In this document: positions 1 through 33,648 of the stretch, in pieces | Numbering within the stretch: position 1 is the stretch's first letter | Layout of the letters: every line of letters begins with the position of its first letter | DNA from: a virus | Direction: 5' to 3' (one strand) | Virus record (IMG/VR): IMGVR_UViG_3300034190_001436 | Coordinates: 1 to 33,648 of that record | DNA: 33,648 bases | Position numbers and translations under genes: made by a program | Notes under the pieces: generated by a model | Told to the model about the DNA's origin: nothing | Databases searched by the model: none | What the model saw: the letters and a program-made list of their open reading frames with translations, nothing else

Positions 1-731
1 CACTTAATAATATTCTCAGAGCCATCGTCTCCATAGCCTCCTGCGTCTGAGGCGAATAGGTAGGCTACAAAAGATTGTCCACTAGCATTTACATTAGCAT
101 TATTACTCAAAGTAAATTCTGTAGCTGTTGGGTTGGTTGAATTCCATCCGCTTGAGCTTGTGTCGGCAGCACTTGTTGTATTTAACAGAATATGAGCCGA
201 AGAACCTAAAGAACTATGATAAACATACCAATTTGAACTGCTTGAACTGCTTGTTTTTTTAACAATAATAACGGCAGGGACACTGTCAAGAGCATGCGCT
301 ACAGTCCTTCCTGAAACACCATTCCCAGTATAACTCACAACATCAAAGAACTTCTCAGCTTTGCGGAATGACCATGAGACGTAGTCTTTATCCGTACCTC
401 CGTTTACACCAGAGTGTGTCCCCAACGAAAAACCGTCAGCGTTAAAGGCGTTCACTTTATTAGTAGCTGTTTGTTGGCTCAGAGAAGCACTAGACTCTAA
501 CCAATTGTTTGCCCCTCTTTCGGTGTCGAATAAATTAGGATCGAAAGTAGCGTTTCTAACTTTTATCCACACTAAGCCGCCTTCACCGGCTAAATCAATA
601 TTGTTAGTTATGTCAAACGCAACATTGTCGTTTCCCGCATACAAATAAGTCGAGAAGACATCCTCAACGTACAAGTTAGCACCACCTGCATTACCCGCAG
701 CCGCTGTTAGAGCTTTAGTTAATTTGCTCAT
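1..731 (-). CDS. Tail fibre protein, N-terminal part (DUF7483-like), truncated by window start
   Basis: ATG at 731; 243 codons are readable and the frame runs off the window at base 1, so the C-terminus is missing. The protein is Ser/Thr/Asn/Gly rich and beta-type, with a unit (about residues 120-175) that reads SWSFRKAEKFFDVVSYTGN and then RTVAHALDSVPAVIIVKK. The fragment at the other window end carries the same unit (FFDVVAYTGN, RTVPHNL, ELMIVKK). These repeats are typical of large fibre or appendage proteins of marine phages. It lies downstream of the adaptor and two small tail proteins, which fits a receptor-binding appendage. Probably the front part of the same gene as 32719..33648. Confidence is high for a virion fibre, lower for the exact family. 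Confidence 0.8.
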   Translation of the reverse strand, partial: MSKLTKALTAAAGNAGGANLYVEDVFSTYLYAGNDNVAFDITNNIDLAGEGGLVWIKVRNATFDPNLFDTERGANNWLESSASLSQQTATNKVNAFNADGFSLGTHSGVNGGTDKDYVSWSFRKAEKFFDVVSYTGNGVSGRTVAHALDSVPAVIIVKKTSSSSSSNWYVYHSSLGSSAHILLNTTSAADTSSSGWNSTNPTATEFTLSNNANVNASGQSFVAYLFASDAGGYGDDGSENIIK

Positions 732-740
732 GCGTTACTC

Positions 741-1328
741 CTAAACGTAGCTGCCAGTGTAAGCACCGTAGAGCGTAGTGGAGACTTTCCAGAACACCAG
801 TGTGTCTTTAGCAGTTAGCGTAGGAGCGACATTGCCACCAGAGGTTACCCAAGTCATCGTAGGCCACGTTACTGTGTAGGACGCACCTGCTTCAAGCTGT
901 AGGACGATTGCGTCACCAGAGCTTAGCGAGTCTGTGAAGGTCGTGTTAGCCGCTAGAGTTTTGGTCTGTACTGCGCCGTTGGTAGCGTCAAAGGCCACAC
1001 CTGACAGAGCGTATACAGTGTCTCGGATGGTCTTGTTCGTAAACGTGTCAGTGCTAGTCGCTGTGACCAGGGCTGTGACTCCGTCTAACAGGTTAAGCTC
1101 TGTGGCAGTTGAGGTAACACCATCAAGGATGTTCAGCTCAGCAGCAGTAGAGGTTACCGCAGTACCGGCAATCTTAAGCGTAGACAGGTTCGGCGCAATG
1201 GCCGTTGTGCCGTCTAGAAGATCATCTAGCAAGTCTAGGTCAGTATTGAGCTTAGTGCCCCAGGTGTCGTCAGATGCACCGACCTCGGGTTTAGTTAAGC
1301 CATAGGTTGTGGTGGTTGTATCAGCCAT
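741..1328 (-). CDS. Tail fibre/virion protein with [10 protein letters not shown] repeats
   Basis: 195 aa; ATG at 1328 preceded by a GAGGTGA ribosome site. Thr/Ala/Leu/Asp rich, starting [20 protein letters not shown] followed by DTWGTKLN, a common N-terminal pattern of phage tail-fibre and collar proteins. Two adjacent short repeats ([12 protein letters not shown] and [12 protein letters not shown], about residues 60-85) are the hallmark of trimeric phage fibre shafts. The C-terminal half is beta-rich and ends in a Trp/Tyr-containing segment. It sits 9 bases upstream of the next fibre gene in the same operon, so both probably belong to the host-recognition apparatus. A structural role is well supported; the exact position in the tail is inference. 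Confidence 0.75.
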
Positions 1329-1330
1329 CG

Positions 1331-1936
1331 TTAGTCACCTCGGTAATCAGATTCCGTCCAGGTCTCGGACGCATTAATTTGCTCTATCCATTTGTATCTA
1401 GCGAACGTGCCGACTTCTGACCCGGCGTTATCACTAGCAGAGAATGGTCTAATTCTAACATAGTTTATTGCTACTGAAGCCGTAACGCTATCTGCTGCCG
1501 CACCCACTATAGACATGAAGCCCTGAGCGGTTGCCGTGGCAGATGTTGTGTCTGCTGTATTACCTAACCTTACTCTGACCCCGATCATCGCTGTAGAGGC
1601 TGCTGAGGCGTCTGCTACTACTGCATTCTTGATGCGCTCGTAGTCAGCCTGTGTAACGCTTGAGGTCACAGAGACAGCAGATGCACCCTCCCAGATCTCT
1701 GGGTAGCCGTAGCGGGCCTCGCTGTACGGCCCAGTGCCGTAGCCTAGACGACGCCTTACTAGCCTTGATGTGCCAGTAGACGTCGCAGTAGTAGAGGCAG
1801 ATACCTGGAAGACGTAGGACCCAGACACGGTAACAGAGGCCGCCGAGCTGTCTGCTACGGATGCCTCATATACCTGCGGATAGCCATACCTTGCTACGTT
1901 GTATGGGCCAGTGCCGTAACCGGCTCTCAGCGCCAT
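1331..1936 (-). CDS. Putative tail protein with duplicated GYGTGPY-ARYGYP segment
   Basis: 201 aa; start overlaps the stop of the upstream gene by one base (TAATG), so the two are translationally coupled. An aromatic Gly/Tyr motif occurs twice: [19 protein letters not shown] at residues 6-24 and [19 protein letters not shown] at 65-83. The motifs are separated and followed by Ala/Ser/Thr/Val-rich beta segments, giving a two-repeat layout followed by a longer C-terminal domain. No enzyme motif is visible. Position between adaptor-type and fibre-type genes suggests a minor virion protein. I do not recognise a named family. Confidence 0.65.
1688..1744 (-). repeat. Second copy of 57-bp coding repeat
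   Basis: Encodes residues 65-83 of the 201-aa tail protein ([19 protein letters not shown]). It matches the copy at 1865..1921 at 14 of 19 residues, with several synonymous differences in the DNA. Confidence 0.8.
1865..1921 (-). repeat. First copy of 57-bp coding repeat
   Basis: Encodes residues 6-24 of the 201-aa tail protein ([19 protein letters not shown]); partner of 1688..1744. Confidence 0.8.
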
Positions 1937-2319
1937 TAATCTAAGGTGATGTCCAGATCACCAACAGGGATACGGAAGACGTCCCCGGTAGAAATAGCCT
2001 TAGCAGTTGTCAGCGCAGCGTGTACAAGCATAGTGCCGCCGCTAGATGCAGTGAATACACCAATATGACTCACAGTGCCCCAGTTCGCAGTAGCGGCAGG
2101 AAACTCTACAGCACCGCTGTTGCTAGCAGTGTCGCCAGTTACCGTGAAGGTAGCCGCTGTGCGAGCGTATGATCCACCTGAGACCTCTGTGCCGGCAGCG
2201 CCAGTGTCAGTGGGGTTGGAAGTGAACAGACCGATGTACCACGCCGTAGGGCGCGTGACTGAGCCTGCTGTTAATCCCCATGAGAGGACGTCTGTCTCGA
2301 ACGAGTTAGTAAAGCTCAT
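1936..2319 (-). CDS. Small phage tail-fibre-like structural protein
   Basis: 127 aa; ATG at 2319 with AGGAG upstream. It begins MSFTNSFETDVLSWGLTAGS and carries WYIGLF about residues 27-32, ARTAATFTVTG and a VSHIGVF motif in the second half. This layout is shared by a widespread family of small virion proteins that often sit next to fibre genes. Predicted mostly beta, with no signal peptide. It directly follows the adaptor gene and is coupled to the next gene by a one-base overlap. A structural role is likely; the precise site in the virion is unknown. Confidence 0.7.
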   Translation of the reverse strand: MSFTNSFETDVLSWGLTAGSVTRPTAWYIGLFTSNPTDTGAAGTEVSGGSYARTAATFTVTGDTASNSGAVEFPAATANWGTVSHIGVFTASSGGTMLVHAALTTAKAISTGDVFRIPVGDLDITLD

Positions 2320-2940
2320 CTAATAGCTCCTGATCTTGAGTCTAAGTCCAGAGCCGCCAGACATTGCCTTGTCGCTCTGTAAATTGGTTCCTGCTACAGC
2401 CCCAGAGTATAACACATTCCAGACCTGCATTCGGGCGTCGTCCTTCAGGTACGGGGCCGCTTGTAGTAGTGAGCCGTACAGGTACGCATCTGGGGACATC
2501 TCCAACAGCCAATTGGATGCGTTGGAGTCTGTTAGCGAGTCCAGTTCTGCGAAGTACAGCAGCTCACCACTGTAGGTAGTGTCGGGCGTAGGGAAGACCT
2601 CGATAGCCTCTCCTGACATTGCGTAGTAGCGAGGCTTGCCCTGGTTATCATTGCTCTCCATACGAAACTGGAGCATGTCGTCTAATGAGATTAGTTCTAG
2701 CCTACTGGATCGCCCATCGTCCAAGTGAAACCGCACGGGCTCCAAGAAGTCAGCCGGTAGCTGTGAGTACCTGGTGTCTATCTGCCCCTCGGACCGCTTC
2801 TGCATCTTATAGTGGCGCACCTCACGACCCATCTGAGCCTCTGCTAGAGAGATGAACGTGGGGATGACCGCAGCGAGATCGTCTCGGTTGAGGAAGTCAG
2901 CGATGCTTGACTTAAGCTCTGTGTAAGTTGTGATTGCCAT
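2320..2940 (-). CDS. Head-tail adaptor protein (SU10 adaptor-like)
   Basis: 206 aa; ATG at 2940 with AGGA 8 bases upstream. The helical N-terminus (residues 1-45) carries the pattern LKSSIADFLNRDDL followed by IPTFISLAEAQMGREVRHYK. A beta middle with QLPADFLEPVR and a helical C-terminal region ending near WLLEMSPDAYLYGSLLQAAP follow. This is the layout of the adaptor ring proteins of podoviruses with SU10-type capsids, which sit under the portal and receive tail components. Length agrees with the family. Unusually, it lies far from portal and capsid genes and close to the terminase on the map. The assignment is by pattern recognition. Confidence 0.7.
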   Translation of the reverse strand: MAITTYTELKSSIADFLNRDDLAAVIPTFISLAEAQMGREVRHYKMQKRSEGQIDTRYSQLPADFLEPVRFHLDDGRSSRLELISLDDMLQFRMESNDNQGKPRYYAMSGEAIEVFPTPDTTYSGELLYFAELDSLTDSNASNWLLEMSPDAYLYGSLLQAAPYLKDDARMQVWNVLYSGAVAGTNLQSDKAMSGGSGLRLKIRSY

Positions 2941-2956
2941 TTCAGTGTCCTATAAT
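2928..2956 (+). promoter_or_regulatory. Candidate sigma70 promoter on the plus strand
   Basis: TTGTGA (2928-2933), a 17-base spacer, then a perfect TATAAT (2951-2956). It faces a small plus-strand ORF starting at 3012. It overlaps the start of the adaptor gene, which is on the other strand. Confidence 0.45.
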
Positions 2957-3011
2957 CGTACTCTTGCGATTTATTTCCTACTTGCGGCATACAGCTAAAG
3001 GGAGCCACATC

Positions 3012-3221
3012 ATGATCACACCAGAGCACGACGAATTATACCAGGCTAAACTCCGTCGTTTTTACCGTCGCCTTGACGAGATCGTTGCTGAGTCACGGCA
3101 GCGGTTCCAATTGCAGCAAGGGCCACCGCAGGTAGTATACCCTGATTCACAAGTTCTCGAACGCGACCAATGCCACCTTCGGCTAGTGCCTGACGAGTCG
3201 TCATCAGAATCTGACTCCTAA
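3012..3221 (+). CDS. Possible small plus-strand gene (69 aa), own promoter
   Basis: The ATG at 3012 has AAAGGGAG seven bases upstream and a well-spaced sigma70-like promoter at 2928-2956, which favours it over the longer reading frame from 2934. The product is charged, with an amphipathic helical stretch (LYQAKLRRFYRRLDEIVAES) and an acidic tail ending in Ser/Glu/Asp. It overlaps tail to tail, by 176 bases, the 3' end of the large minus-strand gene at 3046..5199, so one of the two may be a shadow there. It would be the only plus-strand protein gene in the window, which resembles an independently expressed accessory (moron) gene. Function unknown. Confidence 0.4.
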   Translation: MITPEHDELYQAKLRRFYRRLDEIVAESRQRFQLQQGPPQVVYPDSQVLERDQCHLRLVPDESSSESDS

Positions 3222-5199
3222 CACCAATATCTGGGAATTCCTTAACTAGGGCGGCATCTAGCTGCTCTAGGCCAGGTGCTGCCTGTTGTGCCGCTGTACT
3301 AAGAAGACCTGTTACCCCAGATCTCTCTATTGCGGGCAGGTATTCGCTTGGCTTGAATGCCTCAAATGATCCCACCAGGTCTCCGCTGTTTACTCCAAAC
3401 TCTGGCTTAGCATCTAGCTCTGCCTTTGTTATCTGCCGAAGTTTAGCCTGCCACCCTTTGGCAACCGCCTCTGCATTATTTGGGTCTATCTCATTTGACT
3501 TTGCCCAACCAGAGAGGTCATCAACAACAAGGTAATTCATTCCGTAATCAGTGTTGGTAGGTATGATTGCTCCGCCGAACTCTTCGTCTAGCCTTGCGCC
3601 GACAGAAAGCATTTGCGCCTGCTCTGCGGGCCTACCAATATCTACCATTGCAGCATTGCGCTCAACGAGCTTGCCGCCGGGTCTAACAAAGTTATAGCCA
3701 ACAGACTCCTGGCCTCTGAGCAGCCCTTGAGTTGCTGCTATACCTTCTAGTAAACCCCTTGAGGCAGGATCTATCTGATTACTGCCGCTAGATGGAGCAG
3801 CCATTACCCTTATCGTGTCGGCAGGAGCTGATACACCTTTGTAGTATCCGTATCCTGGGGCCGTCTGACGTGTTAGTCCACCTGCGGCAAGGGATATCAT
3901 GTCTTGCCCCTGATCGTTGCTGAGAACCTGTCTCTGGCCCTGCTGTAAGAGCTGAGAGTATGTTGGGTTGTCTTGGGACCCGGCAAGATGCATGAGTCCT
4001 CTAGCAGGCTCAGACTCTACATTGATATTGGCCGTCAATGGGCGCAGGTTGTCAGAGAAGTCATAGGCCGCTGCGCCTACACTTGTTCCCTCAGACAGTG
4101 CTTTAGTGTCAACCCAAATAGATGCCTGCACTTTTTCTGGCGTCCAGTTAGTGAACCCGCCAACCTTGTTTTCGTTAGCCCAATCAACCAGGTTGTTGAT
4201 TTCTTTGTCCATGAAACGGTGTTGAGCCTCGCCCAATCCTTCACTCCAGATTTCGCCCTCTGGGGTCCTATAATCAAACGCTCTAGCCATCCATAGATCA
4301 TTAGTGGGCCTAGAGGCAGACTCGCCAGGAGGCACGTTGAGAGCTTCGTAGAACGGTCCACGCTTAGGTCCGAACTCGGTAGGCACACCAGACAACATTC
4401 CTTGAACGCCTGCCGCAGCATTGGTAGGGAATCTTCCTGTGTCTATTTGATTGCCGGTAATTGCTTGATTGAAGCCGCGCACAGCAAATGTCTGGTTGGC
4501 AGGCACAGATGCCCCGGCCGATGTCAGAGCAACCGTTCCAGAGTACAGATCCTTGTAGCCCTCACGGCCACCAGTAAGCTCAGAGGCTGTGCGTGAACTC
4601 TTCTCGTACCAATCTCGCCCAATAGTGCCCCTGGATAGAGAGTTTTGAAGACTCTTTCGCATGTTGCCGAGAGCTTCTTCGCTATCTACGTTGCGAGGCG
4701 CTCCTCTGTATGCTCCGGTGGTGCCTACTCGCTCTGCCGTTTTAACTTGCTTTGGCACTGTCTGAACTATGTTTGCTCTTGGTAAATCAGAGAGAGTTAT
4801 GGCGGGCTTGGCTTTGTTTAATATAGAGCGACTAATTGTCTCAGCTCGTTGAGCTACTGGGCGACCCCCAGGTATTATAGACATAAGACCAGTGCCTGCA
4901 CCTATAGCAGCCTCTGCCATGTCGCCTCGATTATATGCGTTTTGAGCGTCTAAAAGATCTACCGCACCAACAATAGCGCCAGGGCCAAAGTCCATTGCGC
5001 TCATTATTCCTTGTGCTCTACGCCTTGCGACAGGATCAGTATTCTCACCCATCATATTGAGAATGCCAGAATGCATCCTGTCTCGTAGATTCATGTCCCG
5101 AGGGATGATCTGGTCAGGAATTGCAGAAGGGTATGGATTTCTGAGCCTGTCGTAAAATTCTTTTTGCAACCTACCTTGTGTGTCTCTAAGGTCTGCCAT
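3046..5199 (-). CDS. Large phage protein of unknown function, probable virion protein
   Basis: 717 aa; ATG at 5199 with GAGGA upstream. The N-terminal third contains Gly/Ala-rich, weakly hydrophobic stretches (around residues 75-115). The middle is a globular region with PTNDLWMARAFDYRTPEGEI, HRFMDKEINNLVDWA and WTPEKVQASIWVDTKAL, resembling a domain seen in other large phage proteins. The C-terminus ends with a short hydrophobic segment (ILPAVALAAIGTAAV) and a basic tail. Placed between the large terminase and the adaptor. The mixture of low-complexity hydrophobic segments and a globular core resembles an ejected or internal virion protein, but no enzymatic motif is recognised and the function is not assigned. 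Confidence 0.7.
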   Translation of the reverse strand: MADLRDTQGRLQKEFYDRLRNPYPSAIPDQIIPRDMNLRDRMHSGILNMMGENTDPVARRRAQGIMSAMDFGPGAIVGAVDLLDAQNAYNRGDMAEAAIGAGTGLMSIIPGGRPVAQRAETISRSILNKAKPAITLSDLPRANIVQTVPKQVKTAERVGTTGAYRGAPRNVDSEEALGNMRKSLQNSLSRGTIGRDWYEKSSRTASELTGGREGYKDLYSGTVALTSAGASVPANQTFAVRGFNQAITGNQIDTGRFPTNAAAGVQGMLSGVPTEFGPKRGPFYEALNVPPGESASRPTNDLWMARAFDYRTPEGEIWSEGLGEAQHRFMDKEINNLVDWANENKVGGFTNWTPEKVQASIWVDTKALSEGTSVGAAAYDFSDNLRPLTANINVESEPARGLMHLAGSQDNPTYSQLLQQGQRQVLSNDQGQDMISLAAGGLTRQTAPGYGYYKGVSAPADTIRVMAAPSSGSNQIDPASRGLLEGIAATQGLLRGQESVGYNFVRPGGKLVERNAAMVDIGRPAEQAQMLSVGARLDEEFGGAIIPTNTDYGMNYLVVDDLSGWAKSNEIDPNNAEAVAKGWQAKLRQITKAELDAKPEFGVNSGDLVGSFEAFKPSEYLPAIERSGVTGLLSTAAQQAAPGLEQLDAALVKEFPDIGVRSQILMTTRQALAEGGIGRVRELVNQGILPAVALAAIGTAAVTQQRSRQGDGKNDGV

Positions 5200-5207
5200 G
5201 CGTTGTC

Positions 5208-5228
5208 CTCATGTACCGATGACATGAG
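5208..5228 (-). promoter_or_regulatory. Hairpin covering part of a ribosome binding site
   Basis: Perfect 7-bp inverted repeat CTCATGT/ACATGAG with a 7-base loop, between the large terminase gene and the 717-aa gene. On the minus strand the second arm contains the GAG of the GAGGA site that serves the ATG at 5199, so folding could limit translation. An extended -10-like TGTTATACT overlaps its upstream edge (5227-5235). Confidence 0.4.
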
Positions 5229-5239
5229 TATAACACAGA

Positions 5240-6517
5240 CTAAGCGATCCCTCGGATGTTGCGACGGATAGGTGCTCCCCAGACATGTGTAGGCTTGTAG
5301 CCCACTGCCAGGTAGCGGAAAGAGTCTGCTGCGTGTGAGGTCCAATCGTGTAGAGGTCTGCCGCGCCATGCCTTGCCGTTCTCGTCCCAATCCCTGCGGT
5401 ACTGCCTCAAAGCGTCAATGCCGCGCTCGCACTTCTCCTGGTCAAACCAACACTGCGGGATCATTGAGCGGACCTGCTGTATACCGTCCTCGATGCTGAG
5501 CATGGGAGCTACTATGACGTTGCTTAGGCCTAGAGACTGCAATACCTCGAGCCTAGACTTTCCTGTACCGAGTTCTTTAACCCGGACGTCGTGCGGCAGG
5601 ATATGTTGGTCGTAGGTGTAGCCCTTGCCCTGTAGCATCTGCACATAGTGATCTAGAGCGCAGCCAGAGTTCTCGTAGTAGTCAATGATGCGGATCTCTT
5701 TGCCGATATACTGCGCGAACCAGATCACGGTCGTATCAGCCATACCAAGGTCCCAAGAAGTCACCACCGCAGCAGACTTGTCATAGGGCACCGCGCAGAG
5801 CTTGCCGTCGGTCTTAGCCTGTAGCATCTCTAGGGCGTAGTAGCTGCCCTCTATGTGGATACGGAAGTCACCCTCCCAGACGTGCTGATAGATGTCTGGG
5901 CGCTTCTCTAGGTCCTCTAGCCTTGCCTGCTCTAGCACATCAGGGAACCACGGATTGTCTGACCACTGGAGTTCAGCGATCTTGGCGTCCTTTGGTGGGT
6001 CCTCACGGAATCGTTTGTGCGTTGCTGAGTTCTTGCTCTCCGGGTTCCACGTCACCCAGATCTCTGAGTCGTGCTCTCGGACCGAAGGGATCAGCTTCTG
6101 CCAGGCTGTCTCGCTGACACTCTCTGCCTCATCTACCCAGGCTAGCAATAGACGCGACTTAGATTTGAGAGAGTCTACGTTAGTGCGGAGGCCGGAGAAT
6201 GCGTAGTTGATCCTGCCGTCCTTGCTGCGGATGTACCGCTCACCGATCTCGTAGTAGTCAGCTAGGAATGACACAGAGCTGATAGCTGCCTTGATCTCCT
6301 CGAGGGATGACTCACTGAGAGAGTTGAGGTGCTCACGACCACAGAGGATAATGCCTGCCCTGCCCGCCTTGCCTTCCTGGTAACCCCTTAGAGCTGTCAT
6401 TAGAGCAAAGGTGCGAGTCTTGCCTGATCCACGACCACCATAGGCGCCACGGTATCTAACATTGCCCTCAAACACAGGCACTAGCTTGTCAGGGATATCA
6501 ATCGTCGCTGCTGTCAT
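5240..6517 (-). CDS. terL: Terminase large subunit (packaging ATPase and nuclease)
   Basis: 425 aa from the ATG at 6517, chosen because GGAG lies 9 bases upstream; an in-frame ATG 24 bases earlier (6541) has no ribosome site. The ATPase domain shows Walker A GGRGSGKT at residues 27-34 and Walker B LLLAWVDEAE at 123-132. The C-terminal nuclease starts near TSWDLGMADTT, with the conserved Asp of the RNase H-like fold. It packages DNA into the prohead through the portal, at the expense of ATP, and cuts the concatemer. The start overlaps the small terminase gene by 20 bases, as expected for co-translation. Full length for the family; no damage seen. Confidence 0.95.
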   Translation of the reverse strand: MTAATIDIPDKLVPVFEGNVRYRGAYGGRGSGKTRTFALMTALRGYQEGKAGRAGIILCGREHLNSLSESSLEEIKAAISSVSFLADYYEIGERYIRSKDGRINYAFSGLRTNVDSLKSKSRLLLAWVDEAESVSETAWQKLIPSVREHDSEIWVTWNPESKNSATHKRFREDPPKDAKIAELQWSDNPWFPDVLEQARLEDLEKRPDIYQHVWEGDFRIHIEGSYYALEMLQAKTDGKLCAVPYDKSAAVVTSWDLGMADTTVIWFAQYIGKEIRIIDYYENSGCALDHYVQMLQGKGYTYDQHILPHDVRVKELGTGKSRLEVLQSLGLSNVIVAPMLSIEDGIQQVRSMIPQCWFDQEKCERGIDALRQYRRDWDENGKAWRGRPLHDWTSHAADSFRYLAVGYKPTHVWGAPIRRNIRGIA

Positions 6518-6890
6518 CTGCCCGCACTCCACGCAGTACAATACTGGTCGGAGCCAATGCGCCGTCAGAGCTTGTCACGTCCTGCTCAACGCGATCTGAG
6601 TAGCCGTGCTTAGTCAGTATCAGCTTGGTGATAGTCGGGTTGAAATCGCCTGTGAGGCCGTTAGAGAACAGCTCCCTGGCTTGTCTAGCCATCAGGTCCT
6701 CTAAAATGTCCGAAAATTCTGTGTTCTCGCCCTTCCATTTGTAGACTGTGGACCTTGATACATTTAGATACACAGACAATCCCTCAATGGTTGGAATCAC
6801 TTCACCATGCAATAAATACTCTTTTGATGCGTATCTACCTGCCTGCTCTATTAGAGCGTCGGTCAGCTTAGATGGGCGGCCTGCGGTCAT
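6498..6890 (-). CDS. terS: Terminase small subunit (P22 gp3-like DNA packaging protein)
   Basis: 130 aa. The N-terminus MTAGRPSKLTDALIEQAGRY leads into a helix-turn-helix region with GLSVYLNVSRSTVYKWKGEN (about residues 38-57), the DNA-binding module of this family. A central oligomerisation helix (EDLMARQARELFSNGLTGDF) and ILTKHGYSDRVEQD follow; the C-terminal tail is acidic. It recognises the packaging site and hands DNA to the large subunit. The gene overlaps the upstream 52-aa gene by ATGA and the large subunit by 20 bases, forming a tight packaging operon. Confidence 0.9.
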   Translation of the reverse strand: MTAGRPSKLTDALIEQAGRYASKEYLLHGEVIPTIEGLSVYLNVSRSTVYKWKGENTEFSDILEDLMARQARELFSNGLTGDFNPTITKLILTKHGYSDRVEQDVTSSDGALAPTSIVLRGVRADDSSDD

Positions 6891-7045
6891 AGTCTTATTC
6901 CGTAGTGGCGTTCTAGGTGACGAACTATCTTGATGATCTCGTCTAAGTAGGTTTCTTTATCGACAGGGTATCCCTGGCTCCGAAGGACTTGTTTTATCTC
7001 GTCCCTGGTCAACGGTAGTGGCTTGTCCTCGTCAATCATGATCAT
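6887..7045 (-). CDS. Small hypothetical protein upstream of terS (52 aa)
   Basis: A short gene running from ATG 7045 (or the ATG at 7039) to a TGA that overlaps the terS start as ATGA. The product is charged and helical, with DEDKPLPLTRDEIKQVLRSQ in the first half and LDEIIKIVRHLERHYG in the second. No clear ribosome site precedes it, but it starts 10 bases after the stop of a 13-codon ORF with a very strong ribosome site, so translation is probably coupled. No family is recognised. The overlap with terS and the clean amphipathic helices argue for a real gene, perhaps involved in packaging or its regulation. Confidence 0.6.
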   Translation of the reverse strand: MIMIDEDKPLPLTRDEIKQVLRSQGYPVDKETYLDEIIKIVRHLERHYGIRL

Positions 7046-7055
7046 TTGAGTTTCG

Positions 7056-7097
7056 CTACTTGCCTTTCGGCTTTCGCTTTTTACCTTTTCCGTACAT
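7056..7097 (-). CDS. Tiny basic peptide (13 aa) with a strong ribosome site
   Basis: Reads MYGKGKKRKPKGK and stops at TAG. AGGAG lies 7 bases before the ATG, one of the best ribosome sites of the region. Eight of 13 residues are Lys or Arg. It could be a DNA- or RNA-binding peptide, or a leader whose translation opens the following 52-aa gene 10 bases downstream. Its length makes chance possible. Confidence 0.4.
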   Translation of the reverse strand: MYGKGKKRKPKGK

Positions 7098-7191
7098 CAG
7101 CTAGCTCCTGTAAAATTTTTAATTCAAAATTCATTTCTGCAAGAAACTTAATAACTTCATACTTTAACTCGCTTGCAGGCTTGTCGTCCAA
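7081..7191 (-). CDS. Small ORF without a convincing start
   Basis: An open frame between stops at 7225 and 7081 reads LDDKPASELKYEVIKFLAEM and then a helical ELKILQELADVRKR tail. Amphipathic character suggests coding, but the only ATG is at 7134 (17 codons) and has no ribosome site. TTG at 7191 is used here as a provisional start. It begins one frame off from the end of the 51-aa gene at 7211..7366 and might be reached by a +1 shift, or be the remainder of a broken gene. Confidence 0.35.
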   Translation of the reverse strand: MDDKPASELKYEVIKFLAEMNFELKILQELADVRKR

Positions 7192-7210
7192 ATGATAGCG
7201 GATTCTGCCA

Positions 7211-7366
7211 TTATTCGGATTTCTTTATGTTATCTAAAGTAGCTAATGCTTGCGTGAGGTTTAAAGCGGCCTGTGAAAAATGCATTGCGTGACCTCCCTC
7301 CTTCGCAATTCCTGCTTTTTCAGCCAATGCTTCAATTGCTGCGTTTACTTTTATTAAGTCACTCAT
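7211..7366 (-). CDS. Small conserved-type phage protein (51 aa)
   Basis: ATG at 7366 with AAGGAG 10 bases upstream; stop TAA at 7211. Two helices are evident: LIKVNAAIEALAEKAGIAKE and then GGHAMHFSQAALNLTQALAT, ending in a charged tail. The A-M-H-F-S-Q-A-A-x-N pattern recalls a group of very small phage proteins made of a helical hairpin; I cannot name a function. It belongs to the run of short minus-strand genes between the replication genes and the terminase. Confidence 0.65.
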   Translation of the reverse strand: MSDLIKVNAAIEALAEKAGIAKEGGHAMHFSQAALNLTQALATLDNIKKSE

Positions 7367-7412
7367 AGGGTTTTAACTCCTTTGATTTAAAAAAATTGAT
7401 TTATTTCTTCCA

Positions 7413-7457
7413 TTATTCGTACTTCACAGTATTTTTCTTCTTCTTAGCCTTAGCCAT
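7413..7457 (-). CDS. Possible tiny Lys-rich peptide (14 aa)
   Basis: Reads MAKAKKKKNTVKYE. There is no clear ribosome site, so support is the composition and the similar basic peptide at 7056..7097 only. Might equally be the tail of a degraded larger frame that stays open upstream to about 7484. Confidence 0.25.
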   Translation of the reverse strand: MAKAKKKKNTVKYE

Positions 7458-7554
7458 TGCTATGGCGATTGTTTGATACAGCTAAACGACACTGTAAAGA
7501 CAATCTATCATCAAACATAACGAAATCACACCAATCCCTGTCTGCACACAGCAT
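7450..7554 (-). pseudogene. Possible remnant of a YqaJ-type exonuclease
   Basis: A 34-codon open frame contains DRDWCDFVMFDDRL, closely resembling the WCDFVSYDPRL-type segment near the C-terminus of YqaJ/lambda Exo-like recombination exonucleases. The preceding open residues TTQML would match the QxQ(M/L) part of that segment. The rest of the nuclease is absent: a stop lies at 7573 and an unrelated gene ends at 7566. The frame then degenerates. No ribosome site. Recombination genes elsewhere in the window (annealing protein, NinG) make a former exonuclease plausible. The match is short and made by eye. Confidence 0.35.
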
Positions 7555-7565
7555 TTGAGTTGTTT

Positions 7566-7784
7566 TTAATCTTCAGTATTCTGATAATTTTCTCGCTCTC
7601 GAACCTTGGTCATTCCCCGCTTTATTCTGCCAAAACCGACACATAATCCTGTGGGAATTTTCTGTATATGACCACCATTTTCTAAGAACTCCTTAACTTG
7701 TTGATTTAATTGGAATTGCAGTTCTTTTTTGTTTTCTTGAGCTCGCGGCTCATACCTACCTATGAAATTGAATTTCGTTTTCAT
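7566..7784 (-). CDS. Hypothetical protein (72 aa) with FLENGGHIQKIPTG motif
   Basis: ATG at 7784 lies inside the 3' end of the CHC2 gene (29-base overlap). Basic protein: a helical region (ENKKELQFQLNQQVKEFLEN) leads into GGHIQKIPTGLCVGFGRIKR and a charged tail. An FLxxGGxIxKIP motif recurs in small phage and plasmid proteins and may be part of a nucleic-acid-binding fold, but I cannot assign a function. The tight overlap with the primase-like gene and basic charge point to DNA metabolism. Confidence 0.6.
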   Translation of the reverse strand: MKTKFNFIGRYEPRAQENKKELQFQLNQQVKEFLENGGHIQKIPTGLCVGFGRIKRGMTKVRERENYQNTED

Positions 7785-8208
7785 CGAATGGGTCCCAGTC
7801 TAAATGCTGATTGAGCTGCGGGATGTTCTTCCGCTTTCTGAGCTCCCTTCTTGCAATACTCACTTTAAGCGCCTTTCTGTCGCTGTACTTCACACGCTCA
7901 CCCCTCTTCATAGCTGCGTATGCTATCACAATTATAGTTGAGTCCCAGTTTTCAGTTTTTTTGAGCAACCAATCTGGGTCGTGAGTGCGCTCCATAGGCT
8001 CTGCAAATAGTACATCTATCGGCAACCCAAGAGCCTCTACTACGTCACGGCCATTAGCCCCGCAACTGTGACAGTGCGCCAGGACCTTGCCGTCTTTCTC
8101 AGTAATACTCATAGACGGAGACTTATCGTCATGAACCGGACAGCAAGCTGTGTAGTTCTTTCCTGACTTGCGAACTTTAGTTAACTTATCAAGTATTTCG
8201 TCGAGCAT
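7756..8208 (-). CDS. Stand-alone CHC2 zinc-finger protein (primase N-terminal domain-like)
   Basis: 150 aa; ATG at 8208 with AGGA upstream. The N-terminal half is a CHC2 zinc finger: Cys23-Pro-Val-His26, then DDKSPSMSI, and Cys46/Cys49 in AHCHSCGANGRDVVEAL. This is the DNA-binding finger found at the N-terminus of DnaG-type primases. No Toprim catalytic domain follows; instead there is about 90 residues of charged sequence rich in Arg and Lys. It may guide a primase or helicase to single-stranded DNA. It overlaps the helicase gene by 20 bases. Absence of a catalytic domain in this gene is clear; a partner elsewhere is not seen in the window. Confidence 0.85.
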   Translation of the reverse strand: MLDEILDKLTKVRKSGKNYTACCPVHDDKSPSMSITEKDGKVLAHCHSCGANGRDVVEALGLPIDVLFAEPMERTHDPDWLLKKTENWDSTIIVIAYAAMKRGERVKYSDRKALKVSIARRELRKRKNIPQLNQHLDWDPFDENEIQFHR

Positions 8209-9652
8209 AACTATTCCTAATTATTTTGTTCTTGATGAAGTTTAGAACGTCATCGCTCTGCGGATTCCTGGCGATAGGGTCCATTCCCCTCGGCCAGACC
8301 TTAAACTTGTCACGGTAGGTGTGCGCCACCCATCCTGCTTGATAGCCGCGCATCTGCGCGTAGCCGACGAGCTCTTGATAGAACCGCGTCTTGTCCTCCA
8401 TCGTAACCTTCTCAACCTTCGCAAGTATCTGGTCGTCATGGTAAATAGACTCATTGTTCGGTATCTCGTGCCCGCAGGCCAAACAGCGACGGCCAGTAAA
8501 GAGAGAGCTGCACTGCGGGCAGGTGTGCATCTTGGGCTCCTTCTCTTCCTTCTTCGTCTGATTCTCTTCTCTGAACTTCTTCTCGCCATCATCCAAACTT
8601 ACGGGAACGATGTCCTCCGGAAATCCATGACGGCGAAGATTGCCGGCGAAATCTAAATACACGCTGTCCTTCTTGCCTTCCGCTGTGCGCCAAATACGAC
8701 CACTTCGCTGCACGAACATAATCTTACTTTTGACGGGGTACATATCACACAAAAGCGAGACCCCTGGCTCGTCGTATCCGACCGAGAGAAGCATCGAGTT
8801 GCAGAGCAACTGAAAGTCTCCTGCTTTGTGAGCCTCGTAGAGCGCCAGGCGTTCGTTCTCAGGCGTGTAGCCAGATATGTGCTCCGCTGATATGCCTTCA
8901 GCATTAAGAGCCCTACAGAGCGATTTTGACTGCTCTACGGACGGCGAGAAGCAGATACCCATGCGTCCCTGCCCGTGTCGCTTAATATTCTCAACGACAT
9001 CACCCTCTAGCACTGTGTCTTTTTCTATCGCTTCGGCAAGCGACTTCGGGTTCCACTCTGACCCGCCTGTCGGCAGCTTCTTGGTCTTCACGCCCTTAGT
9101 GTCTATTGTGTGCCCGGCGTAATACGATGTGGGCACAAGGTAGCCTTGAGAGATAAGCTTTCTCGGAGTTATAGGTACGATCAAGTCGTCGAATATCTTA
9201 CCAAGGCCCTTGCTCATCGGAGTCGCGCTTAAACCCATGTAAAAAACACCCATGTTGCGTCTGTTCATTAGCTCCTGAAGGCCCTTAAAAACTGTGTGCG
9301 CCTCGTCGATTATCATGATCGAGTAGTCAGGGACGTACTTGCGTCGAATAAGACTCTGAACCGAGCACACCTGTATATTTGCGCTAGGGTTGTAACGATA
9401 ATCGTCCCCCTGAATCACGCTGTACTCAGCGCCTAATTGTTCGAGCGCAGCGCATGCCTGGCTTACCAACCTTATTCGATCACAAACAAAGAACCCCCGC
9501 TTGCCTCGCTTAGCTGCCTCCATGAGCACCCAACAGGCCACCAGTGTCTTCCCAAACCCACAAGGGGCACTTAGGATAGGTCTATTGCCTTTTGCTAGGG
9601 ATGTTCTCACCTGGTCAATCGCATCAATCTGATGTTTTCTTAATTGTATCAT
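8189..9652 (-). CDS. Superfamily 2 DEAH-box helicase with C-terminal zinc ribbon (RadD-like)
   Basis: 487 aa. Motif I APCGFGKT (29-36), motif II DEAH (116-119), motif III SAT (142-144) and motif VI QRSGRIWR (315-322) are all present, so both RecA-like domains are intact. A zinc ribbon follows with Cys378/Cys381 and Cys390/Cys393 (CPQC...CLAC), then a helical C-terminus. The order helicase core plus Cys4 ribbon matches RadD-type and phage-borne SF2 helicases used in branch migration or origin opening. ATP-dependent DNA unwinding in phage replication or recombination is the likely role. It overlaps the zinc-finger gene that follows, so both probably act together. Confidence 0.9.
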   Translation of the reverse strand: MIQLRKHQIDAIDQVRTSLAKGNRPILSAPCGFGKTLVACWVLMEAAKRGKRGFFVCDRIRLVSQACAALEQLGAEYSVIQGDDYRYNPSANIQVCSVQSLIRRKYVPDYSIMIIDEAHTVFKGLQELMNRRNMGVFYMGLSATPMSKGLGKIFDDLIVPITPRKLISQGYLVPTSYYAGHTIDTKGVKTKKLPTGGSEWNPKSLAEAIEKDTVLEGDVVENIKRHGQGRMGICFSPSVEQSKSLCRALNAEGISAEHISGYTPENERLALYEAHKAGDFQLLCNSMLLSVGYDEPGVSLLCDMYPVKSKIMFVQRSGRIWRTAEGKKDSVYLDFAGNLRRHGFPEDIVPVSLDDGEKKFREENQTKKEEKEPKMHTCPQCSSLFTGRRCLACGHEIPNNESIYHDDQILAKVEKVTMEDKTRFYQELVGYAQMRGYQAGWVAHTYRDKFKVWPRGMDPIARNPQSDDVLNFIKNKIIRNSYARRNT

Positions 9653-9661
9653 TACGTGCGC

Positions 9662-9874
9662 TTAGCCTTTGCAGGCTTTCTCGTAGATGCCGCGATAATC
9701 CGGCCAGCCCAGTTCGCCCTGCTTTTTGTCCGTGCCTCCTGTTCTGTACCACAGCGCAACCATTTCACAATAATCATCAGATGCGGTAACTGTTTGCTGT
9801 GTGTTGGCTTTTAAGAGCTGCAAAAATACAAAAAGAATTACTGCTGCGAAAAAAAGAAAATATTGAAAATTCAT
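9662..9874 (-). CDS. Small membrane-anchored protein (70 aa)
   Basis: Start placed at ATG 9874, which begins directly at the hydrophobic segment NFQYFLFFAAVILFVFLQLL; the longer frame adds 20 unlikely residues and overlaps the upstream gene. One transmembrane helix (about residues 4-21) is followed by a soluble domain with YCEMVALWYRTGG and GWPDYRGIYEKAC. The two Cys residues and the W/Y pattern are typical of a recurring family of tiny phage membrane proteins of unknown function. It lies just upstream of the helicase. Confidence 0.65.
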   Translation of the reverse strand: MNFQYFLFFAAVILFVFLQLLKANTQQTVTASDDYCEMVALWYRTGGTDKKQGELGWPDYRGIYEKACKG

Positions 9875-9887
9875 TACAAAACCCCAC

Positions 9888-10247
9888 TTATACCCACCCG
9901 CAACCTTGTTTAATTTCTGCCAGATCTTCCACATATGCTTTCAAAGCACCAAAAATTGCATCGTGAAGAGCTATTTGGGCAAGGTTTAGGTCTGACACTC
10001 TGCCTTTAAAAGCAAAATTCAGCAAAGCCAACGAAATTTCTGCGCTATCAGCTTCTATGAAAAGCGCGTTGTGAAGATTATCTCCGCAGTCTGAGCAAGT
10101 TAGAAAATCAACCAACATTCCATTTATGTCGTCCTCGTTGACAATATCCCAATCAATGCAGTCATCACGTTCAATAAGTGCCAAACCTTCGTTTTCCACC
10201 CATTTCTCGATGGAAACGCGGTGATTTAATTCGTTAAAAATAAGCAT
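9888..10247 (-). CDS. Hypothetical acidic protein (119 aa)
   Basis: ATG at 10247 with a strong AAGGAG site 7 bases upstream. Predicted mostly helical and acidic, with several Asp/Glu clusters, a CSDCGD segment near residues 51-56 and a helical second half (EISLALLNFAF, AQIALHDAIFGALKAY). No signal peptide or membrane segment. First gene after a short leader carrying a small GC hairpin related to the repeats at 10811..10848. Function not recognised; it belongs to the small-gene bank. Confidence 0.65.
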   Translation of the reverse strand: MLIFNELNHRVSIEKWVENEGLALIERDDCIDWDIVNEDDINGMLVDFLTCSDCGDNLHNALFIEADSAEISLALLNFAFKGRVSDLNLAQIALHDAIFGALKAYVEDLAEIKQGCGWV

Positions 10248-10291
10248 GTCATTCTCCTTGTGTGCAAGAGCCCCGAAAGGCGTTATTATGG

Positions 10292-10570
10292 TTATCCGAT
10301 TAGAGCGATTGTCCCGCGCAGATCAAGATCAAAAAGTGCCAAACGTGCCAGAATTTTGTTGTGTTTCTTATCGACGCATAGTTCACCGTTCGTTGAAATT
10401 ACTTTGATGCCGCCGCGCTTGCCAATAACAGCTATATAAGTGTATCTGGTTGCCCAGTGCTGTCTTCCGTTATTCCAACGAACCACGACACAGCCATCTT
10501 TTTCTTCTACTTCGGCAGTGCTTGTGCGTTTTTGTATTTTCTCTATTTTTTTAGCTTGTGCGTTGTTCAT
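10292..10570 (-). CDS. Hypothetical basic protein (92 aa)
   Basis: ATG at 10570 preceded by GGGGGA. A Lys-rich N-terminal helix (QAKKIEKIQKRT) is followed by a beta-type domain containing VVVRWNNGRQHWATRYTYIA and GGIKVISTNGEL. The basic helix plus small beta domain could bind nucleic acid, but no family is recognised. The leader in front carries one copy of the shared intergenic element, which lacks its second hairpin arm. Confidence 0.6.
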   Translation of the reverse strand: MNNAQAKKIEKIQKRTSTAEVEEKDGCVVVRWNNGRQHWATRYTYIAVIGKRGGIKVISTNGELCVDKKHNKILARLALFDLDLRGTIALIG

Positions 10571-10582
10571 TTTGTTTCCCCC

Positions 10583-10614
10583 GTGTTGTTTTAAGTAAGC
10601 AAGAATGCCCCCGA
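10583..10614 (-). repeat. Intergenic leader repeat, copy with lost hairpin arm
   Basis: Contains TTGTTTTAAGTAAGCAAGAA followed by TGCCCCCGA (plus-strand reading), identical to 10811..10842 except at one end, but the downstream GGGGC arm is missing. Confidence 0.7.
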
Positions 10615-10615
10615 T

Positions 10616-10798
10616 TTACGAGTTTAACCACTCTTCATAGGTTTTTAGGGGCTTGCCTGTGATGATGGAATTGCCTTTCCCATCATCTGCACAAGATAAG
10701 TAGATTTGATACTCCGAGTCATTGGAGCCTCTTGCTTGTGTCTGCCAATCAGCTTTCACAGTTTGTATAGCTTTGTTTTCGTGGATAATTGTTGACAT
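10616..10798 (-). CDS. Small hypothetical protein (60 aa)
   Basis: ATG at 10798 with AAAGGGA upstream. Composition is ordinary: a beta-prone N-terminus (IIHENKAIQTVKADWQTQ) and a C-terminal segment ending TGKPLKTYEEWLNS. No known motif. Flanked on both sides by copies of the same intergenic repeat, so it is one cassette in the bank of small genes. Likely an accessory protein. Confidence 0.6.
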   Translation of the reverse strand: MSTIIHENKAIQTVKADWQTQARGSNDSEYQIYLSCADDGKGNSIITGKPLKTYEEWLNS

Positions 10799-10810
10799 TG
10801 TTTATTCCCT

Positions 10811-10848
10811 TTGTTGTTTTAAGTAAGCAAGAATGCCCCCGAAGGGGC
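10811..10848 (-). repeat. Intergenic leader repeat with GCCCC-TTCG-GGGGC hairpin
   Basis: Plus-strand TTGTTGTTTTAAGTAAGC then AAGAATGCCCCCGAAGGGGC. On the minus-strand transcript the GC part (10835-10848) forms a 5-bp stem closed by a UUCG tetraloop, an exceptionally stable hairpin. It begins 7 bases after the stop of the gene at 10855..11055 and no T-run follows, so it is not a typical terminator. Confidence 0.75.
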
Positions 10849-10854
10849 GGTGGT

Positions 10855-11055
10855 TTAAGCCCCAACTATTGATTTTAAAGACGATAGGGCATCAGCCTTT
10901 GTTCTCCCGCGAGCAAAGTGAGCACCTTTGGGGTCTATAACGAACCAGCCATCGTCTGATGATATACGGCCATGCGTCGCTCTCTTTAAGTCGTATACAG
11001 AACCATCGCTTGTTGTGATCGTGTACCATCCTGCTATTACTAATTTGGTCTTCAT
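10855..11055 (-). CDS. Small hypothetical protein (66 aa)
   Basis: ATG at 11055 with AAAGGGG upstream. A compact beta-sheet-like protein: KLVIAGWYTITTSDGSVYDL is followed by SSDDGWFVIDPKGAHFAR and a short C-terminal helix (TKADALSSLKSIVG). It is the first gene after a strong sigma70-type promoter at 11092-11120, so it should be well expressed from that site. Family not recognised. Confidence 0.65.
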   Translation of the reverse strand: MKTKLVIAGWYTITTSDGSVYDLKRATHGRISSDDGWFVIDPKGAHFARGRTKADALSSLKSIVGA

Positions 11056-11066
11056 TTTGCTGCCCC

Positions 11067-11084
11067 TTTGTTGTTTTAAGTAAG
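11067..11084 (-). repeat. Intergenic leader repeat, short copy
   Basis: TTTGTTGTTTTAAGTAAG, the same core as at 10583 and 10811, without the hairpin. It lies in the 5' leader between the promoter at 11092-11120 and the ATG at 11055. Confidence 0.65.
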
Positions 11085-11091
11085 TAAGGTA

Positions 11092-11120
11092 ACTATAAGC
11101 GAATACCTACCCCTTGTCAA
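11092..11120 (-). promoter_or_regulatory. Strong sigma70-like promoter for the small-gene bank
   Basis: On the minus strand: TTGACA (11120-11115), 17-base spacer, TATAGT (11097-11092). An AT-rich stretch upstream (11121-11160) is shared with the promoter at 11746-11773, including AAATCTGTTGACA. Confidence 0.75.
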
Positions 11121-11158
11121 CAGATTTGTTTACACTTTATTGGATCATTTTGTATCAA

Positions 11159-11374
11159 TTAAGCGAATTTGCAAAGTGGCGCTAAGCCGTTATCAACATA
11201 GTAGGACAGCTCGTCCTCTAGGGTTGAAGCAAAGCGTTCCGGGCTGATTTTAAAAGAGCGTTGCTGTAGCCACTCTCGGTCAGAGTCCAATACTAGCTTT
11301 CTGACAAAAGAAGGGCGCACACCTGCCGCCTTTGCGGTCTCGAAGATTACTGATGAAACGCTTAAATTTGTCAT
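11159..11374 (-). CDS. Small hypothetical protein (71 aa)
   Basis: ATG at 11374 with AAGGGG upstream. Helical, with FETAKAAGVRPSFVRKLVLD followed by REWLQQRSFKISPERFASTL and ending in YYVDNGLAPLCK. Its N-terminal half could form a helix-turn-helix-like unit but this is not certain. The same 12-base sequence surrounds its start and that of the gene at 10855..11055, which indicates duplicated leaders. Function unknown. Confidence 0.6.
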   Translation of the reverse strand: MTNLSVSSVIFETAKAAGVRPSFVRKLVLDSDREWLQQRSFKISPERFASTLEDELSYYVDNGLAPLCKFA

Positions 11375-11394
11375 TTTGCTGCCCCTTGTGTGGT

Positions 11395-11408
11395 GCCCCC
11401 GAAGGGGC
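11395..11408 (-). repeat. Second intact GCCCC-TTCG-GGGGC hairpin
   Basis: Identical 14-base hairpin to that at 10835-10848, located 11 bases after the stop of the gene at 11419..11697. Confidence 0.7.
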
Positions 11409-11418
11409 GGTGATTAGA

Positions 11419-11697
11419 TTAACTATAACGAGGATCGGCTTCTGCCCAATCTGATAAATCTACGTCAGATCCAAAGGATGCGGCTAATGCTTCGGCTGCT
11501 GCTTCTGCGTCCTCTCGAACATCGACGTAAAAAGGACCGTCTTCGTTATGACGCTGCTCAGCTCCTGGAAAAAAACCTTTACGAAAACGAGTACCGTCTT
11601 CCAACTCAGCGCCGACAAAAAAAGCCTCGGCAACATAATCGAAACCCTCAGCGTCTGGACCCGCAGAATATAATTCGCAACCTACATATATATCCAT
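11419..11697 (-). CDS. Hypothetical acidic protein (92 aa)
   Basis: Start set at ATG 11697, which has AGGAG 8 bases upstream; the frame is open for 9 more codons without a better site. Very acidic. A beta-like first half (DIYVGCELYSAGPDAEGFDY, VAEAFFVGAELEDGTRF) is followed by an Ala/Glu-rich helix (DAEAAAEALAASF) and an acidic end. A charge distribution of this type is common in DNA-mimic inhibitors, but no specific match can be claimed. Driven by the promoter at 11746-11773. Confidence 0.65.
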   Translation of the reverse strand: MDIYVGCELYSAGPDAEGFDYVAEAFFVGAELEDGTRFRKGFFPGAEQRHNEDGPFYVDVREDAEAAAEALAASFGSDVDLSDWAEADPRYS

Positions 11698-11734
11698 TTT
11701 CTTTCTCCTGTTCAGGAGGAGCACCGCGCCCCTC

Positions 11735-11763
11735 CAATGGTTCCCATTCTACAGAAACCATTG
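11735..11763. promoter_or_regulatory. Inverted repeat flanking the -10 box (candidate operator)
   Basis: Perfect 8-bp arms CAATGGTT (11735-11742) and AACCATTG (11756-11763) separated by 13 bases that hold the -10 hexamer (11746-11751). A regulator bound here would block the promoter. Confidence 0.5.
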
Positions 11764-11773
11764 AGAGTGTCAA
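11746..11773 (-). promoter_or_regulatory. Sigma70-like promoter
   Basis: On the minus strand: TTGACA (11773-11768), 16-base spacer, TAGAAT (11751-11746). The sequence upstream is a near copy of that in front of the promoter at 11092-11120. Confidence 0.7.
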
Positions 11774-11797
11774 CAGATTTATTTACATTAATTAGCA

Positions 11798-11974
11798 TCA
11801 CTTTGTATCAACTACACGCTCTCTACCAATCGCCTCCTCTACAGCGTTGCAGTCCTGACACCACCAACGCCCGCGTACAAGGATTTTAGCGCCATCGGTT
11901 AATCGCGTATCTACACCAATTATTTCTCCGAGTATCCCGCCGCAGCGGCAGGGCTTCTGGCTTAGGTCTTCCAT
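11798..11974 (-). CDS. Small zinc-ribbon-like protein (58 aa)
   Basis: Start placed at ATG 11974, which has GGAG 9 bases upstream; the frame is open for 17 more codons. Cysteine pairs CRCGG near the N-terminus and CQDC about 32 residues later fit a zinc-ribbon knuckle pair, with a beta-hairpin between (ILGEIIGVDTRL, AKILVRGRWW). Such proteins often bind nucleic acid or a protein partner such as RNA polymerase; the actual partner is unknown. It is the first gene after the gene-free RNA-like region. Confidence 0.65.
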   Translation of the reverse strand: MEDLSQKPCRCGGILGEIIGVDTRLTDGAKILVRGRWWCQDCNAVEEAIGRERVVDTK

Positions 11975-12012
11975 TTGATTCTCCAAATAACAGGCAGCAG
12001 TGCCCATTTTCC

Positions 12013-12482
12013 CCCGCAAACACACCTACGGCATTAGGTGTTCTTACGCTCCTCGAAAGGAAGGCCGCTAGACCTGGTACTCATTGCGACGATCCACAGT
12101 GGTGAACCGCTCCCCCGCCAGACTTAACTGGAGGTTATTTCAACGCCTAACTCACGACCTGATTGTGTGTGTTTGCGGGTTCCTGTTGACATGGGCGGAT
12201 CAGCGCAGGAGTTTTAGGTCGCTTGTCTCTCACATTTCTGCGGCTAATTTCAGGGTCAGCTACCCATGAGCCAAGAGTACGTCTGGCTTTGCCTCACGGT
12301 CGGCACAAGACTTTGGGGGTTAGATGTTGCAGAACACAATATCTGGTGTAGAATATCCCTTGTCGGGTTCCTACTTTCCTTCCCCAAAGTCGGGATTAAG
12401 GGCTGCTAACCCACCGACATTTTTAATATTATCTCCCTTGAGCGAACTTAACAAGCCTTGGTTTTTTACAGGGCTTTTTTTT
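12013..12482 (+). ncRNA. Candidate large structured non-coding RNA
   Basis: About 470 bases without a credible gene on either strand. Visible base pairing: a perfect 13-bp stem closing the 5' domain (CCCGCAAACACAC 12013-12025 with 12167-12179), local hairpins (CACCTA/TAGGTG, CCAG/CTGG, AGCC/GGCT), and a stem 12361-12369/12408-12419 (TGTCGG/CCGACA plus GTT/AAC). A 10-bp long-range pairing joins 12309-12318 to 12382-12391 (GACTTTGGGG/CCCCAAAGTC). The last pairing would be a pseudoknot with the hairpin CCTTCCC/GGGATTAAGG. A rho-independent terminator on the plus strand ends the region. No plus-strand promoter could be identified, so the 5' end is uncertain. It is not tmRNA, RNase P or a tRNA cluster by their conserved sequences; I could not match GOLLD or ROOL from memory. 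Confidence 0.6.
12453..12482 (+). terminator. Intrinsic terminator, plus strand
   Basis: Stem AAGCCTTG (12453-12460) with CAGGGCTT (12469-12476), 8 bp including one G-U, 8-base loop, followed by eight T (12475-12482). There is no T-run in the minus orientation, so the terminator serves plus-strand transcription. Confidence 0.75.
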
Positions 12483-12518
12483 GCCTGTTGAGCTCTTCAC
12501 TTTGCATCATCTCAATAA

Positions 12519-13112
12519 TTAATGTTTCGGGCATCTGAACTTCCTCTCGTATAAACGCTTTCGGTAATTAAATATCTTTTTTACCCGCTTCAGGTAATCA
12601 ATGGTCAATTTTCGTGGATTATTATCCATTTCGAGCTTTTCTACTCGCTCTGCGCCTATCCTGGCTATAAGGCCCTTACGGTACTCTACGACGTTGCCTG
12701 AGAGATACCGATTGCATTTGACGCACTGACTATGGCAATTCAACAGATGATATTTTAGGTGGCTTGCTGAGCCCCGAGAGCGGTAGTGCCCGGCGTCAAA
12801 CTTGCCGCCCCGAACTGTATCGCCAGGCAAACATCCACAGCTTATGCACAATTTGTTTACATCCCTAATTCGGATGTAGCTATTGAATGAGGCCTGAGCT
12901 TCTTTGATGTAGTCGCCGGCAGTTTTGAGATTTTCCTTCTTCTCTCGAATGTCAGCCCTGATAGACTTCTGTGCAATCTTTTTAGCCGGGGCTGAACGGG
13001 TGAACTCGATCAGATGGTCAAACGAACAAAAGGCCTTGATGCCACCGATTACTACGTCGGACACTAAGACCTTCTTTTTGCAGAGAGCGCAGCGTCTAGT
13101 CTTTCCTTGCAC
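12519..13112 (-). CDS. ninG: NinG-like recombination endonuclease (Rap family)
   Basis: 197 aa from a GTG at 13112 that overlaps the upstream 50-aa gene by 17 bases. N-terminal zinc pair Cys8/Cys11 with Cys29 and a long basic linker helix, then an HNH-like core: Cys89-x2-Cys92 (CISCGC), FDAGHYRSRGS with His109, HLKYHLLNCHSQC with Cys126/His127, and Cys130/Cys133. C-terminal YRKGL and a basic tail. This arrangement is that of lambda NinG/Rap, which cuts branched DNA at Holliday junctions and D-loops. It complements the single-strand annealing protein encoded upstream. Motifs are complete. Confidence 0.85.
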   Translation of the reverse strand: MQGKTRRCALCKKKVLVSDVVIGGIKAFCSFDHLIEFTRSAPAKKIAQKSIRADIREKKENLKTAGDYIKEAQASFNSYIRIRDVNKLCISCGCLPGDTVRGGKFDAGHYRSRGSASHLKYHLLNCHSQCVKCNRYLSGNVVEYRKGLIARIGAERVEKLEMDNNPRKLTIDYLKRVKKIFNYRKRLYERKFRCPKH

Positions 13113-13248
13113 TATCCTTCACCTTTTCGTAGATATCTTCTGTTATGCCTCTTAGTTCTACTATGTCTGCCGATATCTTATCTAGAAGCTCCAGTTTATC
13201 AAAAGCCTTTTCGATGTGTTCTTCATCGACTTCAATAATTACTTTCAT
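13096..13248 (-). CDS. Small acidic helical protein (50 aa)
   Basis: ATG at 13248 lies inside the end of the preceding gene, and its TAG overlaps ninG by 17 bases. The product (starting MKVIIEVDEEHIEKAFDKLE, then LLDKISADIVELRGITEDIY) is two amphipathic helices with an acidic face. The continuous overlaps on both sides and clean helix pattern support a real coupled gene. Possibly a partner of NinG; function not known. Confidence 0.7.
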   Translation of the reverse strand: MKVIIEVDEEHIEKAFDKLELLDKISADIVELRGITEDIYEKVKDSARKD

Positions 13249-13429
13249 CCCAAAAGTCTCCTGTTTTTAAGCAGTGAATTGTGCGCTTCGCCCTGGATTT
13301 TGTTTCCTCGTTCATAAGATGCATCCGTGACTCAATAAGCCTAATGCTGAAAATAGCTTTCGTTGACGGATACAATTTTTGCATAGCTCTTACGTCGTCA
13401 GGCCTCTCGTAAAAGTTGATATGTTTCAT
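13232..13429 (-). CDS. Small hypothetical protein (65 aa)
   Basis: ATG at 13429 overlaps the upstream stop by 4 bases and its end overlaps the 50-aa gene by 17 bases. Basic, helical, with HINFYERPDDVRAMQKLYPS and an ESRMHLMNEETKSRAKRT segment. No known motif. Its place between the annealing and NinG genes suggests a minor role in phage DNA metabolism. Confidence 0.6.
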   Translation of the reverse strand: MKHINFYERPDDVRAMQKLYPSTKAIFSIRLIESRMHLMNEETKSRAKRTIHCLKTGDFWDESNY

Positions 13430-13764
13430 CGCATGCCTGCCTCTGCCCGCTCTCGAGCATTCTTAGAGCGCCAGGCTTCAAATTCCATTTGCATGACAGT
13501 AAATTGATGCCGATACCGAACAGATCTTTCTATTGCTACTTTCAAGCCATCCAACAGCTCTGCGTATTTAAGGCTGCTGTAAGCGTACCGCTCTTGTTTA
13601 GCAACTGACATAGTGGCATCTCCTTTCTCTGCTTCTATCATTAGTAAGCTTTTTAAAGTTTTGCGGTACTCCATTAAGTGGAGCTTGTCTGCTTCTGCTT
13701 GAGCATGCCGTTTTGAAACCTCAGCTATTTTTGCAAAGAATCCTTCTTGATCTTTTTCTATCAT
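13426..13764 (-). CDS. Coiled-coil phage protein (112 aa)
   Basis: Overlaps both neighbours by 4 bases (ATGA style). Almost entirely helical: AEVSKRHAQAEADKLHLMEY, RKTLKSLLMIEAEKGD, then a middle turn and AYSSLKYAELLDGLKVAIER with a C-terminal Glu/Arg-rich helix. The pattern of two long helices around a KQERYAYSS turn recurs in small proteins next to phage annealing proteins. It may be an accessory or scaffold-like partner of recombination proteins. No catalytic residues seen. Confidence 0.65.
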   Translation of the reverse strand: MIEKDQEGFFAKIAEVSKRHAQAEADKLHLMEYRKTLKSLLMIEAEKGDATMSVAKQERYAYSSLKYAELLDGLKVAIERSVRYRHQFTVMQMEFEAWRSKNARERAEAGMR

Positions 13765-14048
13765 AGGTTAGCTCCACATGTAATTTTACGAGCGGCCTCA
13801 TTTCTTCTGGCACTTTCTTTAATGCGGCCCTCCTCTCCTCCCTCGTTTGAAGGTTTATAATCTGAAAAGCGTATTGTCGCGGCCAAATCATATATTACCT
13901 CGGCTATCTTGTCTGTTATCTTTACTTTGCTGAGCTCGCAGACATAAAAACCATCATTCGAGTAGATAACAGCGAAGGGATGGCCGTGGTCAATCGAGCA
14001 CCAGGACGCATCCCTAACTGCACTTTCTGCGTCTGTAAACAGCTTCAC
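13761..14048 (-). CDS. Hypothetical protein (95 aa)
   Basis: Start set at GTG 14048, which overlaps the regulator's stop as GTGA; a TTG three codons earlier is an alternative. Contains a beta-like core (DHGHPFAVIYSNDGFYVCEL) and a helix (KITDKIAEVIYDLAATIRF), ending in a basic region (RIKESARRNEAARKI). No family recognised. Located directly after the Cro/C1-type gene and co-translated with it. Confidence 0.6.
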   Translation of the reverse strand: MKLFTDAESAVRDASWCSIDHGHPFAVIYSNDGFYVCELSKVKITDKIAEVIYDLAATIRFSDYKPSNEGGEEGRIKESARRNEAARKITCGANL

Positions 14049-14251
14049 TGCTTGCAAGCTTTTACAAACGTGTTAAAGCTAACGCCAAGCGCGTCGCTTA
14101 CTTCAACGACAGTCATAAGGCGCACGTCCTTACGATTGCGTAAGTAGTCTACTCTCTGCCTTTGGACGCCCAATCTCGCCGCCAGTTCTGACGAGGAAAC
14201 GCCCTTCTTTTCTTGCATATCTTTTAGTGCTAAACCAAAATCAACAGACAT
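14045..14251 (-). CDS. Cro/C1-type helix-turn-helix regulator (68 aa)
   Basis: ATG at 14251 is preferred over the TTG four codons earlier. Typical XRE HTH: FGLALKDMQEKKGVSSSELA, then ARLGVQRQRVDYLRNRKDVR with the recognition helix in the second half, followed by TVVEVSDALGVSFNTFV. Small enough to be only the DNA-binding domain, as in Cro-like repressors. It probably controls early transcription, with the palindromes at 15368-15382 and 11735-11763 as candidate operators. The link is inference from proximity. No integrase or full-length CI was found, so it need not indicate lysogeny. Confidence 0.8.
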   Translation of the reverse strand: MSVDFGLALKDMQEKKGVSSSELAARLGVQRQRVDYLRNRKDVRLMTVVEVSDALGVSFNTFVKACKQ

Positions 14252-14256
14252 AGCAT

Positions 14257-14526
14257 CTACCAAGGGACGTCGTTAGTGAAGTCTTCAGCCGGAGCAGCAG
14301 GCTGAGACGCAGATTCAGGTTCTGATACCTGGCTAGATTGTTGCTCTTTGCGCTTAAACTTGTGGCGCATAAAGCCCTTTTTTCCTTCTTTGGGAGGATA
14401 CCATGTGTTGTCAATCCAGTAGTCCACGCCATCAACATTCACGGAGCCCCTAAAGTCAGCATGCCAATCTTCGAGCTTCTTGTCATTCTTAAAGCTAGCT
14501 CCGCTGTTAGTGTTGTCGTATGCCAT
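14257..14526 (-). CDS. Annealing-protein partner with SSB-like acidic tail
   Basis: 89 aa; ATG at 14526 with GAGGAAA upstream. The N-terminal part, MAYDNTNSGASFKNDKKLED followed by WHADFRGSVNVDGVDYWI, matches a known small phage family often next to RecT/Erf genes, with a basic stretch (FMRHKFKRKEQQ) and a Pro/Ala/Ser-rich linker. It ends in AEDFTNDVPW, which resembles the acidic tail with a terminal aromatic of bacterial SSB that recruits partner proteins. The family function is unproven; a role in recombination or single-stranded DNA handling is inferred from the gene neighbourhood. Confidence 0.7.
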   Translation of the reverse strand: MAYDNTNSGASFKNDKKLEDWHADFRGSVNVDGVDYWIDNTWYPPKEGKKGFMRHKFKRKEQQSSQVSEPESASQPAAPAEDFTNDVPW

Positions 14527-14546
14527 TTTAATTTCCTCTTAGTAAG

Positions 14547-15143
14547 TTATTGATCGCCAGAGCCGTTAGCCTCACGGAACTCCGCAGACTTCATGATCTC
14601 TCGCTCTTTAGTTGTGAAAACGCCACCCTTGCTAGGGGCTTTCCATAAGATCATCTTGTCTTCATCTGTTAGGCTGAACCATTCCTCGGCAGCGGTAGAG
14701 TAGTCCTCTAGGGCAATGCCTGCCTTGATCGCTAGGATCGACTCGGCGTACTTAAGAATCGTCTGGGTGTTCTCTATTAGTAGCTCTTTTATCTCTTTCT
14801 CTGAGGGCCCGCTGTTCTGCTGAGCGATAGCATTAGCCACTTCGTCAGCACTAGCATACTCCGTTCCACCCAGGCCAAACGCCGCCAGGCAGCGCCCAAT
14901 TGCACTGGTCTCACAGTTCTCGACGTGAGAGGTCTTGTTGATGTTCGTAGACCCCCTGACTTCGTGAGCCAAACCAGTAGCAATCAATTTTCCGTTATCG
15001 CTAATAGACGCCTTTACTACCACGTCATCGCCTTCCCATCTGACAATCTCTGTCTCAATGGTCAGGTCAGGCGCAGCTTCACGGAACGCATGGACGCGCT
15101 CTGCGACTGTGAAGTAATCCTTCCCGTGTATATTTACTGGCAT
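14547..15143 (-). CDS. Single-strand annealing protein, Erf/Sak-like
   Basis: 198 aa; ATG at 15143 with AGGAG 7 bases upstream. The core carries RGSTNINKTSHVENCETSAI, then GRCLAAFGLGGTEYASADEV, a signature of phage annealing recombinases of the Erf/Rad52-like group. It is preceded by TIETEIVRWEGDDVVVKASI. The C-terminal part is helical, with Glu and Lys. It anneals complementary single strands during phage recombination and genome circularisation. The genes after it encode an SSB-tail protein, a regulator and NinG, a typical recombination block. Confidence 0.8.
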   Translation of the reverse strand: MPVNIHGKDYFTVAERVHAFREAAPDLTIETEIVRWEGDDVVVKASISDNGKLIATGLAHEVRGSTNINKTSHVENCETSAIGRCLAAFGLGGTEYASADEVANAIAQQNSGPSEKEIKELLIENTQTILKYAESILAIKAGIALEDYSTAAEEWFSLTDEDKMILWKAPSKGGVFTTKEREIMKSAEFREANGSGDQ

Positions 15144-15325
15144 AAGTCACTCCTGTACGAACTCTTGAGTTCATCGCTTAAATGACGATGCATAGCCTTC
15201 TCGTACTTATCGTACTGCAAGCTTTTCTTGGGATAGGGGTTATCGCTTAGCGTTAGGCCGCCGATGTAGTCGGACAGTGCTAGCGCCGCAGGGAATGCTT
15301 TAAGCTTTTTGTAAGATAGCCGCAT
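15134..15325 (-). CDS. Small hypothetical protein (63 aa)
   Basis: ATG at 15325 with a strong AAAGGAG site. Basic N-terminus (RLSYKKLKAFPAALALSDYI) and a helical, charged C-terminal part (KYEKAMHRHLSDELKSSYRS). First gene after the promoter/operator at 15354-15382, so it heads the recombination and regulation operon; it overlaps the annealing protein start by 10 bases. Function not recognised. Confidence 0.65.
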   Translation of the reverse strand: MRLSYKKLKAFPAALALSDYIGGLTLSDNPYPKKSLQYDKYEKAMHRHLSDELKSSYRSDLCQ

Positions 15326-15353
15326 TTTTATCTCCTTTGTTTATGGAGAATTA

Positions 15354-15382
15354 ATGCTATAGATTTATTGACAAGGTGTCAA
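15354..15382 (-). promoter_or_regulatory. Promoter with palindromic operator over the -35 box
   Basis: TTGACA (15382-15377), 17-base spacer, TAGCAT (15359-15354), or TATAGC with a 15-base spacer. The -35 box is one arm of a perfect palindrome TTGACA-AGG-TGTCAA (15368-15382), so the same bases can bind a dimeric regulator. It faces the recombination and regulator genes. Confidence 0.65.
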
Positions 15383-15391
15383 CAATAATAA

Positions 15392-15817
15392 TTACGAATA
15401 AAAGCCTGTCTTAATCATATGACAAATTTCTTCGGCTCTTTTTCCAACCTGCGTTCGCCACCTGCTGTCTAAAAAATGATCAGCAGCTAGTTCAAAGTTT
15501 CCTTTGGCCATCTCAGATAAGGCATTATTGAAACTAGATAGACGTGGGTAACCCATATTGAAGCACAGATTTATCATGCAGTCTCTGCGTACTTGATCTA
15601 GATCGTTGAACCAGGACAGGTTGCGGGAGAGCTCTTCTTCGCAAGTCTCTATGTCTGATTTTAAGAGATACATAATCTCGTGATCAGCCATAGGCCTAGA
15701 CAAATTTCTTCCTACGCCCACGGTCCAAATACCGAGCGTGTCCTGGTATGGGGTCTCAACAAAGCCCTCGTGCTTAATTAGCATACTGACTAATGGACTA
15801 TTCTTCGTCATCTTCAT
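15392..15817 (-). CDS. T4-type lysozyme (endolysin)
   Basis: 141 aa. The GH24 catalytic triad fits T4 lysozyme spacing exactly: Glu17 (KHEGF), Asp26 (YQDTLG) and Thr32 (GIWTVGVGRNL). A helical C-terminal half ends WRTQVGKRAEEICHMI and a short basic tail. It hydrolyses peptidoglycan glycosidic bonds at the end of infection. No signal peptide, so export relies on the nearby holin. Slightly shorter than the 164-aa T4 protein. It closes the lysis cassette and overlaps the upstream 66-aa gene by 20 bases. Confidence 0.9.
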   Translation of the reverse strand: MKMTKNSPLVSMLIKHEGFVETPYQDTLGIWTVGVGRNLSRPMADHEIMYLLKSDIETCEEELSRNLSWFNDLDQVRRDCMINLCFNMGYPRLSSFNNALSEMAKGNFELAADHFLDSRWRTQVGKRAEEICHMIKTGFYS

Positions 15818-15998
15818 AAGCGTAATTTATCTCGTGGGATAGCATCTGGCCGGCTGAGTGCAGAACACCGATTGCGGCGTATATTGACATGTCGTCCTCT
15901 AAAAGCTCCGTGAGGAGCTCGTGTAGTCCGATGTACATTCTATTAATTAGTATTTCTTGCTTGTCGCTAGTATTGATCTGCACGACGTTGTCTCTCAT
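15798..15998 (-). CDS. Small hypothetical protein in the lysis cassette (66 aa)
   Basis: Start set at ATG 15998 (GGTGAT upstream) instead of the ATG five codons earlier. Soluble and acidic, with a helical core (GLHELLTELLEDDMSIYAAI) and a YEDDEE tail. No membrane segment. Located between holin and lysozyme and overlapping the lysozyme gene. A regulatory or antiholin-like role is possible but unsupported. Confidence 0.6.
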   Translation of the reverse strand: MRDNVVQINTSDKQEILINRMYIGLHELLTELLEDDMSIYAAIGVLHSAGQMLSHEINYAYEDDEE

Positions 15999-16055
15999 AG
16001 TATCACCACACATAGAAAAACGAACAAAACTACAATTGTTGAAATTAATATTACT

Positions 16056-16454
16056 TCACTTTTCTCTCGAAACACCTTTGGTTTTCTCAAAGGTTCTCAT
16101 TGCGCCTAAACCCAACATGCCCATTAGAACAGGCATCATCTCACTTAGGGCTATTAACGGTATCTCTACACCCGTTTCAAATAATTCAAGAGCCATGTTT
16201 ACAAACGGTATAATTAAAAAGTTGCCAGCCATGCCCAAAGCGCATATCCAACCAATAGCAGGTCGCCAACCAGCAACAAACATACTATTATGAGCTGCTT
16301 CAATTTTATTAACCTCAATTTGCGCCATAACCTGCTCTTGGGTATGACGTTCGGCCATCGTAGCTATTTCATGAGACAACTTTTCTTTCAAGTTTGTATC
16401 AGGAATAACCTTATCTAGTATGGCACTGACTGGTCCTATTAAAGAACTAATCAT
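16056..16454 (-). CDS. Holin, 3-TM type
   Basis: 132 aa. Amphipathic N-terminal helix, then a charged helix (HEIATMAERHTQEQVMAQIE) and the hallmark motif NSMFVAGWRPAIGWICALGM, followed by two hydrophobic stretches (about residues 59-85 and 97-118). This is the arrangement of the 3-TM holins found in gene transfer agents and marine phages. It forms the inner-membrane lesion that lets the lysozyme reach the cell wall. It overlaps the upstream 37-aa gene as ATGA. Confidence 0.85.
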   Translation of the reverse strand: MISSLIGPVSAILDKVIPDTNLKEKLSHEIATMAERHTQEQVMAQIEVNKIEAAHNSMFVAGWRPAIGWICALGMAGNFLIIPFVNMALELFETGVEIPLIALSEMMPVLMGMLGLGAMRTFEKTKGVSREK

Positions 16455-16564
16455 GCCGCACCAAGCCCTATTAGAACAATGACAAGAACTACCACTGCTA
16501 CGCCCACTTGCTTTTCAGTAGCAGTTTGAACCATATTTCGTACCCACTTGCCTATTTTTTTCAT
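16451..16564 (-). CDS. Tiny membrane protein of the lysis cassette (37 aa)
   Basis: ATG at 16564 with AGGA 9 bases upstream; its TGA overlaps the holin ATG and its start overlaps the stop of the upstream gene. Basic N-terminus (MKKIGKWVRNMVQTATEK) followed by one transmembrane helix (VGVAVVVLVIVLIGLGAA). Small single-span proteins in such a position are often antiholins or pinholin-type proteins, but that is inferred from position only. Confidence 0.7.
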   Translation of the reverse strand: MKKIGKWVRNMVQTATEKQVGVAVVVLVIVLIGLGAA

Positions 16565-16800
16565 AGCATTTTTCCTATTACAGTTGCAGTCGCAACAATG
16601 ATTATCCAAAACACTCTTTCTCCAAACATAACAGACGGAGATATATTCTGTAATTTTTCATCCATTGTACTAATTTTAGTTTCAATCAAAGTCTGACGAT
16701 TAAATATAGTTGTGATTCTTTCTTCTACACGCGCCAAAGAAACGACAGCTTCTTGCAAGTCATCTATCTTGCTTTCTATTCTTTCAATTCTATTTTCCAT
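16561..16800 (-). CDS. Coiled-coil membrane protein (79 aa, XhlA-like layout)
   Basis: ATG at 16800 coupled to the stop of the preceding gene (TAATG). A long heptad coiled coil (MENRIERIESKIDDLQEAVV through ETKISTMDEKLQ) and a C-terminal transmembrane helix (FWIIIVATATVIGKM). This is the layout of XhlA-like lysis accessory proteins, which act with a holin. Overlap with the 37-aa gene supports a shared lysis role. Confidence 0.7.
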   Translation of the reverse strand: MENRIERIESKIDDLQEAVVSLARVEERITTIFNRQTLIETKISTMDEKLQNISPSVMFGERVFWIIIVATATVIGKML

Positions 16801-17981
16801 TATATTACTACGTCCGGCTCACTGTATTGTTTATCGATTTCATAAGTGCAAGTAATATGCCTCCCACCATCTTTCTTAAACACAATCATCGACATTGTGT
16901 GATCTGACCCATAACCCTGTCCCGCATGCCATGCGTCTGGCGGAGCAAGTGTGCCAAATTTCTGCACTGTAACACCTTCAAATTCTTGTACACTAGCATG
17001 ATGAAAATGACCTACAATCCACAATCGATGCGTTGTATTTCCCCAGGCATTCGGCATATCTCTAGGCATAATTTGAGCCAATTTAGCAGCCTTAACCTTG
17101 TCACCATGATGAATTCCAAATAACCACTTACCCCATTGCAAATAATGAAAAAAGCCTCTTGATTTTAAAATATTAATTCTAGGCTCTTTTGAATAATAAA
17201 ATTCAAGAATCAGTTGTACCGCAATTGCTGCATCTGAATCATGATTACCTCTCGCAACAATAACATGCACTGTGCCACACTTATCAAGCATGCGATTTAT
17301 GGCGCGAATCATTACATTTGCCGCAGTTCGCATAATCTTTTCAAAGCGCGTATCTACATCAACTAATGTGCCTTTTGTTGTAAACGGACTAGAGCCGTCT
17401 GAATGAGTAAAGTCACCAACCTGAACTAGCATGCCTGTTTTAGATTCAGGCATTTTATCTGTTAGATCATCTACAGCATCTAAGATTTCTTTTGCCGCAA
17501 TTTTGGAATCAAAATCTCTATTCCTTGTCTCCGATCCATCCGATCTCATGCCTATGTGTCCATCTCCGATAATAATCGAAGGCATGTATAAATCTTTATT
17601 ATGTTTTTTAGTTTTTGGTTTTTTAACAGCAGGAACCAATGTTGTTTTTATTTCTTCTACAAAAGCTTTTAATGCTTGTTCTCTTTCAGCTTGCAATATA
17701 CTGCGTTTAGTTTTAAGCCACGCTTTATTTCCTTCATCGTCTTCGGTATAAATAGAACGACCAATAACGTGCTCACCTGGAGGGACGTGACGGGTGGCAT
17801 CCCAATTTTCGCTAAAACCCGCAGCAGCAGCTCTTGATTTAATAGTGTTAATGATTTCTCTGACAGTAGAAGATGAAATGCCTAAATCTCCACTAGCTTT
17901 AACAGAATTTCTATTATGTTCTTCCCAAGATTTCAAGACTTCTCGTTGACGATCAGTTTTAGCGTAATCAATTAAATTCAA
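16800..17981 (-). CDS. Phage metallophosphoesterase with N-terminal HTH
   Basis: 393 aa from TTG 17981, chosen because GGGGA lies 7 bases upstream and it overlaps the preceding stop as TTGA; another TTG at 18029 would add 16 residues. N-terminal HTH-like region (NRNSVKASGDLGISSSTVRE, about 25-44). The calcineurin-like core has GDGH (139-142), GD (189-190), GNHD (245-248), HHGD (291-294) and GHFHH (324-328), all metal ligands of the fold present. It hydrolyses phosphoester bonds, probably in nucleic acid or nucleotides. Placed between virion genes and the lysis cassette; role in infection unknown. Confidence 0.85.
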   Translation of the reverse strand: MNLIDYAKTDRQREVLKSWEEHNRNSVKASGDLGISSSTVREIINTIKSRAAAAGFSENWDATRHVPPGEHVIGRSIYTEDDEGNKAWLKTKRSILQAEREQALKAFVEEIKTTLVPAVKKPKTKKHNKDLYMPSIIIGDGHIGMRSDGSETRNRDFDSKIAAKEILDAVDDLTDKMPESKTGMLVQVGDFTHSDGSSPFTTKGTLVDVDTRFEKIMRTAANVMIRAINRMLDKCGTVHVIVARGNHDSDAAIAVQLILEFYYSKEPRINILKSRGFFHYLQWGKWLFGIHHGDKVKAAKLAQIMPRDMPNAWGNTTHRLWIVGHFHHASVQEFEGVTVQKFGTLAPPDAWHAGQGYGSDHTMSMIVFKKDGGRHITCTYEIDKQYSEPDVVI

Positions 17982-18445
17982 ATTACTATCCCCGCAATCG
18001 TCATAACTACTACAAATATAGTTAAACAAGTACCAATTATGGCTGCGATATCAATCATGGCTGCTCTAGTTTCCGCTTTAGCTTTAGCATCAGCGATTCT
18101 TAAATTCCGTATCTTTGTTCTTTCCTTGAGCATATCGTGCCAAAGGTGTGCCTGGCCAGACCAGTAGAAAAGGTCCTTGAGGTCTTTTTCGAGTTGTTGA
18201 GCCTTTTTCTTCTGGAGCGTTATCTCAAGAGCCTGGCTTTCAACTGACTTACCGCCAAACAACCTTTCTATTTTGCTCGGGTTAGTAGCTTTTTGCTCAA
18301 GCACACTAACCGTTTCCCGAGCATCCCAGAACTTACTTAACGCTCTGGTCATGTCACCCAATTCTTTGCCCTCGTTTACCGCCGTCTTCATAAAACGGTA
18401 AGCAGATGAGCATATCTGTACTGCCGCGATAATCTCTGCTGCCAT
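17978..18445 (-). CDS. Membrane-anchored helical phage protein (155 aa)
   Basis: Start at ATG 18445, where AAAGG precedes; the frame is open for 17 codons upstream. Begins with a helical hydrophobic stretch (MAAEIIAAVQICSSAYRFMK), then a long charged coiled-coil region (QALEITLQKKKAQQLEKDLK, LFYWSGQAHLWHDMLKERTK) and a C-terminal transmembrane helix (AAIIGTCLTIFVVVMTIAGI). The YWSGQxHLW segment is typical of a recurring marine-phage family of unknown function. Possibly part of cell-exit or virion exit functions. Confidence 0.65.
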   Translation of the reverse strand: MAAEIIAAVQICSSAYRFMKTAVNEGKELGDMTRALSKFWDARETVSVLEQKATNPSKIERLFGGKSVESQALEITLQKKKAQQLEKDLKDLFYWSGQAHLWHDMLKERTKIRNLRIADAKAKAETRAAMIDIAAIIGTCLTIFVVVMTIAGIVI

Positions 18446-18660
18446 CAGTAAACCTTTATTCCTTCTTGCTTCGGGTCTACCAGGATCGGTTTGCAATAAG
18501 TGACTATACCGATAGATGTGCTTGGCGAGCTTCTCTTTCGCAGTTTTGCAGCAAAGCTATTGCAAGTATCAACGCTCCGAAAGCACATGGACTCACCACA
18601 GTTGTCAGCAGCTACTTCCAGACCGCCAATGGTCATAATTAAAACGAAAACATGAATCAT
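18445..18660 (-). CDS. Small secreted-type protein (71 aa)
   Basis: ATG at 18660; stop overlaps the start of the next gene. Hydrophobic N-terminus (MIHVFVLIMTIGGLEVAADN) resembling a short signal or anchor, then a Cys-rich domain (CGESMCFRSVDTCNSFAAKL) and a final Cys in GIVTYCKPI. Four conserved-type Cys may form disulfides outside the cytoplasm. Family recurs in phages but its function is not known. Confidence 0.6.
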   Translation of the reverse strand: MIHVFVLIMTIGGLEVAADNCGESMCFRSVDTCNSFAAKLRKRSSPSTSIGIVTYCKPILVDPKQEGIKVY

Positions 18661-18697
18661 TAACTTATGTCGTAAAAGCGCATATCCGAAGACTGCG

Positions 18698-18979
18698 CTA
18701 ATACCCTTTAATTAACAATTTTTTGTAATCGGGATCTGAAAGCTTCTTGCGAATGTAGCCGGCGTATTCATGTGTGCCTATCGCAGCACCACACTCTTTA
18801 GACCAGAGCTCAGCAATCACTAAAGGGATCGAACCGACCCACCTGGCTTTTGCATCGCCGTGCATGGAAGGAATGTGATCTTTTAGATCATGGATCTCTT
18901 TTAGAATTCCGCTTACGTCTTGGCTTCGGGCTACTTGTATCTTGTTGTCCTCTGCTGTTATTTTCTCGCTTATTGACAT
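18698..18979 (-). CDS. Hypothetical protein (93 aa), strong ribosome site
   Basis: ATG at 18979 with GAGGT 8 bases upstream. Helical and charged: SQDVSGILKEIHDLKDHIPS, then AKARWVGSIPLVIAELWSKE, and ending SDPDYKKLLIKGY. No known motif. Its 5' end overlaps the preceding gene by 92 bases in another frame, the largest same-strand overlap of the window. Both frames have their own initiation signals. Confidence 0.65.
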   Translation of the reverse strand: MSISEKITAEDNKIQVARSQDVSGILKEIHDLKDHIPSMHGDAKARWVGSIPLVIAELWSKECGAAIGTHEYAGYIRKKLSDPDYKKLLIKGY

Positions 18980-19115
18980 CTTCTACTACCTCAAAAAATC
19001 CTGTTTTTAAAGCTTTCTTAACCAACTCAGGAGTGACCTCAATTACATCACCCTTCTGGTAGCGGGCACCTTCTATCCACGGCTGACGAGAACTAATACA
19101 AATAATTTTAGGCAT
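18888..19115 (-). CDS. Small basic protein (75 aa)
   Basis: Starts at ATG 19115, coupled to the stop of the 24-aa gene (TAATG). Beta-like N-terminus (PKIICISSRQPWIEGARYQK) and a hydrophobic pattern up to ELVKKALKTGFFEVVED, which resembles small phage head/connector-region proteins. Then a disordered, highly basic tail rich in Lys/Arg/Ser; only this tail overlaps the next gene. Confidence 0.6.
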   Translation of the reverse strand: MPKIICISSRQPWIEGARYQKGDVIEVTPELVKKALKTGFFEVVEDVNKRENNSRGQQDTSSPKPRRKRNSKRDP

Positions 19116-19189
19116 TATGTTCTCTTTTTAGCTGTCTTAGCAGATGCTTTGAATGACGCTGCTGTGGGAGTCCCTGAAGAACCTGACAT
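19115..19189 (-). CDS. Tiny Ser/Thr/Lys-rich peptide (24 aa)
   Basis: ATG at 19189 with a perfect AAGGAGG site about 5 bases upstream; TAA overlaps the start of the next gene. The peptide starts MSGSSGTPTAASF and ends KTAKKRT. The excellent ribosome site and coupling argue that it is translated. It could serve as a leader for the next gene or be a DNA-binding or structural peptide. Confidence 0.55.
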   Translation of the reverse strand: MSGSSGTPTAASFKASAKTAKKRT

Positions 19190-19198
19190 GTAGCCTCC

Positions 19199-19450
19199 TT
19201 ACTTCTTTGACTTGGCGCCACTGCACTTCCACCTCTTACGAGACAGCCTGAGCGGGCTATTGGGATTCTTTGCGGATTTCGGGTGCTTCTTCATCTGACC
19301 AGAAGACCGAGCGCAGTATGCGTCTCCCTTGCTAGTGCCAGGTTTAACCCGAGGACCGCCGTCCTTTGCTTTGCCGGCCTGGCCGTAACTGACCTTTTTG
19401 CCAGATGCGGTGACCTTGACCTTTGCTTTGCCTTTCCTTGGTGCTGCCAT
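19199..19450 (-). CDS. Small very basic protein (83 aa)
   Basis: ATG at 19450 with GAGGTAA upstream. Extremely Lys/Arg rich, with motif VKVTASGKKVSYGQAGKAKD, then VKPGTSKGDAYCARSSGQMK and NPNSPLRLSRKRWKC. The DAYCARSxGQMK and SPLRLSRKRWKC parts are shared by a widespread family of small phage and environmental proteins. Two Cys near the basic patches could bind metal; a nucleic-acid-binding or head-internal role is inferred. It follows the capsid gene after a terminator, so it is expressed by read-through or from its own start. Confidence 0.7.
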   Translation of the reverse strand: MAAPRKGKAKVKVTASGKKVSYGQAGKAKDGGPRVKPGTSKGDAYCARSSGQMKKHPKSAKNPNSPLRLSRKRWKCSGAKSKK

Positions 19451-19461
19451 GCTTACCTCAT

Positions 19462-19493
19462 AAAAAAGCCGAGGACCCGTTAGAGCCCCCGGC
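19462..19493 (-). terminator. Intrinsic terminator after the capsid gene
   Basis: On the minus strand a 7-bp GC-rich stem (GCCGGGG with CCTCGGC, one G-U) followed by TTTTTT, directly after the stop of the major capsid gene. It should let the virion operon end or attenuate here. Confidence 0.75.
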
Positions 19494-19500
19494 CTTTCAC

Positions 19501-20463
19501 TTAGCTCACGTCAGCGATAACGCCGTGTGCTGCTTCGTTGTCTACCTGTAGACCAAACTCTACAGAGATCAAGCGACGCTCGGCATGGCCGGTACGCGCT
19601 AGAGGCTTCTGTGAAGTAGGCTTGAGGTATGCTACTCGTGCGTAGTTAGGGTCGAGGACCAGAACGTCGCGTGAGCGGCTAAAGCGTGAAGGAACAATCT
19701 GGAGCTCACCGAAGTCTGAGATGTAGACGTCGATTGCAGCGTTCAGCTTGCTGTCTTCTGCTTCTTTGAAGCGTGTAGCGTTGCCTGTGAAGGCAGAGAT
19801 AGTCTGCTTCTGTGAAGGGCCACAGATTACGACTGAAGGCTCAGCGCCTTGTGTCCAACAATCAGCAATAACGCTCTTGAGGAGTGCCTCAGTGATTGCT
19901 CGCTGTGTACCGTCAGTTGCCGCTGCATCAACGTAGCCTGCATCGCCAGAACCTGAAGTAGTACCATCAGCACCACCAGTTCCACGATCAGCGTTAGTGC
20001 GGAGGTACGCAGGGAGGCCCGCAGATGAACGAGCTGTGCCAGACGCACCGGCAGAACCTGCTACGTTGTCACAGAGCATAGACTCCATATCACGCTTAAG
20101 CTCTTTCAGCTTGTAAGCGATCTGCTTGGCAGTAGTCTGTGCATCGCCTGCGCCGTTTACAGCGTTGGCAGTGTCAGACACTTCTACGACCTTATCAGAG
20201 ATCTGCGTGTAGTTGCCCTGACGGACAGCGTTAGTTGGTGCATCGTTACCTGGAGCAGACTCGCCCTCGATTACACGGTTTGCAGTGCTAGCTGCTGCTA
20301 GTGATACTACGCCCCACTCGAAGTAAGTGTTGTCCACGTTGCGACGGCCAATAGCAGACATCACAGGTGTGTCAGTTGGAGAGATAGAGATCATCGCGTC
20401 TTGCAGATCTTCTTTGATGGTTGAGACGTCATAGGTCTCGTTAGTGTTAGCTGTTACGCCCAT
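19501..20463 (-). CDS. Major capsid protein (SU10-type, HK97 fold)
   Basis: 320 aa; ATG at 20463 with AGGTGA upstream. The N-terminal pattern (YDVSTIKEDLQDAMISISPT, TPVMSAIGRRNVDNTYFEWG) and the central YTQISDKVVEVSDTANAVNG then QTTAKQIAYKLKELKRDMES are characteristic of the SU10 major head protein family. A Gly/Ser/Ala-rich loop (about 135-185) is followed by the P-domain segment SVVICGPSQKQTISAFTGNA and the C-terminal VLVLDPNYARVAYLKP. It forms the icosahedral shell. Preceded by scaffold and followed by a terminator. Confidence 0.92.
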   Translation of the reverse strand: MGVTANTNETYDVSTIKEDLQDAMISISPTDTPVMSAIGRRNVDNTYFEWGVVSLAAASTANRVIEGESAPGNDAPTNAVRQGNYTQISDKVVEVSDTANAVNGAGDAQTTAKQIAYKLKELKRDMESMLCDNVAGSAGASGTARSSAGLPAYLRTNADRGTGGADGTTSGSGDAGYVDAAATDGTQRAITEALLKSVIADCWTQGAEPSVVICGPSQKQTISAFTGNATRFKEAEDSKLNAAIDVYISDFGELQIVPSRFSRSRDVLVLDPNYARVAYLKPTSQKPLARTGHAERRLISVEFGLQVDNEAAHGVIADVS

Positions 20464-20482
20464 AATAGTTCACCTAAAGTAG

Positions 20483-21469
20483 TTAGCTTAATAAGAATTT
20501 GGCTACATCATCGATGCTGCCGGTCTTTTTCATCCGAGCTTGAGCGTTCTGCCTCTGCTTGGCTGCGCCTGTTCTACCTGTTTTCTTAGTGCCTGGTTTG
20601 ACCATTGGTCGTGCGTTACTGGCTTTCTGCGTGGCCTTAGACTTACCCTCAACGAGTTGGTCGTACTTCATAGCCTTTTGCAGTACCAGGATCGCCCGGT
20701 GGTCCATAACCTCAGATAGCTCTGACTCGGAATAACCGAGCTTGCTACCGAACTGTACTAAGTCTTCCTTGAGCTTGGATGCCGTTTTGGCGTCTCCAAA
20801 CTCTGGTATTACTTTCGCTAGCTGCTGCATCTCACCTTGGAGATAGTGCTGCTGTGCAATTTGCATCTGGTTATTCTGAGATTCCGTAACCTGCTGAATC
20901 TGATACTGCTGATTCTGATAGCTTTGGAGTGCCTCGTCATAAGATAGTTTCGCTTCCATGTAGCCTATAGGGTCGTTGTTAAACATTTCCCTAGATGGTG
21001 GCACAGGGGCGCTAGCTAGCTGTCCAGATTGCGCTTGCTGCAACAATTGTGACAGTTGCTGCCGCTCATTTAAGAGAGCTTGGTAAACACCTTCGGCTTC
21101 TTTCTTAGCCTCTGACGCTTCCTGCATTCCCTTTTGGATATAAGCTTGGCCACTGAAGGATTGCTTAAGGTCTTCTAGGGTTACTTCACGTTCCTCGCCA
21201 TCTACTTTGACGGTGTAAAGTTCCTGCTGACCGGCATCCTCAGCCTCTTCTGCTTCATCCTCATCTTGATCATCAGACTCATCTGGGTCATCCCCATCAT
21301 CAGCCGTATCATCAAGATCCTCTCCGTCCTTAGACTCATCTGCATCGTTAGACTCCGCTTCGGGTTGGTCTAGCAGATCTTCCTCGGTTGGATTTTCTTC
21401 ACCTTCATTGCCCATAATTAGGCTGTCTGCGACGGAGTCTATGCTGCCGTCCATATCAGTCGTATCCAC
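20483..21469 (-). CDS. Capsid scaffold protein
   Basis: 328 aa from GTG 21469 (AGGA just upstream; an ATG lies 5 codons later). The first ~85 residues are extremely acidic and disordered, then a KVDGEEREVTLEDLKQSFSG region and a long Gln/Glu-rich coiled coil. A basic C-terminal domain (KPGTKKTGRTGAAKQRQNAQ) follows. This charge layout, with the basic end binding capsid, is that of tailed-phage scaffolds. It guides prohead assembly and is lost on packaging. Location between portal and capsid agrees. Confidence 0.85.
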   Translation of the reverse strand: MDTTDMDGSIDSVADSLIMGNEGEENPTEEDLLDQPEAESNDADESKDGEDLDDTADDGDDPDESDDQDEDEAEEAEDAGQQELYTVKVDGEEREVTLEDLKQSFSGQAYIQKGMQEASEAKKEAEGVYQALLNERQQLSQLLQQAQSGQLASAPVPPSREMFNNDPIGYMEAKLSYDEALQSYQNQQYQIQQVTESQNNQMQIAQQHYLQGEMQQLAKVIPEFGDAKTASKLKEDLVQFGSKLGYSESELSEVMDHRAILVLQKAMKYDQLVEGKSKATQKASNARPMVKPGTKKTGRTGAAKQRQNAQARMKKTGSIDDVAKFLLS

Positions 21470-21486
21470 GGTCCTGATTCCTTTTT

Positions 21487-21717
21487 TTACTTACGTTTCT
21501 CGAAGATCTTCTCGTCCGTTATAGCGGATTGGAGTCGTCCCTCGATCTTGCTTAATGCACTCACTATGGAGTGCGCTTCTTCCCTGATCTCTGAATCCGC
21601 AGACCCAGAGTTCAGAAAGATGTTGACCTGCTCATCCCTCAGTTCGTCCATGACGGTCCTGAAGTTCTCGTCTGCCAGTAAAGCCCTGGCTCGAGCAGCT
21701 CGCTGTTTAATATCCAA
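21487..21717 (-). CDS. Small protein between portal and scaffold (76 aa)
   Basis: TTG start at 21717 immediately after the portal stop, with GAGGTG about 5 bases upstream. Helical: RAARARALLADENFRTVMDE, LRDEQVNIFLNS, then IREEAHSIVSALSKIEGRLQ. Proteins of this size and helical pattern recur at the portal/scaffold junction in podophages, where they may assist head assembly. Specific role unknown. Confidence 0.65.
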   Translation of the reverse strand: MDIKQRAARARALLADENFRTVMDELRDEQVNIFLNSGSADSEIREEAHSIVSALSKIEGRLQSAITDEKIFEKRK

Positions 21718-23778
21718 TTATACACCTCTTGGAGCGCGTTGGAGCGCCCTGAGCTTCTCTGTTTCAACACTGGTCTCATACTTGCCATAGATCTCAGCAG
21801 TCTTAAGCATGAGGTCTTGGTCCATCTTATCACGCTCCAGGTCGTCCTTCGCAGCAGCCTTAGCCATCTCCATCTGCATCTTAGCGGCATCGGTCTGAGC
21901 GTTAGCTTGAACCTTCATCTGCTCGGCCTGTAGATAAGCCTGATTAGGATCTACCTGCTGCTGTGCTGTTGCTGCCTGAGCCTCTGACGCCATCTGCTGT
22001 AGAGCTGCCTCAGTCTGTGGGTCCATAGGAGCAAAGTAACGGTCAGTGTTACGAACGCCAGACATAGAAAGGATGTCGCCCAGAGAGTTGCGGATCTGCG
22101 TCATTGTGACCAATCCGTTCTGTGGTCCGTAAGTCTGGTACATCTGGATCTGCATCTGTAGAGCCTGGCTAAGCGCAGCGATCTTAGTCTCGTCCTTGCC
22201 GGTGCCCAGACCGACGTTGATAGAGAGGTCCATTGCCGAGTTCCACACCCGAGGATCTATAGGGATAAACTTGCCATTCAGGCGCATCATCTCTTCGTCG
22301 GTTGTGTTCTTAATCATGAGGTCTAGCATGAGCTTAAACATCTGACGCATGCCGCCTTCTGCGAAGTTCCTAGCAATAACCTCTACCTGCCCGGCACCTG
22401 CCTGCATAGTATTAGCTACAGCAGTCGCTGTGGCGTTCTGGAGAGCGTCTGGGTCTAGGCCTAGTGACGCCCTAGATACGCCTGTTTTCTGCTCTGTCTG
22501 GTCGTCCATGTACTGCATAGCGGGCAATGTGCTACCTGCAATAAATGGCACAGAGAGGTCTTGTATAGCGCCCATCTGCTTAACACGGACAATAGCGCCG
22601 ATCTCGTTGTTGAGAACGTCGTCCATGTTAGCCAGGTCTTCATTTACTTGCTGACGTGGGTTGTTAGTCAGGGCGACGTTGTCTAGCATGCCACGAAGCA
22701 TTGACGTAGATGCGTCTTGATCGTTCATGATCAAGTCAGCGATAGAGCGGCCGTAGAATGCGTGAGGCTCAGGGTCGCACTCGAACACAGCGAATGGGAT
22801 TTCGTCGCATGGCATGAGATCCAGAAGCTTGTATCCGTTGCCGCCCATTGTGAACTTATGCAGGAGAGGTACGCCTGTGCCGTCCACATCAACGCGCATG
22901 TAGGCCTCAGTGATGAGGACCACCTTCATTGACGGATCGTTGTAGTCTTCCTCTGCACGGTCGCGTGAGTAGCCTCGACGTGCGAAGTCTTCCTCATCTA
23001 CCAGGCTGTCAGTCTCTGATATCCCTGAAAGCTCTGAGATCTCTTCAAAGTCAAAGCCCATAGCCACAACATCAGCCACGCGCATCTCTGTACGGTGAGC
23101 CACCACATAGGCGTCTTCAATGCTGCGAGCGTTACGGTCCACAAAGAATTCTTCGGGAGGGACAGACTCAACACAGAGCTTGCCGTCGTCCTTGGTCTTG
23201 ATGATCTTGATGTCGTGCTTGCGGGTCTGCACCTGCGTACCCATCTGATCCATCTCAACCTCAATAACCTCTGAGTGCTCGATGACCTCGATGTCGTCCT
23301 CGTTAACAATGAGAGCGAACTCTTCGTCGTTAAGATTGGTGAACGTGTAGGTCTTGCCTGTCTGGTACTCTTCCCAGTAGATTTTAACTACGCCGCTCTT
23401 CTTTACCAGGGCGTCGTGGAACACGTCAGAGAGAACCTTGTAGCCGTTGATCTCACCAAACTTCCAGTGCATGTAGGACGTCGCTTGCTCTGCGCCTTGG
23501 GTGTCTTCTGGTCCACGAGGCACGAACTCGACCGGGCGCTCAGTAGACAGGAATATACGCATGAGGCTAGGCTTGATGCCACGAATAGAGTCGCGCACCT
23601 TAGTAGCCACAACCTTGGAACGACCTTCCTCAAAACCAAGGTCAGTATCGCCGTCAAAGTAGCGTTGCGCCTTAATGCGGTCAGGCGCTATCTCCGACTC
23701 AACAAAGTCCACCGCATCGGTTATAGCCGTTGCTACGATGCTTTCAATTTCGTCGTCTGTGAGTTGCTTTGGCTTCAT
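21718..23778 (-). CDS. Portal protein (P22/SU10-type)
   Basis: 686 aa; ATG at 23778 overlaps the upstream stop by 4 bases. The N-terminal region has YFDGDTDLGFEEGRSKVVAT, then KVRDSIRGIKPSLMRIFLST, characteristic of podoviral portals, followed by VFHDALVKKSGVVKIYWEEY. Central stem and crown sequences include ESVPPEEFFVDRNARSIEDA and RSIADLIMNDQDASTSMLRG. The C-terminal ~90 residues are a Gln/Ala-rich, barrel-like helix. It forms the dodecameric DNA channel and binds terminase and adaptor. Confidence 0.9.
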   Translation of the reverse strand: MKPKQLTDDEIESIVATAITDAVDFVESEIAPDRIKAQRYFDGDTDLGFEEGRSKVVATKVRDSIRGIKPSLMRIFLSTERPVEFVPRGPEDTQGAEQATSYMHWKFGEINGYKVLSDVFHDALVKKSGVVKIYWEEYQTGKTYTFTNLNDEEFALIVNEDDIEVIEHSEVIEVEMDQMGTQVQTRKHDIKIIKTKDDGKLCVESVPPEEFFVDRNARSIEDAYVVAHRTEMRVADVVAMGFDFEEISELSGISETDSLVDEEDFARRGYSRDRAEEDYNDPSMKVVLITEAYMRVDVDGTGVPLLHKFTMGGNGYKLLDLMPCDEIPFAVFECDPEPHAFYGRSIADLIMNDQDASTSMLRGMLDNVALTNNPRQQVNEDLANMDDVLNNEIGAIVRVKQMGAIQDLSVPFIAGSTLPAMQYMDDQTEQKTGVSRASLGLDPDALQNATATAVANTMQAGAGQVEVIARNFAEGGMRQMFKLMLDLMIKNTTDEEMMRLNGKFIPIDPRVWNSAMDLSINVGLGTGKDETKIAALSQALQMQIQMYQTYGPQNGLVTMTQIRNSLGDILSMSGVRNTDRYFAPMDPQTEAALQQMASEAQAATAQQQVDPNQAYLQAEQMKVQANAQTDAAKMQMEMAKAAAKDDLERDKMDQDLMLKTAEIYGKYETSVETEKLRALQRAPRGV

Positions 23779-25820
23779 TGATTACCGCCTGTCAGTAAAC
23801 CAGGTATTACCTGCTCATTCATTGCCGGGGCTTGCTTGACAGTTGCTGTTGTTGCAGCCGTCATCATAGTGTCGCCTATTCTCTGTAATAATTTGACCAG
23901 AGTGTCGGCCGCTGTTTCATCTACCAAGGCTCTCTTAACCAAATCTGGATTAGTCTCTACCAGATATCTAGCAACCTGAGCAGACTGAGCATCACTTAAA
24001 CCTCTTGGCTTTAAGGCTCTGCTAGCTAGTTGAGTCGCCGCAGAAATAATAGCTCCTGGGCTTCCAGTTATGGCATCTATTACCGTTGAAGCTCCAACGC
24101 CTCCAGAACCCTGCCTTGATGCCTCTGCTTGAGTTATTTGAGTCTGAGAACCACCAAGGATTGTGTTTGATGCTTGTTGGCTTGAAGCTGCAATGTCTGC
24201 CTTTCGGAGTAGCTCGTCTAAAGAATCCTCTGGATAGACTAAGCGAATGTTTTTACCTAAACGTGAAGTAGGATCAGTGATGTCAGCCATCACGCTTTTT
24301 CTGCTTCCTGTTTCCATTCTGTTTTTGATTCCAGACAGCACACCCATTCTATAAGCATCTAGCTGTTCTGGGGTGGCGTTCCTGTATGCCGTAAATTGAG
24401 AATCCACTAGATCGCTTGCTTTGCCTAAAGACTCAACACCCTTTTTAAATGCTTCAGCGGAAGATTGAATATTTGACCACTCTGCTCTGACCTGCGCCAA
24501 GTCAGGGAAATTATTATCCAAAACATTTCTAAATGAGGTTGCTGCGGCATCGAATCTTGTGCCTGCTGTAGAAGCGCCTCTCTCAAAGGCATAGTTAGTA
24601 ACCTCATCTAATGCTCTTCTAGTGTATTCTGCGTCCTCGAGAGTAGGCATTCTCTTTATCTTTACAGCGCCATTTTCAAAAGTAAAGAAAGGGTCTCTAC
24701 CTCTACCTGCTTCGTAAATCTCAATCAACGCTCTTCTCACTGAAGGCATACTCTCTACGATGTCTTGAATATCATTTAAGAAGAAAGGCCCTATCTCTCC
24801 GTAATTACTATACACCGAGGAGTATTCTTCGGACGCTAGTTTCTCTATTTCATTTTTACTCTTATTAAAGTATTGAGGGATATTGGTTCCTTTTAAATTA
24901 GGAGCCAGATTCTCGACCATAAAATCATAGGCCTGCGTTCTTGTGGCCTCCGGTCTTGCTTGTAGACCCTCACGCATAACAGTCCCAGAAGGCCCTACGT
25001 TGTAGGCTCTAGCGGCATTAACAATATTTATATTTTCCGCTGCAACACGGCCGCTAGCGATGTCAGCAACAAACTCATCTATTTGCTCTGGGCTTAGATT
25101 ATCCACAGTCTGACCTGGGAATGCCTGAGCTACTAGTCTTCTAAATTCATTAACAGCAGCCGTGTCGCCTCTTCCCGCTAGTCTGTTTCTAACAAATTCA
25201 GAGAACCTTCCTGCAGGCTTTTGTATTGCTGTTCCCCCGGCAGAAATAGCGCCGCCAAGACCAAATCCAGTAACACCGCTCATTAAAGCCGGATTAATTC
25301 TTTCAATTGGGTTTCCCTCGGCAGAGCCAAATCCAGACAAAGCCCCTTGAAAACCTCCGTAACCCCCTTGGGCCAGAGCATTTCCTCTTACCGTTCCTTG
25401 CCTCCCAGGCCCAGTAAATAGCAATTTACCAAACCTAGCTAAGTAAGGCGCATTTGCAGGCGCAGCAGAACCTCCACTCATAACTGTAGAGGCAATTACC
25501 GGCAATGCTCCCCCGCCCATTTCATACAACAAAGCCTCGCCTGGACGAGCTTCTTGATATTGTTGAAGCTTGGTTCTAACTTCGTTAACCGACTCGCTAT
25601 AAGGCTTTCCAGTAAAAGCTGTCATTAGGGCAGCTTCAGCCTCGTCTGCTGTGTTAAAGGTCAATCCTTGAGCTATAGATCTAATTCGCTGAGTATCTGG
25701 CTCAGGTTGCTTTAAAGCATTGCCTAGCTCAAGAAGTGCGCTTTCTAGATCTGGGCTTATTGAGCCGCCGCCAAACGCTTGCTCTAGGGCCTTCTTTTGC
25801 GCTTCAGTAAGTTCAGCCAT
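23775..25820 (-). CDS. Internal virion / DNA ejection protein
   Basis: 681 aa, the last gene before the portal, overlapping it by 4 bases. Helical N-terminus, then Gly/Ala-rich low-polarity segments between about residues 95 and 215 (GGGALPVIASTVMSGGSAAP, ALMSGVTGFGLGGAISAGGT). The rest is helical and charged, with a further weakly hydrophobic Gly/Ala stretch near 585-610. Such amphipathic, membrane-active segments flanked by helices are typical of proteins ejected from the capsid into the cell envelope ahead of the DNA. No enzymatic motif seen. Ejection role is inferred. Confidence 0.7.
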   Translation of the reverse strand: MAELTEAQKKALEQAFGGGSISPDLESALLELGNALKQPEPDTQRIRSIAQGLTFNTADEAEAALMTAFTGKPYSESVNEVRTKLQQYQEARPGEALLYEMGGGALPVIASTVMSGGSAAPANAPYLARFGKLLFTGPGRQGTVRGNALAQGGYGGFQGALSGFGSAEGNPIERINPALMSGVTGFGLGGAISAGGTAIQKPAGRFSEFVRNRLAGRGDTAAVNEFRRLVAQAFPGQTVDNLSPEQIDEFVADIASGRVAAENINIVNAARAYNVGPSGTVMREGLQARPEATRTQAYDFMVENLAPNLKGTNIPQYFNKSKNEIEKLASEEYSSVYSNYGEIGPFFLNDIQDIVESMPSVRRALIEIYEAGRGRDPFFTFENGAVKIKRMPTLEDAEYTRRALDEVTNYAFERGASTAGTRFDAAATSFRNVLDNNFPDLAQVRAEWSNIQSSAEAFKKGVESLGKASDLVDSQFTAYRNATPEQLDAYRMGVLSGIKNRMETGSRKSVMADITDPTSRLGKNIRLVYPEDSLDELLRKADIAASSQQASNTILGGSQTQITQAEASRQGSGGVGASTVIDAITGSPGAIISAATQLASRALKPRGLSDAQSAQVARYLVETNPDLVKRALVDETAADTLVKLLQRIGDTMMTAATTATVKQAPAMNEQVIPGLLTGGNQ

Positions 25821-26983
25821 TACTTAAATGCCTCATGAAGTTGAATTAAAGTAGGCCATCTTTTAACAAATTCTTCATATGTCATATTGTATTGACTTAA
25901 TATTGAACCTAATTCTGAATTATTAGCAGGCACAGGAGGAACAACCCCAGGCTCTTTGGGGACATTGGCCATGTCTATTTCGGGAGAAGGAACAGAGATT
26001 CCGACCCTGACGTTATCAAAGTTGAGGCCGTAACTATCTGCAACGGATCTAGTCTGATTAATTATCTCATTGGCTTGCTCAGCAGAAACGGCATATCTTG
26101 ATTGCGCTAGCTGAGCAATAGTGTTTCGAGTTTCCTGCGTCATCAAGCCTTCGCCAGTAATGGCGTTAAGCATTTGTGCTTTAAGAGCAGGAGCAAGAGC
26201 TGTGGACCTGTTAAGAGCATCAACCTCCTCTCCTCGAACAACAGAGCCTGGGTCAAGTATCTTTAAGAAGGCGATAGTAAGCGCATAGTCAGAGATACCG
26301 CTTGGACGCTCATAAAACTCTTTTACTGTGTTAAATCCTTCTCTGACATCAAAGAATCCAAAACGGTCGAGATCTTGGTTTAGTCTGTTTCTTGTCCTAT
26401 CTTCCATGTTGGCCCTGCCTTCAAAAGACAGTCTTGACTCAGATCCCTCGGCTATATATGTCTGGTATTCATCTGAGTCAGGTAGATAACCCAAAGCCGC
26501 AGCCTCAGCTTGTCTTACTCTGATAGCCTCCGGATCTTTGCTTCGATCCTTATCAGCCTTATACATAGCAATAACGTCAGTCGCTTTGAGCGTTGGGTTA
26601 TCTATAAGTAGCTGACCGTATGCTGCGCCACCTGGCTGAGTCTTGAGCCATTCGGCTGTCTGATTGGCTTGCTTGCTCAGCATATCCATAGCTTGGCGTT
26701 GCTCAATACTCTTAGCCGCCTGCTGCATAAGGACCTGATTAGGATTGAGTGACATGCCGCCTAGCCCGATCACTAGCTTGTCACGGAAGTTCGGGTCCTG
26801 AACACGGCTCCTGATCCCACCACCAATAGCGCCGAGGATGCCCATAGCACGGCTGCCTAGAGTCTGGGGCGAACCAACCTGATTAGCCGCCTGATTTAGA
26901 GCCGACATATCTGGCATAGGCGTCTGACCCATTGCTCCAGGTAGATTCGGCTGAAACCTGTATTCATCTAATAAACCGGCCAT
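25820..26983 (-). CDS. Probable internal virion / ejection protein with DPGSVVRGEE motif
   Basis: 387 aa; stop and start of the neighbours share base 25820. A Gly-rich segment (GAIGGGIRSRVQDPNFRDKL) precedes helices with Gln/Ala bias. Around residues 235-250 lies ALTIAFLKILDPGSVVRGEE, a motif common to phage injection or internal core proteins. C-terminal helical tail with Pro-rich linker. Acts with the large protein that follows it, probably inside the capsid. No catalytic residues evident. Confidence 0.7.
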   Translation of the reverse strand: MAGLLDEYRFQPNLPGAMGQTPMPDMSALNQAANQVGSPQTLGSRAMGILGAIGGGIRSRVQDPNFRDKLVIGLGGMSLNPNQVLMQQAAKSIEQRQAMDMLSKQANQTAEWLKTQPGGAAYGQLLIDNPTLKATDVIAMYKADKDRSKDPEAIRVRQAEAAALGYLPDSDEYQTYIAEGSESRLSFEGRANMEDRTRNRLNQDLDRFGFFDVREGFNTVKEFYERPSGISDYALTIAFLKILDPGSVVRGEEVDALNRSTALAPALKAQMLNAITGEGLMTQETRNTIAQLAQSRYAVSAEQANEIINQTRSVADSYGLNFDNVRVGISVPSPEIDMANVPKEPGVVPPVPANNSELGSILSQYNMTYEEFVKRWPTLIQLHEAFK

Positions 26984-26993
26984 AATTCTCTCT

Positions 26994-27305
26994 CTACTTG
27001 AATAGGTCTAGCAGACCCTTCGCCTGCTTCTTGGCTTTCTTGCCGATTGTGCTAGGAGCTTCCATGATGCGAGTAGGCATAGACACCAAGTTCTGCCCGG
27101 CAAACTTCATGCGGTCACCTATGTCATCAGGGTTGAGGCCAGACATCACCATCTGCTGCCGCCGCATCTCCTCGTCAGCCTCTGAGCGCATTGGCATATT
27201 CACCATAGACTGCATGGGCTGATAAGGAGCCATCTGAGGAGGCAGGTACTGGCCCTGTGGCTGCATCTGCATCTGCTGAGCTGTGACGTAGTCTGGATAG
27301 TTCAT
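26994..27305 (-). CDS. Gln/Met/Pro-rich virion-region protein (103 aa)
   Basis: The N-terminal half is a low-complexity Gln/Met/Pro/Tyr stretch (AQQMQMQPQGQYLPPQMAPY). The second half is helical and basic, ending in RIMEAPSTIGKKAKKQAKGL followed by LDLFK. Its place between two ejection-type genes and its composition suggest a minor internal virion protein. No known motif. Confidence 0.6.
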   Translation of the reverse strand: MNYPDYVTAQQMQMQPQGQYLPPQMAPYQPMQSMVNMPMRSEADEEMRRQQMVMSGLNPDDIGDRMKFAGQNLVSMPTRIMEAPSTIGKKAKKQAKGLLDLFK

Positions 27306-27317
27306 GATGTCTCCGAG

Positions 27318-29207
27318 TTAGATTACCGACGCGCCGAGCTGCAAGTAGTCGAACAGTCCTGGCTGCTTGCTAGTGGTCTGCGTCTGAGCGTTAGTCTGAG
27401 AGCCGCCGAACGCGCCTAGCTGAGTCTGTAGAGCTTGCACAGGTGAGCCGGTGTATCCTGCGTACTGTGCTCTACCTGCGTCAATCAGAGCCTGGTTAGC
27501 TGCCTGCTGCGCTAGTCCTGCCTGAGCTATATCAGACTGTACGTCGCGAGCCATGCCAAACCCGAGGTTGCCGATGTTAGCTAGCTGACCGGCTGCCTGT
27601 AGACGCTGACTACCCGCTTGCAGTCCTGCTGACTGATTGGCTAATTGAGCCTGCATCATGGCGCTCTGGTTTGCCTGTGCTGCCTGATTAGCCGCCGCTG
27701 CACCGAACTGACCCGCCTGATTCAGCTCGCCCATGTTGGCTAGGTTGGTCTGCGTTCCTAGCTGTGCGTTTTGCAACGCTGCCACATTGCCCGCCTGCGC
27801 TCCGAACTGAGACGCTACGTTGCCTGCTTGGGCACCGAACTGAGCTGCTGCGTTCTGAGCCGCAGCATTTTGCAAAGCAGCCTGATTAGACGCAGCAGCA
27901 CCAAATTGTGATGCTTGGTTAAGAGCATTTTGATTTGCCAAATTAGCCTGTGTTCCGAGCTGAGCATTTTGCATAGCAGCCTGGGTGCCCAGTTGAGCGT
28001 TTTGCAAACCGGCCACGTTCTGTGCTTGTGCCCCAAACTGAGCAGCCTGGTTGGCCGCTGATTGATTCGCTAGATTAGCCTGTGTGCCCAATTGGGCATT
28101 CTGTAGACCCGCAACATTCTGGGCTTGTGCTCCGAATTGTGCCGCTTGGTTTGCCGCTGTCATATTGGCAAGATTAGTTTGAGTGCCTAATTGCGCGTTT
28201 TGTAGGCCTGCCACGTTTCTAGCTTGAGCACCAAATTGAGATGCTTGATTAGTTGCCGCTTGGTTTGCCATCTGGGCCTGCTGACCAAGGTTCGCCGTTG
28301 TAGTGGCTGCCTGTAGACCTGTAGCTTGATTAGCTAGCCCTGCCTGCATGCGTGTAGCAATATCCTGCTGAGCCGCCTGCTGAGCTTGTGTGAAGCCCGC
28401 CTGACGCAATCCTGCCGCTGTGCGAGCTGCCTGCTCTGCGAATGCTCGATTAGTCTCTGCCTCTGCAATACCCTGGCGTGAACCACCAAACGCACCCGCT
28501 GCTTGAGCCTGTGCTCCGGTTACGTTCTGCTGCATTAACCTTTGGCGCTCAAGATCTGATAGGGATTGCTGTACTACTTGAGATTCGTAAGGATTAAAAT
28601 AAGGGTCTAGGCTAGTTCCTGATAACTGCCCTGCGGTAACGCGATCTGCGGTAACAGGACCAACACCCGCAATGCGCTCTGCGCCATAGCCCTCTGCTGA
28701 AGCTCTCTCTGATGCCGCTTTTTGAGCATCATAACCTTGAGCTGTGGCTCTTTCCGCTGCCGCTCGCTCTGCGCTATAACCTTGTGCAGTGGCTCGTTCT
28801 GCTGCTGCTCGCTCTGCTGCTGCTTGCTGAGCTGTATATCCTTGAGCTGCTGCATCTTGAGCCGTATATCCTTGAGATGTATAGCCCTGAGATGCCGCCT
28901 GCTGTGCTGCTGCTTGAGCCGCGTTGTAACCTTGTGAGCCGATCTGTGCAGCCTTCACGTTAGTCGGCGTTATGTTCATTCCTGCAACTGTTCCGAGAGC
29001 AGCGTGGCCTACAGTGTTGGCGATTCTCTGCGCGGCGTTACCATCACTGAGGGCGCCACTTGGAAGGTTTGTGAACTCCTGTTGGCCTGCGGGCGCCATC
29101 GTTGGGACAAGGCCAAGTTGCGGCCCCACAGCAGGCTGCATGCCTATCGGGCCCATAACGGCTGATTGATTCCGGGGTAAGACTGAGCTGTTAGCTGCGC
29201 CTGCCAT
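27318..29207 (-). CDS. Ala/Gln-repeat virion protein (ejection or tape-like)
   Basis: 629 aa. Residues 91-178 are QGY-centred repeats (ASQGYTSQGYTAQDAAAQGY and AERATAQGYSAERAAAERAT). Residues 199-275 form a conserved block with DPYFNPYESQVVQQSLSDLE and AFGGSRQGIAEAETNRAFAE, recurrent in podophage ejection or internal proteins. Residues 320-500 are 33-residue repeats of the type NQAAQFGAQAQNVAGLQNAQ then LGTQANLANQSAA. The C-terminal 90 residues are unique. Ala+Gln make up more than a third of the protein. Likely a long helical virion protein that inserts in the envelope or spans the tail; the specific role is inferred. Confidence 0.7.
   Translation of the reverse strand: MAGAANSSVLPRNQSAVMGPIGMQPAVGPQLGLVPTMAPAGQQEFTNLPSGALSDGNAAQRIANTVGHAALGTVAGMNITPTNVKAAQIGSQGYNAAQAAAQQAASQGYTSQGYTAQDAAAQGYTAQQAAAERAAAERATAQGYSAERAAAERATAQGYDAQKAASERASAEGYGAERIAGVGPVTADRVTAGQLSGTSLDPYFNPYESQVVQQSLSDLERQRLMQQNVTGAQAQAAGAFGGSRQGIAEAETNRAFAEQAARTAAGLRQAGFTQAQQAAQQDIATRMQAGLANQATGLQAATTTANLGQQAQMANQAATNQASQFGAQARNVAGLQNAQLGTQTNLANMTAANQAAQFGAQAQNVAGLQNAQLGTQANLANQSAANQAAQFGAQAQNVAGLQNAQLGTQAAMQNAQLGTQANLANQNALNQASQFGAAASNQAALQNAAAQNAAAQFGAQAGNVASQFGAQAGNVAALQNAQLGTQTNLANMGELNQAGQFGAAAANQAAQANQSAMMQAQLANQSAGLQAGSQRLQAAGQLANIGNLGFGMARDVQSDIAQAGLAQQAANQALIDAGRAQYAGYTGSPVQALQTQLGAFGGSQTNAQTQTTSKQPGLFDYLQLGASVI
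27708..28250 (-). repeat. 99-bp (33-aa) tandem coding repeats
   Basis: Three clear units at 28152-28250, 28053-28151 and 27954-28052, then degenerate units to about 27708. The amino-acid repeat is nearly constant while codons differ at many third positions, for example in the LQNAQLGTQ part. Confidence 0.8.
28674..28937 (-). repeat. QGY/AERA coding repeats
   Basis: Short imperfect coding repeats for residues 91-178, mixing QGYxA units with AERAxAERA units; composition strongly Ala/Glu/Gln. Confidence 0.7.
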
Positions 29208-29235
29208 AAGGTACTCCTAGTTGATTCGTCGGCTG

Positions 29236-29697
29236 TTAAGGGTAGTAGCCGCCGTCATAATCATAACCGCGAAATTCGTCGATCATGCCATACCCTGGGA
29301 TTCGAGTAACATCTGTACCAGATCCTTGTGGGTTTACGAATTGCTTATCAATAAGAGCGGCCTGACCCGGACGACGTGCCGCGAGCTCTGCTACTGCCTG
29401 CTCGTACAGAGGAGCCGACGAGTAGCCTCTAACACCACCCTCGAAGGTCTGCGCTTCAGGCATACCGGCCATAGCATCCATCTGCGGCATCAAACCAAAG
29501 GCAGAGCCGAAGTTAGCAGCAGACTGCATCGCAGCGGCTTGCATTGGAGTAAACGCTGCAACGTCAGGACCGTAGTAGGGAGTGTAGCCGATCTGGCTGA
29601 TTTCTTTGCCCTGGGCGATGTTGGCCCTAGATGCGTCCTCAATATACTTGGGTATCTCTACCTGTGTAGTTTGGCTGCCGCCTTTTCCACCTGACAT
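29236..29697 (-). CDS. Virion-associated protein with YTPYYGPDVAAFTPMQ motif
   Basis: 153 aa. Starts MSGGKGGSQTTQVEIPKYIE, then IGYTPYYGPDVAAFTPMQAA, a pattern frequently found just before the large Ala-rich virion protein in marine phage genomes. A Tyr/Gly/Asp-rich C-terminus (DEFRGYDYDGGYYP) follows. No membrane segment or enzyme motif. Virion role inferred from conserved neighbourhood. Confidence 0.65.
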   Translation of the reverse strand: MSGGKGGSQTTQVEIPKYIEDASRANIAQGKEISQIGYTPYYGPDVAAFTPMQAAAMQSAANFGSAFGLMPQMDAMAGMPEAQTFEGGVRGYSSAPLYEQAVAELAARRPGQAALIDKQFVNPQGSGTDVTRIPGYGMIDEFRGYDYDGGYYP

Positions 29698-29698
29698 A

Positions 29699-30058
29699 TT
29701 AAATTTCCTTGCTCAGTGTTAGTAGTGTCGGCTCCCACCCAAACGGTGCTAGAGCCTTCTTCCATCCCATCCTGCCCGCTAGAGTAAGCGCCTGGCAGTC
29801 TTGTGCTTTTGCCCACCGTATGACGTCTTCGTGCATGTCGGTGATCTGGTCTAGCTCTCCTCCTGCGAGGAATATGTGCAATACCCGCTTTTTTGGATAT
29901 ACCGCTAGCTCTGTAACAATGCACCCGCGCTCGGCAGGCCATAACTGCATATTGCCTGACAGTATACCATCAAATACGTCTTGTAGGTCGTGAGTACCGC
30001 CGCCATAGGCTAGTGCGTCCTCAATCCACTTAGAGCACCTAACAAATTCGTCAACCAT
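29699..30058 (-). CDS. GNAT-fold-like small protein (119 aa)
   Basis: Predicted alternating beta/alpha with AERGCIVTELAVYPKKRVLH, then IFLAGGELDQITDMHEDVIR and LTLAGRMGWKKALAPFGWEP. This order of strands and helices resembles a compact GNAT acetyltransferase fold as seen in a small phage family that sits beside tail genes. A recognisable acetyl-CoA signature is not clear, so enzymatic activity is uncertain. It overlaps the upstream gene by 8 bases. Confidence 0.55.
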   Translation of the reverse strand: MVDEFVRCSKWIEDALAYGGGTHDLQDVFDGILSGNMQLWPAERGCIVTELAVYPKKRVLHIFLAGGELDQITDMHEDVIRWAKAQDCQALTLAGRMGWKKALAPFGWEPTLLTLSKEI

Positions 30059-30710
30059 GTAGCCTCGTTATTGTAAGAGTCACCGCAGGCGTTGTAGGAG
30101 CGAATGCTGTTGCGGGCTGAACCTGCAAAACACCCGACGTACTGTCTACCGCCCAATAGACTTCCAAATAGTCGGTTGATGCTACATCAAACGCAGCCGT
30201 TCGAGATACGACAGTGGTTGCGTTGTTTTGATGCAGAGCTGCCTTGATGGCATACGATCCACTTAAGACGACGCCGTTAAGCACCGGCCAGAACCAGAAG
30301 TTAACCGTGCTGCTAGATGTTGACGCTATCTGTGCGCTGAAGGCAAGCACGTAGTGGCCGCTTTCTTCAAATATGATCCTTGATGCAGGGGTCCCTTGTG
30401 ATATTCCGTCATTACCAACAGGTGTATCAAATGTAATAGGGTAGCCAGTGTTAGGAGCAGCAGCGGTAACAGTAGACGTTTTTACAAAGCTTGCCTTGCC
30501 GTCCGATAGAACTACCTGGCGCCAAATTCCAGACTTAGACACAATAGGGTAAAGGTTGACTCGATCCCACATGATCAAGCCATCCTCTGAGGCCCTCTCG
30601 TCATCACCTTTGTGACCTAAAAGGTTTCTGACCCGGCGCAGGTGCTGCAACAGGCGTGTAGCCCATGTCTGCCAAGCGCCACCAGAGGGCTGTGGGAGGT
30701 TCTCGCTCAA
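30051..30710 (-). CDS. Fibre-like protein with beta-sandwich C-terminal domain
   Basis: 219 aa; ATG at 30710 overlaps the nozzle stop by 4 bases. A helical N-terminus (AWQTWATRLLQHLRRVRNLL) with WDRVNLYPIVSKSGIWRQVV is followed by a C-terminal all-beta region (EESGHYVLAFSAQIAS, VNFWFWPVLNGVVLSG, YLEVYWAVDSTSGVLQVQPA) like a C1q/TNF-type jelly roll. Such domains decorate phage tails and bind surfaces. Neighbouring tail genes support a virion role. Confidence 0.65.
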   Translation of the reverse strand: MSENLPQPSGGAWQTWATRLLQHLRRVRNLLGHKGDDERASEDGLIMWDRVNLYPIVSKSGIWRQVVLSDGKASFVKTSTVTAAAPNTGYPITFDTPVGNDGISQGTPASRIIFEESGHYVLAFSAQIASTSSSTVNFWFWPVLNGVVLSGSYAIKAALHQNNATTVVSRTAAFDVASTDYLEVYWAVDSTSGVLQVQPATAFAPTTPAVTLTITRLHG

Positions 30711-32188
30711 CGCCTACCTCCCGCCACTATATCTAAGCGATTAATCCCTACGCGCCAATCTGAGAGCCTCTCGCCCTCTACACGGATGCGTAGCTGCCTG
30801 CCAGTGAATCGCAGGCTAGTAGGAGCGGCCATAGAGTAAGGACCGTACTCTCGCTCTACGTCATTGGGATAGAACCTAGTCTTAAAGGTAGCCGTAACGT
30901 CACCCGCTGTGCGCTCGTCTGGGATCATCTCAACCACAGAAGCTATCTGGTCACCTGTGCCGATCATGATGGGGCCGCTCTCAGCGAAAGGTGACAGGCT
31001 GCCGTAGGACAGTCCGACCTCGTGCTCATAGATCTTGTTGTCGTCAGCGTCTGCCCATATTGGGTGACGGAATGCGCCGTGATCCACGCCAGAGGTTCTA
31101 GCTAGGGACCCGATTGACCAGGTGTTCTCTACAAAGTTGTAGACCACATAGCGGTCGCACTCGTTTGATGCACCAGACGGATAGAACCACCAGATCTCAC
31201 CGTAGCGTGAGTTGGTAACAGCGAACGCCTTAGACTGCTGTGAGACGTTGATGTCTGAGAATACATAGTCAGAGACATCAGACTGAACCTTTGATACTGA
31301 TCCACCTGAGTAGTTGAAGAATGCTCTACGACCCATCCACATAGCGCCGAGGTCGGTTGTAGCGACCGCCTTCTGAGACACGATTCCGCACGAGGTGCCA
31401 ACGCGCTCTATACCATAGACGTAAGGAGGACCCTGGTAGCTTGCGACGTGTGCATCGATGTTGGTCAGGATTAGTGACTGACCACGAACCCGGATGCCGC
31501 ACATGATCTCACCGGCAGTCTGTAGCTCTAGGTCACCCGCCTCGTTGGTAGCAGATGGCGTCCAGGTAGTGTTGTTTTCCTTATCGGACCATTGCACCAG
31601 ACGAGGATTACCACCTGCGCCTAAGCAGAACAGGAACCGCTCCTCAGAGACCATTAGTGCGATGTTGCTTGTGGGTGCGTTAGCCACTACCGCAGCAGGT
31701 GTGCCAGAGTTTAGCTGCCACTCGTAGACCTTGCCGTCATCCCTAGTGCAGCCGACGAGGTACTCGCCCCAGTTATCTAGCGACCAGGTAGTAGCAGGAA
31801 GAATGGTTTGATTGTCTAGGCGCTCTGTGCCGTAGGTCTCGTAGCCGTAGCTAGCTGCGCCATAGCCAGTAAAAGCAGACGCGCTTTCCCTGCCCGCAGT
31901 AAACCCGGCAGGCGTGATGTCGTAACGCACACCGCCCTGATTCCAGGCGTAGAGAGAGCTGTACGACCCACCGGCAATGTAACGGCTGTTAGAGTTATCC
32001 TTCCACGTCAACATGCCACGGATAGCGTTATCCGCAGCGTTGCCGCTCTTTAGACGCCATCCACCCACAGGTCGCATGGTTCCGTCAATCCACCGAATCA
32101 GGTTAGCATCACGCCACCTGTTCGATGATTGAAGGTCCGTGCCATTGCGGTAGATGCCCGCCGGTATGTCCAGGGGAGTCAACGGCAT
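30707..32188 (-). CDS. Tail nozzle / tail hub protein (P22 gp10-SU10 type)
   Basis: 493 aa. Starts MPLTPLDIPAGIYRNGTDLQ followed by WRDANLIRW and GGWRLKSG, a signature of the beta-propeller nozzle proteins of podoviruses. Propeller-type blades with Trp/Tyr/Gly follow across the protein (SNIALMVSEERFLFCLGAGG, VVYNFVENTWSIGSLA). C-terminal RLRI-type strand and RLSDWRVGINRLDIVAGGRR. It plugs the tail end and anchors fibres. Intact length for the family. Confidence 0.8.
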   Translation of the reverse strand: MPLTPLDIPAGIYRNGTDLQSSNRWRDANLIRWIDGTMRPVGGWRLKSGNAADNAIRGMLTWKDNSNSRYIAGGSYSSLYAWNQGGVRYDITPAGFTAGRESASAFTGYGAASYGYETYGTERLDNQTILPATTWSLDNWGEYLVGCTRDDGKVYEWQLNSGTPAAVVANAPTSNIALMVSEERFLFCLGAGGNPRLVQWSDKENNTTWTPSATNEAGDLELQTAGEIMCGIRVRGQSLILTNIDAHVASYQGPPYVYGIERVGTSCGIVSQKAVATTDLGAMWMGRRAFFNYSGGSVSKVQSDVSDYVFSDINVSQQSKAFAVTNSRYGEIWWFYPSGASNECDRYVVYNFVENTWSIGSLARTSGVDHGAFRHPIWADADDNKIYEHEVGLSYGSLSPFAESGPIMIGTGDQIASVVEMIPDERTAGDVTATFKTRFYPNDVEREYGPYSMAAPTSLRFTGRQLRIRVEGERLSDWRVGINRLDIVAGGRR

Positions 32189-32198
32189 GGTGTGCTCC

Positions 32199-32699
32199 TT
32201 AAGGTGCTACCGGCCAGTCAGAGTCTTCCAGGTTCGGGAAGTTTGCGTGGTCTGTTATATCCCGCAGAGCTTGTCTGTAGGCAGTCATCTCGGCAGACAT
32301 AGTTACATCAGACAGTCCGTGCCAATCCGTATCAGCCAGTAGCTTGTCACGCTGTGTGCGTACAGACTCCGCAGCCTTAGCATCCAGATCAGCCTGATAA
32401 GCCGCCTCATGCTCAGCCTTGGTAGTGGTTACGCCCTCATCATCTGTGGTGTCCGCAAACTTGTCTACTACACTCCACGCTTCGACGGTGTTGCCGTTAG
32501 CGTCTGTAGTAACTCCGTCGCCTACTACTTGCTGTAAGTCTGTGCAATCCGGCTTGGGTGCTGCTAGAACTGCTGTAAGGCCAAGGCCCTCTAGCGTAGC
32601 TGCGGTCCATACTCGTGGAAGTGAGACATTTCTGTTCTCTGCTCTCCACTCGCCTTGTGTTTTAACTTCGCCCGTTTCGAGCTTGATGTAGTTTGACAT
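32199..32699 (-). CDS. Tail fibre assembly chaperone
   Basis: 166 aa. N-terminal beta segment, then a Lys/Ala/Asp-rich helix and the C-terminal signature RTQRDKLLADTDWHGLSDVT, MSAEMTAYRQALRDITDHAN, FPNLEDSDWPVAP. That pattern (xRDxLLxxTDW... YRQALRDI... FP...WP) belongs to phage tail assembly chaperones, which fold and trimerise fibre proteins. It lies directly downstream of a tail fibre gene, as is usual. Confidence 0.85.
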   Translation of the reverse strand: MSNYIKLETGEVKTQGEWRAENRNVSLPRVWTAATLEGLGLTAVLAAPKPDCTDLQQVVGDGVTTDANGNTVEAWSVVDKFADTTDDEGVTTTKAEHEAAYQADLDAKAAESVRTQRDKLLADTDWHGLSDVTMSAEMTAYRQALRDITDHANFPNLEDSDWPVAP

Positions 32700-32718
32700 A
32701 GTTGATATTCCTATATTG

Positions 32719-33648
32719 TCATGCTATTGCTAAAAATATGTAAGAGCCGCTAGACACATTAACTGTGCTAGAAGCATTTGATGTCACTGTAAATCCACTG
32801 GATAGTGGGTCAATATAGTCGGTGTTGGTGACTTCTGCGGCTGTGGTGTTGAGCAAGAGATACGGATCGTTACCTGCTGTAATGCCCCTCAAGCTATCCC
32901 AGAGAAACCAATCACCTGTAGAGTCTGTACGCTTGATGAGAATAAATCTAGCACCTGCCGAGAAGCCACAGTCTACGTTTAAGTCAGCACCTGTGCCTGT
33001 ATACGTTCCTACTTTGCTTACTCCTGCTACCGAGGCGAAGAGGTAGTTTATAAAAGTATCACCGCTGCCGTTAATTGCTGCTTGTGAGCCAAGAGAAAAA
33101 ACACTACTGGTGGGAGCCACTGTGGTTGAGTCATTCCCAAATATTTGTTCAGCAGAGCCAGTTACAAAGGCGTTTGTATTGTTTAAATACAGATACTTAG
33201 TAGAATCAGCCGCAGAGTAAACGTACCAAGCTTTTACCGTATTGCGCTTCTTCACTATCATTAACTCAGGCACAACACCAAGATTATGCGGTACGGTTCT
33301 GACTGTGGCATTACCCGTATAAGCCACCACATCAAAGAAGCCTGTGGCGCGTTTGAACATCCACGACAGTTGTGTGCTTAATGTTCCGTTAGAGTTATTC
33401 CATCCATCTTGGTAATCAAATTTTGCATCTGCGGCTGAGCTTTCAGCATCGGCAACATTAAGTTTTAACTCCCTTGTTCCAAGTAATCTAGACTGCGAAT
33501 ACCAATCATCTGATGTATTTCTTACTCGCTTCCACGCCCAATCAACCAACAAACCATTAAATCCGGGAGGGTTTGGAGCTGTTCCTCCCAACGTGTCCAT
33601 AGCAAAAACCTCAGTCCCCGCTTCAGGAGTCTTCATTGGTCTGCGGAT
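32719..33648 (-). CDS. Tail fibre protein, C-terminal part (DUF7483-like), truncated by window end
   Basis: 309 codons are open to the last base; the first ATG in frame is at 33636, but IRRP before it continues the conserved IRRPMKTPEAGTEVFAMDTL segment, so the true start lies beyond the window. The unit SWMFKRATGFFDVVAYTGNA with RTVPHNLGVVPELMIVKK repeats that of the fibre fragment at 1..731. The end of the protein (FILIKRTDSTGDWFLWDSLR ... SSGSYIFLAIA) has the typical end of these fibre repeats. The following gene is its chaperone. Probably the rear part of the same gene as at 1..731. Confidence 0.8.
   Translation of the reverse strand: MRRPMKTPEAGTEVFAMDTLGGTAPNPPGFNGLLVDWAWKRVRNTSDDWYSQSRLLGTRELKLNVADAESSAADAKFDYQDGWNNSNGTLSTQLSWMFKRATGFFDVVAYTGNATVRTVPHNLGVVPELMIVKKRNTVKAWYVYSAADSTKYLYLNNTNAFVTGSAEQIFGNDSTTVAPTSSVFSLGSQAAINGSGDTFINYLFASVAGVSKVGTYTGTGADLNVDCGFSAGARFILIKRTDSTGDWFLWDSLRGITAGNDPYLLLNTTAAEVTNTDYIDPLSSGFTVTSNASSTVNVSSGSYIFLAIA

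Follow-up and report, generated by a model that had tools for sequence, protein, structure and literature searches.

A pseudoknotted minus-strand RNA with a putative convergent antisense RNA in an intergenic gap of marine phages

The gap and its relatives

The window (the whole stretch of DNA analysed, 33,648 nucleotides from an uncultivated marine phage) contains a gap of about 490 bases between a gene for a 58-aa protein (ATG at 11974) and NinG (stop at 12519). An earlier note, made from the letters of the window, had placed a large structured RNA here, and every sequence element that it listed was recovered in the gap: a 13-bp stem (12013–12025, CCCGCAAACACAC, with 12167–12179, GTGTGTTTGCGGG), a 10-bp long-range pairing (12309–12318, GACTTTGGGG, with 12382–12391, CCCCAAAGTC) and a plus-strand hairpin (12453–12476) followed by a T run, which has the 8 pairs claimed for it, although the label '8-bp GC' is too strong (4/8 pairs are G-C). 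Relatives were gathered from IMG/VR by NinG searches and DNA patterns, which yielded many homologous loci; the region is kept in more than 60 related marine phage contigs. The gap was also rightly described as holding no convincing gene, as no ORF is conserved and indels of 1–2 nt occur throughout the relatives; a protein-coding reading of the gap was rejected, every frame being broken by these indels. Single-sequence folding energy was by itself unremarkable (z −1.8 on the plus strand, −2.9 on the minus strand) and not decisive, so the case for structure rests on the homologues. In these, the 13-bp stem was retained via compensatory changes and the 10-bp pairing was found to covary. Rfam scans of the region, of the relatives and of a second module (B, see below) returned no family that passed its threshold within the RNA; at permissive settings the region returned weak, chance-level matches only, and weak matches to suhB/mmgR (19.3 bits) and freshwater-1 were noted. 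A large conserved structured RNA outside Rfam is thus borne out by the relatives and the Rfam scans together. BLAST searches with domain A against phages and plasmids gave no credible match, hence no isolate; those with B and three core-bearing loci against phages gave none either, and pattern scans for S and A in 85k genomes returned none (features in Table 1).

Replication genes (a helicase and a DnaG-type zinc ribbon) lie downstream of the minus-strand RNA. In many relatives the RNA separates a replication operon that runs leftward from an operon that runs rightward and carries NinG-like, ERF-like and exonuclease-like genes, the last two named tentatively from their sequence; the genes on the right are inverted in the window, so that the terminator of the S module faces NinG. 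In relatives (L133, L098 and L130) the genes flanking S on its right, NinG-like and HTH genes among them, are encoded on the other strand, which puts S in the middle of a divergent control region. In the window, the replication gene cluster ends with a gene (7566–7784, minus strand) whose 72-aa product carries a SutA RNA-polymerase-binding domain (Pfam PF20661, E 1.7e-8).

Table 1. Features of the gap and its first downstream gene (window coordinates)
Feature	Position	Strand	Remarks
Gene for a 58-aa protein (CxC and CxxC motifs), first behind the leader	11798..11974	−	Zn-ribbon-like; other genes in relatives
Domain A, helices P1–P12 and two pseudoknots	11993..12303	−	66 pairs, 92.9% paired
Pseudoknot P6, P5 loop GCCCAU (12196–12191) with AUGGGC (12007–12002)	12002..12196	−	Covarying pairs
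Predicted ~420-nt leader RNA made up of a 5′ hairpin domain, a linker and domain A, with the gene start behind it	12002..12420	−	Promoter, covariation; transcript predicted
Closing helix P7, CCGCAAAC/GUUUGCGG	12014..12178	−	The 13-bp stem; 95% paired
Hairpin P9, GCGGUUCAC/GUGGAUCGU	12089..12110	−	Invariant U-G pair (A-C on plus); 100% paired
Core hairpin P5, CCUGCGCUGAU..GUCAACAGG	12182..12209	−	Letters common to Rfam freshwater-1 in relatives
H-type pseudoknot P2/P3, GGG..CCC and GCUGA..UUAGC	12243..12265	−	Covariation
Long-range helix, CCCCAAAGUC (12318–12309) with GACUUUGGGG (12391–12382)	12309..12391	−	Covarying equivalents in most subgroups
Plus promoter, TTGCAG, 16 nt, TAGAAT	12327..12354	+	Predicted start near 12361
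5′ leader domain, GUCGG (12418–12414) with internal CCGAC (12393–12389) or distal CCGAC (12366–12362)	12361..12420	−	
Putative antisense RNA S, ~120 nt	12361..12482	+	Complementary to leader nucleotides 1 to ~60; promoter, terminator, fold; transcript predicted
Minus promoter, −35 TTGTTA (12454–12449), 17 nt, −10 TAATAT (12431–12426)	12426..12454	−	Predicted start near 12420
Intrinsic terminator of S	12453..12483	+	Overlaps minus promoter; hairpin and T run in most relatives

Anatomy and strand of the conserved RNA

The region splits into an A module and an S module (~12327–12483). In a MAFFT alignment of 27 A sequences, domain A (310 nt) showed 25 pairs with changes on both sides, and cells with two-sided changes numbered 113, against 38.2 (sd 5.4) in shuffles and 2–20 when the partners were slid. 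Two-sided changes were found in 3/8 pairs of P7 and in two pairs each of P2 and P3, whose cells were paired in 68% (P2) and 92% (P3). The two strands of P6 change together across loci (GCCCAU/AUGGGC, GCCCUU/AAGGGC, ACCCAU/AUGGGU, CCCCCC/GGGGGG and ACCCCG/CGGGGU).

Structure had been noticed correctly in the earlier note and most of it had been placed on the wrong strand: the structure of domain A belongs to the minus strand, which is that of the genes, and not to a single plus-strand RNA of ~470 nt. RNAalifold consensus energies for domain A were −69.5 on the minus and −48.7 on the plus strand (−49.2 and −37.8 with more diverse sequences). Read on the minus strand, the non-Watson-Crick cells of domain A comprise 125 G-U against 34 A-C, a ratio that is biased because the helices were partly picked on that strand; the invariant U-G pair in P9 and the wobbles of the 5′ leader domain are less biased tests. 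In the latter, GUCGG pairs with CCGAC, CUGAC, CCGGC or CCGAU in 48/49 unique cores, where the search expression admitted such pentamers only and failed in one core only, and all 17 variants are wobbles on the minus strand and would be A-C mismatches on the plus strand.

In some relatives domain A is replaced, behind the same S, by an unrelated module B of ~280 nt, which is likewise on the minus strand and pseudoknotted (L007–L022 and L104–L122, e.g. L021:3879-4159:+). Module B has 10 pairs with two-sided changes and 27 such cells (6.9 in shuffles), some of these counts being conservative as L130 and L151 are partly misaligned; its consensus energies were −91.0 on the minus and −70.8 on the plus strand (−69.0 and −47.0 with divergent members). 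A motif CCRAAGGCAAURCAA is repeated in B beside the gene start. By an S-only scan, A, B or a distant A variant adjoins S in every S locus whose contig is long enough (that of L131 ends within the locus); the S cores differ among loci and the arrangement is constant. In two contigs (L126+1769 and L145+3713) S is followed by a domain which was unmatched by the A and B profiles and has A-like 3′ letters (GGGAGAAAA); this domain could be a further type beside A and B, or else a remote form of A.

Predicted convergent promoters and the long-range helix

The plus promoter had been regarded as missing. It was located at TTGCAG (12327–12332), 16 nt and TAGAAT (12349–12354), and is conserved in the relatives, its −35 box being weak in the window. 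Scored with a simple sigma-70 matrix, both promoters were present at a fixed distance from the S hairpin in 63/63 testable loci, with mean scores of 9.9 (minus) and 10.1 (plus) compared with 3.0 (sd 2.7) in shuffles, and on each strand the best score in the ~200-nt region fell on the promoter site in 53/63 loci; these 63 loci are not independent, many being related, and their box sequences nonetheless differ widely. Because the plus promoter is downstream of the 13-bp stem, both that stem and the left arm of the 10-bp pairing would be missing from the plus transcript. As first proposed, the plus strand is predicted to give a separate transcript that ends at its own terminator, with a length of only ~120 nt and a start near 12361.

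The convergent promoters start at opposite ends of one hairpin domain, and both predicted transcripts open at the same stem (UGUCGG). Within this 5′ domain a GGG/CCC pairing covaries; a few relatives (L161, L173) have a reduced form. The long-range helix overlaps the local arm and the internal CCGAC of the hairpin domain and is an alternative conformation of it. Its position is constant within subgroups and its letters change together, as in GACTTTGGGG/CCCCAAAGTC, ACTTGGTAA/TTACCAAGT, TGACTCAAGA/TCTTGAGTCG, TGACTAGAAGT/ACTTCTAGTCG, TCGATTGAAAA/TTTTCAATCGG and GACTAGA/TCTAGTC; at 7 bp or longer it was found in 56% of loci, against 20% with shuffled and 31% with swapped sequences, an overall significance that is modest. 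As the plus RNA would start downstream of the linker, the long-range helix can form only in the minus RNA. The leader thus looks bistable, the 10-bp pairing competing with the hairpin domain.

Interpretation and comparison with known systems

On balance we favour, from sequence, the reading of the gap as an antisense-controlled leader RNA of an early or replication operon. The minus operon would start in the gap and run via the Zn-ribbon-like gene toward the helicase and primase genes, its promoter giving a ~420-nt leader composed of the bistable 5′ hairpin domain, a compact multi-pseudoknot domain (A or B) and the first gene, while the convergent plus promoter would give the ~120-nt antisense S ending at its own terminator. 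Without S, the leader arm (12391–12382) would pair with the linker (12318–12309) before A and the leader would fold as a whole; with S bound, the arm would be held in an RNA–RNA duplex, the long-range helix would be blocked and the leader would be switched or destroyed. S would be expected to rise with phage copy number and so to throttle the operon or the leader, a negative control as in plasmid copy-number systems, where antisense RNAs throttle copy number; by analogy, a two-fold leader and an antisense RNA over one switching strand would be the logic of those systems. Control would most likely act on the whole transcript.

Five observations weigh against this. The A core is also seen in other phages, where no S-like partner was recognised, so control by S is not intrinsic to the core; terminator-like sites are not enriched downstream (9 found, 13.7 expected); downstream genes have their own promoter-like sites (11773–11746 and 11120–11092); the −35 box of the plus promoter is weak in the window; and the 5′ domain is reduced in a few relatives. 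Antitermination by the leader RNA is possible, the same terminator count standing against it. The strong promoter-like sites TTGACA-16-TAGAAT and TTGACA-17-TATAGT (window 11746–11790 and 11092–11140) each follow a shared plus-strand sequence, CAACAGATTTRTTTACA, which, ahead of these small-gene promoters, is possibly an operator.

A replication primer of ColE1 type, in which the leader, as an analogue of RNA II, would hybridise to the template and prime phage DNA synthesis and S, as an analogue of RNA I, would stop priming, is considered unlikely. Its geometry is present (a structured leader, a short convergent antisense RNA over the 5′ end and an alternative pairing), the helicase and primase genes downstream would supply the rest of such a system, and no known initiator family was found among the window proteins scanned; a precedent exists in pSYSA, where replication is under the control of a ColE1-like asRNA/mRNA pair next to a primase-helicase gene (PMC9978351). 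Against it, GC skew at four-fold degenerate positions does not switch at the site (which is not decisive), RNAI (RF00106) gave no match at E ≤ 10 in the region with permissive filters, and elsewhere the core is found beside genes for a portal protein, thymidylate synthase, an exonuclease or unclassified proteins.

Those other settings bear also on a second reading of similarly low probability, that A or B is a trans-acting noncoding RNA (a scaffold or an RNA–protein particle, GOLLD/ROOL-like) which is cut from the operon transcript and whose amount is limited by S. By pattern scan, the letters of core hairpin P5 are present in at least 120 viral contigs with unrelated gene contexts, and structural conservation is very high, as would suit such an RNA; processing signals are not known, no terminator follows A, and a gene start comes directly after it.

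The position in a 5′ UTR would allow a cis-regulatory element of the next gene (a riboswitch or a translational switch), and in the window subgroup the 3′ strand of P6 (12002–12012, minus strand) holds an AUG after GGGGG, in frame with the 58-aa gene, which folding of AUGGGC could hide. In L124, L133 and their kin, the subgroup with a long insert, this strand reads AAGGGC and that start codon is absent. The first gene after A or B, which in most loci starts at the 3′ end of the RNA or up to ~50 nt beyond, falls into no fewer than six groups that are unrelated to one another (Zn-ribbon-like, helicase and several uncharacterised families); as the RNA stays while this gene varies, it is not a switch for one gene, and such an element is quite improbable. 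A single ~470-nt plus-strand noncoding RNA, for which the plus terminator and the strand symmetry of Watson-Crick pairs might speak, is hardly credible given a plus promoter downstream of domain A, the G-U asymmetry, the invariant U-G in P9, the wobble-only variants of the 5′ stem and the consensus energies.

Beyond the marine group, P5, its loop pseudoknot P6 and the closing helix P7 also occur together in phages with unrelated flanking genes (e.g. L175:3668-3824, L176:8196-8441, L177, L178:5544-5712, L211 and L221), where the genes downstream include those for a portal protein, thymidylate synthase, a RecE-like exonuclease and unclassified proteins. The first four of these combine the pseudoknots CCCCCC/GGGGGG, ACCCCG/CGGGGU or GCCCCG/CGGGGC with wholly different P7 helices. 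Of 53 independent unique loci without a recognised S, 33 combine P7 and the pseudoknot (together 11 bp or more) with an [AG]AA linker, compared with 0% for shuffled and 4% for swapped partners; in the window P7 and the pseudoknot amount to 15 bp and the linker is present. Over all core loci P7 occurs with 51 different strands and the pseudoknot with 43, and the consensus is a hairpin CCUGCKCUGWC..GWCAACAGG with a loop pseudoknot, a closing helix and a purine/A-rich linker. A different phage (L165) has the core hairpin with a weaker pseudoknot (4 bp); this AT-rich contig also encodes a 1076-aa terminase-like protein (L165:2748-5978) with, by eye, an apparent intein. These loci may represent an unrecognised and widespread phage RNA class with a fixed pseudoknotted core, carried in many lineages beside unrelated genes and having one common job in infection, to which the marine group would add antisense control and the swap for the unrelated, pseudoknotted B.

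To our knowledge, few large structured phage RNAs are known and most of them are without a function. The anatomy of the present RNA can be tested, as it comprises two promoters, a switch helix, a defined antisense RNA and two covariation-supported pseudoknots, and with its core in many phage contigs a single well-designed assay could give the whole class a function. It is unusual for one antisense module to be followed by either of two pseudoknotted RNAs that are unrelated to each other, which suggests that the same job can be done by different folds.

GOLLD and ROOL resemble it as large ornate RNAs in phages, and their Rfam models gave no match in the window. Closer in its letters is freshwater-1 (RF02979), a family that presumably derives from environmental sequences: its hairpin CCUGCUCUG..CAACAGG is identical in relative L161 and differs by one letter in the window (CCUGCGCUG). 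It may be a fragment of the core class, although its best score was 15.8 bits (in L161) against a threshold of 72; its model is 62 nt long and the alignment shows no counterpart of P7/P6. It gave no match in the window and none at threshold in 20 core-bearing loci, and a search of 10 virus records for the family found none, as did the control. HK022 put is a structured RNA of ~65 nt at the start of a phage early transcript which acts in cis, without an antisense partner and without pseudoknots; the likeness lies in a structured RNA that starts a phage transcript, and the difference in the lack of terminator enrichment downstream here. In leader antisense systems such as CopA/CopT (IncFII) an antisense RNA covers the leader of an operon with replication genes. 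That arrangement (CopA/CopT is covered in PMC5415839) is similar to the one proposed here, except that conservation does not extend to the first gene here and that a 310-nt multi-pseudoknot domain is part of the leader. As in ColE1 RNA I/RNA II and pSYSA ssr7036/asRNA1, the locus would combine a structured transcript with a shorter antisense RNA that converges on its 5′ part, and it shares with them the alternative pairing and the neighbouring replication genes, the convergent promoters and the complementarity (12361–12420) being present here as sequence. The two starts are ~60 bp apart, compared with 108 bp in ColE1 (PMC9978351) and 304 in pSYSA; a pseudoknotted core is not described in those systems, and the transcript here would be a phage operon leader directly followed by genes.
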